A stretch of DNA of 64,000 bases. It comes from Candidatus Bathyarchaeota archaeon. GTDB taxonomy: Archaea; Thermoproteota; Bathyarchaeia; Bathyarchaeales; Bathycorpusculaceae. Below the pieces are notes generated by a model that worked only from the letters and a program-made list of their open reading frames with translations, was not told the DNA's origin and did no database searches. Where the stretch lies: assembly GCA_026014745.1 (NCBI GenBank), contig JAOZHS010000001.1, positions 558,001 through 622,000 on the forward strand, read 5' to 3'. Positions 1 to 64,000 of this stretch are shown in pieces. The first letter of the stretch is position 1. Every line of letters begins with the position of its first letter. Both the position numbers and the translations under genes were made by a program.

Positions 1-1
1 A

Positions 2-949
2 AGCAAACTATCCCCCATGCCCAACATGCCTGTGCCGTTTGGCGACGACGTGTCCGCCGTTAGCCTTGACCCCCAAACTGTAGCGGTGCTAAAAACTGAT
101 ATGCTCGTCGGCAAAACCGATGTCCCCAAACATATGAGTCTCTGGCAAGCCGCACGAAAAGCCCTCATCATGAACATCAGCGACTTCGCCTCCAAAGGCG
201 TCCAACCCACCGCTGCCTTAGTGTCCTTGGGGTTGCCGCGTAATCTGTTAACCAAAGACATTGAAGAACTCGCAAGTGGTCTCAATTCGGGCGCCCAAGA
301 GTATGATGCCTACATCATCGGTGGTGACACTAACGAAGCCTCCGACCTCGTAATTGCCATTTCGTTGTTTGGTACTGCACAAAAATCCAACCTGATGCTG
401 CGAAGCGGAGCAAAACCGGGCGATATCCTTGCCGTAACGGGGTTTTTTGGTAAATCCGCTGCGGGGTTGCGGTTGCTGCTTGATGAGCAATGCCAAACGT
501 CCCATAACCTGCGTGATGTGCTGTTGGGGGCGGTTTGTATGCCCAAAGCCCGCTTAGCTGAAGGATTGGCGCTTAGCAGGTCAGGCGGGGTTTCAGCTTC
601 AATTGATTCTAGTGATGGTTTGGCGTGGAGTCTGCATGAAATCGCCCGCTTAAGCAACGTGGGCTTCTTGGTGGATAGTATTCCGGTGGCTGATGAGGTG
701 CGTAGGTTTGCCGAGTTCAACCGCTTAGATGCTGTGGAGTTGGCGTTGCATGGCGGCGAAGAATACGAGTTGGTCGTTACGGTTAAGCCTAAAAACTGGG
801 TGGACGCGGAAACCGCCGTGGAAGCCGTGGGGAGCTGCCTGTTGCCGATTGGGAAAGTGACCCGCGAAACTGATGTCGTCTTAAATGTGGATGGCAAAAA
901 GTGCCCCATAGAAGACCGCGGCTGGGAACATTTCAAAACCAAAATCTAA
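2..949 (+). CDS. thiL: Thiamine-monophosphate kinase (5' end outside window)
   Basis: ATP-dependent phosphorylation of thiamine monophosphate to thiamine diphosphate, the last step of thiamine cofactor synthesis. The near N-terminal PFGDDVSAV segment, the KTDMLV stretch, the long KALIMNISDFASKG motif and the GGDTNEA motif are typical of the PurM/ThiL fold, with IDSSDGLA and HGGEEYELV further on. The frame is open to the left edge without a stop, and ThiL proteins normally have some 10-20 residues before GDD, so the true start probably lies just upstream of the window. The first in-window ATG is at 17. The stop overlaps the stop of the convergent trmY gene by two bases. Confidence 0.93.
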   Translation, partial: SKLSPMPNMPVPFGDDVSAVSLDPQTVAVLKTDMLVGKTDVPKHMSLWQAARKALIMNISDFASKGVQPTAALVSLGLPRNLLTKDIEELASGLNSGAQEYDAYIIGGDTNEASDLVIAISLFGTAQKSNLMLRSGAKPGDILAVTGFFGKSAAGLRLLLDEQCQTSHNLRDVLLGAVCMPKARLAEGLALSRSGGVSASIDSSDGLAWSLHEIARLSNVGFLVDSIPVADEVRRFAEFNRLDAVELALHGGEEYELVVTVKPKNWVDAETAVEAVGSCLLPIGKVTRETDVVLNVDGKKCPIEDRGWEHFKTKI

Positions 950-1518
950 CCTTTGCGGTCGAGCATGTAGTTGATGACAGTTATACATGACGCCGCGAGG
1001 TAGGGTTGCTTGCCTAAACTGATTTTTTCGCCAAACCGCAACGCAAACGTCTCCGCCTTCTTGGGCAACCCCACATGATCCCCAAGCACAAACAGGCAAT
1101 CCCCGCCAAGGTCAACGTCGGTTATGTCTTTGCCATCTTCTTCGAGCACAAAGACTTTGTGGGTTTGAGCCTCAGCTTTTAGCAGCGCCTCAAAGCTGGT
1201 TTTGTCGCGGCTGATGCCCGGGTGAGGTTTGCCTGCGAGGGTTTTTCTAAGGATTTGCTGCCACGTCTCCATGTCGGTGCGGACATCGTAGAGGCTGGCA
1301 CCGTCAATTTTGATGTGCACAGGCGGGTTAGGCGGACCGTTGAGGCTGGCGTGAAAGGTTACATCTCGACGTAGACCATGGCTGAAGAAGAGGCTGCTGA
1401 CGATGCATTCGTGTACAATGTCGAGGCGACCTGCGTCGTGGAGATTGTTAAAAGCTGAATCAGTTTTTCCTAGCCGAGAGAAGAGGATGAATTCTCTTGT
1501 CAAGCTTTCACCACCCAT
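946..1518 (-). CDS. trmY: tRNA (pseudouridine(54)-N(1))-methyltransferase TrmY
   Basis: Archaeal SPOUT methyltransferase that converts pseudouridine 54 in the tRNA T-loop to N1-methylpseudouridine with S-adenosylmethionine. The 190-residue length is standard. The sequence opens with REFILFSRLGKT, carries NGPPNPP and KTSFEALL in the middle, and ends with the trefoil-knot motifs VLGDHVGLPKK and SLGKQPYLAASCITVINYMLD, which fit the family well. It is convergent with thiL at its 3' end and lies downstream of infB on the same strand, separated by 82 bases that hold a tRNA-like fragment. The ATG at 1518 gives the expected N terminus. Confidence 0.93.
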   Translation of the reverse strand: MGGESLTREFILFSRLGKTDSAFNNLHDAGRLDIVHECIVSSLFFSHGLRRDVTFHASLNGPPNPPVHIKIDGASLYDVRTDMETWQQILRKTLAGKPHPGISRDKTSFEALLKAEAQTHKVFVLEEDGKDITDVDLGGDCLFVLGDHVGLPKKAETFALRFGEKISLGKQPYLAASCITVINYMLDRKG

Positions 1519-1572
1519 TGCTATGGGATCAGAGGCTTTAAACTCAATCCTTGCTTCATATAAGAGAGGGGG

Positions 1573-1600
1573 TGGGTGCTCTAACTGAGCTATCCTGCGG
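1573..1600 (-). pseudogene. tRNA-like 5' fragment (acceptor strand plus D-arm)
   Basis: Read on the minus strand, directly after the infB stop codon, there is an acceptor-like CGCAGGA, then TA, then a D-arm-like GCTC-AGTTA-GAGC. This looks like the start of many archaeal and bacterial tRNA genes. The D-loop is only five bases, as if about four bases of the usual AGTTGGTTA were deleted. No anticodon arm, T-arm (GTTCRA) or matching TCCTGCG acceptor 3' strand follows before trmY begins at 1518. A C-rich tract follows instead. It may be a decayed tRNA, a 5' half of a split tRNA, or chance. Confidence 0.3.
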
Positions 1601-3388
1601 TTACATGACGCCTGCCCAGAACGGCACCTTTTTGCGCATCATGTTGACGTATTCTTTTAGGAGGTCTTGTTCTTCCTGAGTCAAATCATCCAGATGTGTG
1701 GTCAGCAGAACTTTGGCGTCGTTTTCGGGGACTTTTACGTAGAGCACGTCGCGTTCAAAGATGTGGCGTCCCGCGATGGGTTTATCCATTGAAATCGCGA
1801 CTTGCGCGCCGACTTTGGCTTCGCCAATCGCTTTGCCTTGGTCTTGAATCTGGTCAATCTCCCCAAGATCGGCGCCGTCCTCTTTGCGAATTAAGCTGAC
1901 TCTGGGCTTTATTCTGCCGCTTTGCACCTCTACACCAGCGACAAGCGGTTTAGCTCGACGGAAAATGCAGTTAGGCAAAACCGTAACCTTACCCGGTTTA
2001 ACCAACGCGTCAAATTCGGCTTCGCTTTTGGCTTCTTTCTTTTCCTTCACCCACGCCGTGTAGTTGTCGATGAGGTTGTAGATGATGGGGTCACGGAAAA
2101 TCTTAACGCCATTTGCTTCTGCCTCGGTTTCCGCGTCAGGGAGAACCTTAACGCCAAACGCTAAAATTGCCGCCAAAAGAGGCTCCCGACCCTTAACCAC
2201 TGAAGCTTCGATAACGTCGCGTTTGCTAATATCGCCTATATCAGCAATACGGACCTGTACGTTGTTGGCTTTCAAAATCTCCGCCATCGCCTCAAGGCTG
2301 CCCAGCGTGTCGGCTTTTACGATGACGCCGTCGATTTCTTTGGTGATGCGTATGCGACCGATTTCTTCAGTGATTAGTTTGCAATATTTTGAGACGTCTT
2401 CGCCGCTTGGCACCGCAAGCAGAGGCGCACCAGCCAAAGCACATTCCAAGCCCGGCGCAACAATCTTCACACCCGCACTCGCATAGACGCAGTCTACACT
2501 TGTGAATTTGTCACGGGGATCACGCATTTCATCAAGAGGCTTCGGCACAAGAATCGTGCGAACCCTCGCGGAGATTGGACCATCTCTGCCGCCCACCACA
2601 ACCAAATCATCCCGATGTAGCGTGCCATCGTAAACAATCGTGTTAAGCGTCATGCCCAACCCCGGCTCTTCCTTAACTTCTAAAATTGCCCCTTTTGCTG
2701 GGCCATCGGCGGTTTGGAGCCGTTTTTTGAGGAACTGCTGAGTCAACCCGACAAGCACCATGACAAGTTCGGCTAGGCCTTCGCCTGTTTTTGCGCTGGT
2801 GGGTACTAGGGCGATGTTTTGGGTGAAGTCGCGGATGTGGTCAAAGCGGTCAGTTTTAAATTGGAGCCGACTAAAATCGCCCATCACATGATAGAGGCGG
2901 TTGTTGAGTTCGTCTTGAACAAAACTGGACTGCTCCGCATATGATTGCATGAATGTTGTGTGGGGGTGTGCTTTCCAGCCGGGAATGCGGTCAATCTTGT
3001 TCACGGCAACAATGAAAGGAGTTTTGCGTGCTTTCAAAATCTCGATACACTCATGCGTTTGCGCTTCAAACCCGCGCAGAGCATCCACAACCAGAATCGC
3101 GATGTCGGCGACGCTTCCACCCCGACGCCTAAGATTCGTGAAGGCTTCATGCCCGGGGGTGTCAACGATGAGAAGACCTGGGATTTCGATGCCTGTTTTG
3201 AAATTGCCCATGTAGGGTCCGATGAGTTGTTTTAGGGTTTCTACGGGGAAGAAGCTGGCTCCGATGTGCTGAGTCATGCCGCCTGCTTCGCGTATCTGTA
3301 CGTTGGTTTTTCGCAGCTCATCCAGAAGTGAGGTTTTGCCTGAATCCACGTGACCTAAGACGCAGACAATGGGTTGGCGTATGGGCAT
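1601..3388 (-). CDS. infB: Translation initiation factor aIF5B (IF-2 homologue)
   Basis: GTPase that promotes initiator tRNA placement and ribosomal subunit joining. The G1 motif is GHVDSGKTS, with switch regions GGMTQHIGA and DTPGHEAF, NKID (as VNKIDRIPG) and SAKTGEGL in order, followed by domains II-IV and the C-terminal DLTQEEQDLL helix region. The start was placed at the ATG at 3388 (595 residues) because GAGGAG lies nine bases upstream and the protein then opens directly with MPIRQPIVCVLGHVDSG. An in-frame ATG at 3496 would add 36 residues of no recognised function. The gene is divergent from the zinc-ribbon gene at 3526. Confidence 0.95.
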   Translation of the reverse strand: MPIRQPIVCVLGHVDSGKTSLLDELRKTNVQIREAGGMTQHIGASFFPVETLKQLIGPYMGNFKTGIEIPGLLIVDTPGHEAFTNLRRRGGSVADIAILVVDALRGFEAQTHECIEILKARKTPFIVAVNKIDRIPGWKAHPHTTFMQSYAEQSSFVQDELNNRLYHVMGDFSRLQFKTDRFDHIRDFTQNIALVPTSAKTGEGLAELVMVLVGLTQQFLKKRLQTADGPAKGAILEVKEEPGLGMTLNTIVYDGTLHRDDLVVVGGRDGPISARVRTILVPKPLDEMRDPRDKFTSVDCVYASAGVKIVAPGLECALAGAPLLAVPSGEDVSKYCKLITEEIGRIRITKEIDGVIVKADTLGSLEAMAEILKANNVQVRIADIGDISKRDVIEASVVKGREPLLAAILAFGVKVLPDAETEAEANGVKIFRDPIIYNLIDNYTAWVKEKKEAKSEAEFDALVKPGKVTVLPNCIFRRAKPLVAGVEVQSGRIKPRVSLIRKEDGADLGEIDQIQDQGKAIGEAKVGAQVAISMDKPIAGRHIFERDVLYVKVPENDAKVLLTTHLDDLTQEEQDLLKEYVNMMRKKVPFWAGVM

Positions 3389-3525
3389 CCGATATTTCTC
3401 CTCTATAATGCTGGGTTGATAGACGTTGTTGTTGATAAATAAATCTCTGATTTTATTTGTGTTATGCCTCTCTTCTATAGTTTTGCTTATCGACAAACCT
3501 TAAATTTTGGACGCCTCCACCATGA

Positions 3526-3855
3526 ATGGTGAAGTATGTGCGTTATTGCGTCAAATGTGGAGCCCCCCTCCAAGAAACTGACCGATTCTGCGGAACCTGC
3601 GGCGCCGCCGTTCCAACATTTACCCATGAAGAATTCACGGTTACCGCCAACAAACTTGTCGAACGCGTCGGAGAGTTGCTGCATGAAGGCAACGTAACCC
3701 GCATCATCGTCAAAGACGAGGCAGGCAAAACCCTTCTTGAAATCCCCGCGACAGTGGGCGTGGTCGGCGTGGTGCTAGTGCCCTGGTTAGCCGCATTGGG
3801 CGTTATTGCTGCGTTGGTTACTAATTGTAGGCTTGTGGTGGAAAGAAGAGAATAA
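3526..3855 (+). CDS. Zinc-ribbon protein with C-terminal DUF4342
   Basis: 109 residues. The N terminus is a double CxxC zinc ribbon (CVKCGAPL and FCGTCGAAV, residues ~8-28). It is followed by a DUF4342-like domain with the family patterns TANKLVERV, HEGNVTRIIVKDE and GKTLLEIP, and a hydrophobic stretch (VGVVGVVLVPWLAALGVIAA) that is probably one membrane segment near the C terminus. DUF4342 has no assigned biochemical role. The fusion to a zinc ribbon suggests a small membrane-associated regulatory or scaffolding protein, which is inference. The gene is divergently oriented from infB. The start could also be the GTG codon immediately after the ATG. Confidence 0.8.
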   Translation: MVKYVRYCVKCGAPLQETDRFCGTCGAAVPTFTHEEFTVTANKLVERVGELLHEGNVTRIIVKDEAGKTLLEIPATVGVVGVVLVPWLAALGVIAALVTNCRLVVERRE

Positions 3856-3863
3856 TAAGCTGC

Positions 3864-4064
3864 TTATTTGGGCGGCTTAACTATGAGCAGAAATACACCG
3901 ATGATCAGCATAATTACGCTAAGCACGCCAAAGAATGCGCCAAAGACTCCTAAATCTGCGGTTGTGGCGGTGTAGTAGAGCAATATTCCGCCGAGGATTA
4001 TGAGAATGAGACCTATGAATTTCTCGGATAATGATACCCAGAATGTGTCGCCTTCATCGCTCAT
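3864..4064 (-). CDS. Small two-helix membrane protein, unknown
   Basis: 66 residues. A short acidic N terminus (MSDEGDTFW) is followed by two hydrophobic helices (about residues 15-32 and 40-61) and a basic KPPK end. The layout is that of small archaeal membrane proteins of unknown role. It is convergent with the zinc-ribbon gene, leaving only eight bases between their stops. No catalytic motif is visible. The start ATG is in a plausible position, although no strong Shine-Dalgarno motif precedes it. Confidence 0.65.
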   Translation of the reverse strand: MSDEGDTFWVSLSEKFIGLILIILGGILLYYTATTADLGVFGAFFGVLSVIMLIIGVFLLIVKPPK

Positions 4065-4177
4065 GTTTTGTGCTTCCTTGCTGTTTTGTTTGTGATTCTC
4101 AAATATAAAGCAGGTGGGTTATTTTAAATTATTCCATAATTAGGCTAAACAACGCTGCACAAGAAGAGGGTATAGAC

Positions 4178-4195
4178 AAAAAATGCGGGGGCCCC
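4178..4195 (-). terminator. Probable terminator for the flavodoxin-like gene
   Basis: Read on the minus strand, about 25 bases after the stop at 4219, a palindromic GGGGCCCCC block is followed by GCA and a run of six T. The T-run alone is enough for archaeal termination, and the G/C palindrome adds a possible hairpin. Confidence 0.5.
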
Positions 4196-4218
4196 AACGG
4201 TTGGCTAGGTTACCGCAA

Positions 4219-4779
4219 CTATATTAGTTGGTCGACGAGGCTTTGAGCGCGTGCCTCTATGTCTTCAGTGTTGCCGATTTTAACAACCACCGCATCTTGG
4301 AGGGCGTTGTCTTGGCGTGCAGGCAGAGACTGCTCAAGCATGGCGACGTCTTCGGTTGAGGTGGTGCCTTGTCCGCTTCCAAAAACACCCACCGCGGCTC
4401 CTTGGCTAATCGACATGGCACCTAATTCGTCCTTTACGGATGCGCTTAGGGCGCCTGCATAGACGGGTCCACCAACTACGATGATATCGTAGCCCGTAGT
4501 GTTAGCGGCTGCGGCACTTTTTATGCCTGCCAAGATGACGGTGTAGCCTTCGTTTTGGAGTTTAGCGGCGATTTGGTCGGCGACGGTTTTGGTGTCTGCG
4601 GATAATCCGGGGTCATACATGACTATCGCGTTTCCTATGGAGGCTCCTGTGGGGGTTAGGGTTTGGGCGCCTGTCGCGGTGTAGGCGGCGAGGTCGAGCA
4701 AAATTACTGCGGCAAACGCTGCAAATATGATGACTATTGCTGCTATTATGGCGAGGATTATTTTGAATAGCTTTCTCAT
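4219..4779 (-). CDS. Membrane-anchored flavodoxin-like protein
   Basis: 186 residues from the ATG at 4779, preceded by GGAAGGA. The upstream in-frame ATG at 4908 lacks such a site and adds a low-complexity Q/P-rich stretch. One N-terminal membrane helix (residues ~5-30) leads into a domain resembling flavodoxins: NAIVMYDPGLSADTKTVAD where the phosphate loop would be, YDIIVVGGPVYAGALS as the central strand-loop, and GVFGSGQG near a third strand. This is the pattern of flavodoxin or menaquinone-dependent protoporphyrinogen oxidase-like folds. FMN binding is not certain, because the first loop lacks the usual S/T-x-T-G-x-T. The active face probably lies outside or near the membrane. Confidence 0.7.
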   Translation of the reverse strand: MRKLFKIILAIIAAIVIIFAAFAAVILLDLAAYTATGAQTLTPTGASIGNAIVMYDPGLSADTKTVADQIAAKLQNEGYTVILAGIKSAAAANTTGYDIIVVGGPVYAGALSASVKDELGAMSISQGAAVGVFGSGQGTTSTEDVAMLEQSLPARQDNALQDAVVVKIGNTEDIEARAQSLVDQLI

Positions 4780-4920
4780 GGTGTTCCTTCCAGCGGTATC
4801 TCTGTTGGGTTGAGGGTATAAGGGTTGTCTTGGGTGCGTTTGGGTTTGTAGAAAAATCTTTGCATCAGCGGCGTTTTTGCCAAGGGGCTGGTTTGGTTTT
4901 AACGACATTTGACGAATCTA

Positions 4921-4975
4921 AATACTTAAACCTCTCCGCGGGTAGGTTAGCATATACGTGTTTATGTGGAGGTGA
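4921..4975 (+). promoter_or_regulatory. TATA-like box and strong Shine-Dalgarno before the micro-ORF
   Basis: AATACTTAAA at 4921-4930 is a plausible archaeal TATA element. GGAGGTGA at 4968-4975 is an eight-base match to the 16S rRNA tail, eight bases before the GTG at 4984. Together they indicate an intended transcript and start in this otherwise gene-poor interval. Confidence 0.5.
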
Positions 4976-4983
4976 ACTGAGCA

Positions 4984-5052
4984 GTGATATTCGAGGAAGA
5001 TGATGAATGGGAAGAAGGCGAAGATGAAGAATGGGAAGAAGAAGAATGGTAA
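4984..5052 (+). CDS. Acidic 22-residue micro-protein with E/D-W repeats
   Basis: A GTG-started reading frame of 22 codons encodes an extremely acidic peptide. Glutamate and aspartate make up about three quarters of it, and tryptophans recur every seven to nine residues in the pattern DDEW...DEEW...EEEEW, ending in W. The near-perfect GGAGGTGA at optimal spacing and a TATA-like box upstream argue that it is translated. A T-rich tract follows about 40 bases after the stop. I know of no function. An acidic peptide of this kind could bind basic proteins or cations, which is speculation. The gene is divergent from the flavodoxin-like gene. Confidence 0.5.
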   Translation: MIFEEDDEWEEGEDEEWEEEEW

Positions 5053-5224
5053 ACTAGCCCTTTAGCAACAAAATTTCTTTCTTTTAAATTTCTTGTGTTT
5101 TGGGTTGATGGTTTTTCTTGGGCAAAAAACTGTTTGTTTGATTAACACACCCTAACCTGTGTGGTTGGTTGATAAACAATAGCTTTTTAGGTTTTAACCC
5201 GACTATTACTGTGTGGTATGTTTT

Positions 5225-5431
5225 ATGGTTGAAAAAATTGAGAAACCTCTAGAATCAGCAGCCCACGGAATGGCTGAAACCATGCTAGCCGTCATCGACA
5301 AACTTGCAGGCAAAGAATCCGACATAAAACTAAGCTTCGAAGACTTAACCCTTGACATGGGTATGTTTAAAGCTAAACTCAACGGCGCCATCGTTTTAGA
5401 CATAGTTTACTCCAAAGACGTCAAACAATAA
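5225..5431 (+). CDS. Small conserved-looking protein, unknown
   Basis: 68 residues from the ATG at 5225. An earlier in-frame start at 5213 adds four residues. The protein is helix-rich at the front (MVEKIEKPLESAAHGMAETMLAVIDKLAGK) and strand-like at the back (KLSFEDLTLDMG, AKLNGAIVLDIVYSK). No signal peptide or membrane segment is visible. It is 18 bases upstream of the next gene on the same strand, so the two are probably co-transcribed. I do not recognise the family. Confidence 0.6.
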   Translation: MVEKIEKPLESAAHGMAETMLAVIDKLAGKESDIKLSFEDLTLDMGMFKAKLNGAIVLDIVYSKDVKQ

Positions 5432-5449
5432 GCGGCAGAGGCAAACGTA

Positions 5450-5869
5450 ATGCCCCTCGCATCTTTTCTAGCCGAGATGCTAAAGTCGGGCAAGGTGACA
5501 GTTTCAGCAGGTAACGTTGAAGCCCTCGAAATTTTGGTTGCTGACAAAAAAATCGACATAAAAGCCCTCGATAAGGAATTCGTAAAAGATGCTCTATCCG
5601 CCGCCAAAGGCGAGGGTGAGGGTAAAGGTTTAGTTAACAGTATAAAGGGCGCTGTCGGGCAACTTAAAACTGCACGTAGCAGCCTAGACTCCGTTAAGGA
5701 CGTAGCGGAAGAATTAGCTGATGCAGGCATCACGGTGACGTTGACCTACAAGGATACCGTTGTGGTTACGTTGGGGTCGGAGGCTAACCCAAAATTTTCA
5801 AGTGCGGCTACTGGAACCAAAGCCATCGAGATTAACAGTCCACGAAAACTCCTTGAACTTGGACTCTAA
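5450..5869 (+). CDS. Hypothetical soluble protein, paired with the preceding gene
   Basis: 139 residues, Ala/Lys/Val-rich. The N-terminal ~55 residues form a small mixed segment (LAEMLKSGKVTVSAGNVEAL, ILVADKKIDIKAL). A central helical stretch (LVNSIKGAVGQLKTARSSL) is followed by a C-terminal strand pair (ITVTLTYKDTVVVTLG). No known catalytic motif is visible. The central helix resembles coiled-coil or membrane-surface amphipathic helices, and the protein may be a partner of the 68-residue protein upstream. It ends about 80 bases before the ABCE1 start, beyond a TATA box belonging to ABCE1. Function unknown. Confidence 0.6.
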   Translation: MPLASFLAEMLKSGKVTVSAGNVEALEILVADKKIDIKALDKEFVKDALSAAKGEGEGKGLVNSIKGAVGQLKTARSSLDSVKDVAEELADAGITVTLTYKDTVVVTLGSEANPKFSSAATGTKAIEINSPRKLLELGL

Positions 5870-5904
5870 ATGTTAAACACGGTTAATCCTGTGTTTTTTG
5901 GTTT

Positions 5905-5916
5905 TAAATTTATAAC
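5905..5916 (+). promoter_or_regulatory. TATA box of the ABCE1 gene
   Basis: An AAATTTATAACT element lies about 35 bases before the ABCE1 start codon at 5950, giving a short-leader transcript. A T-run just before it could end the preceding transcript. Confidence 0.5.
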
Positions 5917-5949
5917 TCACCTTTTCAATTCATACTTGGACGTTTAGTT

Positions 5950-7779
5950 ATGACGCGACTCGCCGTATTGGACTCTGACAAATGCAAAGTAAAAAAATGT
6001 AACCAGCTCTGCGTAAACTTCTGCCCCATGGTTCGCAGTCGAGTGGAAGCTATCCGCGTTGAAGGCAACAGCGCCATCATATCCGAAACGCTGTGTAGCG
6101 GATGCGGGATTTGCGTCAAAAAATGCCCCTTCAAAGCCATAAGCATCGTCAATTTGCCCGATGAACTTGACAAGGACTGTAGCCACCGTTTCAGCGCTAA
6201 CAGCTTCAAGCTCTTCCGCCTACCCATGCCTGCCCCCGGAACCGTCTTGGGGTTGTTGGGACAAAACGGCATCGGCAAAAGCACCACGCTAAAAGTCTTT
6301 AGTGGCGAAATAAAACCTAACCTCGGCAAATTCGATGAACCTCCCGAATGGAGTGAAATCATCCAGTACTATCGGGGTTCAAGTCTGCAGGATTACTTTG
6401 TTAAGCTGAGCCAAAAGCAGCTCAAAGTGAGCAGCAAACCCCAATACGTTGACAAAATCCCCAAAGCCGTCCAAGGCAAAGCCGGCGACCTCCTCGAAAA
6501 AGTCGATGAACGCAATCAGCTTGACGCCATCGCGGAGGAGTTGGAGCTTAAAAAAATCTGGGACCGCCCCCTCGAAGTGCTCTCTGGCGGCGAGTTGCAG
6601 CGTGTCGCGGTGGCAGCGGCGTTGAATCGCGATGCTGACGTGTATCTCTTTGACGAACCCTCCAGCTATCTTGACGTTAAACAGCGGCTGGTGGTTGCAC
6701 GTGCAATTCGTAACCTCAAGGAGCAGCAGAAAACCATAATCGTCGCGGAGCACGACTTAGCCATCATCGATTACCTTAGTGACCAAATCTGCGTCTTCTA
6801 TGGTGAACCCGGCGTTTACGGTGTTGTTAGCCATGTGCATGGCGTGCGAACTGGCATCAACATTTATCTCCAAGGCTACATCCCCGACGAAAACATCAAG
6901 TTCCGCAAAGAAGCCATCGTATTCCATGAGAAGCCTCCCGCCACTGCAGGTCTTGCTGTTGGCGCTCCTCTGCTTCAATGGAGCAAGATGGAGAAAACCT
7001 TTGCAGGCTTCAAACTAACCATCGAACCCGGCGATATCCGTAGCGGCGAAATCGTCGGTATATTGGGTCCCAACGGCATCGGCAAAACCACCTTCGTCAA
7101 AATCCTTGCGGGCCTCGAAGAGACTGATGATAAGCGTCAACTCGGCAAATTAGCCGTCAGCTACAAACCCCAATACATCGCACCCGACTATGAGGGCACC
7201 GTACAGGAACTCCTCATGAATGTCGCTAAAGACAACTTTACCTCCAGCTGGTACAAAACCGAAATCGCCAACCCACTGCGTCTGCAGGCGCTCATGGACC
7301 GAAACGTTATGGAACTTAGCGGTGGAGAACTCCAAAAAGTCGCCATAGCCGCCTGTCTAAGCCGCAAAGCTGACATGTTTTTGCTTGACGAACCCAGCGC
7401 ATATCTCGACGTGGATGAACGCCTAAACATGGCAAAAACGCTACGCCGAGTAGTAGAAGCCCATGGCATCCCCGCCTTTGTGGTTGAACACGACGTGGTC
7501 ACACAGGACTTCATTGCCGACCGATTGATGGTCTTCAACGGCGCTCCCGGAGAATCTGGTTTGGCTCATCCGCCTACCACGCTGCGGCAGGGCATGAACA
7601 CCTTCCTCAAAGAAATGGACATAACCTTCCGAAGAGACTCCACCACATTCCGACCACGCGTCAACAAAGAAGACAGCCAAATGGACAAGTTCCAAAAAAG
7701 CATAGGCGAATACTACTACACCAAAATCGCCAAAGACAAAGATGAAGAAGAGGAAAAGGGCAACAAAAAGAAAAAGTAA
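5950..7779 (+). CDS. Ribosome recycling ATPase ABCE1 (Rli1)
   Basis: Splits ribosomes after termination, together with aRF1/aPelota. The protein has 609 residues, the usual length. The N terminus holds eight cysteines for two [4Fe-4S] clusters (spaced within CKVKKCNQLCVNFC and CSGCGICVKKCPF). ABC domain 1 has Walker A GQNGIGKST, signature LSGGELQR and Walker B DVYLFDEPSSYLD. ABC domain 2 has GPNGIGKTT, LSGGELQK and MFLLDEPSAYLD. Hinge segments of the Y-L-D-V-x-x-R-L type follow both domains. The C-terminal tail is unusually charged (DKDEEEEKGNKKKK). It stands alone, with its own TATA box. Confidence 0.97.
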   Translation: MTRLAVLDSDKCKVKKCNQLCVNFCPMVRSRVEAIRVEGNSAIISETLCSGCGICVKKCPFKAISIVNLPDELDKDCSHRFSANSFKLFRLPMPAPGTVLGLLGQNGIGKSTTLKVFSGEIKPNLGKFDEPPEWSEIIQYYRGSSLQDYFVKLSQKQLKVSSKPQYVDKIPKAVQGKAGDLLEKVDERNQLDAIAEELELKKIWDRPLEVLSGGELQRVAVAAALNRDADVYLFDEPSSYLDVKQRLVVARAIRNLKEQQKTIIVAEHDLAIIDYLSDQICVFYGEPGVYGVVSHVHGVRTGINIYLQGYIPDENIKFRKEAIVFHEKPPATAGLAVGAPLLQWSKMEKTFAGFKLTIEPGDIRSGEIVGILGPNGIGKTTFVKILAGLEETDDKRQLGKLAVSYKPQYIAPDYEGTVQELLMNVAKDNFTSSWYKTEIANPLRLQALMDRNVMELSGGELQKVAIAACLSRKADMFLLDEPSAYLDVDERLNMAKTLRRVVEAHGIPAFVVEHDVVTQDFIADRLMVFNGAPGESGLAHPPTTLRQGMNTFLKEMDITFRRDSTTFRPRVNKEDSQMDKFQKSIGEYYYTKIAKDKDEEEEKGNKKKK

Positions 7780-7813
7780 CCTGCTTTAGGGCTTAGTAAT
7801 TTTTCACTCATCT

Positions 7814-8632
7814 TTATTGAGTTCTTTTACGAACGAGTAAAAATAACAACACTGCTATAACTAACACGAAGACCGCTATTAATGCAATAAAGTTTACCAA
7901 AGGCATCGAAATCAAATCGTTTAAGATAGATTCAGATGGCCACGTAGATTCTGGAGTTGAAGTGATTTGTGATGTAGGATTTGGTTGTGTAGGTGAAGTA
8001 GTTGCTGAGTTAGAATCGGAATCCGTTAGGTGTTTAGGTATGGTGAAAGTTTGTACATTACCACTTATTTCTCCTTGAACAACCCCTGATACTAAACGTC
8101 CCTTCATATCTCCAATGTAGTCATAAACTCTGAATTGACCATCATGCATCAACATTGCACCTACCCTAACATCAATCTGAGCGTTTGATGGATAGTCACC
8201 CCCAATCGATACTATCGTGTATTCGGATTGAGTTGCTCGGAGGCCCTGTTGAGAAGAAGGTATATCTGTATTATTTTCAGGGAAACTATACTCGTAGCGC
8301 CAATCATTTTGGTTTGAAGGGTCAAAATGACCTGTTACATAAATTGAATAAAATAGATAATAATTTATGCCGTTTATATTTTCTTCAAAAGGTTGGTTAT
8401 TTATTTTTACTTCTATTGTACTTCTATCAATTATTTCGTATGTCTTAGTCCCCGTAAATGAATCTGTATGGGTTATATTTTCTGATTTAGGGTAGAATGC
8501 TAAGGAAAATTCTGGTGAAGCTGGAATTTGTGCTGATGTTGATTGGGCATAAGTTGATTTAACTATTAGTAGGCTTGACACTGCTAAGATTGCAACGAAG
8601 AACAATAGGAGATATTTATCCCGTGCGTCCAT
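7814..8632 (-). CDS. AT-rich surface protein with signal peptide and C-terminal membrane anchor
   Basis: 272 residues. An N-terminal hydrophobic segment (residues ~8-25), then a ~170-residue extracellular domain rich in Asn, Tyr and Ser with several N-glycosylation sequons (NIT, NNT), then a Ser/Thr/Pro-rich stalk (~200-235), then a C-terminal helix (~245-265) ending RKRTQ. This is the layout of archaeal cell-surface proteins anchored by their C terminus. Base composition is clearly more AT-rich than the neighbouring housekeeping genes. A TATA box sits about 25 bases before the start, implying a leaderless mRNA. No domain is recognised in the ectodomain. Confidence 0.75.
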   Translation of the reverse strand: MDARDKYLLLFFVAILAVSSLLIVKSTYAQSTSAQIPASPEFSLAFYPKSENITHTDSFTGTKTYEIIDRSTIEVKINNQPFEENINGINYYLFYSIYVTGHFDPSNQNDWRYEYSFPENNTDIPSSQQGLRATQSEYTIVSIGGDYPSNAQIDVRVGAMLMHDGQFRVYDYIGDMKGRLVSGVVQGEISGNVQTFTIPKHLTDSDSNSATTSPTQPNPTSQITSTPESTWPSESILNDLISMPLVNFIALIAVFVLVIAVLLFLLVRKRTQ

Positions 8633-8654
8633 GCAAAACTTACCGACTTATTGG

Positions 8655-8666
8655 GATATATAATTT
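8655..8666 (-). promoter_or_regulatory. TATA box for the 7814-8632 surface protein
   Basis: Minus-strand AAATTATATATC is centred about 28 bases before the ATG at 8632, so transcription would start at or very near the A of the start codon. Confidence 0.55.
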
Positions 8667-8953
8667 ACTTGTAGTCATCTACGACGGAGAAGCGGAGATA
8701 GGGGTCAAAAGGTGTGATTAGCGTATTTAACCAGATGCTCTGAGGCGGGGTATCGACAGAATGGGGCAGTCGAGAAAGATGCCCAAGTGGGCGTGGTGTG
8801 TTGGCAGTGACCTGCTTTTCTTTTTGTGTCAATAGATAAATTCTTCCAACTCCATTTTAGGCTGGGGATGATGTGAGGCGACGGCTTCGAGCTTTCGCTG
8901 TGAGAAATCGTCAATCAACACTGACCCAACTGCTTTCTTTTGCCTTTAACAAA
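8667..8953. other. Intergenic stretch without recognisable gene
   Basis: About 290 bases between the promoter of the minus-strand surface protein and the first repeat copy. It contains short reading frames only, a T-rich CTTTTCTTTTTG tract near 8815-8826 that could terminate a small plus-strand RNA, and no tRNA or clear C/D-box pair. I see nothing else that I can support. Confidence 0.4.
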
Positions 8954-9022
8954 CCTACTTGTCGCCTATTTGGATGCTATTAGAAACTCATTGCAGAAAC
9001 CTAAGAGGGGTAGGTCGGTATT
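8954..9022 (+). repeat. Dispersed GAGGGGTAGG repeat, copy A
   Basis: It shares CCTATTTGGAT, TATTAGAAACTC, GCAGAAACCT and AGAGGGGTAGGTC in the same order and spacing with copy B (48417-48480), and with copy C on the minus strand (62958-63074). The core CCTA-AGAGGGG-TAGG can fold into a short stem with a G-rich loop. It is truncated relative to copies C and D: the CATTAACATGTTGAAAACC part is missing. It lies in the intergenic region between two surface-protein genes, directly before the second repeat type. Confidence 0.75.
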
Positions 9023-9066
9023 CCGTGAAAAACAGGATTGCGCTGTTGAAAGAACCCGTAAAACTC

Positions 9067-9297
9067 TTCTTGTGGGAAAAAAATCGGTCTATACATGCTT
9101 CCACATGCACATGGCGGCGTTTTTAACATGCTTCTATGTTGAGCGTGTGGTAAAATCCAGTTATCCCACACCCCAACAGACGCTGAAAATTGTTGTAACC
9201 GCCAAAAGCAACCCGCTCCCGTTGCAATCTTGTGGTGTACTGTAAACCGCCGCACCCACACAAAGAGACAAAACCAAAAAAATGATCTACTGTTAAA
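9067..9297 (+). repeat. Second repeat type, copy F1 (structured ~230-bp element)
   Basis: By eye this aligns along its whole length with the reverse complement of 15955-16183, with many identical blocks such as TCTATRCATGCTTCCACAYGCACATGG, YTATGTTG and CCCACACAAAGAGACAAAA (quoted in pieces). Stems conserved in both copies are CCACATGC (9101-9108) with GCGTGTGG (9143-9150), enclosing AACAT/ATGTT (9125-9129/9136-9140). A competing stem joins GTGTGG (9145-9150) to CCACAC (9166-9171). The single non-Watson-Crick position in the first stem is a U-G pair if the plus strand is transcribed. It may be a structured RNA or a mobile miniature element. Confidence 0.7.
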
Positions 9298-9481
9298 CAA
9301 GCTATCGTAGCGTCAGTAGTTTAGAAAAATTCCTTTACCTGTCTGTTATTGGCTTTGTAACGGGTTTTTTCTTTTTTGCTGAATGTAAAAATGTTTGGTC
9401 TAAAAGCATAAATGCGCTTAATGTTTAATCGTTTAGTTGGTGTTTGAAAACTCTTGTTTTTCTAAGAAATAGGGTGAAAAA

Positions 9482-10630
9482 ATGGCTTTAAAGAAAATAT
9501 TTGTATGGACCTTTTTTTTGCTTCTGTTAACTTCGCTAATATTGCAAGCAACACCTGGGTCATCTGCAGTTACTACAAATAAAGAAAGAGCGGTGACTTT
9601 TCTAGAGGATGTAGTTCTACTTGATATGTCCAAATATTCCGTTGAACTAAAATATTACAACGACAACTCTGCGATTGCCACTAGCATTTCTTACGACGAG
9701 GATGCCACATATATTTTAAAGGGTAATGACGACAGCCAACACAAAGCTAAATTCTTTTTCAGAGATACAACAAAGTTCTATTGTAACATGGGCGTCGCAA
9801 AGGTACCCTTGGCCGTATTATCATCAACAACTAACAGGCTCGATATTGCAAAAGAGTTTATGAGTCGGTATCAAAACTTCGCAGAAGGCACATATATTCA
9901 GCCGTTAGTAGAAATGCTTGACAAAGTAACAGAGATAAAAAACCAGACAATAACCGACAGAGATGTTGTGTTGATTATAGAGCCTAGCCCAGTGGGGGAG
10001 GATTTTGTTACTTTTCAATGGATGTATGCTCCAAACGGAATTCATAATCGCTTTACGAGGGTAACTTTAATGCTTCAAAACGGTGAACTACGGCAATTTA
10101 CGGATTACTGGCAAAACTGTGTTTTGGGCAGCGCTGAAGTATCGGTTTCTGAAGAAGAAGCCATAAACCTCGCGAAAGGGCATATTGCGGCGTATTCTTA
10201 TCAGTTTGGAAACAAAACTGTTAGGGACTTGACAGTTACGGATAATCCCGAATGGATTACTGCTAAGTTGTCTATGCAGCCTCGCCATGGCAATGAGTTG
10301 TATCCTCGTTGGGAGCTTCTGGTGGCACTCAAAGATGTCTACCCCGGCCTTGTTACTGCAATGCATCTTTATTTATGGGCTGATACCGGTGAGCTTTCCC
10401 TTATTGAAACATCAGCCGGCGGAGGCATGCCCCCCGAACCCTCAGACGACCAAACTATAGAACCCACAGATCAATCAGCAGCTACCCCGAGCCAGACAAG
10501 CGGCTCTCCACAGAATACGGGTTCCGCAGTTAATCTCTTTGATCTTGCGTTGCCAATTGGAATAATCGCTTTTCTAACAGCAACAACTGCCACAATAATA
10601 TTCTACAGGAAACGCAAAAAACCGCTCTAG
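9482..10630 (+). CDS. Secreted/surface protein with C-terminal membrane anchor, unknown
   Basis: 382 residues. A classical signal peptide at the N terminus (MALKK, then a hydrophobic core to about residue 28, ending near PGSSA). An ectodomain of about 300 residues follows, with repeated mixed strand-helix patterns such as SEEEAINLAKGHIAAY that resemble PepSY-like or other small inhibitory modules (weak). A Pro/Ser/Thr-rich linker occupies ~310-345, and a single C-terminal helix ends in RKRKKPL. The gene is AT-rich at its start compared with the core genes. The start ATG follows AGGGTGAAAA. Upstream are the two repeat types. Function unknown. Confidence 0.75.
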   Translation: MALKKIFVWTFFLLLLTSLILQATPGSSAVTTNKERAVTFLEDVVLLDMSKYSVELKYYNDNSAIATSISYDEDATYILKGNDDSQHKAKFFFRDTTKFYCNMGVAKVPLAVLSSTTNRLDIAKEFMSRYQNFAEGTYIQPLVEMLDKVTEIKNQTITDRDVVLIIEPSPVGEDFVTFQWMYAPNGIHNRFTRVTLMLQNGELRQFTDYWQNCVLGSAEVSVSEEEAINLAKGHIAAYSYQFGNKTVRDLTVTDNPEWITAKLSMQPRHGNELYPRWELLVALKDVYPGLVTAMHLYLWADTGELSLIETSAGGGMPPEPSDDQTIEPTDQSAATPSQTSGSPQNTGSAVNLFDLALPIGIIAFLTATTATIIFYRKRKKPL

Positions 10631-10758
10631 TACGTGGAGGGTACGCCTCATTGAGGTCACAAAAAAACAGTTAAAACAGAAGCACCTTTGCTTCAACGTT
10701 TAATGCAAGGAAAAACAAAAATACGCACCCGCCATTCATTCCCTCTGAAGGAACTCAC

Positions 10759-11286
10759 ATGTTAAACGACCTCAACCTTTTAGCCACCACTCAGCGGGGC
10801 AACGAACGCGCCATGGTCAACGAAATCCTCTACCTCCTCAAAGACCAACTAGGCGACCAAGAAGCGCAAGCCAGCAAAACCAAAATCCGCGGCTTAATCG
10901 TAGCCAAAACCAGCCAAAACCCCCGCGAAGTCCTCGAAAAATTCCACACAATCCTCGCAGAACGCCCATACGAGTTCCGCTATGCCCTACGCATAGTCCC
11001 CCTCGAACGGGTGGTGCCCACCGAATTAGAAGCAATCAAAGCTGCCGCAGCAGAGTTAGCTGACCGCATCGGCGAGGGGCAATCTTTTCGAGTAACCGTC
11101 GAGAAACGCTTCACCACGTTGCATTCCACCGAAATTATCGAAGCTGCAGTTGGGGACATAAAAAGCCGTGTGGACCTCAAGAATCCTGATTGGGTTTTGC
11201 AGGTAGAAGTCTTAGGTGCGTTGACGGGGGTTTCGGTGCTTAAGCCAACTGAGATTTTGGCGGTTGTTAAAGAAAAAATGCTCTAA
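10759..11286 (+). CDS. THUMP-domain tRNA-binding protein, Tan1-like
   Basis: 175 residues. The N-terminal half has the order LNLLATTQRGNERAMVNEI typical of archaeal Tan1-type proteins. The C-terminal half is a THUMP domain (FRVTVEKRFTTLHSTEIIEAA, then VDLKNPDWVLQVEVLG, then TGVSVLKP), which binds the tRNA acceptor end. In eukaryotes Tan1 assists N4-acetylation of C12 in tRNA. A matching acetyltransferase is not visible in this window. Its 3' end overlaps the end of the convergent Cgi121 gene by four bases. The start ATG follows CTGAAGGAACTCAC. Confidence 0.85.
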   Translation: MLNDLNLLATTQRGNERAMVNEILYLLKDQLGDQEAQASKTKIRGLIVAKTSQNPREVLEKFHTILAERPYEFRYALRIVPLERVVPTELEAIKAAAAELADRIGEGQSFRVTVEKRFTTLHSTEIIEAAVGDIKSRVDLKNPDWVLQVEVLGALTGVSVLKPTEILAVVKEKML

Positions 11287-11846
11287 AGCTGTGTGGCTAA
11301 TACTGCCGCTTGCTCTATGACTAAATCGATTATGGCGCGGTTTGTGTCGCCGTTTTTGGTTGCGGTTTGGATTTCTGTTGGGGTGAGGCTGTAGGTTTGG
11401 CATATTTTCTCTACCTTAGCCGCCGTCAATTCTAAGACGCTCTCGTCAGGTTCACTGCCCAAAGCCCCCGAGACCGCCTGCAGCAAGGCTCCAATCTCCG
11501 CTGATTCGGCGCCCAAAATGACGACTGCGAGCCGTGTGGTTTGGGGTTTTATGCCGCACCGCAAAATAGCCTTCTGAATCTGCCGCTGAGCCGACGCATA
11601 GAGCATGGTTTCCATGACGGCGCTTTTGGAGATGTTGTATTTGCCCTTAAACGCGGACAGGGCGTTGAGGACAGCAAAATAGAGATGCTCCCACGTGGCG
11701 ATGAGGTCTGCGTCAAAAAACTGCACCTCTGCGGTTTGGGGGTGTTTGCGGTTTGCTTTAAGAAATGCATCTGCCTTTTCGAATGTGACGTTTTGGTAGC
11801 CTGTGATTTCAAGGATTTTGTGGAACTCAGTTAGTTGATGCTGCAT
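11283..11846 (-). CDS. cgi121: KEOPS complex subunit Cgi121
   Basis: 187 residues. The KEOPS complex makes threonylcarbamoyl-adenosine at position 37 of tRNAs, and Cgi121 captures the tRNA CCA tail and contacts Bud32. The family signature is clear: QFFDADLIATWEHLYFAVLNAL, then SKSAVMETMLYASAQRQIQKAI, then CGIKPQTTRLAVVILG (given in pieces). Its C terminus carries a longer tail (residues ~140-187) than minimal family members. The gene lies nine bases after the phosphoribosyltransferase stop on the same strand and is convergent with the Tan1-like gene, so two tRNA-modification functions sit together. Other KEOPS genes are not in the window. Confidence 0.88.
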   Translation of the reverse strand: MQHQLTEFHKILEITGYQNVTFEKADAFLKANRKHPQTAEVQFFDADLIATWEHLYFAVLNALSAFKGKYNISKSAVMETMLYASAQRQIQKAILRCGIKPQTTRLAVVILGAESAEIGALLQAVSGALGSEPDESVLELTAAKVEKICQTYSLTPTEIQTATKNGDTNRAIIDLVIEQAAVLATQL

Positions 11847-11855
11847 TTTTGGTGC

Positions 11856-12446
11856 CTACTTTTCTTGGAGGGTTGGGAGGAGTTTTTCGGTTAAGGGTTT
11901 AGGTAAGCCTGCTTTTACGAGTTTTGCGACTTCGGCATTAAGGGCACGTTTGCCGGGGTAAGTTTGGGCGAGTTTTTGAAGCGTCTCTTTGGTATCCCAG
12001 GGGAACACGACCCAGCGGCTGGTCTGCTTCTCAGAAAAGTCGGGGCAAACGATGCTTTTAGGTTTGGTGTAGAGGGCAGCGGTTCTTATCTCCTTTGCGC
12101 CTTGAGCTTGCAAATGTTTTAGGGCAAGACGCAGGCTCTGGCCCGTGTCGGCTATGTCGTCCACCAGCAGCACACGCTTACCCCTGACTGGCGCAGAAAG
12201 AGGCTGCACAAGGACTGGTTCAAGTCCAGTTTGGGCGATATCTACATAGAATTGCACTTGCAACGTGGCAATGGTGGATATGTCAAGCAGGTCGCAGAGA
12301 ATCCGAGCGGGGATTAAGCCGCCGCGGATGATTGCAACTGCCACGTCGGGCGTGTAGTTTGCGTTTTGGATTTTCTGAGCTTGAGAGAAGAGCATATCGT
12401 ATATTTGGTTCCAGGTGGGAACCTCAAATGACACGTCTGTGGACAT
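11856..12446 (-). CDS. Purine-type phosphoribosyltransferase
   Basis: 196 residues. The PRPP-binding signature VLLVDDIADTGQSL lies at about residues 92-105, and an upstream strand-loop VAVIIRGGLIPARILCDLL matches type I phosphoribosyltransferases of the xanthine/hypoxanthine-guanine group (COG2236-like). It probably salvages a purine base to its nucleotide, but the base is not fixed by the sequence. A PWDTKET element near residue 150 is typical of this archaeal subgroup. It is first in a two-gene minus-strand unit with Cgi121. Confidence 0.85.
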   Translation of the reverse strand: MSTDVSFEVPTWNQIYDMLFSQAQKIQNANYTPDVAVAIIRGGLIPARILCDLLDISTIATLQVQFYVDIAQTGLEPVLVQPLSAPVRGKRVLLVDDIADTGQSLRLALKHLQAQGAKEIRTAALYTKPKSIVCPDFSEKQTSRWVVFPWDTKETLQKLAQTYPGKRALNAEVAKLVKAGLPKPLTEKLLPTLQEK

Positions 12447-12763
12447 GACGAACCCCGTTTTAGGTACTGCTTTGTGGGGTTGTTAAGCCTTTTGATAAAA
12501 ACCCTACAGTACTCCAAAGCACACACCTGCCGCTTAGCGTGAAAGGTTGTTTTTGTGGGGTGTGTATTAAATTCTATTTTTTAGTGTGATTTTAGTTGCT
12601 TTTTAGTAACAGATATCAAGATTGGTTGTAACTTTTATAAAGGAAGTCAGTATACGGGTATGTGCGTACGGTGAAGGCGTCTGGAGATATGTTTCGCAAT
12701 TCGTAATATAGTTTAAAAGGGCAGACGTATTTACTGTTAAGTAAAATGAAAGGAGACCAAAAA
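12447..12763. promoter_or_regulatory. Divergent promoter region before the winged-helix regulator
   Basis: About 315 bases between the divergent phosphoribosyltransferase and regulator genes. TATA-like elements include ACTTTTATAAAGG near 12630 and ATATAGTTTAAAAGGG at about 12704-12719. GGAGA at 12752-12756 is the ribosome binding site that fixes the regulator start at 12764 rather than 12746. No RNA gene is recognised. Confidence 0.4.
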
Positions 12764-13099
12764 ATGGTGAAAAATGTGGATGAAGAGAAGATTAAGCGCG
12801 TGCTGACTGACCCGAGGCTCTCTGCTCTTAAGGCAATGCTTGAAAAAGACCACGCTATCGACTGTCTGCTACTGCTTCATGTTGGCAAGGGCAAATGGAA
12901 AGACGCCAAAGATTTCATGCGGGATAACAACTTGACATTAAGCGATGGCACTTTTAGAGCTAGAATGATAGAGATAGAATCTCTCGGCCTCGCAAAAAGC
13001 GAACGCATTGACCCTCTAAAGAAATACTATCTAAAGACCGAGCTTGGGGAAAAAGTAGCAAAATTACTTCTCGAATTTTTCGATGAGTTGGATGCTTAG
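12764..13099 (+). CDS. Winged-helix DNA-binding protein
   Basis: 111 residues from the ATG at 12764. The fold is suggested by a helix-turn-helix region (WKDAKDFMRDNNLTLSDGTFRARMIEIESLGL) followed by a wing-like strand pair (KSERIDPLKKYYLKTELGEKV), as in PadR/MarR-like archaeal regulators. No ligand-binding domain is present. It lies 142 bases before the pilin gene and reads the same way, so it may regulate the pilin-Roadblock cluster. That link rests only on position. Confidence 0.7.
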   Translation: MVKNVDEEKIKRVLTDPRLSALKAMLEKDHAIDCLLLLHVGKGKWKDAKDFMRDNNLTLSDGTFRARMIEIESLGLAKSERIDPLKKYYLKTELGEKVAKLLLEFFDELDA

Positions 13100-13241
13100 G
13101 AATCGGGCTTTGTCTAACTGTTTTTTTGTTTTTCTTCCTTTTTGTATTTCTGTTTAACATATCTAATATATTGAGTCGTGTGTAATAAGACTTAAATTTG
13201 TGCTTCGAGGGTACATAATGTAACTCAGGAGTGTATAAGCA

Positions 13242-13715
13242 TTGAACACATACACAAAAAAACTAAATAAAATAAAGAACAACTCAAAAGCCCTCAGCCC
13301 AGTAGTCGCCTCAATCATACTCATCGCAGTTACAGTAGCAGTCAGCGTAGTCGTTGCAGCATGGCTAAGCGGAACCGCCTTCAACCTAATGGGTAACTCC
13401 GAACAAGCCCAAGTGACAAACGTTGCATTCGACTTCTCAACAGGCGCTAACGTTCTTACTGTCAGCGTCAAAAATAGTGGCGGAGCAGACATTGCAATCA
13501 GCAAAATCTACGTAAACGGAACTTCCGTTCTCTCGAGCGGTTACGCAACATCAGTCGATGGCACAGCAACTGATCCTAACGGTGTACTAGTTAAAGGTGA
13601 AGTTACCGATATTGCAATAGACAGTCTAACCCTAGTTCGCAACACCAACTACGATATCAAGATCACAACTGCAAAAGGCAACAACATCGTATTCAGTCAA
13701 CAAAGCCCCGCTTAA
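13242..13715 (+). CDS. Type IV pilin-like protein
   Basis: 157 residues from a TTG start preceded by CAGGAG. A short basic leader (KKLNKIKNNSKA) precedes LSPVVASIILIAVTVAVSVVVA, the hydrophobic helix of archaeal pilins with the class III signal peptide cut by PibD-type peptidase, probably just before LSP. The rest is a beta-rich head domain (VAFDFSTGANVLTVSVKNSGG and more) like archaeal DUF1628/flagellin-like pilins. The mature protein would assemble into a surface filament. No pilus ATPase or membrane platform gene is nearby. The next gene starts about 95 bases after its stop. Confidence 0.88.
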   Translation: MNTYTKKLNKIKNNSKALSPVVASIILIAVTVAVSVVVAAWLSGTAFNLMGNSEQAQVTNVAFDFSTGANVLTVSVKNSGGADIAISKIYVNGTSVLSSGYATSVDGTATDPNGVLVKGEVTDIAIDSLTLVRNTNYDIKITTAKGNNIVFSQQSPA

Positions 13716-13808
13716 TCAGTGAAAAAACTATCAATCTGTGTAGGTGGCGAGGGTCACCTCATTTTCTTTCTTGTTTATTTACAAATAATTTGATGGGAGA
13801 ACAAAGTC

Positions 13809-14237
13809 ATGGTCGTCCAAATCCGAGAATACAACAGCGCCCAAGCCATAGCTGAGTCGCTAGAAAAGGAATTAGCCGAAACCAAAAGTGTCCTAGGTGA
13901 ATACCTACGTCGTCTCGACGATATTCGCATGCTGGCCGAGAAATCCAAAAAAGTCCGCGAAGTCGTCCTTAAACTCGCCGGCAAAAAGACAACCAATAAT
14001 GATGCTCCAAGTGAAATAACAGTTGGCACACTCAACATCGTGCTTGACGCTAATGCTTTTCACGAATTAACCGCCATAGAAGCCGTTGTCCGCAGTCATC
14101 AGGAACGTCTTCTTGTTCTCCAAAAAGTCCGTGAAGCTCTCAAGTGGTTAGATCAACTCGGCGACACGGAAGGTCTCAAATATCTGGTTGTGGAAGACGA
14201 AGGCATCCCTGAACGTATCCTTTTCAAAATCTCGTAG
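13809..14237 (+). CDS. Coiled-coil protein of the pilin-Roadblock cluster
   Basis: 142 residues. Two helical segments with heptad-like spacing (residues ~8-55 and ~82-115) flank a short loop, and the C terminus ends in a strand-like YLVVEDEGIPERILFKI. No membrane segment. The gene stands between the pilin and two Roadblock-type genes, all on one strand, and the next gene begins nine bases after its stop. It could be a scaffold linking cytoplasmic Roadblock proteins to each other or to a pilus base, but I do not recognise the family. Confidence 0.65.
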   Translation: MVVQIREYNSAQAIAESLEKELAETKSVLGEYLRRLDDIRMLAEKSKKVREVVLKLAGKKTTNNDAPSEITVGTLNIVLDANAFHELTAIEAVVRSHQERLLVLQKVREALKWLDQLGDTEGLKYLVVEDEGIPERILFKIS

Positions 14238-14246
14238 GCCACAAAC

Positions 14247-15032
14247 GTGAAATCTCCCCATTACCAAGTGCTTCAAACAATAATCGCTGAATTCAAAACT
14301 CTCAGCCCCGAAATAACCCGCACCATCATTTTTGATAACACATCCACTCTATGTAGCGAAAACATTAGCTCCAAGCAATGCGAGAAACTTGTTGAACAAA
14401 TTAAAAACTTAACCGAGCAAACTCAACCTTTAGGCGGCATAGAACGCTTTACTCTTCAGGGAGCGGCCAACAGACTTAATCTTTCTACAATAAACAACAA
14501 GCATATCGTTATCACAACCAAACGAGATGCAAATGAAAAAATTGTAAGATCTTTGACAACTGTTTTGCTTCCCTCTATCATACAGTTAATTGACGCTAAG
14601 CCTCAAACCGACACAGTCTCCTTGGGTCATGACCAAATTCAGGAAACTATACCGTTTCCCTCAAACGATGCTGAACCAGACATTTCAACAACAGAATCAG
14701 ACCTTGAACCTGAACCCGAGTTCAGTGAACCTGTTGTTGTGCGTTCGCCTGTTAGCCAGTTTTTGGTAGAAAAACTCGGTGGGCTGCTTGTTGCACCAGA
14801 CACCGTTCGCGTAAATAGCGATACTATAACAGAGTGGAATCAACTTTTGTGGGGAAAATCTATAACACACGTAACTATTGAAACGCTTGAAGGCAAAACA
14901 GTCACCTGTAAGATTAAACCTCAAAAGGAATTTAGCGCTAAGGGCATCATTCAAATTCCAGAAAAAATTCTCAACAGTCTCCAAATCCGCAAGGGTGAGC
15001 TAGTTATGGTTAGACCTGTTTTGGAGGAATGA
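14247..15032 (+). CDS. Roadblock/LC7-type domain fused to an AbrB-like C terminus
   Basis: 261 residues with a GTG start. Residues ~5-120 match the Roadblock/LC7 pattern: an FKTLSPEITRTIIFDNTS strand, a GGIERFTLQGAANRLNL strand pair, then HIVITTKRDA and LLPSIIQLID. A Glu/Pro/Ser-rich linker (~125-165) leads to a C-terminal domain with GIIQIPEKILNSLQIRKGE, which resembles a SpoVT/AbrB swapped-hairpin half. Roadblock proteins usually control small Ras-like GTPases or act as homodimeric scaffolds. The stop overlaps the next start (ATGA). Fusion of these two modules is unusual in my experience. Confidence 0.6.
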   Translation: MKSPHYQVLQTIIAEFKTLSPEITRTIIFDNTSTLCSENISSKQCEKLVEQIKNLTEQTQPLGGIERFTLQGAANRLNLSTINNKHIVITTKRDANEKIVRSLTTVLLPSIIQLIDAKPQTDTVSLGHDQIQETIPFPSNDAEPDISTTESDLEPEPEFSEPVVVRSPVSQFLVEKLGGLLVAPDTVRVNSDTITEWNQLLWGKSITHVTIETLEGKTVTCKIKPQKEFSAKGIIQIPEKILNSLQIRKGELVMVRPVLEE

Positions 15033-15409
15033 CAGACATGACTGAAGTTATTACCGTAAATCAAACCGAGTTAACGCATGAAAATTCAATTTTTGCTAAC
15101 CTTGCTGCTAGTTTAACTCAAATTCGTAAACTCAAAGGTGTCTTGGGTTACATTCTAAGAAGTGACACTTCAGCAATCGTGGATTTGCCCGGAAAAGACA
15201 CGGTTTGTCAATATGCTATTTTGTCCGCTCAGATGCATGATGCCAGTTTAGAAGTTTCCCAGTTGTTTGACTTAGGTCAACCTGAGAGCCTCATAGTTGA
15301 GGGAAAAACAGCAAAATTACTATGCTTGGCTGTGGGTGAAAACAAAGTCAGCGTTTTTATGGAGAAAGATGCTTCGCATGCGTGGATTCTAAAGCGGGTT
15401 ATGCTGTAA
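15029..15409 (+). CDS. Roadblock/LC7-type small protein
   Basis: 126 residues. The core LTQIRKLKGVLGYILRSDTSAIVDLPG followed by a helix (QYAILSAQMHDASLEVSQLF) and the strands SLIVEGKTAKLLCLAV and KVSVFMEKD are the alpha-beta order of MglB-like Roadblock proteins. It overlaps the preceding gene by four bases, so the two are translationally coupled. In bacteria such proteins set cell polarity by acting on MglA GTPase; no such GTPase is in the window. Confidence is moderate because the call rests on fold pattern, not on invariant residues. Confidence 0.65.
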   Translation: MTDMTEVITVNQTELTHENSIFANLAASLTQIRKLKGVLGYILRSDTSAIVDLPGKDTVCQYAILSAQMHDASLEVSQLFDLGQPESLIVEGKTAKLLCLAVGENKVSVFMEKDASHAWILKRVML

Positions 15410-15593
15410 GCATGCGTTTCCCTTGCTTATCTGGGTAGTTATCAGCCTAGTTAAGATATAAAAAACAGAATTTCACTATTTTATTAGTGCAAGGTTTCTT
15501 TCTAAAGTAGCTGCATTGCCCAACTGATTATAATTTCCCTTGTATTCTGCTGTTGGAGGGAAATCTTGTTTTCTTTGGGAGCAGGTTTTTTGG

Positions 15594-15944
15594 TTGTTCG
15601 AGGCAAAGTATGTTTCAAGCCTACTTTTGATTCTCATGGGGTCTTTAGATTGTTTAACAACAGTTATAGGCATCCTGTTTTTCCAAACTGCTGAACTAAA
15701 TCCCCTGCTTGTAGGCTTAATTAATACTAACATAGTGGTTTTTGTAGCTGTGAAATTGGGTGTGACTCTTCTTGTGGGCTTACTCTTTTTGACCGCGCAA
15801 GAAACGCTTCTAAGAGCAACCAATAAAGAATGCCGTTCTTTTCGATTTGCCGATTTGCTTTTGCGTGCCGCTTTTATCGGCATTGTCATTTTCCTTTTGA
15901 TTGTTATTCTCAACAACGTTGTTGTTATCGCAGCCGCCCTTTAG
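15594..15944 (+). CDS. DUF5658-like membrane protein
   Basis: About 117 residues from a TTG at 15594, preceded by GGGAG. An alternative in-frame TTG at 15540 would add 18 residues. Three hydrophobic helices are visible (about residues 7-30, 38-60 and 85-110). The first contains the D-C-L-T-T motif, followed by a loop ending AELNPLLVGL, which is the pattern of DUF5658 proteins (D-xx-T-T...E-x-N-P). Function is unknown. It lies about 185 bases after the Roadblock genes and reads the same way, but its link to them is not established. Confidence 0.65.
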   Translation: MFEAKYVSSLLLILMGSLDCLTTVIGILFFQTAELNPLLVGLINTNIVVFVAVKLGVTLLVGLLFLTAQETLLRATNKECRSFRFADLLLRAAFIGIVIFLLIVILNNVVVIAAAL

Positions 15945-15954
15945 CTCCCCCAAA

Positions 15955-16183
15955 TTATCAGTAGTTCATTTTTTGTTTTTGTCTCTTTGTGTGGGCTGGG
16001 CGGTTTACGGCACATCACAAGACAGCAATAGGCTGCAATTGTTTTTTGGGTTTGCTTTGCGTTTCTGCGCCTGTTTGAGTGTGGCAAAACCGAATTCTAC
16101 CACACGCCCAACATAATTCTATGTTAAAGCCACCGCCATGTGCGTGTGGAAGCATGCATAGACTGATTTTTTTCTCACAAGAA
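15955..16183 (-). repeat. Second repeat type, copy F2 (inverted relative to F1)
   Basis: Reverse-complement partner of 9067-9297. On this copy CCACACGC (16100-16107) pairs perfectly with GCGTGTGG (16142-16149), with AACATA/TATGTT nested within, and CCACAC (16100-16105) can instead pair with GTGTGG (16079-16084). The same two alternatives exist in F1. An eight-T/seven-T tract lies at each end. It sits between a DUF5658-like gene and a membrane-protein gene that reads the opposite way to the element's likely transcript. Confidence 0.7.
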
Positions 16184-16271
16184 CCAACACGTAACCTACT
16201 CTGTGTACATACAAAAAATTACGGCAACATGCTAAACCGTCAAGCTGGAGTTAAACTGCTGGGCACCGAAG

Positions 16272-16949
16272 GTGGGTCACGCCAGAACCGTCGCGCAAGG
16301 CTTTACAGTTGTAGCTAGTTCCATTTGTTTAGTTGTTACTGTAGTTTGGTTGCCCCTCTACGCTGAGTGGTGGGTTAGCTTAACCAGTTTCCTTCTTCTC
16401 TTTGTGCCTTTCACCGTGAATTGCGCTTTGATGCTGAAATGTTTCCGCCAGAAAAAACAGGATGACACAGCGGGCATAAAGCGGGCAAAAAATGTTTTGT
16501 TGTCCCTGCAGGGGTTGGGGTTTGCTGGGTGGTTTTTAGATTTGGTCTCAACAGTTTTTGTAGTGAATATGAATCACTCAGGTATCGAACTCAACATATT
16601 AGGTTGGCCTTACGCTGCTTTTGGCGGCTTGGCATATTATGTTCCGATTACGTTTCTGGTTTACTATTTGCTGTTTAGGGCGCAGTCTAAGGAGTCCTTC
16701 TACGGTGTAGTCGCCATAACCGTCATGATAGCGGTACTGGGCGCAAGAAACCTGGGTGCAGGACTATACAACCTTGCAAGCCTTGGTGCATTCAACTCTC
16801 TGACTGCGGAAATACAGATAATAGGCACATGGATTGGTTTTATGCTGATTTTAGCGGCATCAAACCTTGTGATCCTTGCAAAATCAAAAAATTCCCTCCC
16901 CAAGCCGTTGATTGCATTGAATTTAAAACTAAACGTGCCTAAAACCTAA
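16272..16949 (+). CDS. Polytopic membrane protein, unknown
   Basis: 225 residues from a GTG start, with about six hydrophobic helices (roughly residues 10-28, 33-52, 77-100, 112-135, 141-160 and 185-205). The loop after helix 2 is basic (KCFRQKKQDD). No transporter or enzyme signature is recognised. The N-terminal end is uncertain, because the start lies only 90 bases after repeat copy F2 and no strong Shine-Dalgarno site is visible. It stands 53 bases before mevalonate kinase on the same strand, but a T-rich ACGTTTTTATCTC in between suggests separate transcripts. Confidence 0.7.
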   Translation: MGHARTVAQGFTVVASSICLVVTVVWLPLYAEWWVSLTSFLLLFVPFTVNCALMLKCFRQKKQDDTAGIKRAKNVLLSLQGLGFAGWFLDLVSTVFVVNMNHSGIELNILGWPYAAFGGLAYYVPITFLVYYLLFRAQSKESFYGVVAITVMIAVLGARNLGAGLYNLASLGAFNSLTAEIQIIGTWIGFMLILAASNLVILAKSKNSLPKPLIALNLKLNVPKT

Positions 16950-17002
16950 ACGAACGTTTTTATCTCTATAGCGTAATAGCATCCAGTTAAGGTGTAACAC
17001 AC

Positions 17003-17944
17003 TTGGGTAAAGGTTCAGGTTACGGAAAAGTTATCCTATTCGGCGAACACTTCGTGGTTCACGGAGTGCCCGGAGTCGTATCAGCAATTGATTCCTCCAC
17101 AGATGCAGAAGTAAAAAAAATAGCCAAAGGCATAAACGTTAAAGATGAGCGCAAAACCGCCAAAGGCTATAGCGAAGAAAAACGCCTTCAGCAACTCGAA
17201 TCCATCGAACGCATGCTCAAAGCCATGAATCTGGATCCGAAAACTCCCCTCGACATCTGGATCGGCGGTTCCCTTCCTGGCTTTAGCGGACTCGGCGCCT
17301 CGGCAGCATCTAGCGTTGCCATCGCACGCGCCATCAACGAAGAACTCAACCTTGGATTATCAAACGAGAAAATCAACGCCATTGCATACGAGGGCGAAAA
17401 AGCCTACGCAGGCAACCCCAGCGGCATCGACAACACCGCAGCAACCTATGGCGGCTTGATGTGGTTCAAGAAAAACCCTGCTGGTGGACCTGACTTGGTT
17501 GAGAAAATCCACATTAAACGTCCCGTCGAAATTGTCATTGGCAGCACCGGCAAAGTCGCTAACACTAAAGCCATGGTGGAAGGCGTTGCGGAGCGCAAAA
17601 AAGCCAACCCAGCCAAATATGACCCGCTCTTTAAGCAGGCAGAAAACATCGCCATAGCAGGCCGCAAGGCATTGGAAGCTGGTGACCTTAAAAAAGTCGG
17701 CGAACTCATGAACGAAAATCACCGCGTCCTGCAAGAAATCGGTGTATCCAGCAAAGAACTCGACCTCCTCGTTGACGTTGCACGCAAACAGGGTGCTTTC
17801 GGCGCAAAACTCACTGGCGGCGGAGGCGGCGGCTGCATGGTTGCATTGAGCGGCGGCAAAGAAGTCTCAGGAAAAATCGTCGGCGCCTTCAAAGGGTTAG
17901 GCTTCGAGTACCTGATGACCAGAATAGGCGTCGTAACTTACTAA
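17003..17944 (+). CDS. mvk: Mevalonate kinase
   Basis: 313 residues with a TTG start. It makes 5-phosphomevalonate from mevalonate and ATP. The GHMP kinase motifs are in order: GKVILFGEHFVVHG at the N terminus, the ATP-loop motif LPGFSGLGASAASSVA near residues 90-105, the NPSGIDNTAATYGG active-site region, and KLTGGGGGGCM near the C terminus. It is the first step of the archaeal isoprenoid route, and the next two steps are encoded 1.3-5 kb downstream on the same strand. A surface-protein gene separates it from the rest of the cluster. Confidence 0.95.
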   Translation: MGKGSGYGKVILFGEHFVVHGVPGVVSAIDSSTDAEVKKIAKGINVKDERKTAKGYSEEKRLQQLESIERMLKAMNLDPKTPLDIWIGGSLPGFSGLGASAASSVAIARAINEELNLGLSNEKINAIAYEGEKAYAGNPSGIDNTAATYGGLMWFKKNPAGGPDLVEKIHIKRPVEIVIGSTGKVANTKAMVEGVAERKKANPAKYDPLFKQAENIAIAGRKALEAGDLKKVGELMNENHRVLQEIGVSSKELDLLVDVARKQGAFGAKLTGGGGGGCMVALSGGKEVSGKIVGAFKGLGFEYLMTRIGVVTY

Positions 17945-18159
17945 ACAGATTGGGCTTTTGCCCTTCTGCTATTTTTTGCTTTTTTATTGTGCAACAAGCT
18001 GTCTTTAGGTTGAGTGCTGGTGGCGATTTTCCAAAAGCAATAACGCATGATGTATTTGCTTTCATCATAGTCAACAAACCTTGACTTGAGTGGTCAAATA
18101 TTCTTGACGAAAAATCTTTTAATTGATACAAATTCAGGTAAATCGTGGCTTGAAAGGGT

Positions 18160-19179
18160 TTGGGTAGTGTGAAGAGGTTATTTATTGTTGTAGTGCTCGT
18201 TTTAATCCTAATTGTTTCAGTGATTTCCCTAACGCAAATAGTCTCTGTAGCTCAAGCCCAAAGTGATTCGCATATTCAGATACAGTCGCCGCAAAGCAGA
18301 ACCTACACAACAAACTCGGTGGCGCTCAACATTTATGCATCTGACGGTAGTGCCGCTATAGTTGGGGTTGCCTACCAGCTTGATGGTCAGCCTGAGGTCA
18401 CGGTGTACACCCGCAATCCGCCTCCAGTCTTGGGGGACTTTAGTCATATGGCAACCGTAAACGCCACCCTGACCAACCTGCAGGACGGTCCTCATCATCT
18501 CAGAGTACTTGCAACCTGGACATGGTGGACGCCGGGCTATGGTTATCAAAAAACCTTTGAGGACCTTAACTTTACCGTAGCCGCAAACGTGCACTTATCC
18601 TTGAATTCGCCGCTTAACAGGACGTATAATACCGACATGGTTCCATTAACGGTGACTGCGAACAACGAAGTCTCTTTAACATATAGTCTCGATGGAGAGG
18701 CGCCCGTAGATTTCTTAGCGAACACTACGTTGTCGGGGCTTTCCGAGGGTGGGCACAGTTTAAAAGTCACTGCCGCTGACGCAACAGGTAACTCGGCTAT
18801 CCGAAGCGTAAATTTTGCGGTTGATACGCAGGGGCCTGTCTTTTCTGATTGTTCCGTTACGGTTAATGTCCAAAACGTTACTGAGGGTGCGTTGCATTTT
18901 GTGGTAGATGATTCAATCTCTTGGATAGGTTATTGTTTGGATGGAGCCGCTAATGTCACCATAACTGGAAATTCCACCCTAACTAATCTGCAAGGTGGAC
19001 TGCACAAAGTAACCCTGTACGCTAATGATACTGCAGGAAACATGGGTGTCTCTACGGATATTTTGTTTAGTAATTTCGACTGGTTTTTGATAATTTTGGT
19101 GGCAATACTGCTTTTGGTTTCTGCTTTCGGTGCCGCTCTATTCATTGCCTTAAGGAAACGGCAAAGAGCGAGTGCATAA
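18160..19179 (+). CDS. Surface protein with repeated Ig-like modules
   Basis: 339 residues with a TTG start; GTG at 18169 is an alternative. A hydrophobic signal segment lies at residues ~5-30. Three repeated beta-modules of about 80-95 residues follow, each with a similar layout: LxSPxNRTYxT, then SLDG, then TLTNLxxGxHxLxVxAxD (for example QSPQSRTYTTNSV, NSPLNRTYNTDMV and the GAANVTITGNSTLTNLQGG segment). N-glycosylation sequons are frequent. A C-terminal helix (~305-330) ends ALRKRQRASA. Such proteins are common on archaeal surfaces. Its place inside an isoprenoid cluster suggests insertion rather than a shared role. Confidence 0.78.
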   Translation: MGSVKRLFIVVVLVLILIVSVISLTQIVSVAQAQSDSHIQIQSPQSRTYTTNSVALNIYASDGSAAIVGVAYQLDGQPEVTVYTRNPPPVLGDFSHMATVNATLTNLQDGPHHLRVLATWTWWTPGYGYQKTFEDLNFTVAANVHLSLNSPLNRTYNTDMVPLTVTANNEVSLTYSLDGEAPVDFLANTTLSGLSEGGHSLKVTAADATGNSAIRSVNFAVDTQGPVFSDCSVTVNVQNVTEGALHFVVDDSISWIGYCLDGAANVTITGNSTLTNLQGGLHKVTLYANDTAGNMGVSTDILFSNFDWFLIILVAILLLVSAFGAALFIALRKRQRASA

Positions 19180-19260
19180 TTTTTCCTTTTTTAAACGGTT
19201 GGGGTCATTGAAGTTTAGGGTTACCTTGGTTGTTTTCCAAAAGCTATAAACGCCCAATGT

Positions 19261-20595
19261 TTGTACTTTCCCTTTGAGGCGAACAGTTTGACTCTAAGAA
19301 GCTTCATTTGTGAACTCCAAAAAAGCGGCGAATTAACCACCATCACCAAGTCTGTCTCGGTTGAGTATGAGATGGCAGGCATCATCGCGGCGTTAGCCGA
19401 AAAACCCGTTTACTTCCAAAAAGTGAAGGAATCAGAATTCCCAGTTGTAGCTGGATTGGTTTCGAGTAAGGATTTGATTTGTCGCAGCATGGGCATAACC
19501 AAAGAGCAACTCCTGCCCAAACTGCTCAGCGCCATCGAAAACCCCCAAGCGCCAGCCATGGTTAAATCGGCACCATGCCAAGAAGTCGTCGAAACCGACG
19601 TAGACCTCACCAAACTCCCAATCATGCACTACACCGAGAAAGACGGCGGCAAATACATCGCCTCAGCCGTATCCATCATCAAAGACCCCGAACTTGGACG
19701 CAACATTTGCTTCCACCGCCTCATGCTCAAAGACAAAAACCACTTCGTCGCCCGCATCGTAGAACATCGCGGCACCGACAACGCCCTCACCAAAGCGGGA
19801 GGCGAACTTGACATCGCGATTTGCATCGGCAACAACACCGCCACACTTTTGGCAGCAGCGACTTCGCTTGCTCCGGGCGTTGACGAGTTAAGTATGGCAA
19901 ACGCGCTGGAAAAAACTGACCTTGTCAAATGCAAAACCGTGGATCTTGAGGTGCCTGCTGACTGCGAATTCGTGCTGGAAGGCAGAATCACCAAAGAAAA
20001 AGTCACGGAGGGTCCTTTCCTTGACTTAACAGGCATCGTCGACCGAACCCGCCAGCAACCAGTGATTGAAATCAAATGCATCACCCACCGCAAAAACCCA
20101 ATTTACCAAACTATCCTTGCGGGCAAAAATGAGCACAAGTTCCTCATGGGCATGCCCAAAGAACCCACCATCTACAAAGAAGTCAGCAAAGTCTGCGACT
20201 GCCGCGACGTCTACATAACCCCCGGCGGATGCAGCTGGCTTCATGCGGTCGTGCAGATTCACAAACAGAACCCTGATGATGCGCAGAAAGCCATAGCCGC
20301 CACATTCAAAGGTCACGGCTCACTCAAGCACTGTGTTGTCGTGGATGAGGACATCAACATCTATGACCCCAACGATGTAGAATGGGCGATTGCGACGCGT
20401 TTCCAAGCTGACAAGAATCTAACGGTGCTTTCTAAGCAGCCTGGCTCCTCTTTGGATCCCTCTGGCGATTTAAGTGAGGGCAAGAAAGCCACCACCGCCA
20501 AAGCAGGTGTAGACGCCACCGCACCTGCCGCCACTACAGGCAAGGGCTTTAAAAAACAAGACTACATAAAAGTAGACCTAACCAAATACCTCTAA
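19261..20595 (+). CDS. UbiD-family anhydromevalonate phosphate decarboxylase
   Basis: 444 residues. Members of this UbiD subgroup decarboxylate trans-anhydromevalonate 5-phosphate to isopentenyl phosphate using prenylated FMN. UbiD-type features are visible: LRSFICELQKSGEL at the N terminus, TKLPIMHYTEKDGGKYI, FHRLMLKDKNHFVARIVEHRG, and the active-site loop TEGPFLDLTG near residue 250. The C-terminal ~40 residues are a low-complexity Lys/Ala/Thr stretch. The subgroup assignment rests on context: the next two genes are the aconitase-X dehydratase subunits that make its substrate. Start could be the TTG at 19288. The UbiX partner is not in this window. Confidence 0.88.
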   Translation: MYFPFEANSLTLRSFICELQKSGELTTITKSVSVEYEMAGIIAALAEKPVYFQKVKESEFPVVAGLVSSKDLICRSMGITKEQLLPKLLSAIENPQAPAMVKSAPCQEVVETDVDLTKLPIMHYTEKDGGKYIASAVSIIKDPELGRNICFHRLMLKDKNHFVARIVEHRGTDNALTKAGGELDIAICIGNNTATLLAAATSLAPGVDELSMANALEKTDLVKCKTVDLEVPADCEFVLEGRITKEKVTEGPFLDLTGIVDRTRQQPVIEIKCITHRKNPIYQTILAGKNEHKFLMGMPKEPTIYKEVSKVCDCRDVYITPGGCSWLHAVVQIHKQNPDDAQKAIAATFKGHGSLKHCVVVDEDINIYDPNDVEWAIATRFQADKNLTVLSKQPGSSLDPSGDLSEGKKATTAKAGVDATAPAATTGKGFKKQDYIKVDLTKYL

Positions 20596-20605
20596 GGGAA
20601 TCTCT

Positions 20606-21805
20606 ATGGAGTTAACTAAGCAAGAACAAGCCATGCTCGACGGCAAAGAAGGCTACGCAGTCCGTAAAAGCATGGAAATCCTCGTGGCGCTGGGCGAGAT
20701 TTTTGGCGCCAAAAGCCTCATCGACGTGGGTAGCGTCCAAGTCGCAGGCGTATCTTACCATAATCTTGGCGATGCTGGTCTGGAATTCTTAAACACGTTG
20801 GCGGCCGACGGCAAAGTAAAAGTCCTCACTACGCTTAACCCCGCAGGCATGGACCTTGAGAACTGGCAGCAACTCGGCATCAGCCCCGACTTCGCAGAGA
20901 AACAAAACCAAGTCATAGACGCTTTCGAACGCATGGGCATCCTCATCTCATGCACCTGCACGCCCTACCTCATCGGTAACCTCCCTCTATATGGCGAACA
21001 CCTTGCATGGTCGGAGAGTAGTGCGGTGACGTTTGCGAATTCAGTGTTGGGTGCACGCACGAACCGTGAAGGCGGACCCAGCGCGTTGGCGGCGGCGTTT
21101 GTGGGCAAAACCCCCAACTATGGCCTGCACCTCGACGAGAATCGCGTCCCCGACGTACATGTTCAAGTGGAGGCGGAACTGGGTAAACTCAGCGACTGGG
21201 GCGCATTAGGCTACGCCATCGGTAAAAAAGCTGAAAATAAGATTCCCTGCATTACAGGCGTAAAATCAGCCAGCCTTGACGACCTCAAAAGCTTCGGCGC
21301 ATCACTGGTAACCTACGGGGCAAAACCGCTATTCTACATGAAAGGCATAACCCCTGGCGTGGAAGCTCAAACACAACCAAAAGAGACCGTAACCGTCACG
21401 GCGGCAGACCTCAAAGCAGCCTACGACAACATCAACGACAACGTAGACGAAATCGACTTTGTCTGCGTCGGATGCCCCCACTGCTCAATTAAAGAAATCC
21501 AAGAAATCGCGGATTTGATTAAGGGCAAAAAAGTCAAGGAAGGCACCGAACTCTGGGTCGCAACCTCACGCACAGCCAAACAACTCTCAGATAAACGCGG
21601 CTACACCGCAATAATCGAGGCGGCGGGCGGCAAATTTGCCTGCGACACCTGCATGGCAGTCGCGCCTCTCAAAGGACGATTCAAAGCGTTGGCGACGACG
21701 TCGGCGAAAGGATGCTTCTATAGCAGGCAGAATTTGATGAAGACGAAGATGGGTAGCATGAAAGAATGTGTTGATGCAGCGGTGAGTGGAAAATGGAACA
21801 ACTAA
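20606..21805 (+). CDS. Phosphomevalonate dehydratase large subunit (aconitase X catalytic)
   Basis: 399 residues. Converts 5-phosphomevalonate to trans-anhydromevalonate 5-phosphate with a [4Fe-4S] cluster. The aconitase-X fold is shown by SCTCTPYLIGNLPLYGEHLAW, SSAVTFANSVLGARTNREGGPSALAAAFVGKTP, and cysteine loops CVGCPHCS and CDTCMAV (each given in pieces), the latter two in the C-terminal half. It follows the decarboxylase by ten bases and its last 13 bases overlap the small-subunit gene, so the two subunits are translated together. Confidence 0.9.
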   Translation: MELTKQEQAMLDGKEGYAVRKSMEILVALGEIFGAKSLIDVGSVQVAGVSYHNLGDAGLEFLNTLAADGKVKVLTTLNPAGMDLENWQQLGISPDFAEKQNQVIDAFERMGILISCTCTPYLIGNLPLYGEHLAWSESSAVTFANSVLGARTNREGGPSALAAAFVGKTPNYGLHLDENRVPDVHVQVEAELGKLSDWGALGYAIGKKAENKIPCITGVKSASLDDLKSFGASLVTYGAKPLFYMKGITPGVEAQTQPKETVTVTAADLKAAYDNINDNVDEIDFVCVGCPHCSIKEIQEIADLIKGKKVKEGTELWVATSRTAKQLSDKRGYTAIIEAAGGKFACDTCMAVAPLKGRFKALATTSAKGCFYSRQNLMKTKMGSMKECVDAAVSGKWNN

Positions 21806-22179
21806 AAGGACGAATAATTTACAAAGGCAAAGCCGAAGGCGAAGCCCTCGTCACCTCAATGCCAATCAGTTTCTATGGCGGCGTGGACCCCAACACAGGC
21901 ATCGTGCTTGAAAAGGGTCACGAGTTGCAGGGCATAAGCATCAAAGGCAAAGTGCTGGTGTTCCCGCAGGGCAAAGGCAGCACCGTCGGCTCCTACACGC
22001 TTTATCGCCTCAAAAAGAACGGCATGGCACCCGCAGCCATGATTAACAAAGAAACCGAAACCATCGTCGCAGTCGGAGCCATCATCAGCGAAATCCCCTT
22101 CGTAGACAAGGTGGATGTCAGCAAAATCAAAACAGGCAACAAAGTCGCAGTCGAAGACGGCACCATAACCATAGCTTAG
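21793..22179 (+). CDS. Phosphomevalonate dehydratase small subunit (aconitase X swivel, DUF126)
   Basis: 128 residues, the swivel domain that completes the dehydratase with the large subunit. Characteristic segments are GRIIYKGKAEGEALVTSMPISFYGGVDP at the start, then GKVLVFPQGKGSTVGSYTLY with the conserved GSTVGSY active-site loop, then AVGAIISEIPFVD. The overlap of 13 bases with the preceding gene fixes the pairing. Adjacency to the UbiD-family gene makes the trans-anhydromevalonate phosphate route the best reading over other aconitase-X substrates. Confidence 0.9.
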   Translation: MEQLKGRIIYKGKAEGEALVTSMPISFYGGVDPNTGIVLEKGHELQGISIKGKVLVFPQGKGSTVGSYTLYRLKKNGMAPAAMINKETETIVAVGAIISEIPFVDKVDVSKIKTGNKVAVEDGTITIA

Positions 22180-22490
22180 CTCTTTTTTTGAGAGCTTTCC
22201 TTTTTCTTTAGTCAAGAATTTTTACTTAACCGCTTTAACTGGTTATTCCATAGCAGAATGGGCATGACGTGTCTGTTTGAATTATGCTGATATTGCTGCT
22301 GGCTGTTTTTTGCTACTTATACAAGTGGGGTGGGCCTTAGATGTAGAGGCTTGCTAAAATTATGTGAATTCGTAAACAGACGCATCCCTGATTAAGATAG
22401 CTGCTGCCCCAAGTTACTCATCGAGGCAGGCTATGAACTGCAACGTTAAATTACCCGAATATAATTAGAGTTAGTCAGGTAAGATTCACG
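22180..22490 (+). promoter_or_regulatory. Intergenic region with TATA box before isopentenyl phosphate kinase
   Basis: About 310 bases. A T-rich end (CTCTTTTTTTG) directly after the small-subunit stop probably terminates the upstream transcript. CCCGAATATAATTAG at about 22454-22468 is a TATA element 25-30 bases before the ATG at 22491. I find no tRNA, repeat or small gene here, although the middle is GC-mixed and not obviously spacer. Confidence 0.45.
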
Positions 22491-23291
22491 ATGAACGATG
22501 CAAACCCAATCATACTCAAACTCGGCGGTTCCGCCATCACTGACAAAACCCAAGAGGCAACCCCCCGAACCGAAATCATCAATCAACTCTCCGAAGAGAT
22601 TAAGCGGGCGGACCTCGACAACCTAATCGTTGTCCATGGCGGAGGCAGCTTTGGTCACCCCACAGCCGCTAAATACGCCATACAAGACGGCTACAAAGAG
22701 GACCCCACACAAAAATTCGGGTTCGCTGAAACCCACCACATGATGACGGTCCTAAACGGGTTAGTGATGGACTCGCTTATTTGGCACGAAATCCCCGCCG
22801 TTAGCATCGCACCATCCAGCTGTTTTGTTACAGAAGATTGCAAAATCAAATTCTTCGACGACACTGTGCTTAAAGCATTGGCTAAGTTGGCTTACACACC
22901 TGTATTCTATGGCGACGCTGTCTTTGACAGCAAACGCGGATTCACCGTGCTCTCCGGCGACCAACTGGTTGCTTACCTTGCACTCAAATACAAAGCTCAA
23001 AAAATCGTAATCGGCGTAGACACCGATGGTCTGTTTGACAGTGACCCCAAAACTAACGCTGACGCTAAACCCATCAAAAAACTCAACCTCAAAGAACTCA
23101 AAGAGCTCCAGCCTAAACTTGGTAAAGCCCAAGGTACCGACGTTACAGGTGGTATGGCAGGTAAAATGGCTGAATTAATTCCCGCCATCGAAGCAGGTGT
23201 CCATGTAACCGTAACTGGAGCCACAAAAAGGTTATCTATCTTCAGAGCCTTAACAGACCAAAGCGTGTTAGGCACTGAAATAGAGAAGTAG
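22491..23291 (+). CDS. ipk: Isopentenyl phosphate kinase
   Basis: 266 residues. Phosphorylates isopentenyl phosphate to isopentenyl diphosphate with ATP. Amino-acid-kinase motifs are LKLGGSAITDK at the N terminus (Lys of the first glycine loop), VVHGGGSFGHP with the active-site histidine following the GGGS, and TDVTGGMAGK near residue 220. It belongs to the IPK branch, not glutamate-5-kinase or aspartokinase, because of its length and the SFGHP segment. It is 310 bases from the dehydratase genes, has its own promoter, and is followed by the type 2 isomerase after seven bases. Confidence 0.93.
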   Translation: MNDANPIILKLGGSAITDKTQEATPRTEIINQLSEEIKRADLDNLIVVHGGGSFGHPTAAKYAIQDGYKEDPTQKFGFAETHHMMTVLNGLVMDSLIWHEIPAVSIAPSSCFVTEDCKIKFFDDTVLKALAKLAYTPVFYGDAVFDSKRGFTVLSGDQLVAYLALKYKAQKIVIGVDTDGLFDSDPKTNADAKPIKKLNLKELKELQPKLGKAQGTDVTGGMAGKMAELIPAIEAGVHVTVTGATKRLSIFRALTDQSVLGTEIEK

Positions 23292-23298
23292 ACATAAA

Positions 23299-24399
23299 AT
23301 GGCGCAGGAAACGGGCAAACGCAAACTCGACCATATACGAATCTGCTTAGAGGAGAAAGCGCAAGCTAAAACCGTAACTGCAGGGTTTGAAGACCTCCAG
23401 TTCGTCCACCGCGCCTTGCCTGAAACGGACAAAGCCCAAATTGATTTATCTACTACTTTTTTGGGCAAAAAATTCTCTGCGCCCCTTATTGTAGGCGCAA
23501 TGACTGGCGGCGCCGAGGCAGCCACCCAAATAAACGCCTCAATTGCCGAAGCGGTTGAAAACCTCGGTTTGGGCATGGGTCTTGGAAGCCAAAGAGCCGC
23601 CATCGAAAACAGAAGCCTTGAAAAAACTTACCGCATCGCACGCGACAAAGCGCCCCATGCATTTTTAATCGCGAACGTCGGCGGCGTACAACTTGTCCAC
23701 GGCTACGGCGTAAAAGAAGTCAAAAAAGTTGTGGAAATGATTGATGCCGACGCCGTTGCTATTCATCTTAACGCGCTCCAAGAGGCGATTCAGCCTGAGG
23801 GGCAAACTAACTTTAAAGGTGTTCTCGCAAAAATCGCTGAAGTCGCTGGTGCTCTTGACGTTCCAGTAATCGTAAAGGAGACTGGTGCAGGCATCGGCGC
23901 TGAAGACGCTAAAGCCCTTGAAGCCTCAGGTGTAAAAGCCATAGATGTTGGGGGCGTTGGCGGCACGAGTTTTGCAGCCGTCGAATACTACCGTTCAACC
24001 AAAAAAGACGTTGGTCTCAACTATCAGGGTGAAGCCTTCTGGGACTGGGGCATACCCACCGTGGTAAGCCTGATTGAGACAGCGCAAACCGTTAAGCTGC
24101 CCCTGATTGCCTCAGGAGGAATCCGAAGTGGCACGGACATCGCCAAAGCCCTCTCGCTTGACGCGAGTTTGGCGGCGCTTAGTCAACCTATTTTGGAGAC
24201 AGCCGTTAAAGGTGCTCCAGAAACGCAACAGAAGCTCAGTTGTCTGGTTGAGGAACTTCGTAACGTTATGTTTTTGGTTGGAGCTAAAAAAATCGCTGAT
24301 TTAGCCCAGACGCCGCTTGTGGTTATGGGTAAAACTGCCGAGTGGCTTACCGCCCGAGGCTTTGATTTACAGGCATACGCCAAACGAGGAGTACAATAA
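23299..24399 (+). CDS. fni: Type 2 isopentenyl-diphosphate delta-isomerase
   Basis: 366 residues. FMN- and NADPH-dependent interconversion of isopentenyl and dimethylallyl diphosphates. Features in order are TGKRKLDHIRICLEEK, PLIVGAMTGGAEAATQIN, LGLGMGLGSQRAAIE, HLNALQEAIQPEGQ (substrate-binding), VIVKETGAGIG, DVGGVGGTSFAAVE and IASGGIRSGTDIAKAL. These match archaeal IDI-2 closely. The start is preceded by only a few bases after the kinase stop, so the two are one operon with the polyprenyl synthase that follows. Confidence 0.95.
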   Translation: MAQETGKRKLDHIRICLEEKAQAKTVTAGFEDLQFVHRALPETDKAQIDLSTTFLGKKFSAPLIVGAMTGGAEAATQINASIAEAVENLGLGMGLGSQRAAIENRSLEKTYRIARDKAPHAFLIANVGGVQLVHGYGVKEVKKVVEMIDADAVAIHLNALQEAIQPEGQTNFKGVLAKIAEVAGALDVPVIVKETGAGIGAEDAKALEASGVKAIDVGGVGGTSFAAVEYYRSTKKDVGLNYQGEAFWDWGIPTVVSLIETAQTVKLPLIASGGIRSGTDIAKALSLDASLAALSQPILETAVKGAPETQQKLSCLVEELRNVMFLVGAKKIADLAQTPLVVMGKTAEWLTARGFDLQAYAKRGVQ

Positions 24400-24401
24400 A
24401 C

Positions 24402-25472
24402 GTGAATGTTGAAAAGTTTCTGGAAGAGAATGCTCCCTTAATCGACAAAGCCATCGAAAAATATATTCCCCGACAATTCAGCAAAGACGCGGTTCTCTTC
24501 AAAGTAACCCCGCCCATGTACAGCTACACCATCGAACCAATGGACAAAGCAATTGCCGAACCCATCTGGGATATGCTGGACCGCGGAGGCAAACGTTGGC
24601 GACCCGCGCTGTTTCTGTTAATTTGTGAAGCTTTGGGTAAAACGGCAGATTACTGCTTAGACTTCTCCGTCATACCTGAAGTTATCCACAATGGAACCCT
24701 CGTCATCGATGACATAGAGGACTCATCCGAGGTGCGCCGAGGCAAGCCCTGCACCTACAAACTTTTCGGTCTTGACATTTCGGTGAACGCAGGCAACGCA
24801 ATGTACTACCTACCGCTGCTGCCCATAATGGCTAACCGAAACAAGCTTTCTGCGGAAATGCAGCGCGACGTGTATGAGGTGTATGTGCAGGAGATGATTA
24901 ACCTCAGCATGGGTCAAGCTATGGATATTGCATGGCACCGCGGTATAGCTAACGCAGATGACCTTGCTGAAGCTGATTATCTGCAAATGTGCGCTTACAA
25001 AACTGGTACGTTGGCAAGGATGGCGGCGAAAATGGCTGCGGTGCTTGCAGAAGCCAAACCCGCCCTCGTCGAGAAATTAGGTCGATTCGCCGAAAGCATA
25101 GGCGTCGCTTTCCAGATGCAAGATGACATTTTGGATTTAACGGGAGCAGAATTCGCCAAAAGCAAAGGCTGCGTCGGTGGAGACATAACCGAAGGCAAAC
25201 GGTCACTTTTGGTCATTTACACCCTAAAAGTTGCTTCTGCAAAAGATAAGGCGCGACTGCTCGAAATCTTGGGCATGCACACCAGCGACCAAACCCTACG
25301 CGACGAAGCCATCGCCATCATGCAAAAGTACGGAGCAATGGACCATGTAAAAGCGACCGCTGAAAATATGGTTGCGGAAAGCTGGGCGGAAGCCGAAAAA
25401 CTCTTGCCCACGCCCGAGGCTAAGGAAAAATTAAAAGCGTTCGCCGAATTCTTGATAAAGCGCAACAAGTAA
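24402..25472 (+). CDS. Polyprenyl (geranylgeranyl) diphosphate synthase
   Basis: 356 residues with a GTG start. It is a trans-prenyltransferase that condenses isopentenyl diphosphate with allylic diphosphates to make the C20 or longer chains of archaeal lipids. The first aspartate-rich motif DDIEDSSEVRRG and the second DDILDLTG are intact, preceded by GKRWRPALFLL. The residue block HNGTLVI before the first motif contains small side chains, consistent with chains of at least C20 (inference). The gene starts two bases after the isomerase stop. Confidence 0.93.
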   Translation: MNVEKFLEENAPLIDKAIEKYIPRQFSKDAVLFKVTPPMYSYTIEPMDKAIAEPIWDMLDRGGKRWRPALFLLICEALGKTADYCLDFSVIPEVIHNGTLVIDDIEDSSEVRRGKPCTYKLFGLDISVNAGNAMYYLPLLPIMANRNKLSAEMQRDVYEVYVQEMINLSMGQAMDIAWHRGIANADDLAEADYLQMCAYKTGTLARMAAKMAAVLAEAKPALVEKLGRFAESIGVAFQMQDDILDLTGAEFAKSKGCVGGDITEGKRSLLVIYTLKVASAKDKARLLEILGMHTSDQTLRDEAIAIMQKYGAMDHVKATAENMVAESWAEAEKLLPTPEAKEKLKAFAEFLIKRNK

Positions 25473-25475
25473 GGT

Positions 25476-27245
25476 TTGGCGAGCGTAGAGACTTTGGCAC
25501 TTCAAACTGACTCTGAATTACGTGAGTTTATCCGCAAAGCAGCCCTCCTAAACGCGGTGGGGCATGATGGGAAAGCGCAGGCTGGCGCTATGGTCGGCAA
25601 GGTTCTGGGCGAGAAAGCCGAGTTGCGTAGCCGCGTTAAAGAACTCTCGGCCGTTATAGGTGAGGTTGTTGCGGAAGTTAACGGTTTATCTTTGGCTGAG
25701 CAGAAGGCGATTGTGGAGAAGAATTGGCCTGAAACTCAAAAGAAACATGAAGCCGAGGAAAAAAAGCTGCCGCCCCTGCCTAACGCTGACAAATACAAGG
25801 TTATCGTCACCCGTTTCTCACCTAACCCGGACTGCGTGTTGCACTTAGGCTCCGCGCGCGCAATCGTGCTCAGTCACGAGTACGCCCGCATGTACAACGG
25901 CAAATTCATCCTACGCTTCGAAGACACCGACCCAAAAACCAAGAAGCCCGCCCTCAAATACTACGAAAGCATCCGCAACGACCTCAAATGGCTCGGATGC
26001 CAATGGGACGAAGAATACATCCAAAGCGACCGCCTAGAAATCTACTACGGCTACGTCGAAAAAATGGTCGCCGACGGCAACGCCTACGTCTGCGAATGCA
26101 CACCTGAAGAGTTCCGCAAAACGACGCTGGCAAAAGAAGCTTGCCCCTGCCGCAACATATCCCCCGCAGACCAACTGGAACGCTGGCACAAGATGCTTGC
26201 TGGCGGCTACCAAGAAGGCCAAGCTGTTGTCCGCGTCAAAACCGAGTTGGATCACCCTAACCCCGCCATCCGCGACTGGCCAGCCCTACGCATAATCGAC
26301 ACTAAAAAGTATCCTCATCCGCGGGTAGGCAGCAAATATTTCCTGTGGCCCCTCTACAACCTCGCCGCAGGCATAGATGACCACCTTCTGGGCATGACGC
26401 ATATAATCCGGGGAAAAGAACATTACACCAACATGGTCCGCCAGAAATACATGTACAAGTATCTCGGCTGGGAATACCCCGAAGCCATCCACTACGGCAG
26501 ACTAAAAATCACCGGTGCCGCACTCTCCAAATCCAAGATTGTCGCAGGCATCAAAGAAGGCGACTATGCAGATTTCGATGACCCACGCCTCGGCACCTTT
26601 GCAGCACTCAAAAAACGAGGCATCACTGCGGAAGCTATCAAAAAAATGATAGTTGAAGTCGGTGTAAAACCCAACGATGTCACCCTGAGTTGGGAGAACC
26701 TTTACTCGCATAACCGCAAAATACTCGACGCCTCAAGCGACCGCTACTTCTTCGTAGCCGACCCCGTCGAACTCAAAGTCATAGGTTTACCCAAAACCTT
26801 CCACGCCAAATTGCCCCTGCACCCCGAGCACCTCGAACGCGGCATCCGAGAATATACCGTCGCGCCATGTGGTGATGAGGGGGCTGCAAGCTTTTGGATT
26901 ACCCAAAAAGACGCCCAAGCCATGCAGACCGACCAAACCATACGACTAATGGAACTCTTCAACATCAAAATCCAAAACGTCACAGCCAACTGCGTCACTG
27001 CTGCGTATGCCAGCGAATCTTACGAGGATGTCCGAAAAATCAAGGTGCAGCTTATCCAGTGGATACCCCAAGGCACCCAGTACCCTGCCGAAGTCGTCCA
27101 GCAGGATGCAACGGTTGTGGGAGGATTTGCGGAGGCAGCCTGCAAAAAGTTAAAGCCAGACGCCATCATACAGTTTGAGAGGTACGGCTTTGTCCGCGTA
27201 AACGAAGTCGCCGACAAACTAGTCGTCTATTACGCCCAAAAATAG
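25476..27245 (+). CDS. gltX: Glutamyl-tRNA synthetase (archaeal type)
   Basis: 589 residues with a TTG start three bases after the prenyltransferase stop. It charges tRNA(Glu). The class I signature is SPNPDCVLHLGSAR, with HLGS where HIGH is usual. The KMSKS loop appears as GAALSKSKI. Archaeal/eukaryotic-type features are an N-terminal helical domain of ~95 residues and a beta-barrel anticodon-binding C terminus. CECTPEEFRKTTLAKEACPC near residue 210 may bind zinc. It is the last enzyme of the long lipid-translation operon, followed by srp19 after 11 bases. Confidence 0.95.
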   Translation: MASVETLALQTDSELREFIRKAALLNAVGHDGKAQAGAMVGKVLGEKAELRSRVKELSAVIGEVVAEVNGLSLAEQKAIVEKNWPETQKKHEAEEKKLPPLPNADKYKVIVTRFSPNPDCVLHLGSARAIVLSHEYARMYNGKFILRFEDTDPKTKKPALKYYESIRNDLKWLGCQWDEEYIQSDRLEIYYGYVEKMVADGNAYVCECTPEEFRKTTLAKEACPCRNISPADQLERWHKMLAGGYQEGQAVVRVKTELDHPNPAIRDWPALRIIDTKKYPHPRVGSKYFLWPLYNLAAGIDDHLLGMTHIIRGKEHYTNMVRQKYMYKYLGWEYPEAIHYGRLKITGAALSKSKIVAGIKEGDYADFDDPRLGTFAALKKRGITAEAIKKMIVEVGVKPNDVTLSWENLYSHNRKILDASSDRYFFVADPVELKVIGLPKTFHAKLPLHPEHLERGIREYTVAPCGDEGAASFWITQKDAQAMQTDQTIRLMELFNIKIQNVTANCVTAAYASESYEDVRKIKVQLIQWIPQGTQYPAEVVQQDATVVGGFAEAACKKLKPDAIIQFERYGFVRVNEVADKLVVYYAQK

Positions 27246-27256
27246 GAGAACTAAAC

Positions 27257-27574
27257 ATGCGCAAACTTGACGGTCAAGTCATAATCTGGCCTGTCTACTT
27301 CGACGTTAACAGGTCCCGCGAGGAAGGACGCCGCGTCCCCAAAGCCCAAGCGGTGCAGTCACCTAAAATCACTGAGCTCCAGGAAGCCGCCACCAAGATG
27401 GGTTTAGCGCACGAAATCAACCTTGAAGCGCATCACCCCAAATATCACTGGGCAAAAACAGGCATGCTCATTGTGGAAAAGAAGGAAGCCAAAGAAGCAC
27501 TAATCAAAAAATTCGCCAAACAACTGATAAAAATTAAAAATCAGCAGCAGTCGCAACAACCAACCAAACGTTAA
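27257..27574 (+). CDS. srp19: Signal recognition particle 19 kDa subunit SRP19
   Basis: 105 residues. Binds the S domain of SRP RNA and helps SRP54 attach. Recognised by IIWPVYFDVNRSREEGRRVPK at the N terminus and by LEAHHPKYHWAKTGMLIVEKK, the characteristic segments of archaeal SRP19. A Gln-rich C-terminal tail ends the protein. A short gap after gltX suggests the same transcript. Confidence 0.93.
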   Translation: MRKLDGQVIIWPVYFDVNRSREEGRRVPKAQAVQSPKITELQEAATKMGLAHEINLEAHHPKYHWAKTGMLIVEKKEAKEALIKKFAKQLIKIKNQQQSQQPTKR

Positions 27575-27682
27575 CTACTTAATTTTCGGCTCCGTATGGG
27601 TCCTGCTTAGTTTTAAAAATTGTATTTGACCAGAAAATGTGCTACTTACTGAGAAACTAACAAAATAAAAGAAAGAAAAAAA

Positions 27683-28075
27683 TTATGCTTTTTCTTTGCT
27701 GATTAGAACCGCGTTGACGACGCCATCGTTGCCTGGTCGGCTGGTAACTCTCGCTAAGCCGAGTTCGGTTTCGATTTCTGCGCCTTTGGTGATGACACCT
27801 CGGCGGTTAAAGTCAACGTTTGCGTCATTGCGTACTACGCGGGTGATTGCGCTTTTCTCTGTTTTACCGCTTTTAGGGTCGGTAACGGAGGCAATTTTGT
27901 CGCTGAGAACCTTGGTTTTCATGTTGCCGCCGATTCCGCGGGTGCTTTTGCGGCGGGGTTCACCGAGGAGGGTTTCTGCTGGGTATCCGCCTGCTTCGTA
28001 CTTTTTCTTGCTACGGTAAACGCGTTTTTTACCGCCTGTAAGTTTCCTTTTACGTAAGCTGCTGTGAGTGGACAT
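27683..28075 (-). CDS. Ribosomal protein eS8
   Basis: 130 residues. Small-subunit archaeal/eukaryal protein. The basic N terminus LRKRKLTGGKKRVYRSKKKYEAGGYPAETLLGE (in pieces) and the RGIGGNMKTKVLSD segment, followed by VTSRPGNDGVVNAVLI, are diagnostic. It is a single gene on the minus strand, convergent with srp19, with 108 bases and a T-rich end between them. Confidence 0.95.
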   Translation of the reverse strand: MSTHSSLRKRKLTGGKKRVYRSKKKYEAGGYPAETLLGEPRRKSTRGIGGNMKTKVLSDKIASVTDPKSGKTEKSAITRVVRNDANVDFNRRGVITKGAEIETELGLARVTSRPGNDGVVNAVLISKEKA

Positions 28076-28206
28076 ATCTCAACTTTCCTAGATTGTGCAG
28101 TCACTAAAACTCTGGATTTCCATATAAATCTATCCATTACGAGTGCATTATTCAAGGCAGCAAAGGCAGACACCTCAAAGACCCATCCCCCGTCCTAATT
28201 TGTATC

Positions 28207-28310
28207 GGGGATTTCTACTGGTTTTCAACATGTTAATGGGGCTTGTTTTCAGCCAATAGTGTCCTACCCCTCTTAGGTTTCTGTAGGTTTTCTGAATGCC
28301 TTGGCTGCTT
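28207..28310 (-). repeat. Dispersed GAGGGGTAGG repeat, copy D
   Basis: Read on the minus strand, it shares AGAAACCTAAGAGGGGTAGG with copy A, and the following ACACTATTGGC, CCATTAACATGTTGAAAACC and AGTAGAAA.CCCC with copy C. The upstream CCTATTTGGAT part is only weakly kept. It lies in the spacer between the LLM oxidoreductase stop and the eS8 gene. Confidence 0.75.
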
Positions 28311-28331
28311 CTTTGCGGCATTAAACTTTTT

Positions 28332-29306
28332 TCACTGGAATTTGGTGACAACTTTTTCGGCGAATAACTTTAACGAGTCTGCCTCGCTGTTTTTGTTGTC
28401 TAAGTGTCCTCTAAAGTTGACGATTAGATATTGTATGCCCGTTTGCATGAGTTTCTCTATCTTCACCGCTACCTCGTCAGGGGTTCCGTAGAGGACCATT
28501 TCGTCTAGCTCCTCATCACTAACCTCTGGTTCCCGAAACTCAGCTAAGGCGCTGTTTAAGTCCTCTTTGTTTTCAGCGATTACCACGGTAGCAAGAGTGG
28601 TCTTCAATATTTCGTCATAATCGCGACCTACGTCGTTGCAATGCTTCTTTAGCACTTCAAGTTTATCTTTGATTGCTTTGGGTCCCCCGAAAAGGTTGCA
28701 GGCATCAGCATATTTGGCGACAATCCGTAGCGTTTGTTTTTCTCCGCCTCCGCCAATCATTATGGGTGGATGGGGTTTTTGGATTGGTTCTGGTAGGCAG
28801 AGGGCGTTGTTTACTTTGTAATAGTTGCCATGGAAGGTGAAGCCTTTGGGGTTTGTCCACATGCCTTTTATGATTTGAACTGACTCCTCAAGTCGTTTGC
28901 CGCGTTCTAGAATGGTTAAGAAGGGTATGTCGTAGGCGTTGGCTTCTGGTTCAAACCAGCCTGCGCCTATGCCTAAAATTAGTCTTCCGTTACTCATCAA
29001 ATCAACGTTTGCCGCCATTTTGGCGAGTAAGGCGGGATTACGGTAAATATTGCCCGTTACCAATGTTCCGAGTTTGATTTTGCTTGTTACCTGCGTTAAC
29101 CCAGAAATCGTTGTCCAAGCTTCAAGTATTGGTTCGTCTATGTTGCCCACATACGGTATCTGGAGGAAGTGGTCCATTACGAAGAAGCCGTCAAAACCAT
29201 GTTTCTCCGCGTATTGCGCTCTTTCTTTGACAGTTTCAAAGATGGAGTTTCCTACTCCATCATAGGTGAAGCAGGGGTGTTGGAGACCGAATTTTAGTTT
29301 TGACAT
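28332..29306 (-). CDS. F420-dependent LLM-class oxidoreductase
   Basis: 324 residues. Luciferase-like TIM-barrel fold. It opens KFGLQHPCFTYDG, followed by AEKHGFDGFFVMDHFLQIP, a GTLVTGNIYRNPALLAKMAANVD segment, LGIGAGWFEPEANAY and IMIGGGGEKQTLRIVAKYAD. These are the cofactor- and substrate-contact strands of F420-dependent members such as methylenetetrahydromethanopterin reductase or glucose-6-phosphate dehydrogenase relatives. The exact substrate is unknown. It implies the host makes coenzyme F420. The ATG at 29306 follows GAAAGGGACATGT. Confidence 0.85.
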   Translation of the reverse strand: MSKLKFGLQHPCFTYDGVGNSIFETVKERAQYAEKHGFDGFFVMDHFLQIPYVGNIDEPILEAWTTISGLTQVTSKIKLGTLVTGNIYRNPALLAKMAANVDLMSNGRLILGIGAGWFEPEANAYDIPFLTILERGKRLEESVQIIKGMWTNPKGFTFHGNYYKVNNALCLPEPIQKPHPPIMIGGGGEKQTLRIVAKYADACNLFGGPKAIKDKLEVLKKHCNDVGRDYDEILKTTLATVVIAENKEDLNSALAEFREPEVSDEELDEMVLYGTPDEVAVKIEKLMQTGIQYLIVNFRGHLDNKNSEADSLKLFAEKVVTKFQ

Positions 29307-29381
29307 ACATGTCCCTTTCTTGATAGGGTTAATTAATTTTTATGAACCCAATAAACCCGTAAAGATAAGAAATTGTTTGCC

Positions 29382-30116
29382 CTATGTATCTGGGTTTTCT
29401 GGCTGTGCGTCTACATCCTGTGTTGCCTGTTTTTCTTCTTCTGTTTCTTTTCTTTGTCGTTCTGCCGCGTCTTCTTTGATGGCGTCGCCGAAAACCTTGC
29501 GCAAGTCCCGTTTAAGCGTCGTCATGTCTTGTGTTAATCCAAAGTAATCCGCGAAGTAATCCGTAGTCTTCAGAGCCAAGGAGCGTCCACTACGTTCCGT
29601 CACAATTAACCCCATGTCTTTGAGCATTTTGACGTGTCCATACGCGTGTTGACCGCGGACTTGGATGACACGTTTCTGAGTAATAGGTTGGCGATAGGCG
29701 ATGTAGCTGAGGGTTTTGAGGGGACCCGACGAGAGCAAAGGTCGATTCACCAGCTTCTTGATAAGCGGGGTGAATTCGGCTTTGACTTGAAGTACGTAAC
29801 GTTCATCTTTTAGCGCAATGATTTCGAGTGCACGGCTGTTTTGGTATTCTTTGATGAGTTCTTCTACGTAAGTTTCGACTCTCTTTTTAGAGCGGCTGTT
29901 TAAAACTTGACCCAACTCGTTGATGTTTAGGGGGCGACCTGCAATGTAGAGGGCAGCCTCCAAAAGGGCAAGGGCGCGGGTTTTACGCTGGCCAGCTTGC
30001 GCTGGACTCTCCTGTGCTTCTTCAACCTCGGGGGCAGTCGTCTCAGTTGCCTCTTTAGTTTTTAGGGGCTCAGGAGTTTGGTTTGGTTCTGTTGTTTGGT
30101 TTTTAGGGTTTTCCAA
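29382..30116 (-). CDS. scpB: Segregation and condensation protein ScpB
   Basis: 244 residues. Kleisin-associated winged-helix subunit of the SMC complex. After a charged, Thr/Glu/Pro-rich N-terminal extension (~45 residues), the core RALALLEAALYIAGRPLNINEL, LKTLSYIAYRQPITQKRVIQVRG and LIVTERSGRSLALKTTDYFADYFGL (in pieces) is typical of ScpB. The C-terminal ~35 residues are again charged and Gln/Glu-rich. Its start overlaps the end of scpA by 14 bases. Third gene of the smc operon. Confidence 0.92.
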   Translation of the reverse strand: MENPKNQTTEPNQTPEPLKTKEATETTAPEVEEAQESPAQAGQRKTRALALLEAALYIAGRPLNINELGQVLNSRSKKRVETYVEELIKEYQNSRALEIIALKDERYVLQVKAEFTPLIKKLVNRPLLSSGPLKTLSYIAYRQPITQKRVIQVRGQHAYGHVKMLKDMGLIVTERSGRSLALKTTDYFADYFGLTQDMTTLKRDLRKVFGDAIKEDAAERQRKETEEEKQATQDVDAQPENPDT

Positions 30117-30810
30117 CGTTTAGTTTCCCCACAGCTATGTAGAGTTCCTCGGTTTCATCATTCTGCCAGAGGCTAACTAAGCCATCCTGTGCAAGGAACA
30201 ACAAGTAAATAAAGGTTCTAAGCGCCTCAATTCGCGTCATGCCCTTGGTGAGGGTTGTGAAATCGATTATGCCTTGACCGCCAGTTTTTTCTATAAGTAG
30301 GGCGTAGAGTTTGTCGACTTGGAACTCTAGTTCCGCTATGAATTTGTCAAATTTAGGCAACAAATCGGTAACGGCAGGCAAAACTGGGTGTTGCTCGATT
30401 GCGTGGTTGAGTGACAAGAGCTTTTCGCCTTTTAGGACGTCGTCGAGGACTTCGAGAAGATGCTGGATAGTGGTTGAGGTTAATTCGTGGCGAAGCGGCA
30501 AAAAGAGGGGCGGCGGGACGAAGTCGGTTGGGACGCGGGGCGGTGGAGGCGGAGGCTCCTGCAAAGTGAGCAGTAGTTTGGATTTCATAAGATAAATCAA
30601 TGCTGAGGAGTCAAGGGCGACGCCTGAAGCGCGGAAATCAACTTTGTTGGGCGCGGTTTTCTCCATTTCCATAAGAAAAGAGCGCAGCAGATAGGCAATG
30701 TTGACGTTCCATGGCGTGAGTTTTTCAAGTTTGCTAATTTCAAAGAGGATGTTCCAGGGTGGTCGCAGATAGAAGGGGCGCCGCATAGGGGACGTTGAAG
30801 TGGACGCCAT
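30103..30810 (-). CDS. scpA: Segregation and condensation protein ScpA (kleisin)
   Basis: 235 residues. The kleisin that closes the SMC ring and binds ScpB. Shown by FEISKLEKLTPWNVNIAYLL, DFRASGVALDSSALIYLMKSKLLL and the C-terminal winged-helix segment ALRTFIYLLFLAQDGLVSLWQNDETEELYIA (in pieces). A Pro-rich linker (EPPPPPPRVP) sits in the middle. The start codon overlaps the stop of smc by one base, and the end overlaps scpB, so the three subunits are made from one transcript. Confidence 0.9.
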   Translation of the reverse strand: MASTSTSPMRRPFYLRPPWNILFEISKLEKLTPWNVNIAYLLRSFLMEMEKTAPNKVDFRASGVALDSSALIYLMKSKLLLTLQEPPPPPPRVPTDFVPPPLFLPLRHELTSTTIQHLLEVLDDVLKGEKLLSLNHAIEQHPVLPAVTDLLPKFDKFIAELEFQVDKLYALLIEKTGGQGIIDFTTLTKGMTRIEALRTFIYLLFLAQDGLVSLWQNDETEELYIAVGKLNVGKP

Positions 30811-33800
30811 TAGGCTGAGGGGACCTCCGAGGGGAACTTGGCGGTTATAACGTTGGAGACTCCGTTACGTTCATAGACACCGTAGACTTTCTGCGCCTTG
30901 TTGACCATTTCAGGACGTAAACTGATGACTATGAATTGGGTTTTGGATGCTTCTTCTAGGAGGGTTTCGGCGAGTTTGGTGGTGTGGTAAGCGTCTAAGT
31001 GGGCATCCACCTCGTCAAGCACATAGAAGGATGCTGGCGAGAACTCTTTGAGCGAAAAGATGAAAGCAACTGCCGAGATAGAGCGTTCCCCACCTGAGGC
31101 GCCGCTGACGACAATGCTGGGTTTGTTGGGGAACTGTACAATCATGTCGATTCCGCCCACAAACGGGTCCTCAGGGTTCTCAAGCTTAAGAGTGGCGCTT
31201 CCGCCGCCCGTCATTTTTTCAAAGTAAACCGTGAGAGTGGAATTGATTTTCTCAAACGCAGTCATGAACACTTTTCGTTTCTTGGCTTCAATTTCATCCA
31301 TAAACGCGACGATGGCTTGTTTTTCGCGTTCCAACTCGTTTAGGCGCACGGAGAGTTCGCGGTAGCGGCTGATTTGGTCGATATAGTGTTGGCTTGCAAG
31401 CTGGTTGATGGCTCCGATGCGTTCAATCTCAAACTGCATCATCCGGATGCTGGTTTCAGCTTCCTGCACCTGCCGCGGAGTCGCCTCCAAGGGCTGCTCA
31501 TATCCGAGTTGGCGAAGCTGGGCTTGGAGTGTTTGGAGCCGCATTTGAGTTGTTTCCATTGCGACATGTAACTGATTGTAGAGTTTGTCGGCGCTTTCAT
31601 ACTCTGCGTCGAGCACTCGTAATTCGGAGTCGATGGAGTCAATTTGGGACGTGAACTTTTTGGATTCCTCTCGCGCCGACAACACCGCGTTTGAAAGCTC
31701 TACCCGGCTCTTCTCAAGGTTATCCGTCTCCTGTTTTAAGCCGTCACGTTCGGCTATGGCGTCAGTGACTTCTTTCTCCAGTTTGGCTTGTTGCTGCTCA
31801 ATGCGGGTAACCTGCAGTTTAGTGTTCTTGTAGCCGGGGCGTAGCACGTGGTCAAACTGGGCTTGATTAGTGTTAATCTCAGTCTGCACCGAGCCGATGC
31901 GTTGCCGTAGCGTGTTGGCTTCTTCGCCAAGTTTTTCACGCTGCACTTCAAGTTCTTGGATGTGCGCAACATCGGTTTTGAGTCGAAGTTCGGCGATTTG
32001 GACATGGATTTTTTTAAGGTCAGCCTGAATGTTATTGCGTTCGTTACGGTACATTGCCATGCGGCCCTTGTAGGCTGCCGCTTCCCGTTCGAGTTTGCCG
32101 CCCGATTTTTCAATGTGCCGAATGTTGAATTGAGTGCGTTTTACGCCTCGTCTGATTCGGATGATTTCTCGGTCCAGTGTGGCGATGGATTCGGTTAAGC
32201 GGGCAATTTCGATTTTGGTATGTTCGAGGTCTTCTTCGATGGTTGCGATGTCTGTGCCGCGTTGAGCGAGGTGGGTTTGGAGTGCTCGCACAGCTTCGTC
32301 GAGGCTTTTGAGTGCGTTTTCGCTGGGGATTATGGTGGAGAAGTCGATGGGGGCACGGTAGTAGCCGCTTTCAAATGCTCCGGGTTCGTAGACGTCGCCG
32401 TTGAGGGTGACGGCGCGGTAACCTTCGTTTGAGAGTGCGAACCCCACTTTATCGTTAGAAACGACAATGGTGTCGCCGAACACGTAGTTGATGGCTAACT
32501 CGTAGCTGCCGTCATACTTCATAAACGCTGAAAGTGGTCCTACAACGCCTTCTCGGCGTGGAGCGTCTTTATGTTTGGGGTTGATGACTCCCTGGAGGGG
32601 AATAATTTTGATTCTGCCCAGCTTCATCTTCCGAAGCGACTCAGTACACGTGAAAGCAACATCAATGTCTTTTACAACCAACGCGTCTAGCCAGCCTGTT
32701 GCGGCAGCGTCAATGGCTTTCTTGTAGCTTTTGTCAATTTTTATGAGGCTTCGAAGCCGACCATGAATTCCCGATATGGCGCCGACATCGCCCATTTCCT
32801 CAATGCCCCGTAGCGCTTTCTCTTCAGCCGCAATGGTTGCCGCCAAATCCCGCTGAGTCGCAAACTCGATGACGGCGTCTTTCGCGGAACTGGCGATTTT
32901 TTCTGCCTCGCTTATTTCTTTCTGCACGGTTTCTTTTTGGATTTTTTTGCGTTCGATAGTTGCTTCAAGGTGCTTTTGTTGGGCTCTTTGGTCACGCTGG
33001 ACTGCTTCAAGCTCGCTTAATGATTTTTCGATTTCGTTTAAGCTGGCTTGGAATTTTTCTTTACGGACACTTAAGTTTTTGATTCTGCCGTTGCATAGGC
33101 GTAGTGCCGCTTTGTCCTGTTTGTACTCGGAACGAAGATAGGCGAGGCGTTTGATGTGGCTTTCGATTTGGGTGTCTAAGGCGCGGATTTGCTGATTGTT
33201 ATCATCCAAACCTGACCAAAGCTCTGTGGTCTGTTTGGCTAATGCTTCATGGGCGGCTTGCTTTTCTGTTATCTGTGCGGTAAGTTTTTCGTGTTCAGCG
33301 CGGAACGCCCTGATTTTGAGGCGGTTTTCCCTGATTTCCTTCTGCAACGTTTCATGTTGGGTAACGTTGTTTTCTCTAACACGTTTAAAACTCTCCAGAC
33401 TCGCCTGTCCAGCGCTGATTTTAGAGTTTAGCTCTGTTAGTTTGGATTTTAACTCGCCGATTTTAATCTGAACCTTAAGAACCTCAGAACCACCCGCCTC
33501 TAAGCCTTCCCCACTGAGTTTACGCCACTCGCCCTCAATGTCGTGGCGTCGGTTACGTCGCAGGTCACGTTCTGCTTTGAGTTTGTCGACTCGTTCCTTG
33601 ACTTTTTGAGCTTGCGTGGTGCTTTCATTGATTTTTTGATTTTGCTGGGTGACGTCGTTTGAGATTTTTATGGCTTGGAACTTCTTAACTTCGTTTTGGA
33701 TGAATTCGAAACGCAGCAGTTGGTTGCGTTCACGTTCGAGGTCATCGAGGCGTTTTTGTACCTCGTCGATTCTGCCCATCGCGGTACGGATGGATATGTC

Positions 33801-34364
33801 GGCGGCGCGGAGTTTCTCTTCTGCCTCAGTCTTTTCAGAATCATACTGCGCGATGCCGATGAGGTCTTCGATGATTTTTCGCCGTTCTAACGCGGTGAGG
33901 TCGGTTAGGCGTGTGATGGTGCCCTGCGGGATGATGTTGTTGCTCATGCTGCTAATGGCGCCCATGGAAAGCGTTTCAGTAATGTGAGACCGCGACATGC
34001 GGCGTCCGTTGAGACGGTAGACGCTCTGTCCGTTGCGGTAAACCTCCCGCGAAACCGTAACCGTGGTTGTATCTACTGGCATTGTGCCGTCGCTGTTGTC
34101 GAATTGGACGACGACTTTTGCCATTTTAGCTTTCTCGAGCCCTGCTTTTTCAGAACCATGGAAAATGAGTTTTGCCGAGTTTTCGGCGCGGAGTCTGCGT
34201 GTGCTGAGTTCTCCCAGCGAGAAGAGCAGGGCGTCCATGATGTTGGTTTTGCCGCTTCCATTGGGCCCAGTTATGGCTGTGAAGCCTTTTTCTAAGTTAA
34301 CCTTGATGGTTTGGGGCCCAAAAGACTTAAAGCCTTTTACCTCGATTTTTTTGATGTAGGGCAT
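30810..34364 (-). CDS. smc: Chromosome segregation protein SMC
   Basis: 1184 residues. The full SMC architecture is present: N-terminal Walker A GPNGSGKTNIMDALLF, a coiled-coil arm, a hinge at about residues 520-660 (GRLRSLIKIDKSYKKAI...GRIKIIPLQGV region), a second coiled coil, then the signature VSGASGGERSISAVAF and Walker B FYVLDEVDAHLD. It compacts and segregates DNA together with ScpA/B encoded immediately downstream. A TATA box on the minus strand at 34449-34459 lies about 90 bases before its start. Confidence 0.96.
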   Translation of the reverse strand: MPYIKKIEVKGFKSFGPQTIKVNLEKGFTAITGPNGSGKTNIMDALLFSLGELSTRRLRAENSAKLIFHGSEKAGLEKAKMAKVVVQFDNSDGTMPVDTTTVTVSREVYRNGQSVYRLNGRRMSRSHITETLSMGAISSMSNNIIPQGTITRLTDLTALERRKIIEDLIGIAQYDSEKTEAEEKLRAADISIRTAMGRIDEVQKRLDDLERERNQLLRFEFIQNEVKKFQAIKISNDVTQQNQKINESTTQAQKVKERVDKLKAERDLRRNRRHDIEGEWRKLSGEGLEAGGSEVLKVQIKIGELKSKLTELNSKISAGQASLESFKRVRENNVTQHETLQKEIRENRLKIRAFRAEHEKLTAQITEKQAAHEALAKQTTELWSGLDDNNQQIRALDTQIESHIKRLAYLRSEYKQDKAALRLCNGRIKNLSVRKEKFQASLNEIEKSLSELEAVQRDQRAQQKHLEATIERKKIQKETVQKEISEAEKIASSAKDAVIEFATQRDLAATIAAEEKALRGIEEMGDVGAISGIHGRLRSLIKIDKSYKKAIDAAATGWLDALVVKDIDVAFTCTESLRKMKLGRIKIIPLQGVINPKHKDAPRREGVVGPLSAFMKYDGSYELAINYVFGDTIVVSNDKVGFALSNEGYRAVTLNGDVYEPGAFESGYYRAPIDFSTIIPSENALKSLDEAVRALQTHLAQRGTDIATIEEDLEHTKIEIARLTESIATLDREIIRIRRGVKRTQFNIRHIEKSGGKLEREAAAYKGRMAMYRNERNNIQADLKKIHVQIAELRLKTDVAHIQELEVQREKLGEEANTLRQRIGSVQTEINTNQAQFDHVLRPGYKNTKLQVTRIEQQQAKLEKEVTDAIAERDGLKQETDNLEKSRVELSNAVLSAREESKKFTSQIDSIDSELRVLDAEYESADKLYNQLHVAMETTQMRLQTLQAQLRQLGYEQPLEATPRQVQEAETSIRMMQFEIERIGAINQLASQHYIDQISRYRELSVRLNELEREKQAIVAFMDEIEAKKRKVFMTAFEKINSTLTVYFEKMTGGGSATLKLENPEDPFVGGIDMIVQFPNKPSIVVSGASGGERSISAVAFIFSLKEFSPASFYVLDEVDAHLDAYHTTKLAETLLEEASKTQFIVISLRPEMVNKAQKVYGVYERNGVSNVITAKFPSEVPSA

Positions 34365-34420
34365 TTAGTCTTAATCCTCACGAAAGCAACAATGTTCTTT
34401 TTAACATCTCTCATCATCAA

Positions 34421-34459
34421 ACGTATAAAAGCTTAACCTTATGCTTCCCTTTTATACGT
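34421..34459. promoter_or_regulatory. Perfect inverted repeat made of two facing TATA boxes
   Basis: ACGTATAAAAG at 34421-34431 and its exact reverse complement CTTTTATACGT at 34449-34459 are separated by 17 bases. Each arm contains a TATAAAA element. The right arm could drive smc leftwards and the left arm could drive a rightward transcript towards the genes at 34684 and beyond. A symmetric operator is the alternative reading. Confidence 0.5.
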
Positions 34460-34683
34460 GTGCTTGGGATTTGTGCCTTTTGCTCTAAGGAGCGCGTGTC
34501 TTTTTGAGCTTGAGGCCTTTTTGTCTGCTGCTTATCTTGTGGTCTTTTGTCCTTGGATGGGTTGGGTGAATTATCGGTCAGAATTAGAAATTCATAAGCC
34601 TTTACTTTCAATTGCTCCACTTTAACGTATCTTTCGGGACGCGGCAGACCACATGTGCGAGGACATCTGCTGGAGGCAAAAAA

Positions 34684-35088
34684 GTGGCAAGCAAAAAGTC
34701 AGAGAAAACCTTCAACGATATACTAATTGGGTCAATTGACGATGCGTTCTCGTCTTTAGGTGAGAGTGCAAAACAGGCGATATACTATCATCTGCTAACA
34801 AAATTCGAGATTCCTAAAGAGGATATCCCTGATAGAGTCAACGATTTCTCGAATGCGCTTGAACAAATTTTTGGTGCTGGCGCTCGGCAACTGGAAATTC
34901 TGATAATGAAACGTTTGCACGAAAAAATCGATTGCTCCTATAAATGGGAAGGTCCAAAATGGTTAGTTCCTGATTTAACTTTTACCAAATATGTAAAGTT
35001 AGTTAAACTGTGCCTTGAAGACAACCACAAAATAGGTGAGGTTGAGATCATTCTTGATGCTGAAGAACACCGCGTCCGACAAATGTAA
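34684..35088 (+). CDS. Small helical protein before the histidine kinase, NitrOD5-like
   Basis: 134 residues from a GTG at 34684, chosen because GGAGG lies at 34672-34676, seven bases upstream. The ORF extends further left but without such a site. The fold appears all-helical: IDDAFSSLGESAKQAIYYHLLTKFEIP, then IPDRVNDFSNALEQIFGAGARQLEILIMKRLHEKI (in pieces). This resembles a domain (NitrOD5-type) seen at the ends of archaeal sensor kinases and phosphatases, a tentative assignment. The next gene begins inside its last codons, so it is probably a partner or output protein of the kinase. Confidence 0.55.
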   Translation: MASKKSEKTFNDILIGSIDDAFSSLGESAKQAIYYHLLTKFEIPKEDIPDRVNDFSNALEQIFGAGARQLEILIMKRLHEKIDCSYKWEGPKWLVPDLTFTKYVKLVKLCLEDNHKIGEVEIILDAEEHRVRQM

Positions 35089-37774
35089 CGATTCTTTGCC
35101 TGTGCTTATTGACCTTGTTCCAGATCCCATAGCACTACTGGATAGCAAAGGAAAAATTGCTTACGTTAACAAACAACTCGAAAGTTTATGGGGTGTTTGT
35201 AAAGAGCAAATAGTTGGCAAAAACGTTACTGAGTTGCCCTTCCTGAGTGGCTCATGTCAACAGTTGCTTTTGTCGAACGCCAAAAAACGGTTTGCTGGAG
35301 CAAGCATCCCTCCTTACGAAATAAAAACAACTGCCTCTAACGGTGAACAGCACTGTTTAGACGTCAAAGGCACGATCATAAAAAACGAGGGCGAAGTGTT
35401 CATTTTAGGCCTTTTCCGTGATGTTACCGAAAGGGCAAAAACCCAAAAAGAGCTACAGACTGAGCTGTCCCTTAGTGAAGAAAAACTGCAATGCCTCTGT
35501 AACTCGCTAAGAGACGCCATTGTTTTTGTTGACGAAAAAACCCGAGTCACATACTGGAATACAGCAGCCGAAAAAACCTTCGGTTTCACCCGAGAAGAAG
35601 TGCTGGGCAAAAACGTGCATGACCTAGTGGTGCCTGCCTCTATGTGTAAAGAAGCCCGCGCCAACATCGGGACATGTGTAGAGATTTTTTCACAAACCGG
35701 CATGGGTTACTTCACAGTGGGAAACGTTGAATTGATTGGTCGACACAAAGATGGCAGCGAATTCCCAGTTGAATTATCGCTTTCCTCGATAAATCTGAAT
35801 GGCGTATGGCATGCAGCAGGCATCATAAAAGACATAACTAGCAGAAAACGCGGGGAACAAAAACTAAAGGACGCAGAGCAACGATATCACGCCTTGTTTA
35901 ATCAAGCACCCTTAGGTGTTATGGTTATTGACCCCCAAACTGGCGCATTTTTGGATTTTAACGATATAGCTCACCTCCAATTGGGGTACTCGCGGGAAGA
36001 ATTCGAAAAACTAACTCTCTCTGACATTGAAACCGAAAAAACAAAGCAAGAACTTCAAGCATTGATCATGGATCTGGTTCGGGACGGAAGCGGGCAATTT
36101 GAAACAAAACATCGCACAAAAACAGACGATGTCCGAAACGTCTTGATTACTATCCGCGCTTTTCGTTCTTCAGGTAGACCTTACCTCAACTGCATATGTC
36201 ACGATATTACTGAAACCAAAAAAGCCCAACTTGCTATGATTAAAAGTGAAGCTCGACTACGCGAAAGTGAGGAATTATTCCGTGCAATCAGCACATTCTC
36301 CACTGACGCTATCATTCTCAGTGACCAAAACGATAAAGTCATCTATTGGAATCCCGCAGCCGAACAAACCTTCAGTTACCCAGAAAATGAAGCTATAGGC
36401 AAAAGCCTCACTGAATTGGTAATGCCTTCTTCTGAGCATGAAGCTCATAAAGAAATGCTCAAAGAAATATTGGCTAAGCCTCTATCAAAGAAGCATCGCC
36501 AACTTAACGCAAAACGTAAAGATGGCTCCACTTTTCCAATGGACATCTCCATTGTGTCCGTAACATTAGATGGTAAACAGTGTCTACTCTCAACCATCCG
36601 CGACGTGACAGAATGGAAAAATATGGAGGAAGCGCTCCGACAGGAACGCGACATGCTTGAAAATGTAGCGGCCAACGTGAACGCGGGTTTAGCCATTATT
36701 AATCGTGAATACAAAATCGTATGGGCTAATCAGTTGCTCAAGCAGCTTTCTAAAAAAAGCCAGGTGGAAAACGAGTACTGCTATAAGGTATTTCCAAAAG
36801 ACAGCGACGGTATTTGCATCGATTGTGGCGTTCAAAAAATCTTTGAAGAGGGCGCAGCAATTGATCGGCACGATTACCACTTTGAAAATCCTAATTCAGG
36901 CTGGGTCGAATTAATTGTAACCCCCATCAAGGACAAGGAAGGCAACGTTGTCGCAGCCTTAGAATTGGTAGTGGACATAACCGAACGCAAACAGCAACAG
37001 GCGCAAGGCGTTGAGTACTCACAGAAGCTTGAAGGACTTGTGCAGAAAAGAACTGACCAGTTGAAGAGAACTCAAGCGGAGTTGGTGAAGTCGGAACGTT
37101 TAGCGGCTATCGGCGAATTAGCTAGCATGGTGGGACATGACCTACGTAATCCCTTGACAGGCATCAAAAATTCTGCTTACTTCATGAAAAAGAAAGGTAG
37201 CCAAATCCCGCCCGACCAATACCGTGAGATGCTTGAAACAATTGACAAATGCGTAGACTACTCTAACAAAATCGTAAGCGACCTGTTGGATTACTCTAGA
37301 GAAATTCGACTAAATCTGCAGGATTATTCTCCCAAAAAATTGCTTGACGAATCGTTAAGCATCCTGGGGAAACCTGCTAACGTTAAAATCGAAAACAACC
37401 TCCCATATGAATTCACTGTAAAGCTGGATGCTGACAAAATAAAAAGGGTTTTCGTGAACCTTCTAAAAAACGCCATAGACGCCATGCCTAACGGAGGAAA
37501 GGTGACGGTGAGCAGCAAAACGGTTCCGGGCGCCTTAGCGATTTTAGTTACTGATACGGGTGTAGGGATTAGCGAAGATGTGCTGTCTAACCTCTTTGTG
37601 CCCCTGTTCACTACTAAGGCGCAGGGCATGGGTTTTGGCTTAGCCATCTGCAAGCGTATGGTGGAGGCCCATGGGGGAACGATAACCTGTACAACTGTCA
37701 AAGGGCGAGGAACAACCTTCACGCTAACCTTACCGATACAACAACATGAATTGGAGGTGAATGTATTTGGTTAA
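35057..37774 (+). CDS. Multi-PAS sensor histidine kinase
   Basis: About 905 residues. Five PAS domains in a row, recognisable by motifs like VPDPIALLDSKGKIAYVN, DAIVFVDEKTRVTYWN, GVMVIDPQTGAFLDFND, DAIILSDQNDKVIYWN and AGLAIINREYKIVWAN. The fifth PAS carries a cysteine group, CYKVF...CIDCG, near residues 575-590. Then come a HisKA phosphoacceptor (MVGHDLRNPLTG, His near residue 693) and an HATPase domain (VFVNLLKNAIDAM, DTGVGIS, GMGFGLAI). No membrane segments, so it is a cytoplasmic sensor. The start is uncertain between ATG 35057 and GTG 35036, both inside the end of the previous gene. Confidence 0.9.
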   Translation: MLKNTASDKCNDSLPVLIDLVPDPIALLDSKGKIAYVNKQLESLWGVCKEQIVGKNVTELPFLSGSCQQLLLSNAKKRFAGASIPPYEIKTTASNGEQHCLDVKGTIIKNEGEVFILGLFRDVTERAKTQKELQTELSLSEEKLQCLCNSLRDAIVFVDEKTRVTYWNTAAEKTFGFTREEVLGKNVHDLVVPASMCKEARANIGTCVEIFSQTGMGYFTVGNVELIGRHKDGSEFPVELSLSSINLNGVWHAAGIIKDITSRKRGEQKLKDAEQRYHALFNQAPLGVMVIDPQTGAFLDFNDIAHLQLGYSREEFEKLTLSDIETEKTKQELQALIMDLVRDGSGQFETKHRTKTDDVRNVLITIRAFRSSGRPYLNCICHDITETKKAQLAMIKSEARLRESEELFRAISTFSTDAIILSDQNDKVIYWNPAAEQTFSYPENEAIGKSLTELVMPSSEHEAHKEMLKEILAKPLSKKHRQLNAKRKDGSTFPMDISIVSVTLDGKQCLLSTIRDVTEWKNMEEALRQERDMLENVAANVNAGLAIINREYKIVWANQLLKQLSKKSQVENEYCYKVFPKDSDGICIDCGVQKIFEEGAAIDRHDYHFENPNSGWVELIVTPIKDKEGNVVAALELVVDITERKQQQAQGVEYSQKLEGLVQKRTDQLKRTQAELVKSERLAAIGELASMVGHDLRNPLTGIKNSAYFMKKKGSQIPPDQYREMLETIDKCVDYSNKIVSDLLDYSREIRLNLQDYSPKKLLDESLSILGKPANVKIENNLPYEFTVKLDADKIKRVFVNLLKNAIDAMPNGGKVTVSSKTVPGALAILVTDTGVGISEDVLSNLFVPLFTTKAQGMGFGLAICKRMVEAHGGTITCTTVKGRGTTFTLTLPIQQHELEVNVFG

Positions 37775-38219
37775 AAAAGCAAGAATTCTTGTTGCAGATG
37801 ACGATGAAACAATCCGGACAACCATGAAAGCGATCCTTCAAGATGAAGGTTATGAAGTGGATCTTGCAGGAACTGGAAAAGAAGCTATACAGCGTTCAAA
37901 CGAAAAAACCTACAACATCGCGTTGCTAGACATACGATTACCCGACATGGAAGGCATTGAACTGCTTAAACTGTTAAAGGACAGTGTGCCCCGCATGCGC
38001 AAAGTGATGGTTACAGGCTATCCTTCTATGCAGAATGCTATCGCTGCCCTCAACAAAAGCGCCGATGCTTACATCGTGAAACCTGTGGATGTGGATAAAC
38101 TTCTAAACACCGTTAAGGAGCAACTGCAGGCACAGGAGAACGAACTCAAATTCAGTGAACAAAAAGTGGCTGAATTTATTGAAAGCCGGGTTAAAGAGCT
38201 GTCAGTTGAACACGTTTAA
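37767..38219 (+). CDS. Single-domain response regulator
   Basis: About 150 residues from a TTG at 37767. GGAGGTGA (37753-37760) is six bases before this TTG and only abuts the ATG at 37761, so the TTG is the better start. The receiver domain has the acidic pair VADDDET, phosphoacceptor Asp in ALLDIRLPDMEG (about residue 55), Thr in VMVTGYPS and the Lys in YIVKPVD. After the receiver there is a ~35-residue helical tail (EQLQAQENELKFSEQKVAEF) and no DNA-binding domain. It overlaps the kinase end and is certainly co-transcribed. Confidence 0.9.
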   Translation: MVKKARILVADDDETIRTTMKAILQDEGYEVDLAGTGKEAIQRSNEKTYNIALLDIRLPDMEGIELLKLLKDSVPRMRKVMVTGYPSMQNAIAALNKSADAYIVKPVDVDKLLNTVKEQLQAQENELKFSEQKVAEFIESRVKELSVEHV

Positions 38220-38319
38220 CTGGCAACCTTTAATTTTTTTACCTTTTCTATCTCCTGATGAAACATCGAAAACATGGCATTAGGTTAATATTGGGCGCAT
38301 GAGGAAAAGCTAGTCGTTA

Positions 38320-38550
38320 GTGGTGAACTCTATGAGTTTTGGTAACGCTTTAAAGAACTTTAGTGGTATTGAAGAGTTATTGGTTCTAGCGTTGATGTTT
38401 GTCTCGATTTTTGCGCTTTTCTACTTCGACATAAGCATCACCTACAAGATTGGTATCGGAGTGTTAGTTTTCACGGTTATCTTCCTTACCACGCTTGCTA
38501 ACCAGATTCGTCGGCAGCAAAGAGAAGCTCGCGAGGCTGCGCAGAGGTAA
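38320..38550 (+). CDS. Small membrane protein, unknown
   Basis: 76 residues from a GTG; the ATG at 38332 is an alternative. Two adjacent hydrophobic helices (about residues 20-40 and 43-62) are followed by a basic, helical C terminus rich in Arg/Gln (RRQQREAREAAQR). No family recognised. The position 100 bases after the two-component genes and the TAGTGGTGAAC context do not tie it firmly to them. Confidence 0.6.
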   Translation: MVNSMSFGNALKNFSGIEELLVLALMFVSIFALFYFDISITYKIGIGVLVFTVIFLTTLANQIRRQQREAREAAQR

Positions 38551-38804
38551 AGTTTAGGCTTTTGTTTCCTTTTTAGGTAACTGAGCTTCCTTATGCTCTG
38601 TTTGGGGTATGCTAATTAATGATCTGAAACGATTCAATGACCCTTAAAATATACTTTTTTGTGTAAAAATGAACCATGCGGGCATGTATCAGAACACGTT
38701 TTTAAACAAGGTTTTTAAATGCACAGTGCAGTTAACTTAAAGAACAAGCAACAAATATACTTAGACCTTCAAACCAAACATGGGGAAATTGGAGTAGGCA
38801 GCAA
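38551..38804. other. Intergenic region before top6B
   Basis: About 250 bases, AT-rich, with TATA-like ACGTTTTTAAAC and GGTTTTTAAATG elements between 38695 and 38722, about 90 bases before the top6B start. GGAGTAGG at 38790-38797 is the probable ribosome binding site. No RNA gene is seen. Confidence 0.4.
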
Positions 38805-40331
38805 GTGGCTCAAGCAACCTTTGAAGAAATATCTGCATCGGACTTTTTCTACCGAAACCGAGACATCGCAGGCTTAACCAACCCCTCACGCAGCATATTT
38901 GTTGCCATCCGCGAAGTTGTCGAAAACAGCCTTGACGCTGCAGAGAGCCAAAAAATCCCTCCCGATATCTATGTGCGCTTAAGTTTTGAAGCTGAAGCCA
39001 CCAAAGATACTCAAATCTACAAACTTCACGTAGAAGACAACGGCAGCGGGATTCCTCCACGTTTCATACCCTCCGCGTTTGGTCAAGTCCTCTACGGCAG
39101 CAAATACAAACTCAAACAAGCCCGAGGCACCTTCGGTTTAGGCGGCAAAATGGCGGTCCTCTACGGGCAAATTACAACGCATCAACCCGTCTTTGTAACT
39201 TCAAGCACGGGGCAGGAAAAAATTTACAGTTTCAAATTGATGATAGACATCCAACGCAATAAACCCATTATATTGGACCGAAAAGTCATCATCAACAAAG
39301 ACCAATGGCGTGGCACTATTATCGAGTTTACTCTTGAAGGTGACTACCTTCGTGCAATGCCCAAAATTATTGAGTACTTCAAACAAACCGCTATGGTGAA
39401 TCCCTATGCTAACCTAACTTTTGTTGACCCCAAAGGTAGGCTCTACAAGTTTACAAGGGCAACCACCACGATGCCGGAGCCCCCTAAAGAAACCATGCCG
39501 CATCCATACGGTGTAGACGTCGAGTTGTTGCAGCGGCTTATCCAAGTTACCGAATTCACCAACATGTCTACTTTTCTGCGTGGACATTTCCATCGCGTAG
39601 GTGAGATTACTGCACAGAAATTTCTCGAGTTTGCTGGGTTACCCGCAAATAAGAATCCCAAGAAACTCACCCATGAGGAAATCGTGAGGTTAATGCAGAA
39701 CCTCAAAAAATACAAAGACTTTCTCCCCCCTGACGCCAGTTGTCTCTCACCATTAGGCGAAGAACTGCTCAAGACAGGTGTCATGAAGGAGCTTAACCCT
39801 GAGTACCTTGTGGTGCATCAACGCAAGCCCTCCACGTATGCGGGGCACCCATTTATTGTGGAGATGGCTATGGCATATGGCGGCAATGTACCCAAACGAG
39901 GTAACTTTGTTATCTATCGTTTCGCAAACAAAATCCCTCTCTTATACGACGAAGCCAGCGATGTATCCTATCGTGCAATCTCAAGCATGAATTGGAAACG
40001 CTACAAAGTCTCGCCTGACATGCCCATTGCAATCGTCGTGCATATTTGTAGCACTAAAGTGCCTTACAAGACGGTTGGTAAAGAATTCATCAGCGACCGT
40101 CCCGAAGTACGACGCGAAGAAGCAAACGCGTTACGTGAAGTAGCTCGTCAAATCCAGCATTTCCTTGCCCGACAAGAGCATGTGCATAATGAAAAGAAGC
40201 GTCTGAGCATTTTTGGCAAGTATTTGCCTAAAATTGCCGAGTTCTCGACTATGTTAGCTGGGGAAACCGAGAAGCCTGACGTAGAAAAATTACTAAAGAG
40301 TGTACAGAAGTATGGCGCAGAAGAAAGTTAA
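38805..40331 (+). CDS. top6B: DNA topoisomerase VI subunit B
   Basis: 508 residues with a GTG start. ATP-binding GHKL subunit of the archaeal type IIB topoisomerase. The Bergerat motifs are intact: REVVENSLDAAE, VEDNGSGIPP and GTFGLGGKMAVLYGQ. A H2TH-like middle region and a transducer domain with the catalytic lysine region follow. The last bases overlap the start of top6A, so the two subunits are coupled. Together they relax supercoils and decatenate DNA. Confidence 0.95.
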   Translation: MAQATFEEISASDFFYRNRDIAGLTNPSRSIFVAIREVVENSLDAAESQKIPPDIYVRLSFEAEATKDTQIYKLHVEDNGSGIPPRFIPSAFGQVLYGSKYKLKQARGTFGLGGKMAVLYGQITTHQPVFVTSSTGQEKIYSFKLMIDIQRNKPIILDRKVIINKDQWRGTIIEFTLEGDYLRAMPKIIEYFKQTAMVNPYANLTFVDPKGRLYKFTRATTTMPEPPKETMPHPYGVDVELLQRLIQVTEFTNMSTFLRGHFHRVGEITAQKFLEFAGLPANKNPKKLTHEEIVRLMQNLKKYKDFLPPDASCLSPLGEELLKTGVMKELNPEYLVVHQRKPSTYAGHPFIVEMAMAYGGNVPKRGNFVIYRFANKIPLLYDEASDVSYRAISSMNWKRYKVSPDMPIAIVVHICSTKVPYKTVGKEFISDRPEVRREEANALREVARQIQHFLARQEHVHNEKKRLSIFGKYLPKIAEFSTMLAGETEKPDVEKLLKSVQKYGAEES

Positions 40332-41439
40332 AGTAGCTGAAAAAAAGCAGGAAGTCCTCAAAGGACTCAAGAACTTCGGTGTCTCCGTATACAATCAGCT
40401 TGAGCAAGGTGTCTTCCCAACCGTTAACATGCCCAGCCGCTCAACCGAAAACATCACCTATGACCCAACCCTGCGCCAGTATATTTTAGGTGAAAAAAGC
40501 GTAGGTCGAAGCACCCGAAACATTCGGCATATAAAACCCTTCACGCAGCTTTCTTGGGTGGCAATGTTTAGCAATGAACTTACCAGTCAACGCAAAACTT
40601 CCACGTTAAGAGACGTCTACTACTCTGCGCAAGCTTACGAAATGACTTTTCAGGACCAGCAGGAATCAAACAACATCATCACTGATCTTGAAACCCTCAC
40701 AGGTTTTGCAAGAGAAGACTTCAACATTTTCCCCGAAGAACGCAGCGCAATCTTTGGCGACCTCGAAATCGGCTACACCGTTCCAGGCTACGAAGGAAAA
40801 ACAGTAAACCTGACCAGTCACCCCGACGGCGTGCTCATCGGGCCCGCAGTAACCTCCTCGGATTTCATTAAAACCACAGCGGACAAAGTTATAGCCATCG
40901 AGAAAGGCGCACTCTTCACCAGATTTATCGAAGAAAACGTCCACAACAAACACAAATCTCTCCTCATCGCCTGCGGTGGACAAGCACCCCGCCAAACCCG
41001 CAGCTTCATACGCCGCCTCCACGACGAACTCAACCTCCCCGTCTACATATTAACTGACGGCGACCCATGGGGAATGCACATTGCCCAAGTCATCATCTCA
41101 GGTTCCGCAAACGCCGCCCACTTGCGAGACTTAAACACACCCGATGCCATTTGGAGCGGAGTTTGGGCAAGCGACATCATCGAATACAAACTACCCACTG
41201 ACCCACTCGATGAAGTAGACATTAAGCGTCTTTATGAGTTGCAAAAAGACCCCCGATACCAAAATGACCCCGTTTGGCAACGTGAAATCAAAACTTTCCT
41301 CAAACTAAGGCGAAAGACGGAACTTGAAGCTTTCGCGCGGTACGGTTTAACCTACATTGTGGATGAGTATTTGCCGACAAAGTTGGAGCAGCAACCTAAA
41401 GAGGACAAATCCAAAAAGACAGGCAAGAAAAAAGAATAA
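40312..41439 (+). CDS. top6A: DNA topoisomerase VI subunit A
   Basis: 375 residues from the ATG at 40312, 20 bases inside the end of top6B. An in-frame start at 40300 would add four residues. The catalytic Tyr lies in RDVYYSAQ, followed by the Toprim domain with the acidic Glu/Asp pair in YILTDGDPWGMHIAQVI. A lysine-rich C terminus ends the protein (KEDKSKKTGKKKE). It is Spo11-like, forming the DNA break by phosphotyrosine linkage. Confidence 0.95.
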   Translation: MAQKKVKVAEKKQEVLKGLKNFGVSVYNQLEQGVFPTVNMPSRSTENITYDPTLRQYILGEKSVGRSTRNIRHIKPFTQLSWVAMFSNELTSQRKTSTLRDVYYSAQAYEMTFQDQQESNNIITDLETLTGFAREDFNIFPEERSAIFGDLEIGYTVPGYEGKTVNLTSHPDGVLIGPAVTSSDFIKTTADKVIAIEKGALFTRFIEENVHNKHKSLLIACGGQAPRQTRSFIRRLHDELNLPVYILTDGDPWGMHIAQVIISGSANAAHLRDLNTPDAIWSGVWASDIIEYKLPTDPLDEVDIKRLYELQKDPRYQNDPVWQREIKTFLKLRRKTELEAFARYGLTYIVDEYLPTKLEQQPKEDKSKKTGKKKE

Positions 41440-41558
41440 TCTAAGCCGCCTTAAGTGGCTCTTTTGGCTCTATCTGTATACTTGTCGTGATTGTTTTAAA
41501 AATGCCCGCTGAAGCGAATGCTTTATGAGTTAACCCCTCGTAAGCGCTATAGACCCTA

Positions 41559-43046
41559 ATGCCCCTGCATTCCTCAGACACTGAACACAGCAAGGACTCT
41601 AGTCTACCCCGTTCCCTATACGTCCCTGAGAAGGACCCGCGGGCGAATCTCCGAGAAATCGTTGACTCCATATTCTCAGACAAATTCATGATGGCGCTTT
41701 CCCTCATATTAGTGCCCATGATCGTGGTGCCCCTTTTTGTAGAACTAAACACTTCCGTGCTGGATTTTCTTGAAATTTGTGACTGGATTATTGTTTTGAT
41801 CTTCGTTGTTGAATACGTATTAAAACTGTTTCTTGCTGCAGATCGCTGGAGGCACTTCAAATCTCCTTGGCATCTGGTAGATTTGTTGATTGTAGTTTTG
41901 CCCTTTGCCCAGTATATGCCAATGGTAAGCTTAAGCATAACAGGTTCTCCGTCGCTTCTGCTGCGGCTGTTACGGTTGCCTAGGGCAGTGGCTGTTGGCG
42001 GCAGAGCGGTTGCAGGTAGACGTCAAGGCAATAGCATAGCCTCAGAGAATCCTGTCAAAGGCCCTGAAACTGTGATTCATCAGGTTGACTCTGAGTTATC
42101 CGTAACGACCTTGACGTGGGAGGAATTAAAAACCCACATAACCGACGCGCATCATGAGGAATGGTTGGACATCCACTATATTTCCGATGAGGGCTTTGAG
42201 CGGTTAAGTAAGATTTTAGGTATAGCCGAACCTCACTTCAAAAGCGCTTTAGTCGACGAAATCTATCCTCACATTGACTATGTTCAGAAATCCTCTTTTA
42301 TTTTCCTGCAATCAGGCCAAATTCAGTACCCCGAAAGCGCAGGTAGCTACCTGACGATTTCTCGCTCTGGCATCATCGTCGTATGCAACGGCACAAAAAT
42401 AATCACAGTTTCCCGTCACAGCGTAGATTTGCTTGACCAAGTTATCTGTGCAGTGCAGCAATCTCAGCCAAAAGATGCCTTTGTGGTGCCTGTTCTCTAC
42501 AAGATCCTAGAACATCGCCTTGACGATTACAAGTCTATTTTGGGTGAAATCGAACTGGAAGTATTAAAAATCGGTAACACACCACGCTCCAAATTGCCTA
42601 AAGATTTCTTGGAACGCATCTACCAATTGGATAAGGAGGTTTCTCGGTTAGTGTCTAATTTGGTCCATTTCAAAGACATGCTTAGCGTCATAACATCCAA
42701 GAAGGTACCGCTGGAAGGGTTTGACAGCGGCTCTGAAGAAGCGTTTCAGGTACTTCAGGAAGGTGCATCCTACCTTAACGAACTCTCCCACGATATGATC
42801 GATAACCTTCGCTCCATCATTGACCTCTACATAAATGAAACCTCATTTGAAACTAATCGAATACTCAAAATTCTCGCCGTCATCACAAGTATCTCGGTGA
42901 TTCCCTCTGCTATCAGCGGCGTCATCGGCACTAACCTTTTGGATGTACCTTATGGTGCATATTTGTGGCAAGTTAGCTTCTTAATCGGTGTAGCTATGGT
43001 GTTTGTGGTCTATACTTTCTACAAGTTGGGTTGGCTCAAAACATAG
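41559..43046 (+). CDS. Voltage-sensor-like domain fused to CorA-type transporter
   Basis: 495 residues with an unusual two-part build. Residues ~40-150 look like an S1-S4 voltage sensor: S1 (LSLILVPMIVVPLF), S2 ending VVEYVLKLFLA, a W-H-L-V-D segment of S3, and an S4-like LLLRLLRLPRAVAVGGRAVAGRR (in pieces) with arginines about every third or fourth residue. Residues ~175-425 form a CorA soluble domain, followed by two C-terminal helices. The motif between them is GVIGTNLL, where CorA has GMN. The gene starts 119 bases after top6A. The ion is unknown. I have not seen this fusion named. Confidence 0.75.
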   Translation: MPLHSSDTEHSKDSSLPRSLYVPEKDPRANLREIVDSIFSDKFMMALSLILVPMIVVPLFVELNTSVLDFLEICDWIIVLIFVVEYVLKLFLAADRWRHFKSPWHLVDLLIVVLPFAQYMPMVSLSITGSPSLLLRLLRLPRAVAVGGRAVAGRRQGNSIASENPVKGPETVIHQVDSELSVTTLTWEELKTHITDAHHEEWLDIHYISDEGFERLSKILGIAEPHFKSALVDEIYPHIDYVQKSSFIFLQSGQIQYPESAGSYLTISRSGIIVVCNGTKIITVSRHSVDLLDQVICAVQQSQPKDAFVVPVLYKILEHRLDDYKSILGEIELEVLKIGNTPRSKLPKDFLERIYQLDKEVSRLVSNLVHFKDMLSVITSKKVPLEGFDSGSEEAFQVLQEGASYLNELSHDMIDNLRSIIDLYINETSFETNRILKILAVITSISVIPSAISGVIGTNLLDVPYGAYLWQVSFLIGVAMVFVVYTFYKLGWLKT

Positions 43047-43056
43047 ATGCATCCAA

Positions 43057-43509
43057 TTACATAGCGGGCGCTGTCATTGGTGCGGCTTTTTCTAGTGCCG
43101 GGTAAACCTTAAGGTGTGTCTCCCCGTTTTTGAAGTCAATCATCCCGTTCAAATCGGCTTTTGCTCCGTTGAGCCAGTTAAGCCTTGGCGAGTTTGTCAT
43201 GCAGGTTACTTCGCCTATGATTGTGGCTTCCATTGGCCTCACCATTTGGCTTGTCCCTGCGCCCATCATCATTATGGTATCGCCTTCTTTTGTGTACTCC
43301 ATTGCTTTAACTTGCCAACTGCTACTGCCATCCACCTTAAAAGTAGAATCAACAGTTTCCATGTGGCTTCCGTGGTATCTTCCTTTCATTTCGCCTGCCG
43401 AATTGAGTTGAATCTCTGCGCCGTTCGCGTTGAAGTCTTTGATGACTACTGAGCTGATTCTTTCTTTGATTTCGACTATAGGTTCTCTTTTTTCCAAAAT
43501 TGACACCAA
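43057..43509 (-). CDS. Hypothetical protein, all-beta-looking
   Basis: 150 residues, convergent with the CorA fusion gene (10 bases between their stops). Repeated strand-like segments with Gly turns (VKAMEYTKEGDTIMMMGAGTSQMV, MIDFKNGETHLKVYPAL, in pieces) suggest a small beta-barrel or lipocalin/SRPBCC-like fold, which I cannot confirm. No signal peptide, no membrane helix. The ATG at 43509 is the only good start. Function unknown. Confidence 0.55.
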   Translation of the reverse strand: MVSILEKREPIVEIKERISSVVIKDFNANGAEIQLNSAGEMKGRYHGSHMETVDSTFKVDGSSSWQVKAMEYTKEGDTIMMMGAGTSQMVRPMEATIIGEVTCMTNSPRLNWLNGAKADLNGMIDFKNGETHLKVYPALEKAAPMTAPAM

Positions 43510-43560
43510 AAAATTGCCATTGCTCGGCGAATCTTATGGTTATGTGATTGCAGACTGATG

Positions 43561-43616
43561 CCAACAATACTTTTTGTTGGCGGTGATTCTCTAAGGGGGG
43601 TAGGTCTGTATTGGCG
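43561..43616 (+). repeat. Hairpin plus partial GAGGGGTAGG repeat (copy E)
   Basis: CCAACAATACTTTTTGTTGG at 43561-43580 forms a hairpin with a six-base stem. It is followed by CTCTAAGGGGGGTAGGTCTGTATTGGCG, close to the core of copies A-D, with one extra G substitution and without the flanking blocks. It is a partial or degenerate copy. It lies in the intergenic region before enolase. Confidence 0.45.
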
Positions 43617-43783
43617 TTTTGAGCTTAAAAACACGCTAAAAATCTGTATACCGCAGGTTTGCTTAAGCAGACAAAATCAAATCCTTACAGACGCTCATCA
43701 AACGGGGTAACGTTTGGTCAGCTGTTCCGAAAGCTAAAATAAGACCGTGACAAAATTATAGCCACTTGAGGTAGAAGCAGAGC
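43617..43783 (+). promoter_or_regulatory. Remaining intergenic region and promoter of enolase
   Basis: About 165 bases with a GCGT...ACGC hairpin near 43614-43638. AAATTATAG at about 43753-43761 is a TATA-like element 25-30 bases before the TTG start at 43784. Nothing else is recognised. Confidence 0.4.
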
Positions 43784-45037
43784 TTGTCATCAATTATCGA
43801 GGACCTCATTGCACGAAAAGTTTTCAATAACCGCGGAGAAGAAACCATAGAAGTCGACGTCATCACCACGGCAGGGTTCGGACGTTCAGCGGCTCCTGCA
43901 GGAAAAAGCAGAGGAAAAGCTGAAGTGGTTTACTATCCGCAAGGCGGCGTAGATGCAGCCATAAAAAAAGTGGACGATTTGATTGCCCCCGAGCTTGCGG
44001 GGCTAAACGCGGATTTCCAAGAAGAAATAGATAACACCCTTCACGAAATCGACGGAACAACCGATTTCAAAAACATCGGCGGAAACACCGCCTTCGCCGT
44101 CAGTCTCGCTAACGCGGAAGCAGCCGCCAACAGTCATGGTTTGCTTCTCTTCCAGTTTCTGGGTGGCAATGTAGCTAACACTTTGCCTTTTCCGTTAGGC
44201 AACTGCATAAGCGGCGGTGCCCATGCGCATGGCAAAGCCCCCGATATCCAAGAATACCTCGCCCTTCCTCATGGCGCGGAAAGTTTTCTGGAAGCCCAGA
44301 CCGCTAACTCTCAAATTCACAAAAGAATCTGCGAGTCACTCCGCAAAAAAAACAGCAGCTTTAACGGTGGCAAAAGCGACGAAGGCGCCTGGATAGCCAA
44401 CATCGACACTGACGATGCTTTTGAGATTATCGCTAAAGCATGCGAGGAAGTAGGCAACGAATTAGATTTCGAATGCGGCTTTGGCATTGATGTTGCGGCT
44501 TCTTCTTTTTGGAAGCCTAAAGAAGAGAAATATGTTTATGCTAATGAAGGCAAAAAACGCGACGCTGCCGAACAACTTGAATATATGCTCTCGCTTATTG
44601 AGAAGTATCATTTGGCGTATGTTGAAGACCCCTTTCAGGAAGACGACTTCGACAGTTTTGCAGAGTTAACCAAGAAGGCTAAGAATTGTTTGATTTGCGG
44701 AGACGATTTGTTCACGACCAATACTGAAAGGTTAAATAATGGAATTAAGATTAACGCTGGAAACGCCATCATCATCAAAGTCAACCAGATAGGCACTTTA
44801 ACCGATGCAGCTGAAACAATAGAGACAGCCCAAAGTAACGGCTACACCGCCGTTGTGTCCCACCGGTCAGGCGACACCACCGATTGGCACATCGCGCATT
44901 TGGCTGTCGCGTACAGGTGTCCCATCATCAAAACAGGCGTAGTTGAAGGAGCTCGAATCGCAAAACTTAACGAGCTCATACGCATTGAACATTTCCTTGG
45001 CGATAGAGCCAAAATGGCTGACTTAAAAATACGCTAA
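43784..45037 (+). CDS. eno: Enolase
   Basis: 417 residues with a TTG start. It interconverts 2-phosphoglycerate and phosphoenolpyruvate. Typical elements are [23 protein letters not shown] at the front (family usual is ARxxxxSRGxPTxE, so the canonical S-R-G-N/x-P is replaced by N-R-G-E), [10 protein letters not shown] with metal-binding acidic residues, [31 protein letters not shown] and [19 protein letters not shown]. All metal and catalytic loop regions are present. It begins an operon-like run with uS2 (seven bases on). Confidence 0.93.
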
Positions 45038-45044
45038 AGAGAAG

Positions 45045-45842
45045 ATGAACCTAATGTCAGAAGATGAAGTTAGAGAAAATCAACCTGAAGAAACCCAAGA
45101 GGAAACAGCAGAAGAGCTTCCCCAAGAAGAAACCGAGACAGTGGAAGAAGTAGAGGGAGTCACTGTTGAATCTGAAATGCCAACCGAAGAGGCTGAAGAA
45201 GAAATTGTAGAAACGGCACCTGAAGAGACCCTTCTTCTGCCTCGCGACACCCTGCTGTCCGCAGGTATCCACATTGGCACCCGCATGAAAACCCTCGACA
45301 TGGAACCATTCATCTACCGCGTCCGCCCCGACGGCCTATTCGTCTTAGACGTCAAAAAAACTGACGACCGCATCCGCACCACCGCCAAATTCCTCTCACG
45401 CTATGAACCCAGCAAAGTTGCAGTAGCCGCAACCCGCCTCTACGCTCATGAACCAGTCAAAATGTTCTGCAAACTCACCGGTGCAACACCCCTCATAGGC
45501 AGATTTATCCCTGGCCAACTCAGCAACCCGCAATACAGCCACCGCGTTGACCCCGAAGTCATCGTTGTCTCTGACCCACGCGCAGACGCCCAAGCCGTCA
45601 AAGAAGCCAGCACAGTCGGCATACCCATCGTTGCACTATGCAGCACTGACAACGAATTCGCAGGCGTTGACTTAGTCATCCCAACCAACAACAAAGGTAG
45701 ACGTGCACTTGCAGTCATATTCTGGCTATTAGCCCGCCAAATCCTCCGCGAACGTGGAGAATTAGCAGCCGATCGTGACCCACCAGTAGGCATCGAAGAC
45801 TTTGAAGCCAAAGTAACACGCGAAGAGGAGGAGGAACCCTAA
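45045..45842 (+). CDS. rpsB: Ribosomal protein uS2 with acidic N-terminal extension
   Basis: 265 residues; the ATG at 45054 is an alternative start. About 60 N-terminal residues are almost only Glu, Thr, Val and Pro, then the uS2 core begins with [23 protein letters not shown] (in pieces) and continues with the strand-helix pattern [29 protein letters not shown] and [13 protein letters not shown]. Assembly factor of the small subunit. The acidic extension resembles the tails of uS3, uL24, eL32 and uL18 in the large operon below. It overlaps closely with the MEMO gene that follows (four bases). Confidence 0.93.
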
Positions 45843-45846
45843 AGGG

Positions 45847-46701
45847 TTGCCGCCTATTCGGCGTCCCACCGTTGCAGGTCAATTTTATGCAGGTGACGCC
45901 GAAGCTCTTAAGGCACAACTATCCTCCTGTTTCCTGAGCAAACTTGGCCCAAAAAAACTACCTCAACCCAACCTTCACATGTACCCGCGTAAAATCGCGG
46001 GGTTAATTTGTCCCCACGCAGGCTACCTTTATTCGGGTCCCGTGGCGGCACATGCTTTTTATGAATTAGCCCTCGACGGGAAACCTGATACCGTTGTTCT
46101 GCTTGGCCCCAACCATACTGGTTATGGTAGTGGGTTAGCGTTGATGCGGCAGGGCGCTTGGCGGACGCCGCTGGGCGACATAGAAGTTGATACCAAATTA
46201 GCCGACGCTATACTGCAAGAAACCAGCATTGTTGATGTGGATGAAACTGCTCACCGTTTTGAGCATTCCATAGAAGTTCAATTGCCCTTCTTGCAGTTCC
46301 TCTACGGCAACACTTTCAAAATCGTTCCCATTTGTTTTTTGATGCAGGATTATGATTCCGCCTTCGAAGTGGGGCGGGCGCTCACCGAAGCCCTTGACGC
46401 CACAAACACCGTAGTCATTGCCTCTTCTGACATGACTCACTATGAACCCGCCGAGGAAGCCTCAGCCAAAGACCACCACGCACTGCAAGCCGTTATCGAC
46501 ATGGATGCCAAACGCTTCTACACGATCGTTGAGAACCAAAACATAACCGCCTGCGGATACGCACCCATAACTGCACTAATAACCTATGCGGTGGGTGCTG
46601 AGGTTAAGGAAGCCCAGCTTCTAAGCTACCATAACAGCGGAGACGTCACTGGTGATTCTTCGAGTGTCGTCGGGTACGCTGCGGTGGCATTCAAAAAATA
46701 A
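45847..46701 (+). CDS. MEMO-family protein (AmmeMemoRadiSam system B-like)
   Basis: 284 residues with a TTG start four bases after uS2. The fold is a dioxygenase-like cage with the metal-site histidines in LICPHAGYLYSG, LGPNHTGYG, RFEHSIEVQLPFL and IASSDMTHYEP. In archaea it is commonly found next to uS2 and a mevalonate kinase gene; here the kinase has moved 28 kb away. The biochemical role in archaea is not settled. The order and length are standard for the family. Confidence 0.9.
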   Translation: MPPIRRPTVAGQFYAGDAEALKAQLSSCFLSKLGPKKLPQPNLHMYPRKIAGLICPHAGYLYSGPVAAHAFYELALDGKPDTVVLLGPNHTGYGSGLALMRQGAWRTPLGDIEVDTKLADAILQETSIVDVDETAHRFEHSIEVQLPFLQFLYGNTFKIVPICFLMQDYDSAFEVGRALTEALDATNTVVIASSDMTHYEPAEEASAKDHHALQAVIDMDAKRFYTIVENQNITACGYAPITALITYAVGAEVKEAQLLSYHNSGDVTGDSSSVVGYAAVAFKK

Positions 46702-46733
46702 TTCTGCCCCTTGTATGGTCGTAACAGCAGCCA

Positions 46734-47507
46734 TTAGCCTCTAAACTGCTCCAAAAATCCATCAAAAAAAGCTTTAGTCTGCGCAATCTTCTCAATGGTT
46801 GTTCCCTGTGACAACTCCAATGTAATTGGGCCCTCATATCTAAAACTGCTTAACCCCTCCAGAAATGCAGATAACGCTGGCGTGGCTGCCGTGAAGGCTT
46901 TATGCGCTTTATTTGCCATGTGCACGTTACAGACGCGATTGCCATATTTCTCCAAAAGATTCTGTGTTTCTTTGGTTTCCAGCGCATGACACAAATCAAA
47001 CGTAATCCCCATCGCCCCCTCTTCGTCAATGACGCCTAGTACCTCTTCGAGTTCCTCCACGTTTTTACCAAACCCCGTCGACGTGTAAGAAAGATTTTCC
47101 AACGCCAACTTGATGCCTAACTGCGCTGCAAAAGGCACGACCTCACCGAAAACCCCCCGTAAACATTGTTCACGCACCTGTCGCGGTAGCCGTTTGTCAA
47201 CGTTGGAGTGCACAGTCATGACGGGGGCGCCTAGGGCGTGGGCGCATTCCAGCGAGATTTTGGCGTAATAGACGGCGCGGTGGACTTCGAGGGGGTCTTT
47301 GACGTGGAGGCTGGCGCAGTGATGTGTGAGGCAGTTTAGTCCTGTGGTTTTTAGGAGGCGTTGTTCGCGGTAGACGTCGGTGTCGTTTTCTTTCTGCACG
47401 ATTTTCATGTTAAATTCTATGTTTCTAAACCCAAGCGTCACCACGGTTTGGAAGTTTTCTTCTAAACTAAGCCTGCTAAAAACCCCATTGGATAAACTTA
47501 ACTTCAT
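46734..47507 (-). CDS. Sugar-phosphate isomerase/epimerase-type TIM barrel
   Basis: 257 residues. AP-endonuclease-2-like TIM barrel. Metal-site residues appear in order: LTHHCASLHVKDP, VMTVHSNVDKRLP, KLALENLSYTSTGFG, GITFDLCHALETKE, VCNVHMANKAHKAF and GPITLELSQG. These are the His/Glu/Asp positions of xylose isomerase-like enzymes, so an isomerase or epimerase of a sugar derivative is likely, with the substrate open. The gene is convergent with MEMO and reads alone on the minus strand together with the acetyltransferase upstream. Confidence 0.82.
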   Translation of the reverse strand: MKLSLSNGVFSRLSLEENFQTVVTLGFRNIEFNMKIVQKENDTDVYREQRLLKTTGLNCLTHHCASLHVKDPLEVHRAVYYAKISLECAHALGAPVMTVHSNVDKRLPRQVREQCLRGVFGEVVPFAAQLGIKLALENLSYTSTGFGKNVEELEEVLGVIDEEGAMGITFDLCHALETKETQNLLEKYGNRVCNVHMANKAHKAFTAATPALSAFLEGLSSFRYEGPITLELSQGTTIEKIAQTKAFFDGFLEQFRG

Positions 47508-47553
47508 TTGTTCCCCTTCTGTTCACTTTTAATAGGATTGAAAGATAAAGGGA

Positions 47554-48039
47554 TTAACGTGTTTTGCGAAGGAAAATTAGCGTAATTTTGTCTGCTTGCT
47601 CGGTCGCGCTGACTTTTTTGTAGCCAAGTTTTTCGTAGAGATAGATGTTTTTTAGGCTTTTATCTCCCGTAAATAACTCGAATTTGTGGCATAACGGAAA
47701 TCTGCGTTCGATTTCTTTGAGTAGTTGGGTGGCGATGCCTTGATTTTGAAAGTTGGGGTGAACAATCAACCGCCCAACATGGCATGCATCATCTTTTTCT
47801 TCAACCCGAACCGAACCAACAATTTCGCCGTTAACTGTGGCTTTTAGGATAAGTTGTGTCTTGATTTTTGTTTCCAGTTCCTCCTGTGTCTCGAGGAGAG
47901 GCGGGATTTTGAAGTCGCCGTATCTTTCGGCTTCGCTTTGGAATGCAAGCCTCTGAACAGCTAAAATGTCATGTGCGTCTTCTACGTTAGCTTCTTCAAT
48001 GCAGAATTCGACCATACCGACCCGCGTTTTTATTATCAT
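47554..48039 (-). CDS. GNAT-family N-acetyltransferase
   Basis: 161 residues; the ATG at 48015 would remove eight residues. The acetyl-CoA loop is in RLIVHPNFQNQGIATQLLKEIE (Q/R-x-x-G-x-A), preceded by a core strand VGSVRVEEKDDACHVG, and the C terminus has the usual YLYEKLGYKKV. The substrate could be a protein N terminus or a small amine; this cannot be read from the sequence. It is upstream of the sugar isomerase gene with a 46-base gap, possibly one transcript. Confidence 0.85.
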   Translation of the reverse strand: MIIKTRVGMVEFCIEEANVEDAHDILAVQRLAFQSEAERYGDFKIPPLLETQEELETKIKTQLILKATVNGEIVGSVRVEEKDDACHVGRLIVHPNFQNQGIATQLLKEIERRFPLCHKFELFTGDKSLKNIYLYEKLGYKKVSATEQADKITLIFLRKTR

Positions 48040-48120
48040 CTTTTTTGGTTAATAAACATGGATTAGTTTTTTCTTCCATAAGGGTTAATTTCTCCAATCA
48101 CCATTTCCCTTTTGATTCTC

Positions 48121-48411
48121 ATGGAGGTTAAAGTTCGCTTTTTTACTGTGCTGCGAGAAACTGTTGGTAAACGTGAAGAAATCCTCAGCTTCCCCGACGA
48201 CGCCAAAGTCACAGTAGACTCAGCCCTAAAGCTGCTGGCACAGAAATACGGTGCCGCCTTCAAAAATTACGTCTACGCTGAAACGGGGCAGCCTCGTGGC
48301 TTTTTGCAATTTCTAATCAATGGCGTCAGCACCCAAAACCTCGAAGGGTTAGAGACCGCGCTTGGGGGCGGCGATGTTTTAGCAATTCTCCCCCCCGTCG
48401 GCGGCGGCTAA
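48121..48411 (+). CDS. MoaD/ThiS-like ubiquitin-fold protein (SAMP-type)
   Basis: 96 residues from the ATG at 48121. An in-frame ATG at 48112 is less likely. Beta-grasp pattern: MEVKVRFFTVLRETVGKREE, a helix around VDSALKLLAQKYGAAF, LINGVSTQNLEGLETALGGGDVLAIL (in pieces), and a C-terminal PPVGGG. The terminal di-glycine is the site of thiocarboxylate formation or isopeptide linkage, so it may serve molybdopterin synthesis, tRNA thiolation or protein tagging in archaea. A short spacer later, repeat copy B begins. Confidence 0.88.
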   Translation: MEVKVRFFTVLRETVGKREEILSFPDDAKVTVDSALKLLAQKYGAAFKNYVYAETGQPRGFLQFLINGVSTQNLEGLETALGGGDVLAILPPVGGG

Positions 48412-48416
48412 CACGA

Positions 48417-48480
48417 CCTATTTGCAGCCTATTTGGATCATATTAGAAACTCTATGCAGAAACCTGAGAGGGGTAGGTCG
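48417..48480 (+). repeat. Dispersed GAGGGGTAGG repeat, copy B
   Basis: CCTATTTGCAGCCTATTTGG, TATTAGAAACTC, TATGCAGAAACCT and GAGAGGGGTAGGTC in the same order as copy A and (minus strand) C. It begins six bases after the MoaD-like stop. Translated in one frame it reads DHIRNSMQKPERGRS, and in copy A DAIRNSLQKPKRGRS, but copy C contains a stop in that frame, so the repeat itself is probably not coding. Confidence 0.78.
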
Positions 48481-48561
48481 CAACTGCTCATTACTTTCAC
48501 TTTCCCCTCCACTTATCCGCAAGGTAGCTTCAGTGATGCCTTAAAAAGCCCAAACCGCCGT

Positions 48562-49332
48562 ATGCATTTTCCCGTGAAATCGATGACCCAAAACCTGCTA
48601 GAAAAACCCGCAATCTCTCAGCCTTTATTCTCTTTAAATATGCCCCAAGTGGACGATTTATTTCCCGGCTTTGCACCAGGCGACTTCGCGGTCCTTTATG
48701 GGTCATCGGTGATGTCTTTAACTTCTCTGCTCTGTATACGCGCGCAGTTGCCTCCTCAACTTGGCGGTTTAGGCAGCAACGTAGTTTTTGTTGATGGCGG
48801 AAACAGTTTTCGCCTCTACAAAATCGCCCGTCTCGCCCAGCTTCACGAACTCAACCCAACCCGCGCGCTTGATCGCATCTTTATATCCCGCGCCTTCACC
48901 GCCCATCAATTAACCGCTCTGATAATTGAGAAACTCGAAGAAACCACAAAACGCTACAACGCTAAACTCGTCGTAATCTCTGACATCGCAGGCTTCTTCT
49001 TAGATAACGACCTTCCCCGCGAAGAAGCAGAAGTCATCTACAGCCAGATCATAGGTTATCTATCAGATTTCGCCAAAAAAACTCGCGCCATAGTCATCGC
49101 ATCGTATATGTCATATGAAAATACCAAGCGTAACATGGTGCTGAAGGTAATGACGCAGGCTAAAACAGAGGTTGTGATGCGCTTTACCAAAACTTCTTGT
49201 GGGCGCGTGGTTGCGTTGGAGAAGCATCCGCGTTTTGTTTTAGGCGCCGTTGAGTTGCCGTCTGAAACTGTAACCTTAACTAACTTTATGCCCCAAGTCG
49301 GGGGCTGCTTGTCTTTTTCAATTAAAAGTTAA
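48562..49332 (+). CDS. RecA/RadA-fold protein with degenerate Walker A
   Basis: 256 residues from the ATG at 48562, with ATG 48583 as alternative. An apparent ORF begins at 48433 but its first residues come from repeat copy B. The core FPGFAPGDFAVLYGSSVMSLTSLL has the position of the P-loop but the Lys and Thr are replaced (GSSVMSLTS instead of GxxxxGKT). KLVVISDIAGFF is the Walker B strand, and VVFVDGGNSFRLYKI and TRAIVIASY complete the RecA-like order. A paralogue of RadA or KaiC-type proteins that has lost canonical nucleotide binding is the likely reading. TATA-like TTAAAAAG lies at 48541. Confidence 0.7.
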   Translation: MHFPVKSMTQNLLEKPAISQPLFSLNMPQVDDLFPGFAPGDFAVLYGSSVMSLTSLLCIRAQLPPQLGGLGSNVVFVDGGNSFRLYKIARLAQLHELNPTRALDRIFISRAFTAHQLTALIIEKLEETTKRYNAKLVVISDIAGFFLDNDLPREEAEVIYSQIIGYLSDFAKKTRAIVIASYMSYENTKRNMVLKVMTQAKTEVVMRFTKTSCGRVVALEKHPRFVLGAVELPSETVTLTNFMPQVGGCLSFSIKS

Positions 49333-49641
49333 CCAAACTTTTGCCCGTTACGGTTTTTGGCTATTGGGGTGATGTAAGCTTTTTTGGTTGCTTAAGGTAG
49401 GCTAAACTGTTAAAAGTAGCCTGGGTCGGGACGTTTGGTTTGTGTTTAGAGTTTTTTGCTGGGGAGTATTAGGTAAACTATAAATGGTTAACTGCACTTC
49501 AAAAACTGTACACCTCACGCGTTCGAATTGTTCCCTCGCACGGACAACCACTTAGTCGCTTAAGAGCAAAATCTTAGTTCTGATACGGAAAGCCATATAA
49601 ATTGCTTTTACGTGTTTGATTGGCGCATCGGAGAAATTAAA
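49333..49641 (+). promoter_or_regulatory. Intergenic region with the promoter of the ribosomal operon
   Basis: About 310 bases. CCATATAAATT at 49594-49604 is a TATA box, about 40 bases before the uL22 start, and GGAG at 49630-49633 is its ribosome binding site. A short GCGTTCGAATTG near 49518 recalls a tRNA T-arm, but no stem, D-arm or acceptor ends flank it. No other gene is visible. Confidence 0.55.
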
Positions 49642-50124
49642 ATGCCAAAATGGGGATACTCAATAACGGAAACACTTGATCCAGAAAAAACAGCGAAAGC
49701 CAGCGGCAGAGAACTTAAGGTATCCCATAAAGCAGCACGCGAAGTCTGCAAAGCCGTCAAAGGCATGACGCTGACCCAATCCAAAGAATTCCTACGCGAT
49801 GTGTTGGCAAAGAAAAAACCTGTGCCTTACACACGCTACATCAAGAAATTGGGCCACAAAGGCGGCATGCAAAAACGTTTCGTCGGCAGATACCCCATTA
49901 AAACCGCTGAACAAGTCCTCACTGTAATTCAAGCTGCCCAAGCTAATGCAGAAAACAAAGGCTTAGACGTTGACCGTCTACGTGTTATGCACGCAGCTGC
50001 ATATCCAGGCATGAAACTCAAGCGTTACACGCCCAGAGCCCACGGCAGAGCTTCACCAAAATATGATATAACCACACATGTCGAAATCGTCCTCGACGAG
50101 AAACCGACTCAAGGAGAGCAGTAA
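49642..50124 (+). CDS. rplV: Ribosomal protein uL22
   Basis: 160 residues from the ATG at 49642; GTG 49612 in the same frame would add ten residues but lies before the Shine-Dalgarno GGAG. Typical order: MPKWGYSITE, then GRELKVSHKAAREVCKAVKGM, YTRYIKKLGHKGGMQKRFVGRYPIK, and the C-terminal AAYPGMKLKRYTPRAHGRAS. It begins the long ribosomal operon; uS19 and uL2, its usual upstream neighbours, are not here. One base separates it from uS3. Confidence 0.96.
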   Translation: MPKWGYSITETLDPEKTAKASGRELKVSHKAAREVCKAVKGMTLTQSKEFLRDVLAKKKPVPYTRYIKKLGHKGGMQKRFVGRYPIKTAEQVLTVIQAAQANAENKGLDVDRLRVMHAAAYPGMKLKRYTPRAHGRASPKYDITTHVEIVLDEKPTQGEQ

Positions 50125-50907
50125 ATGAGCATTGTAAAACGTTTTATAACAGAATCCATCAAACGAACAGAAATTGATGAATTTTTACAGAAAAAGCTTG
50201 AACGCGCAGGATACGGTGGAGTAAACATCTCAAAAACCCCTCTGGGTACCCACGTCGTTATCTACGCTATGCGTCCCGGCTTAGTCATCGGCAGAGGCGG
50301 AGAAACCATCAAAGAACTTGCTGCAGCCCTTGATCAAAACTTCAAAGTAACCAATCCTCAAATATCTGTTTCAGAAATTGAGGTTCCCGAATTCAACGCT
50401 CACGTAATCGCTAACCGCGTTGCTTCAGCGTTGGAGAGAGGTGTTCACTTTAGGCGAGCAGGTTTCTGGGCACTCAACCAAGTTATGGAAGCAGGCGCCT
50501 TGGGCGCTGAAATCGTTATCAGCGGAAAACTAACCACTGAACGAGCTCGCTTCGAAAAGTTCCGTGCAGGTCACTATCCAATCGTCGGCGAACCAGCATT
50601 ACGTGCTATGAAAACCGCCGAGGTCCATGTCCAACTAAAACCTGGAATGATAGGCGTCCGCGTCAAAATTATGCCTCCAGACGCATATTTCCCTGACAAA
50701 GTCAAGATCCTTGAAGCTGTGCCTGAAGAGGAACCTGAAATTGTCACTCAAACCGAAGCTGCACCAGCCCCCGCGCCAGCAGAACAAGCTCCACCAGCAG
50801 AGCCCAAGCCTGAACCAGAAGTTCAAGCCCCCGCAGTAGCTGAAGAGCCAAAACCTGAAGCTAAAGCTGAACCTGCACCCGAATCAAAACCTGAGGAGAA
50901 ACAGTAA
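50125..50907 (+). CDS. rpsC: Ribosomal protein uS3 with Pro/Glu-rich C-terminal tail
   Basis: 260 residues. The N-terminal KH domain has VVIYAMRPGLVIGRGGETIKEL and the second half contains FRRAGFWALNQVMEAGALGAEI and KAGHYPIVGEP-like elements. From about residue 205 the protein continues for ~55 residues as a repetitive stretch of Pro, Ala, Glu and Lys, not part of the ribosomal core. It sits between uL22 and uL29 and overlaps neither by more than a few bases. Confidence 0.95.
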   Translation: MSIVKRFITESIKRTEIDEFLQKKLERAGYGGVNISKTPLGTHVVIYAMRPGLVIGRGGETIKELAAALDQNFKVTNPQISVSEIEVPEFNAHVIANRVASALERGVHFRRAGFWALNQVMEAGALGAEIVISGKLTTERARFEKFRAGHYPIVGEPALRAMKTAEVHVQLKPGMIGVRVKIMPPDAYFPDKVKILEAVPEEEPEIVTQTEAAPAPAPAEQAPPAEPKPEPEVQAPAVAEEPKPEAKAEPAPESKPEEKQ

Positions 50908-50908
50908 G

Positions 50909-51199
50909 ATGGCAATTATGAGAATAAAAGAGATTGAAGCTCTCTCTGTTCAAGACCGCGAATACAAACTGGTCGATTTACGCGCTGAATTAGCTCGTAT
51001 ACGAACCATGGTGAACGCAGGCGGCGCAATCGAAGACCCCACAAGAATTCGGGCAATACGCAAAACCATCGCACAAATATTAACAGTGCAAAACGAAACC
51101 AAAATGGGTCTACGCAAAGCTCCCAAAGAACCTGAAAAGAAAGAAAAAGCCAAAAAAACCAAAGCTAAACAAACCACTGAGGAGCCCGCAACCCAATGA
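50909..51199 (+). CDS. rpmC: Ribosomal protein uL29
   Basis: 96 residues. Helical hairpin pattern MRIKEIEALSVQDREYKLVDLRAELARIRTMVNAGGAIEDPTRIRAIRKTIAQILT (in pieces) is characteristic of archaeal uL29. A lysine-rich tail of about 30 residues follows (EPEKKEKAKKTKAKQTTEEPATQ). Four bases of overlap (ATGA) couple it to the following rnp1 gene. Confidence 0.93.
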   Translation: MAIMRIKEIEALSVQDREYKLVDLRAELARIRTMVNAGGAIEDPTRIRAIRKTIAQILTVQNETKMGLRKAPKEPEKKEKAKKTKAKQTTEEPATQ

Positions 51200-51477
51200 T
51201 AATAACTCCTGACATTATCCGATACGAATTCATCGGCGCCCACGCCCAAGTCGCAAAAAGTCTTCACCGTGACTACATCGGTGTCGGCGGTCAAGTGATC
51301 GGCGAAACCAAGAACACATTCACCTTCCAAAACGAAGGCAAAACTCGAAGTGTAATCAAGGAATCCGCTATCTTTAACTTCCAATTTGACGATGGAACAA
51401 TCGTCGAGATTGACGGTAAACTTTTAGTCGGCAGATCGGAAGATCGCCTCAAAAAAAGCGTAAAGAGGTTATGGTAA
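51196..51477 (+). CDS. rnp1: RNase P subunit Rnp1/p29
   Basis: 93 residues. Protein component of archaeal RNase P (Pop4/Rpp29-type). The Sm-like small barrel appears in IIRYEFIGAHAQVAKSLHRDYIGVGGQVIGE, TKNTFTFQNEGKTRSVIKES and FDDGTIVEIDGKLLVGRSEDRLKK (in pieces). The position between uL29 and uS17 is the usual archaeal one. Start overlaps the uL29 stop. Confidence 0.92.
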   Translation: MIITPDIIRYEFIGAHAQVAKSLHRDYIGVGGQVIGETKNTFTFQNEGKTRSVIKESAIFNFQFDDGTIVEIDGKLLVGRSEDRLKKSVKRLW

Positions 51478-51478
51478 C

Positions 51479-51799
51479 ATGTCAATGACTTTCAAGCAAC
51501 CCAAAAAGACCTGTGACGACCGTAACTGTCCATTCCACGGTGAACTATCAATTCGCGGCCGTGTATTGGAAGGCGTCGTCAAATCATCCAAGATGGACAA
51601 AACCGTAATCGTTGACCGAGAATTCATGCAATTCTCCTCCAAGTTCGTACGTTACGAACGTCGACGCGGACATATCCCATCACACAACCCCCCATGCATC
51701 GACGTTAAGGAAGGCGACCGCGTGAAAATCGTGGAATGCCGACCAATCAGCAAAACAGTCTCGTTTGTTGTTGTAGAAAAGCTAGGAGAGGAACGCTAA
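51479..51799 (+). CDS. rpsQ: Ribosomal protein uS17
   Basis: 106 residues. OB-fold protein of the small subunit; LSIRGRVLEGVVKSSKMDKTVIVDREF and VKIVECRPISKTVSFVVVEK (in pieces) match the archaeal family. CDDRNCPFHG near the N terminus is a Cys pair typical of archaeal uS17. Two bases after rnp1. Confidence 0.95.
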   Translation: MSMTFKQPKKTCDDRNCPFHGELSIRGRVLEGVVKSSKMDKTVIVDREFMQFSSKFVRYERRRGHIPSHNPPCIDVKEGDRVKIVECRPISKTVSFVVVEKLGEER

Positions 51800-51800
51800 A

Positions 51801-52244
51801 ATGTGTGCTGCGAAGGCAAAGCAAAGAGCCCTAACCGCAAAAGGTATGCTCTCTCACGGACAAAAAATCAGCCGTGGACTCCTTGCAGGCTCTGAAATGA
51901 AATGCGCAGATAACACTGGCGCTCGCGTCTTGCGTTTAATCCAGGCCATGGGTTACAAAGGCAGACTACGCCGATACCCCTCAGCAACAGTCGGTGACAA
52001 AGTCACTGTATCTGTTCGTCAAGGCTCTCCAGATATGCGCAAAAAAATCTTCCAAGCAGTCATCGTTCGCCAAAGAAAATCTTTCCGACGCATCGATGGT
52101 GTCTGGGTACAATTTGAAGATAACGCAGCAGTCATTATCACTCCTGAAGGCGAAATGAAAGGCTCCGAAATCCGCGGGCCAGTTGCAAGAGAAGCAGCTG
52201 AAAGATGGCCCCGTATTGCAAGTGCCTCCAGCATAATAGTATAG
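51801..52244 (+). CDS. rplN: Ribosomal protein uL14
   Basis: 147 residues. Core KCADNTGARVLRLIQAMGYKGRLRRYPSATVGDKVTVSVRQGSPDMRKKIFQAVIVRQRKSFRR (in pieces), then GVWVQFEDNAAVIITPEGEMKGSEIRGPVAREAAERWPRIASASSI. The N terminus carries about 15 basic residues before the core, as in archaeal proteins. One base separates it from uS17. Confidence 0.95.
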   Translation: MCAAKAKQRALTAKGMLSHGQKISRGLLAGSEMKCADNTGARVLRLIQAMGYKGRLRRYPSATVGDKVTVSVRQGSPDMRKKIFQAVIVRQRKSFRRIDGVWVQFEDNAAVIITPEGEMKGSEIRGPVAREAAERWPRIASASSIIV

Positions 52245-52253
52245 GTGTAAAAT

Positions 52254-52841
52254 ATGCAAACCACTAATCGTGTAAAGAATCCGCGCAAACAGCGCAAAAT
52301 GGTTTTCAATGCTCCGGCTCACTTACGCCACAAAATGATGGCGGCGCCTCTCTCCACTGAGCTTGCCGCTTCTCGAGGCGCAAAAACCATGCCCGTACGG
52401 AAAGGCGACACCGTTCGCATTCTCCGTGGCGACAACAAAGGCTTCGAAGGTAAAGTTTCACGTGTTGACCTCAAAACATACCGAATCTACATTGAAGGTT
52501 TAACACGGGAAAAAGTGGACGGAACAAACATTTTCCTCCCAGTTCATCCCTCTAAAGTCCAGATACGCAACCTCAACTTGGACGATAAATGGCGCAAAAA
52601 CATCCTCTCACGCAAACAGGCTCCTGAGAAACCAACAAAAGAAGACAAAGCCAAAGCAAAAGCCGCAAAGAAAGCAGCCAAAAAAGCTGAGGAACCTGTA
52701 GAGGAAGAAGCCGCTCCAGAAGAAGTCGAAGAAGTTGCCTCTGAAGAAGAAGCCCCTGAAGAGACCGCTGCAACCGAAACAGAAGAACCAAAAGCAGCAC
52801 CTAAAGGGCGAACCAAAAAAACCTCTAAAGGAGACCAATAA
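52254..52841 (+). CDS. rplX: Ribosomal protein uL24 with Ala/Glu-rich tail
   Basis: 195 residues. KOW-domain protein: MPVRKGDTVRILRGDNKGFEGKVSRVDLKTYRIYIEGLTREKVDGTN (in pieces), preceded by the RKQRKMVFNAPAHLRHKMMAAPLS segment. From about residue 125 to the end is a low-complexity run of Glu, Ala, Lys and Pro of about 70 residues. It overlaps neither neighbour; eS4 begins two bases after its stop. Confidence 0.94.
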   Translation: MQTTNRVKNPRKQRKMVFNAPAHLRHKMMAAPLSTELAASRGAKTMPVRKGDTVRILRGDNKGFEGKVSRVDLKTYRIYIEGLTREKVDGTNIFLPVHPSKVQIRNLNLDDKWRKNILSRKQAPEKPTKEDKAKAKAAKKAAKKAEEPVEEEAAPEEVEEVASEEEAPEETAATETEEPKAAPKGRTKKTSKGDQ

Positions 52842-52843
52842 GT

Positions 52844-53608
52844 ATGGGTAAAAAAGGAAAAACTGCAAGGCTGAAACGTAAGCCAGCACCAGCATTCTGG
52901 CCAATTCACCGCAAAGAATTACCGTGGGTAGCAAAACCTTCCTCAGGTTCACATTCACTGGAGAACTGCCTGCCCCTAACCCTTGTCTTACGTGACATTT
53001 TAGGTGTAGCTCAAACAAGAAAAGAAGGTCAACTAATCTTAGCTCAAGGCAAAGTCTTGGTTAACGGTAAAGTCCGCAAAAAAGACGATAGCCCAGTTGG
53101 CTTAATGGATGTCATATCCATGCCTGACATGAACGCTTACTACCGCGTTTTGCCTTCACACAAAGGATTAGTTCTCTCAGCAATCAGCAAAGAGGACTCC
53201 GCTGCAACCCTCTGCAGAGTAGATGACAAAACCGCTGTCCATAACGGCGTCCAAATTGCTCTCCACGACGGTTCCAACATGCTAATCAAAATCGCTGACC
53301 CCAAAAACCCCATTGAAGTCACTTACGAAACATTCGACATCCTAAAAATCACGCTCCCAGAGAAACAAGTTGTTGCAACCTTGAAAACCAAAGAGGGCAA
53401 CTTAGCAGTTATCACTGGCGGAAAAAACATCGGCAAACAAGGTAAAATCGTCGAAATAGAAAAGACTGAAGCTAAGAAACGTCGGCAAGCCCTAGTTGTC
53501 ATTGAAGACGCACAGGGTCAACGTTACCAAACTATCCTAGACTTCGTTTTCTCAATCGGTGAAACCGCGCCGATCATCAAAACCTTGGAGGAATCTGTAG
53601 TTGTCTGA
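52844..53608 (+). CDS. Ribosomal protein eS4
   Basis: 254 residues. S4 RNA-binding domain plus KOW: TARLKRKPAPAFWPIHRKELPWVAKP at the front, then ILAQGKVLVNGKVRKKDDSPVGLMDVIS, and the later VITGGKNIGKQGKIVEIEKTEAKKR (in pieces). Archaeal/eukaryal-only protein, so this operon is archaeal in content. Its stop overlaps the start of uL5 by eight bases. Confidence 0.95.
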   Translation: MGKKGKTARLKRKPAPAFWPIHRKELPWVAKPSSGSHSLENCLPLTLVLRDILGVAQTRKEGQLILAQGKVLVNGKVRKKDDSPVGLMDVISMPDMNAYYRVLPSHKGLVLSAISKEDSAATLCRVDDKTAVHNGVQIALHDGSNMLIKIADPKNPIEVTYETFDILKITLPEKQVVATLKTKEGNLAVITGGKNIGKQGKIVEIEKTEAKKRRQALVVIEDAQGQRYQTILDFVFSIGETAPIIKTLEESVVV

Positions 53609-54143
53609 GGACGAAGCATTCATTCAATCTTGGGAAGATCACCCGATGCGTAAGCCACGTATCGAAAAGGTTGTTGTCAACCTCAACGTTGGCAAGTCAG
53701 GTGAACCCCTAGAAAAAGCTAACCGTGTACTCAAAGAAATCACCGGTCAAACCCCCGTTAAAAAGAAAGCCAAAAAAACCATCCGAGACTTCGGTATCCG
53801 TGAAGGAGAATCCATCGCTGTCGTCGTAACCCTGCGCAAACAACCCGCACTTGACTTCCTCAAAAAAGTCTTGCCTGTTGTTGACAACAAGGTTTCAAAA
53901 CGCGCTTTTGATGACCGGGGAAACTTTGCTTTCGGCCTCAAAGAACACATCGACATTCCCGGCGTAAAATATGACCCTGAAATCGGCATCTTCGGTATGG
54001 ATGTCTGCGTAACCGTCAACCGCCCAGGTCAACGCATAAAGATTCGCAAACGCGCCAGTACACCGGTTGGTCCAAAGCACCTCTTAACACCCGAAGAATC
54101 AATCGTCTTCGTGAAACAAACTCTAGGAGTCGAAATCGTCTAA
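53601..54143 (+). CDS. rplE: Ribosomal protein uL5
   Basis: 180 residues from TTG at 53601 that overlaps eS4. Key parts: [21 protein letters not shown]-like opening (as [20 protein letters not shown]), [33 protein letters not shown] (in pieces) and [47 protein letters not shown]. It contacts 5S rRNA at the central protuberance. Downstream is the small uS14 gene. Confidence 0.95.
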
Positions 54144-54157
54144 AAGAGTGTGAATGT

Positions 54158-54322
54158 ATGGGAAAACAGCAAGTTAAGAAAGAACGAAAATACGGCAAAG
54201 GTTCACGTCCATGTGTAAGATGCGGATCGTATGGTCCAGTCATCAGACGTTACGATTTATATTTATGCAGGACATGTTTTAGAGAGGCCGCACCGAAATT
54301 AGGATTCAAAAAATATGAGTAG
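54158..54322 (+). CDS. rpsN: Ribosomal protein uS14 (zinc-binding type)
   Basis: 54 residues from the ATG at 54158, too short for most ORF filters. It reads [19 protein letters not shown] at the start, then [14 protein letters not shown] and [21 protein letters not shown] (in pieces). The two CxxC pairs bind zinc, as in archaeal uS14. The reading frame ends with TAG at 54320-54322. Position between uL5 and uS8 is the standard one. Confidence 0.95.
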
Positions 54323-54339
54323 GAGCTAAAAGAAGAACA

Positions 54340-54723
54340 ATGGACACTTTAACGAATGGTTTGGTAACCATCATAAATAACGAGACACGCAACAAACGCG
54401 AATGCATCATTAGCCCTGCCTCTAAACTTTTGGGGCGTGTCCTACGCATCATGCAACTTAACGGTTACATAGGCGAATTCGAATTCATAGACGATGGTCG
54501 CCAAGGCAAATTCAAAGTCCAACTCCTCGGAAGAATAAACAAATGTGGCTCTGTGAAACCACGTTTCGCAGTAAAATCCACAGAATACGAGGATTGGGAA
54601 AAGAAATTCCTGCCATCACGCGACGTCGGCATTATGGTTGTTTCAACATCCAAAGGCGTCATCGCGCACAAGGATGCTGAAGAGAAAAACGTTGGAGGAA
54701 GGCTTTTAGCCTTCGTGTACTAA
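54340..54723 (+). CDS. rpsH: Ribosomal protein uS8
   Basis: 127 residues. Core MDTLTNGLVTIINNETRNKRECIISPASKLLGRVLRIMQLNGYIGEFEFIDDGRQGKFKVQLLGRINKCG (in pieces) and the C-terminal VGIMVVSTSKGVIAHKDAEEKNVGGRLLAFVY. It binds helix 21 of 16S rRNA. A gap of 17 bases from uS14. Confidence 0.96.
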   Translation: MDTLTNGLVTIINNETRNKRECIISPASKLLGRVLRIMQLNGYIGEFEFIDDGRQGKFKVQLLGRINKCGSVKPRFAVKSTEYEDWEKKFLPSRDVGIMVVSTSKGVIAHKDAEEKNVGGRLLAFVY

Positions 54724-54736
54724 GGAGAGTAACTTT

Positions 54737-55282
54737 ATGCGGCTTCCAGAAATAACAAAAATTGTTCAAGTTCCCGACGACGTAAACGTAACTGTAGCCA
54801 ATAAGAAAGTTACCGTCAAAGGTGCAAAGGTTTCCTTAACCCGCGACTTCTCCTATGTGTCAATCGCCATTGAAAGCGAAGGCAAAAACGTACGCATCTC
54901 CGCTAAATGGCCCCGCAAAAAAGAAGCCGCCCTTGTAGGAACCATCTACTCCCACATAAACAACATGATTGTAGGAGTAACAAAAGGCTACACGTACAAA
55001 ATGAAAATCGTGTTCTCCCACTTCCCAATAACCGTGAAACTCCAAGGCAGAAACGTCTTGATTGAAAACTTCACTGGCGAACGCAGACCCCGACTCGTAA
55101 AAATCTTAGGCGACGTAAAAGTCAAAATCGAAACCGACGACATCATCATATCTGGCAACAATCTTGAAGAAGTCAGCCAAACCGCAGCAAACATCGAACA
55201 ATCCACTAAAGTCAGACGAAAAGACCCCCGTGTCTTCCTTGACGGCATCTACGTATTTGAAAGAAATGAAGGAATGGCATAA
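54737..55282 (+). CDS. rplF: Ribosomal protein uL6
   Basis: 181 residues. Two-repeat fold: VPDDVNVTVANKKVTVKGAKVSLTRDF, AKWPRKKEAALVGTIYSHINNMIVGVTKGYTYKMKIVFSHFPITVKLQGRNVLIENFTGERRPRLVKI (in pieces), then KVKIETDDIIISGNNLEEVSQTAANIEQ and KDPRVFLDGIYVFER. Its stop overlaps the ATG of eL32. Confidence 0.96.
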   Translation: MRLPEITKIVQVPDDVNVTVANKKVTVKGAKVSLTRDFSYVSIAIESEGKNVRISAKWPRKKEAALVGTIYSHINNMIVGVTKGYTYKMKIVFSHFPITVKLQGRNVLIENFTGERRPRLVKILGDVKVKIETDDIIISGNNLEEVSQTAANIEQSTKVRRKDPRVFLDGIYVFERNEGMA

Positions 55283-55893
55283 TGACCGAAAAGAAATCCT
55301 CACCCTCACGCAAAGCACTCCGAATCAGAGAACGCTCACGCAACAAGAAACCCAAGTTTGTACGTGCAGAAAGCTGGCGGTTCGACCGCTTCAGCACATC
55401 CTGGCGTAGACCTCGTGGGTTAGACAACAAAATCCGCCGAAAAATCCTAGGTTGGCCTCCAGGACCCAGTATGGGTTATAAAGGACCAAAAGTCGCCCGA
55501 TATCTGCATCCATCAGGTTACAAGGAAGTCCTTGTTTACAACGTAGAAGACCTCGCCAAGATCGATGTTGCCACCCAAGCGGCACGCATAGCACACACTG
55601 TTGGCAAACGAAAGCGCGCTGATATTGTTGCGAAAGCCGAAGAGCTCAACATTAAAATCTTGAACGTTCCAATCTCCGAGGAAGAAACCGAAGAGGTTGA
55701 AGAAGAGGAAACTGAAGGCGAAGAAACCGCGGAAGAAGCCAAAGAAGCTGAAGAAACCGAAACCGAAGAAACGGAAGAAGCGCCTGAAGAGAAACCCAAA
55801 AAAGAAAAGAAACCCGCCAAAGAAACAAAAAAGAAAGAAGAAAAAGCGGTAAAATCTAAAGCTAAACCCAAAAAGGGAGACAAGAAACAATGA
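55282..55893 (+). CDS. Ribosomal protein eL32 with long charged C-terminal extension
   Basis: 203 residues. Residues ~1-120 form the eL32 core: KSSPSRKALRIRERSRNKKPKFVRAESWRFDRFSTSWRRPRGLDNKIRRKI, GYKGPKVARYLHPSGYKEVLVYNVEDL (in pieces). The remaining ~80 residues are low-complexity Glu, Thr and Lys (EEETEEVEEEETEGEETA and similar). It is divided from eL19 by an ATGA overlap. Confidence 0.94.
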   Translation: MTEKKSSPSRKALRIRERSRNKKPKFVRAESWRFDRFSTSWRRPRGLDNKIRRKILGWPPGPSMGYKGPKVARYLHPSGYKEVLVYNVEDLAKIDVATQAARIAHTVGKRKRADIVAKAEELNIKILNVPISEEETEEVEEEETEGEETAEEAKEAEETETEETEEAPEEKPKKEKKPAKETKKKEEKAVKSKAKPKKGDKKQ

Positions 55894-56345
55894 CAAACTT
55901 ATCTGGTCAAAGACGCCTAGCCGCGCAGATTCTCAAAGTTGGCCAAAACCGCGTTTGGATAGATCCCCTACGCATGGACGACGTTGAAGGCGCAATTACA
56001 CGTGAAGAAGTCCGAAAACTCATTCACGAGAGAGCTATAGTTTCTTTGCCTGTGGTAGGCGTTAGCCGCTCAAGAGCTAAATCTATTCAAGGCAAAAAGC
56101 GTCAGGGTAGACGTAGCGGACCTGGCAGCGTTACAGGTGCGAGTTTTGCAAGACTTACCCAGAAACAAGCTTGGATGCTCAAGATTCGTTCATTACGCCG
56201 CAAGCTCCGTGAACTCAAAGCAAGCCGCGTCATAACTGAAGACACCTATACTATATATTATAGGATGGCTGGCAGTGGTCGCTTTGACTCTATCGCTGAC
56301 TTGGAACGTAACTTAAAAGAACATGACCTATGGAGGAAACGTTAG
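55890..56345 (+). CDS. Ribosomal protein eL19
   Basis: 151 residues. Contains QRRLAAQILKVGQNRVWIDPLRMDDVEGAITREEVRKLIHERAI (in pieces), then SRSRAKSIQGKKRQGRRSGPGSVTGASFARLTQKQAWMLKIRSLRRKLREL and MAGSGRFDSIADLERNLKEHDLWRKR. Archaeal/eukaryal-specific protein. It overlaps the eL32 stop by four bases and abuts uL18. Confidence 0.96.
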   Translation: MTNLSGQRRLAAQILKVGQNRVWIDPLRMDDVEGAITREEVRKLIHERAIVSLPVVGVSRSRAKSIQGKKRQGRRSGPGSVTGASFARLTQKQAWMLKIRSLRRKLRELKASRVITEDTYTIYYRMAGSGRFDSIADLERNLKEHDLWRKR

Positions 56346-57212
56346 ATGGCAAAAAGTAGCAATTACCGAGTACAACTCAGACGCAGACGGGAAGGCAAAA
56401 CCGATTATCAAGCCCGCAAAGCTATGGTAATTTCCGGCATACCCCGACTCGTTACCCGCGCATCAATCCGCAATGTAACCGCCCAAATAATAATCGCAAA
56501 AGCCACGGGCGACCAAGTCTTAGCTGCAGCTAACAGCCGCGAACTTGTAAAGAACTTCGGTTGGAAAGCCTCCACAGGTAACATCCCCGCAGCTTACCTT
56601 ACAGGTTTACTCTGCGGTCTGAAAGCCAAAACCAACGGCATAGAAAAAGCAATCCTTGACATAGGACTGGTTACTCCAACTAAAGGTCACCGAACCTTTG
56701 CAGTACTCAAAGGCGTCGTTGATGCAGGCGTTGAGATTCCCTACAGCGAAGAAAAAATCGTTAAGGAACGCATCCAAGGTACCCACATCTCTAAATATGC
56801 AAAAACTTTGGGTGTCGGCTCCGAGGAATATGCTGCAAAATTCTCAAAGTATGCTGCTGCAGGTGTTGCCCCTGAAAAGATGGGTGAGCACATCAGTAAA
56901 GTGAAAGCTGACCTGGTGGGTTCATTTAAAGGCGTAACAGTCGCTGTTGAAGAAGCTGCAGATGAGGAAGAGGAAGAAGAATTCGAGGAATTCGAAGAAG
57001 AACCCGAAGAAGCTCCAAAGCCCGCAAAAGCGAAGGCTTCCGCAAAAGAGAAAGCCTCCAAAGCTGAAGCTAAAGCAGCACCCAAAGAAAAAGTAACCAA
57101 AGAAAAAGCCGAAAAGGTTGCACCTAAAGAGAAAGCCGCTCCAAAAGAGAAGGCGTCCAAAGAAAAAGCGCCAAAAGAAAAGGCACCCAAGAAAGGTGAA
57201 AAGAAAGAATGA
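56346..57212 (+). CDS. rplR: Ribosomal protein uL18 with KEKA repeat tail
   Basis: 288 residues. The uL18 core covers residues ~1-185: SSNYRVQLRRRREGKTDYQARKAMVISGIPRLVTRASIRNVTAQIIIAKATGDQVLA (in pieces), then KGHRTFAVLKGVVDAGVEIPY. From residue ~195 comes an acidic Glu run, then tandem KEKA-type units (PKEKV, TKEKA, PKEKA, SKEKA, PKEKAPK) to the end, about 75 residues. Such a long tail is unusual for the family. It overlaps the uS5 start by four bases. Confidence 0.93.
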   Translation: MAKSSNYRVQLRRRREGKTDYQARKAMVISGIPRLVTRASIRNVTAQIIIAKATGDQVLAAANSRELVKNFGWKASTGNIPAAYLTGLLCGLKAKTNGIEKAILDIGLVTPTKGHRTFAVLKGVVDAGVEIPYSEEKIVKERIQGTHISKYAKTLGVGSEEYAAKFSKYAAAGVAPEKMGEHISKVKADLVGSFKGVTVAVEEAADEEEEEEFEEFEEEPEEAPKPAKAKASAKEKASKAEAKAAPKEKVTKEKAEKVAPKEKAAPKEKASKEKAPKEKAPKKGEKKE

Positions 57213-57874
57213 GTAACAGACAAAGAGATAGATCACGAGACAGCGAAAGAAGAGCCCAAAGCTTAGAACAATGGGTTCCAAAAACCCGCCTCGGTAAAAT
57301 GGTTCAAGAAGGCAAAATAACAACCATCGAAGATGTCTTCCTTTCAGGCATAAAAATCAGTGAACCTCAAATCGTTGACTCCCTAATCCCTGACCTACAA
57401 GAAGAAGTCATTAACGTTAACCTAGTCCAGAAACAAACTGACGCAGGCGAAAAAAGCCGCTTCAAAGCAATCGTCGCAGTCGGAAACAGAGACGGCTACA
57501 TCGGCTTAGGAAACGGAAAAGCTAGTCAAGTCCGCAACGCAATCGAGAAAGCAGCAGCAAACGCACGCCTAAACATCGTACCTGTAAAACGTGGATGCGG
57601 TAGTTGGGAATGCGGATGCGGCAAACCTCACTCAGTGCCCTTCCAGGTGGAAGGCAAATGCGGCGGGGTCCGTGTTGTTATCGTACCTGGTCCAAGAGGC
57701 TTAGGCTTGGTTTCCAGCGAAGTCGCCAAAGTCATCTTAGGCTTAGCCGGCGTAAAAGACCTCTGGATGCGAAGCTACGGCTCAACTCGAACTGTTCCAT
57801 CATATGCCTGCGCAATCTTTGACGGCTTAACAAAAACCTACAACTTAATCACCACAACCGATTGGGTGAAGTAA
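57209..57874 (+). CDS. rpsE: Ribosomal protein uS5
   Basis: 221 residues. Double-stranded RNA-binding fold: WVPKTRLGKMVQEGKITTIEDVFLSGIKISEPQIVDSLIP (in pieces), QKQTDAGEKSRFKAIVAVGNRDGYIGLGNGKASQVRNAIEKAAANARLNIVPVKRGCGSWECGCGKPHSVPFQVEGKCGGVRVVIVPGPRGLGLV. It helps decoding fidelity. One base separates it from uL30. Confidence 0.96.
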   Translation: MSNRQRDRSRDSERRAQSLEQWVPKTRLGKMVQEGKITTIEDVFLSGIKISEPQIVDSLIPDLQEEVINVNLVQKQTDAGEKSRFKAIVAVGNRDGYIGLGNGKASQVRNAIEKAAANARLNIVPVKRGCGSWECGCGKPHSVPFQVEGKCGGVRVVIVPGPRGLGLVSSEVAKVILGLAGVKDLWMRSYGSTRTVPSYACAIFDGLTKTYNLITTTDWVK

Positions 57875-57875
57875 A

Positions 57876-58364
57876 ATGGCACAAAAATCTGAAGAATGCA
57901 AATGCATAGTCGCGGTTCGTGTTCGCGGAACCGTTAGTGCACACCGTGAAACACGCGAAACCCTTGACCTCCTTCATTTAGGTCACACCAACCACGCCAT
58001 ACTCATTGATGACCGCCCATCCTACAAAGGCATGCTTCAACGTGTAAGCAACTACGTAACTTGGGGTGAACCCACAAAAGAAACCGTGGCGTTTATGCTC
58101 CAGAAACGTGGACGGCTTGCAGGCGACAAAAAGTTCACCGACGAATACCTCCAGAAAGCCGGATTCCAAAGCATCGATGACCTCGCAGCAGCTCTTATCG
58201 CATGTAAAGTTCAATACAGCAAACTTCCCGATGTGGAACCACGCTTCAAGTTGCATCCGCCCAGCAAAGGCTACAAGGGTAAAACCAAGAAAGGCTTCAA
58301 AGCAGGCGGCGAAGCAGGCTACCGCGGCGAAGCTATCAACGAACTCGTCAACCGCATGGTTTAA
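57876..58364 (+). CDS. rpmD: Ribosomal protein uL30
   Basis: 162 residues, the archaeal long form. Shown by CIVAVRVRGTVSAHRETRETLDLLHLGHTNHAILIDDRPSYKGMLQRVSNYVTWGEPTKETVAFMLQKRGRLAGDKKFTDEYL (in pieces), and PPSKGYKGKTKKGFKAGGEAGYRGEAINELVNRMV. Normally uL15 and secY follow; here a T-rich terminator and an opposite-strand membrane gene follow instead. Confidence 0.95.
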   Translation: MAQKSEECKCIVAVRVRGTVSAHRETRETLDLLHLGHTNHAILIDDRPSYKGMLQRVSNYVTWGEPTKETVAFMLQKRGRLAGDKKFTDEYLQKAGFQSIDDLAAALIACKVQYSKLPDVEPRFKLHPPSKGYKGKTKKGFKAGGEAGYRGEAINELVNRMV

Positions 58365-58377
58365 TCCAGCGGCTCAA

Positions 58378-58400
58378 CTTTATTTTTTGTCTTTTTAGAA
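58378..58400 (+). terminator. T-rich terminator after the ribosomal operon
   Basis: ACTTTATTTTTTGTCTTTTT lies immediately downstream of the uL30 stop, a typical archaeal poly-T termination signal. It marks the 3' end of the operon in this genome. Confidence 0.6.
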
Positions 58401-58448
58401 TTCAGTTTTCTGTTACTATCTGCTATGTTTTCCTAAAAAAGGAAGAAT

Positions 58449-59093
58449 TTAGTTTGTGTTTTCGAAGTTTGGTTCAAGTCTGCGGCTTTTGGGGAACACG
58501 ATAGACTCGGCGATGTAATCTTTGTGTTTTGTGGGTTTTATTGTGCCTGCAAAGTTTTTCTTTGTGAGGTATGTTGCGATTGATTGTTTGGAGCGGTAGA
58601 TGAAGGCGTAGTAGGAGCCTGATATGCCCATGAGGAATCCGCTAAACCATAGTGGCGCGACGAAAAAGAAGAAGTAAAAGTTCCATACGTCTACTGCGCC
58701 TATCAATGGTATATAGATGGGTGGTGGGTAGGTCATGTTGGTCCAGTAGAAGCAGCCCAACATGAAGTCTAGCGTGTTAAAGCCAAGGCCTGTCATGATG
58801 ATGGCTACAAAGAATGCTGTGACTAATAGTAGGATGTGTTTTGGGGTTCGGTGGAAGTTGAGGAATGAGGACATGGCAAATCCGGTTGCTAAGCCTCCTA
58901 TGGCTAAGGTGGCTAACCCAAAGATACTATACGCGTATTGGGCTTCCATAACAATGTAGTTGTTCATGTGCCACAAGAAAGTGGCGTCTTTGCCGTACCA
59001 GTCAGCGCCGATTACGACGCCGATGTAGAGGCTGTATAATAACATAATGACGCTTATGGTTAGCGTTATCCATAGGGCAATTCGTCCCCTCAT
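58449..59093 (-). CDS. Polytopic membrane protein, unknown
   Basis: 214 residues from the ATG at 59093, chosen because GGGAGA lies six bases upstream; the ATG at 59120 has none. About five to six hydrophobic helices are visible (LWITLTISVIMLLYSLYIGVVIG, IFGLATLAIGGLATGF, ILLLVTAFFVAIIMTG, WNFYFFFFVAPLWFSGFLMGI). The C terminus is soluble, basic and ends SRRLEPNFENTN. A conserved-looking YPPPIYIPLIG loop joins two helices. It is convergent with the ribosomal operon. No function recognised. Confidence 0.7.
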   Translation of the reverse strand: MRGRIALWITLTISVIMLLYSLYIGVVIGADWYGKDATFLWHMNNYIVMEAQYAYSIFGLATLAIGGLATGFAMSSFLNFHRTPKHILLLVTAFFVAIIMTGLGFNTLDFMLGCFYWTNMTYPPPIYIPLIGAVDVWNFYFFFFVAPLWFSGFLMGISGSYYAFIYRSKQSIATYLTKKNFAGTIKPTKHKDYIAESIVFPKSRRLEPNFENTN

Positions 59094-59176
59094 GTTTCTC
59101 CCTTTCCGTCGTATGGTCATGCATCATTATTCTTTAAACGTTTCTGAAGAATAATATGAAATTCTCGCGCGTTTGT

Positions 59177-59259
59177 AAGATATCAAACGGTAACTTGTTG
59201 TGCATTTGATTTTTCTCATTATGCATTACAGGACAAATGTTTGATATCTTTACAACAAG
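59177..59259. promoter_or_regulatory. Nested inverted repeats upstream of the DUF3892-like gene
   Basis: AAGATATCAAAC (59177-59188) and its exact reverse complement GTTTGATATCTT (59239-59250) face each other. TGCAT (59201-59205) and ATGCA (59221-59225) nest inside. CTTGTTG (59194-59200) pairs with CAACAAG (59253-59259) across the first pair, giving a pseudoknot-like or alternative arrangement. A TATA-like GTTAAATAAAAC follows at 59261-59272, about 30 bases before the ATG at 59300. A regulator-binding site or structured leader is plausible. Confidence 0.55.
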
Positions 59260-59299
59260 CGTTAAATAAAACTTCAAGTACATCAGCCACGGTGAAAGC

Positions 59300-59605
59300 A
59301 TGGATAAATGGGCTGATTACCTAATCTCTTCAGTACGTTCTGGCCCCACACCAAACCGCATCGACTGCGTCGAAGTGCACTCTGACTTCGGCTGCGTCGT
59401 TTGTGAAAACAAGATTCTCTCCCGCGCGGAAGTAATTGCTGACATCAAAAAAGGCACCCGATACGTAACCATCTTCAAAACGCCCATGGGTAAATGGCGC
59501 AGAGGCGAAACCGTTCACCTCGTCACCATCAACGGCGAAGAGTACCTAAGAATAGACGAAAACGAGGAAGCATCTGATAACTTCGAAAACACTCCCGAGT
59601 TCTAA
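59300..59605 (+). CDS. DUF3892-like protein
   Basis: 101 residues. Pattern ADYLISSVRSGPTPNRIDCVEVHSD, SRAEVIADIKKGTRYVTIFKTPMGKWRRGETVHLVTINGEEYLRID (in pieces) corresponds to the small DUF3892 fold found in scattered bacteria and archaea, with no known activity. It has its own TATA box and the unusual inverted repeats described upstream, so it may be strongly regulated. Two cysteines near the middle (CVVCE) could be functional or not. Confidence 0.7.
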   Translation: MDKWADYLISSVRSGPTPNRIDCVEVHSDFGCVVCENKILSRAEVIADIKKGTRYVTIFKTPMGKWRRGETVHLVTINGEEYLRIDENEEASDNFENTPEF

Positions 59606-59684
59606 GCGCACCTAGCTTACTCCATATTCAGGCTATGGGCTATTCAAATCAAGAAAGCCTTATACAATAAATCAGGTTGTCTTA

Positions 59685-60257
59685 TTGGGGGAATCCTCTA
59701 TTAGTTTAGAGCCCCGGCAAAAACAGAATCGAATAGTTTTAACCTGCGAATTAATCGGTATAGTTATCATCATAATCTTGGGGTCTCTTCTGCACTTCAC
59801 TTATGAAGGGTCCGGCGGCAACTTGGTTGTCGGGGTTTTCTCGGCGGTTAACGAAAGCATTTGGGAACACCTCAAACTCGCCTTTTGGCCCACCATGCTC
59901 TACGCATTACTTGAGTATTTGCCCGTAAGGCGGTTTGTTCATAATTTTGTTTTAGCCAAAACTGTAGCCGTCTATGTGATGGTTTCCTTAATCCCTGCCA
60001 TATTTTACACCTACACCCTCGTAACGGGGGAGAGTATTCTTGCGATAGACATTGCTTCCTTCATAGTTGCAGTTGTCGTGGGGCAACTGATAAGCTACAA
60101 ACTCCTAATCAGCCGAGCGTTTGATCGGAAACTTAACTGGGTCGCCCTGTTCTTTTTGGTGTTTTTGGCAGTGGTTTTTGTGGTCTTCACTTTTGTGCCT
60201 CCTCAAGCTGCCCTATTTCAAGATCCACTTACAGGAACCTACGGCGTCTCCCAATAG
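59685..60257 (+). CDS. DUF6512-like membrane protein
   Basis: 190 residues with a TTG start. Six hydrophobic helices; the first ends LGSLLHFTYEGSGGNLVVGVFSAVNESIWEHLKLAFWP (in pieces), which is the signature of this archaeal and bacterial membrane family (VNES.WEHLK). The Glu-His pair in that motif lies between helices 1 and 2 and could coordinate a metal, which is inference. No function is known. A C-terminal PPQAALFQDPLTGTYG tail follows the last helix. Confidence 0.75.
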   Translation: MGESSISLEPRQKQNRIVLTCELIGIVIIIILGSLLHFTYEGSGGNLVVGVFSAVNESIWEHLKLAFWPTMLYALLEYLPVRRFVHNFVLAKTVAVYVMVSLIPAIFYTYTLVTGESILAIDIASFIVAVVVGQLISYKLLISRAFDRKLNWVALFFLVFLAVVFVVFTFVPPQAALFQDPLTGTYGVSQ

Positions 60258-60325
60258 CTCCTTTTTTCGATGTAATTTCATAAAACCTTAAATTGTGCCT
60301 CCCTCTCAAGAAACCCCGAAGCAAC

Positions 60326-60685
60326 ATGGCCTATGTACGCAACTCAAAAGAAAGCTTAGAAATCGATTACGCAATAGAACTGCTCTGGAAAGCTCTCCCT
60401 ACAGTCGTGAAAAAGCTGGAGTGGGCTATAGAAGAAAAAGACGACACCCAGCACAAAGCAAAACTAAAAACCAAATCAGGCTTCATGTCTTATAGCACCG
60501 TCCTAGTCGTTAAAGCTGAATCTTTGGATGAAAATAAAACCAAGATGACTATCAACGCTGAAACTCCTGTAACCACCATAACCGCGATGGTTGATGTGGG
60601 GCGCACCAGAGACCGAGTTGAAACCTTCATTATTGAACTCGCAAACTGTATGGAGAAGAAAACTAAAAGCGGCAACAAAAAATAG
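60326..60685 (+). CDS. Hypothetical small soluble protein
   Basis: 119 residues from the ATG at 60326; the ORF extends leftwards via a GTG at 60293, but no ribosome binding site supports it. Pattern: a helix (SKESLEIDYAIELLWKALP), then AIEEKDDTQHKAKLKTKSG, then strands YSTVLVVKAESL, MTINAETPVTTITAMV and a final helix. This resembles small SRPBCC-like or DUF1499-type proteins, but I cannot assign it. TATA-like CATAAAACCTTAAA lies about 40 bases upstream. Confidence 0.6.
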   Translation: MAYVRNSKESLEIDYAIELLWKALPTVVKKLEWAIEEKDDTQHKAKLKTKSGFMSYSTVLVVKAESLDENKTKMTINAETPVTTITAMVDVGRTRDRVETFIIELANCMEKKTKSGNKK

Positions 60686-60728
60686 GCTGCCTGTTTTTCC
60701 ATAACTCTAATATCTGCCCAGTCATCGC

Positions 60729-61697
60729 ATGTTAATTATGATTCGCGCCGTTTTTATGGGGGACAACAGTGAAAGACCTGTTACGGCAGAGGAGTTGTCC
60801 ACGTTGCCTGTATCGAACGTTTGGCTTGAAGTTGTGGACCCAACTGACGCCGAGTTAGACGCGGTTGCTGCTACAGTTCATGTGCCTGTTACTTTTTTGC
60901 GTTTGCCCAAAAACGGCGGCGTTGTGGAGTTGCGTGTAGAAGAAGGTTATGGTATCATCGATTTTTTGGTCATGGCTGATGTGGTTTCCACCAAGAAGGC
61001 TTACCCTATTGTTTTGGTGTTTTCCAAAAAATTTTTAGTAACTGTTTCAAAAAAAGAAATTCAACCAGTCATTAACCTTGCTAAGGAACGTATGAGTAAG
61101 ACCAAAAATGATCCTCCTGCTCAGGTAACCTATTTTATCATAGATGAAATCGTCGCAAACCATTATGTAGATATTGAGAAGTTGGAGACCTTAACGGCTA
61201 AAATGGAGGAGGAAGTGGTTGAGAAAGCTTCCTCAGAGACTCTAAAACGCATTTTTAAACTCAAAACCAACATGGTTCGCTTCAACAAGATTCTCTGGTA
61301 CGAACGAAGTCTCATTTTTAATCTTCGCAGATGTAGTGACGCCTGCATGGATGCTAAGTATCGTAGCCTCTTTGACATAACCCACGAGGATTTAACCCGC
61401 CAAATAGACATCGTTGAAACCTACCGCGAAATCCTCTCTGACGCCATAAACGTCTATCTCTCGTCCATCTCTAACAAAATCAACCTTTCAATTCAAGCCT
61501 TAACCGTCGTCATATTCTACTTGACGATTATCACTACCGTAACTTCCTTCCCCAATACTGTAGCCACCTTCTTTGGAATCTCCCAATTCGGAAACACCCA
61601 CTTTGGCATCGTTATAATTGCCCTGTTGCTTTCGATTGTGTTGCCGTTTGTGTGGTTATGGCGCAAGAAGTGGCTCAAACCCAAACCCGTCGGATAA
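60729..61697 (+). CDS. CorA-like magnesium/divalent cation transporter (GMN motif replaced)
   Basis: 322 residues; ATG 60738 is an alternative start. The N-terminal alpha-beta domain, long helices with IDEIVANHYVDIEKLETLTAKMEEEVVE, and two C-terminal membrane helices (ALTVVIFYLTIITTVTSFP and HFGIVIIALLLSIVLPFVWLW) are CorA-type. Between them the sequence reads NTVATFFGIS, where canonical CorA has Y/F-G-M-N, so the filter motif is altered. Gating or selectivity may differ. It is the second CorA-type gene in the window, besides 41559. Confidence 0.82.
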   Translation: MLIMIRAVFMGDNSERPVTAEELSTLPVSNVWLEVVDPTDAELDAVAATVHVPVTFLRLPKNGGVVELRVEEGYGIIDFLVMADVVSTKKAYPIVLVFSKKFLVTVSKKEIQPVINLAKERMSKTKNDPPAQVTYFIIDEIVANHYVDIEKLETLTAKMEEEVVEKASSETLKRIFKLKTNMVRFNKILWYERSLIFNLRRCSDACMDAKYRSLFDITHEDLTRQIDIVETYREILSDAINVYLSSISNKINLSIQALTVVIFYLTIITTVTSFPNTVATFFGISQFGNTHFGIVIIALLLSIVLPFVWLWRKKWLKPKPVG

Positions 61698-61730
61698 AAA
61701 ACCAGTATCCTCTCCTTGGAAGGTGGTCAC

Positions 61731-62138
61731 ATGGAAAGAACATCTCCATCGTTTGCCTATAAAGGCAGAAGTTTAGGCGTTATAGTTTTGGTAGCGGCGC
61801 AAATCCTCATCGGAGTCATCCATGTTGCTTCGGGGCTTTGGATGTTAACCTACGAGTTTAGCGTCGGCACCCAAACCCTGCTAACCTACGACATCTATAC
61901 AATAGTGTTTGGGGTGTTGACGCTTGGGTTTGCGGTTCTGGTTTGGCAACAGAAACGTCTCGGACTCTACGGCACCGTTGCGGTTTCGGTTTTTGTTGTG
62001 GTTGCTGATTCTTTGACGATTCTAAATTTGCCTAGCATACCAGGTATTCCCAAGTTGGCGGGTGTTTTTGAAATCTCTTACAGCGTTATCATAATACTCT
62101 ACCTGCTTCAGGCGGGTGTGCGTGAAAAGTTTAGGTAG
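61731..62138 (+). CDS. Four-helix membrane protein, unknown
   Basis: 135 residues from the ATG at 61731. GGAAGGTGG lies just upstream; the in-frame TTG at 61716 is inside that site. Four hydrophobic helices (about residues 15-35, 46-65, 75-95 and 105-125). No motif recognised. Convergent with the molybdopterin-domain gene, with only seven bases between their stops. Close spacing behind the CorA-like gene (33 bases) suggests co-transcription. Confidence 0.65.
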   Translation: MERTSPSFAYKGRSLGVIVLVAAQILIGVIHVASGLWMLTYEFSVGTQTLLTYDIYTIVFGVLTLGFAVLVWQQKRLGLYGTVAVSVFVVVADSLTILNLPSIPGIPKLAGVFEISYSVIIILYLLQAGVREKFR

Positions 62139-62144
62139 GCTCGC

Positions 62145-62810
62145 CTATGGTATGGTGGCGTTGTTGGGTAATCCGCGACTCTCCCAATATCCAAGGTAAT
62201 CAGGGTTGTCGCTGACCTCGATTTGTGTAACCCATTTTATCCATTTGTAACCGTATTGACTCTCCGCGACAAGTTGGAAGGGGAATCCGCGTTCAGGTGG
62301 CAGGGTGATATCGTTGACTTTGTATGCGAGCAGAATCTGGTTGTCGGCTATGTAGCTGAGCGGCAGCGCGGTGGAGTAATTGTCGGAGGCATAAAATATC
62401 ACTGTGGTCGCGTTGGAGTCCACTCCTGCATGCTCAAGCAAATCTGAAACTAACACGCCTTCCCAGAGAATCTTAGCCGACCAACCCTCAACACAATAAA
62501 GCGTCACTACCTTTTGGTAGCTTGGAAAATCGTTTAGGACTTGGTCATAGGTGTACTCAGCGGTCTGGTTTACTTTGCCACTGATTTGGAGGCGATAGGT
62601 GGAGCCGTTTATGTATTGTATGCCTTTGACGGTGTTTTCTCTAATGTCGCCGACAGAGGAGAGGTCTTCGCCTTTGTACTCGCGGACTTCGGCGGGGTAA
62701 AGCATGCTGGATTGGCTGCTCTGTAAAACCACCGTTACCACAATCAACCCTAAAACCACGAGGATTAGACTGATTGCAATGCCTTTGACTGACTGCTTTG
62801 CTTTCTCCAT
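62145..62810 (-). CDS. Membrane-anchored molybdopterin-domain oxidoreductase (SUOX-like)
   Basis: 221 residues. One N-terminal helix (residues ~10-30), then a single oxidoreductase molybdopterin-binding domain: YRLQISGKVNQTAEYTYDQVLNDFP, YCVEGWSAKILWEGVLVSDLL with the conserved cysteine that would ligand molybdenum, and PPERGFPFQLVAESQYGYKWIKWVTQIEV (in pieces). The dimerisation domain of sulfite oxidase is absent, so it is a minimal YedY-like or single-domain form. The electron partner is not evident nearby. The MoaD-like gene at 48121 fits a molybdopterin pathway but is far away. Confidence 0.8.
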   Translation of the reverse strand: MEKAKQSVKGIAISLILVVLGLIVVTVVLQSSQSSMLYPAEVREYKGEDLSSVGDIRENTVKGIQYINGSTYRLQISGKVNQTAEYTYDQVLNDFPSYQKVVTLYCVEGWSAKILWEGVLVSDLLEHAGVDSNATTVIFYASDNYSTALPLSYIADNQILLAYKVNDITLPPERGFPFQLVAESQYGYKWIKWVTQIEVSDNPDYLGYWESRGLPNNATIP

Positions 62811-62957
62811 GAGCCGTTCGTTACTTCAAGGAAAACTGGGGGCTTTAAAGATACCTAAAAAATCCGTTTTGATTTGCCTGAAATCTTTTTTGCAGATTTG
62901 CGCTTTCGGTTTTGGCTGAGGGTCAGTTAGAGGAGTCTACCCCTCCTTTTTTTTGGC

Positions 62958-63074
62958 GGGGTTTTCTACTGGTTTTCAACATGTTAATGGGTGGTTTCTG
63001 CGTCAATAGTGACCTACCCCTCTATAGTTTCTGCATAGAACCACTAATAGGATCCAAATAGGCTGCAAATAGGT
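62958..63074 (-). repeat. Dispersed GAGGGGTAGG repeat, copy C (most complete)
   Basis: On the minus strand this copy has every block: ACCTATTTGCAGCCTATTTGG, TATTAGTGG, TATGCAGAAAC, AGAGGGGTAGGTC, ACTATTGACGCAGAAACC, CCATTAACATGTTGAAAACC and AGTAGAAAACCCC (the first cut short here). It joins the left part shared with copies A and B to the right part shared with D. It contains GCAGAAAC twice, about 30 bases apart. Confidence 0.8.
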
Positions 63075-63341
63075 TCGTTGACAACAAAAGAAAGAGTGAA
63101 CACAGCAGTTGAAACACCTCAAAATGCACTTTCAACTTTAGATTCAAAAAATGCACCCTACAAGCTTCAGACCCAAATTTATCGTGTTTCATGACTATAG
63201 TCCCATATTTGAGTCAATAACTTAATATTAACCCGTGAACTTTTCAGGGCGATAAACGGCGGCAATCATTGGTTTGCCAGACTCGCTGGTGCAGATCGAT
63301 TTTGCAAAATCACGTTTACAACTAAATTGGAGTATCAAGAA
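63075..63341 (+). other. Intergenic stretch before the MBL nuclease gene
   Basis: About 265 bases. GGAG at 63329-63332, nine bases before the TTG at 63342, is the ribosome binding site of the following gene. Apart from AT-rich segments I see no RNA gene or further repeat. Confidence 0.4.
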
Positions 63342-64000
63342 TTGAAAATTGAAGTTCTCGGAGGAGCCAGAGAAGTCGGCGGCTCCTGCATTTCTATTGA
63401 ATCCGACTCATGCAAAGTTGCGCTAGATTACGGCACCAAACTAGACGAGGAACCTAAAAAGTTACCCCGCGATTTCGACGCCGTTATCATTAGCCACGCT
63501 CATCTTGACCACACGGGCAGTCTCCTTAGTTTATGTAAAAAAAACAGCCCCACTATCGTCGGCTCAGACATAACCCGCGATGTAACCGTTGATTTACTTC
63601 ACGACATGGTTAACATCCAAACCCAAAACGGCAACACAGAATTCGACGACAGCACCGCTGAAAAAGTGCGTGATTGCTGGTGGAGTCGTGACTCCGTAGC
63701 CTTGCCCGGTATGAAGATTAATTTGCAGTCTGCGGGGCATGTGGCTGGCGCAAAAATCACAAGTCTCGAAGCCGAAAAGAAACGAGTCGTCTACACTGGC
63801 GACTTCTGTCTTCACAACACCGAAATCTTGCAGGGTTGCAAGATGGAGGCTTTACCCAAAAAACCCGACGTCTTGATTATGGAGTGCACTTATGGCGGTA
63901 AGGTTAGACCTCCTCGGGAAGAGTTGATTGATGATTTCATTCGGGAAATGCTTACCACCATGCAGCACCACGGCAACATCCTAATCCCAACTTTTGCGTT
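63342..64000 (+). CDS. Beta-CASP/MBL-fold ribonuclease, partial (RNase J/CPSF-like)
   Basis: 219 residues visible, open to the right edge. It opens LKIEVLGGAREVGGSCISIES, with DYGTKLDEEP and SHAHLDHTGSLL, the HxHxDH metal-binding motif. GHVAGAKI and VYTGDFCLHNTEI follow, then MECTYGG, matching archaeal CPSF/RNase J-type nucleases. The TTG start is set by the GGAG before it. The rest of the beta-CASP domain is outside the window, so exact subfamily (aRNase J or aCPSF) cannot be decided. Confidence 0.85.
   Translation, partial: MKIEVLGGAREVGGSCISIESDSCKVALDYGTKLDEEPKKLPRDFDAVIISHAHLDHTGSLLSLCKKNSPTIVGSDITRDVTVDLLHDMVNIQTQNGNTEFDDSTAEKVRDCWWSRDSVALPGMKINLQSAGHVAGAKITSLEAEKKRVVYTGDFCLHNTEILQGCKMEALPKKPDVLIMECTYGGKVRPPREELIDDFIREMLTTMQHHGNILIPTFA

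Follow-up and report, generated by a model that had tools for sequence, protein, structure and literature searches.

Voltage-gated sodium, calcium, and potassium channels (Nav/Cav/Kv; Pfam family Ion_trans) combine an S1-S4 voltage-sensor domain (VSD), with its charge-transfer center and S4 arginines, with an S5-P-S6 pore. According to a 2023 review, every VSD known from prokaryotes is linked to an S5-S6 pore (PMC10377628), and recent reviews assign the origin of VSD-only proton channels to eukaryotes (PMC10377628, PMC13095418). VSDs attached to other effectors are already known in eukaryotes, where the sperm Na+/H+ exchanger SLC9C1, a voltage-gated transporter, and the voltage-sensing phosphatases (VSP) are precedents for a VSD driving something other than a Kv-type pore. 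The proton channel Hv1, a VSD that has no S5-S6 and contains three S4 arginines, is marked by an acidic selectivity residue in mid S1 and by RxWRxxR in S4. A quite different design is that of the CorA Mg2+/Co2+ channel (structures 4ev6/4cy4 from M. jannaschii and 2iub/4i0u from T. maritima), in which an alpha/beta domain is followed by a stalk, TM1, a GxN filter, and TM2.

Here, we analyzed a window of 64,000 nucleotides (the whole stretch of DNA under study) from a Candidatus Bathyarchaeota archaeon, in which one gene joins an S1-S4 domain to a CorA protein. Its reading frame is single and uninterrupted, with no internal stops, and its parts are located in the window as follows:

41559..43046, + strand: whole gene, voltage-sensor-CorA fusion, 495 aa, ATG to TAG
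41643..41672, + strand: predicted pre-S1 helix, aa 29-38, adjoining an invariant DPR motif (aa 26-28) and R32
41679..41744, + strand: S1, aa 41-62, placed by hydropathy and structure prediction
41751..41834, + strand: S2, aa 65-92, with invariant D75, F82, E85, and K89; the first three correspond to Kv1.2 E226, F233, and E236
41865..41915, + strand: S3, aa 103-119, with invariant D108, equivalent to Kv1.2 D259
41949..42017, + strand: S4, aa 131-153, R136-xx-R139-xx-R142 and then R149; the most conserved part (71% mean identity)
42018..42071, + strand: variable linker from S4 to CorA, aa 154-171, 25% mean identity; S5-P-S6 would not fit
42072..42473, + strand: CorA cytoplasmic alpha/beta domain, aa 172-305; T. 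maritima CorA (TmCorA) positions E88 and D89 are K228 and S229
42474..42863, + strand: CorA helical/stalk region, aa 306-435; TmCorA positions D253 and N288 are V398 and N433
42864..42926, + strand: CorA TM1, aa 436-456; hydrophobic gate residues L436 and L439 at TmCorA positions M291 and L294
42927..42935, + strand: GTN filter, aa 457-459, replacing GMN
42963..43028, + strand: CorA TM2, aa 469-490, placed by Pfam and hydropathy

Both parts were matched by Pfam above the curated cut-offs: Ion_trans (PF00520) at aa 46-143 (E 4.2e-11, profile positions 8-108 of 241) and CorA (PF01544) at aa 202-489 (E 5.2e-32, profile positions 6-292 of 292). The match to TIGR00383 (74 bits) is below the equivalog cut-off of 200.75. 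No S5-P-S6 follows S4; the Ion_trans match ends at profile position 108, and a linker of ~18 residues leads directly into CorA. The sequence-only reading of this DNA had described four voltage-sensor-like N-terminal helices, no pore helix pair after S4, and a CorA soluble domain with two CorA-type helices behind the sensor. Each of these elements was borne out: the Ion_trans match is confined to S1-S4, the full CorA profile is aligned behind it, and the charge-transfer residues and fold search presented below agree with a voltage sensor.

In the fusion protein, a non-Kv effector is covalently attached to a VSD, as in SLC9C1 and VSP, whereas those proteins are eukaryotic and their effectors unrelated; in addition, the VSD of SLC9C1 follows the transporter domain, while that of the fusion comes first. 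Compared with Nav/Cav/Kv channels, among which T-type CaV and Nav give the best matches, the fusion has no S5-P-S6 and instead possesses a CorA pore, presumably five-fold, and its S4 contains three arginines and an internal proline. Compared with CorA, its C-terminal 320 residues display the same series of elements, and S1-S4 is added in front.

The same domain order was observed in nine further intact homologues, giving ten distinct proteins that share order and boundary, and both Pfam families were matched in all eight family members scanned. The host genome (2.7 Mb, 3 contigs, 97.5% complete) carries a second fusion copy, a 51% identical paralogue (L002:1480-2949, contig 2) with a GMN filter, whose second S4 arginine is replaced by T; apart from these two fusions, nothing in the genome matches Ion_trans. 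Two same-genus orthologues, 69% identical, are found downstream of topoisomerase VI subunit A, like the query gene. The other homologues (50-57% identical where measured) belong to Nitrososphaerales MAGs, genomes of the same order, and one Methanomethylicia MAG, in which the gene sits on a 4.7-kb contig so short that its assignment may be a binning error. The sequence-only reading had proposed looking for this architecture in other archaea and had pointed to a frameshift joining two genes as one finding that would overturn it. A frameshift or chimeric assembly was rejected, because the same boundary recurs in ten intact copies that come from different genomes and different assemblies, and the 50-69% identical homologues are uninterrupted; nothing was found in its favor beyond the fact that the two parts come from different superfamilies, and its probability is negligible.

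In the window, the topoisomerase VI B and A genes (38805-41439, + strand, overlapping as called) are directly upstream of the fusion, and the A gene is also upstream in two relatives. A sensor histidine kinase containing multiple PAS domains (35036-37774, + strand) is followed by a response-regulator-like ORF, and a short ORF with no Pfam match (43057-43509, - strand) converges on the 3' end of the fusion.

The helices S1-S4 were given by hydropathy and structure prediction. D75, F82, E85, and K89 of S2 and D108 of S3 are invariant in the ten proteins, as are R136, R142, and R149 of S4, while R139 is present in nine and replaced by T in the paralogue only. S4 contains the sequence LLLRLLRLPR, with an invariant proline between two arginines. 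D75, F82, E85, and D108 are spaced 0/7/10/33, and the spacing of positions 75, 82, and 108 matches that of the Kv1.2 charge-transfer residues E226, F233, and D259 (PMC13095418). Mean pairwise identity is highest in S4 (0.71) and lowest in the linker (0.25), with values of 0.57 for the VSD and 0.54 for the CorA part. Selection is reported as pN/pS only, because most pairs are at or close to saturation in dS; the ratio is about 0.10-0.26 in the VSD, 0.03-0.20 in S4, and 0.47-0.64 in the linker. Both domains are thus under purifying selection, with the linker changing more freely.

Searches of the N-terminal part against PDB sequences returned T-type calcium and sodium channels (best E 5e-14). 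All matches are voltage-gated Ca/Na/K channels except two weak ones to a cystine/glutamate transporter at 1e-4, a sign that some background is to be expected from membrane segments. A profile built from eight homologues matched a T-type calcium channel (E 8e-19) and also the Hv1 chimera 3wkv (E 1.3e-6). Confidence in the VSD-only model is modest (mean pLDDT 57.8), and all 50 of the Foldseek matches listed for it are Nav/Cav/Kv channels, most with probability 0.94-1.00; their E-values are weak (0.04 and above), so that the fold search backs a VSD fold without proving it. The full-length AlphaFold model, built from 4 sequences (pLDDT 39, pTM 0.25), was drawn on for secondary structure only. Taken together, these comparisons support the N-terminal region as a bona fide S1-S4 voltage-sensor domain. 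The other refutation named beforehand, that the helices do not form a VSD bundle, does not hold, as the modest-confidence model matches voltage-sensor bundles.

Having a VSD without S5-S6, three S4 arginines, and a family profile that matches 3wkv, the fusion resembles Hv1, and its S1-S4 domain might conduct protons while being coupled or tethered to the divalent transporter, for example as in a proton-coupled ZntB-like system, ZntB being proton-stimulated (PMC6972854). However, the mid-S1 acidic residue is absent, the only candidate being the non-conserved position 62 at the end of S1, and S4 has RLLR where the tryptophan-containing Hv1 signature would be. The fusion also differs from Hv1 in carrying a second pore, and its CorA part resembles M. 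jannaschii CorA (MjCorA) and TmCorA, which do not move protons. The missing signature residues make proton conduction less likely, and we consider such a system very improbable. The reading that the protein functions mainly as an Hv1-like proton channel was rejected because these residues are missing.

The CorA part matches M. jannaschii and T. maritima CorA in PDB and aligns without gaps to both from N288 through GMN. Several features of the CorA pore are kept: the pore-mouth Asn (TmCorA N288, here N433) is invariant, both hydrophobic gate positions (M291 and L294) are occupied by Leu throughout, and the filter has its G and its N in every one of the ten proteins. At T295, all 8 aligned proteins have Ala. 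Between G and N, the ten filters have T, M, A, A, Q, M, M, M, T, T. Thus, the replacement of GMN, typical of Mg2+-transporting CorA, by GTN after TM1, which had been proposed from the sequence, is true of the query but not of the family, since GMN occurs in the paralogue and three others and GAN and GQN are also found. CorA and ZntB proteins that differ in their GxN motif are broadly selective for divalent cations (PMC6972854), and GTN therefore does not name the transported ion.

The M1 and M2 Mg2+ ligands of TmCorA are lost in the fusion family. D89 and D253, which form the regulatory M1 Mg2+ site of TmCorA (PMC3629940), are replaced in all ten proteins (D89 by S/G/A/T/I; D253 by V/I/L/R), and E88 and D175 are likewise lost. 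As MjCorA also has no D89 and TmCorA M1 mutants still close (PMC8865849), this loss is no proof of changed gating; it is only suggestive of a change in gating control.

The host genome also encodes two other CorA-like proteins. An ordinary CorA-family protein in the window (60729-61697, + strand, 322 aa, E 4e-30) has FFGISQFG at the expected GxN site (GIS), and a second CorA-like protein on contig 2 (L018:1318-2517) reads MLGNSVW (GNS). As neither has GxN, the paralogous fusion is the only GMN CorA found in the genome. Contig 1 contains an MgtE/SLC41-like membrane protein (L035:213-2646) adjoining a gene that by eye resembles TrkA-C/PhoU-type regulators, and the fusions need not be the sole Mg2+ route.

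From these sequence data, we consider it moderately probable that the fusion is a pentameric CorA-type divalent-cation channel (for Mg2+ or similar) in which five voltage sensors at the periphery bias the opening of the pore; we infer both its voltage dependence and the coupling of VSD and CorA. If the CorA part pentamerizes in the usual way, five sensors would ring one pore. Both ends of S1-S4 would be cytoplasmic, which a connection to the cytoplasmic domain of CorA requires. The three S4 arginines would move past F82, E85, and D108, and this movement would pull or push the CorA alpha/beta domain via the linker of roughly 18 residues, with the displacement biasing the stalk between closed and open. 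In this way, the sensor might take over part of the control that Mg2+ exerts at the D89/D253 site in T. maritima CorA. Opening could occur on hyperpolarization or on depolarization.

Selection on S4, together with loss of the M1 Mg2+ site, makes voltage-controlled opening plausible. Several features argue against it: the three regularly spaced S4 arginines (two in the paralogue) compare with 4-6 in most voltage-gated channels, an invariant proline lies inside the arginine series, and the variable linker, which is probably flexible, argues against tight coupling of S4 to CorA. The same short charge series with its proline, the flexible linker, and the loss of R139 in the paralogue would suit the main rival, in which a voltage-sensor fold does not gate the pore and serves as a membrane anchor, a pentamer-stabilizing ring, or a lipid- or partner-binding domain, a role that S1-S4 has in some relatives that are not voltage-gated. 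But the charge-transfer residues are constant across ten sequences with identities as low as about 50%, and a scaffold would not require D75, F82, E85, and D108 along with the S4 arginines; we regard this role as rather unlikely. For the voltage-biased channel, gating must be told apart from driving force, because ordinary CorA flux already follows the membrane potential in that way (PMC6972854).

The fusion gene, carried by a small number of uncultured archaea, has a patchy distribution. Within the genus it was found in 3 of 32 genomes, within the phylum in 4 of 398, and within the Methanomethylicia class in 1 of 40, as well as in 2 of 400 genomes sampled from the class of homologue L007 and 5 of 400 sampled from its order. 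The class-wide search also returned CorA-only proteins starting at query residue 187-196, which marks the fusion boundary there, while a class search with the VSD alone matched only fusions and one decayed remnant. This N-terminal remnant, interrupted by stops (L033, about 1157-1466, - strand), occupies the corresponding site next to topoisomerase VI A in a same-genus genome, in which the fusion gene was probably present earlier and then lost. Being often absent or decayed among relatives, the gene is dispensable, a further point against the voltage-biased channel. A contig scan with a single sequence gave no loci and one with an alignment gave three; no fusion was found in the plasmids and viral contigs scanned. 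Beyond Thermoproteota, the scan used only short exact peptide patterns, by which one or more of the known divergent members would be missed. Trees built separately for the VSD and for CorA are too sparsely supported to tell one fusion event from several, and none of their supported branches conflict.

Our literature search for a voltage-sensor-CorA fusion found no description. Together with the 2023 review (PMC10377628), this is consistent with the earlier remark that no described family was known to have this domain order, and the archaeal fusion family is a counter-example to a universal S5-S6 pore on prokaryotic VSDs. What is new is CorA as an unusual VSD partner. We see about an even chance that the fusion is the first voltage-gated channel on a CorA pentamer and the first prokaryotic voltage sensor to drive anything but an S5-S6 pore, with voltage-controlled metal-ion entry having evolved in archaea independently of the Kv/Nav/Cav design. 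The fusion shows that a voltage sensor can recombine with a pore that is unrelated to its usual one and presumably five-fold. Should the sensor work, the fusion would test what a VSD requires to gate a pore with nothing in common with S5-S6, and it would represent a new form of control over Mg2+ or metal uptake in archaea.
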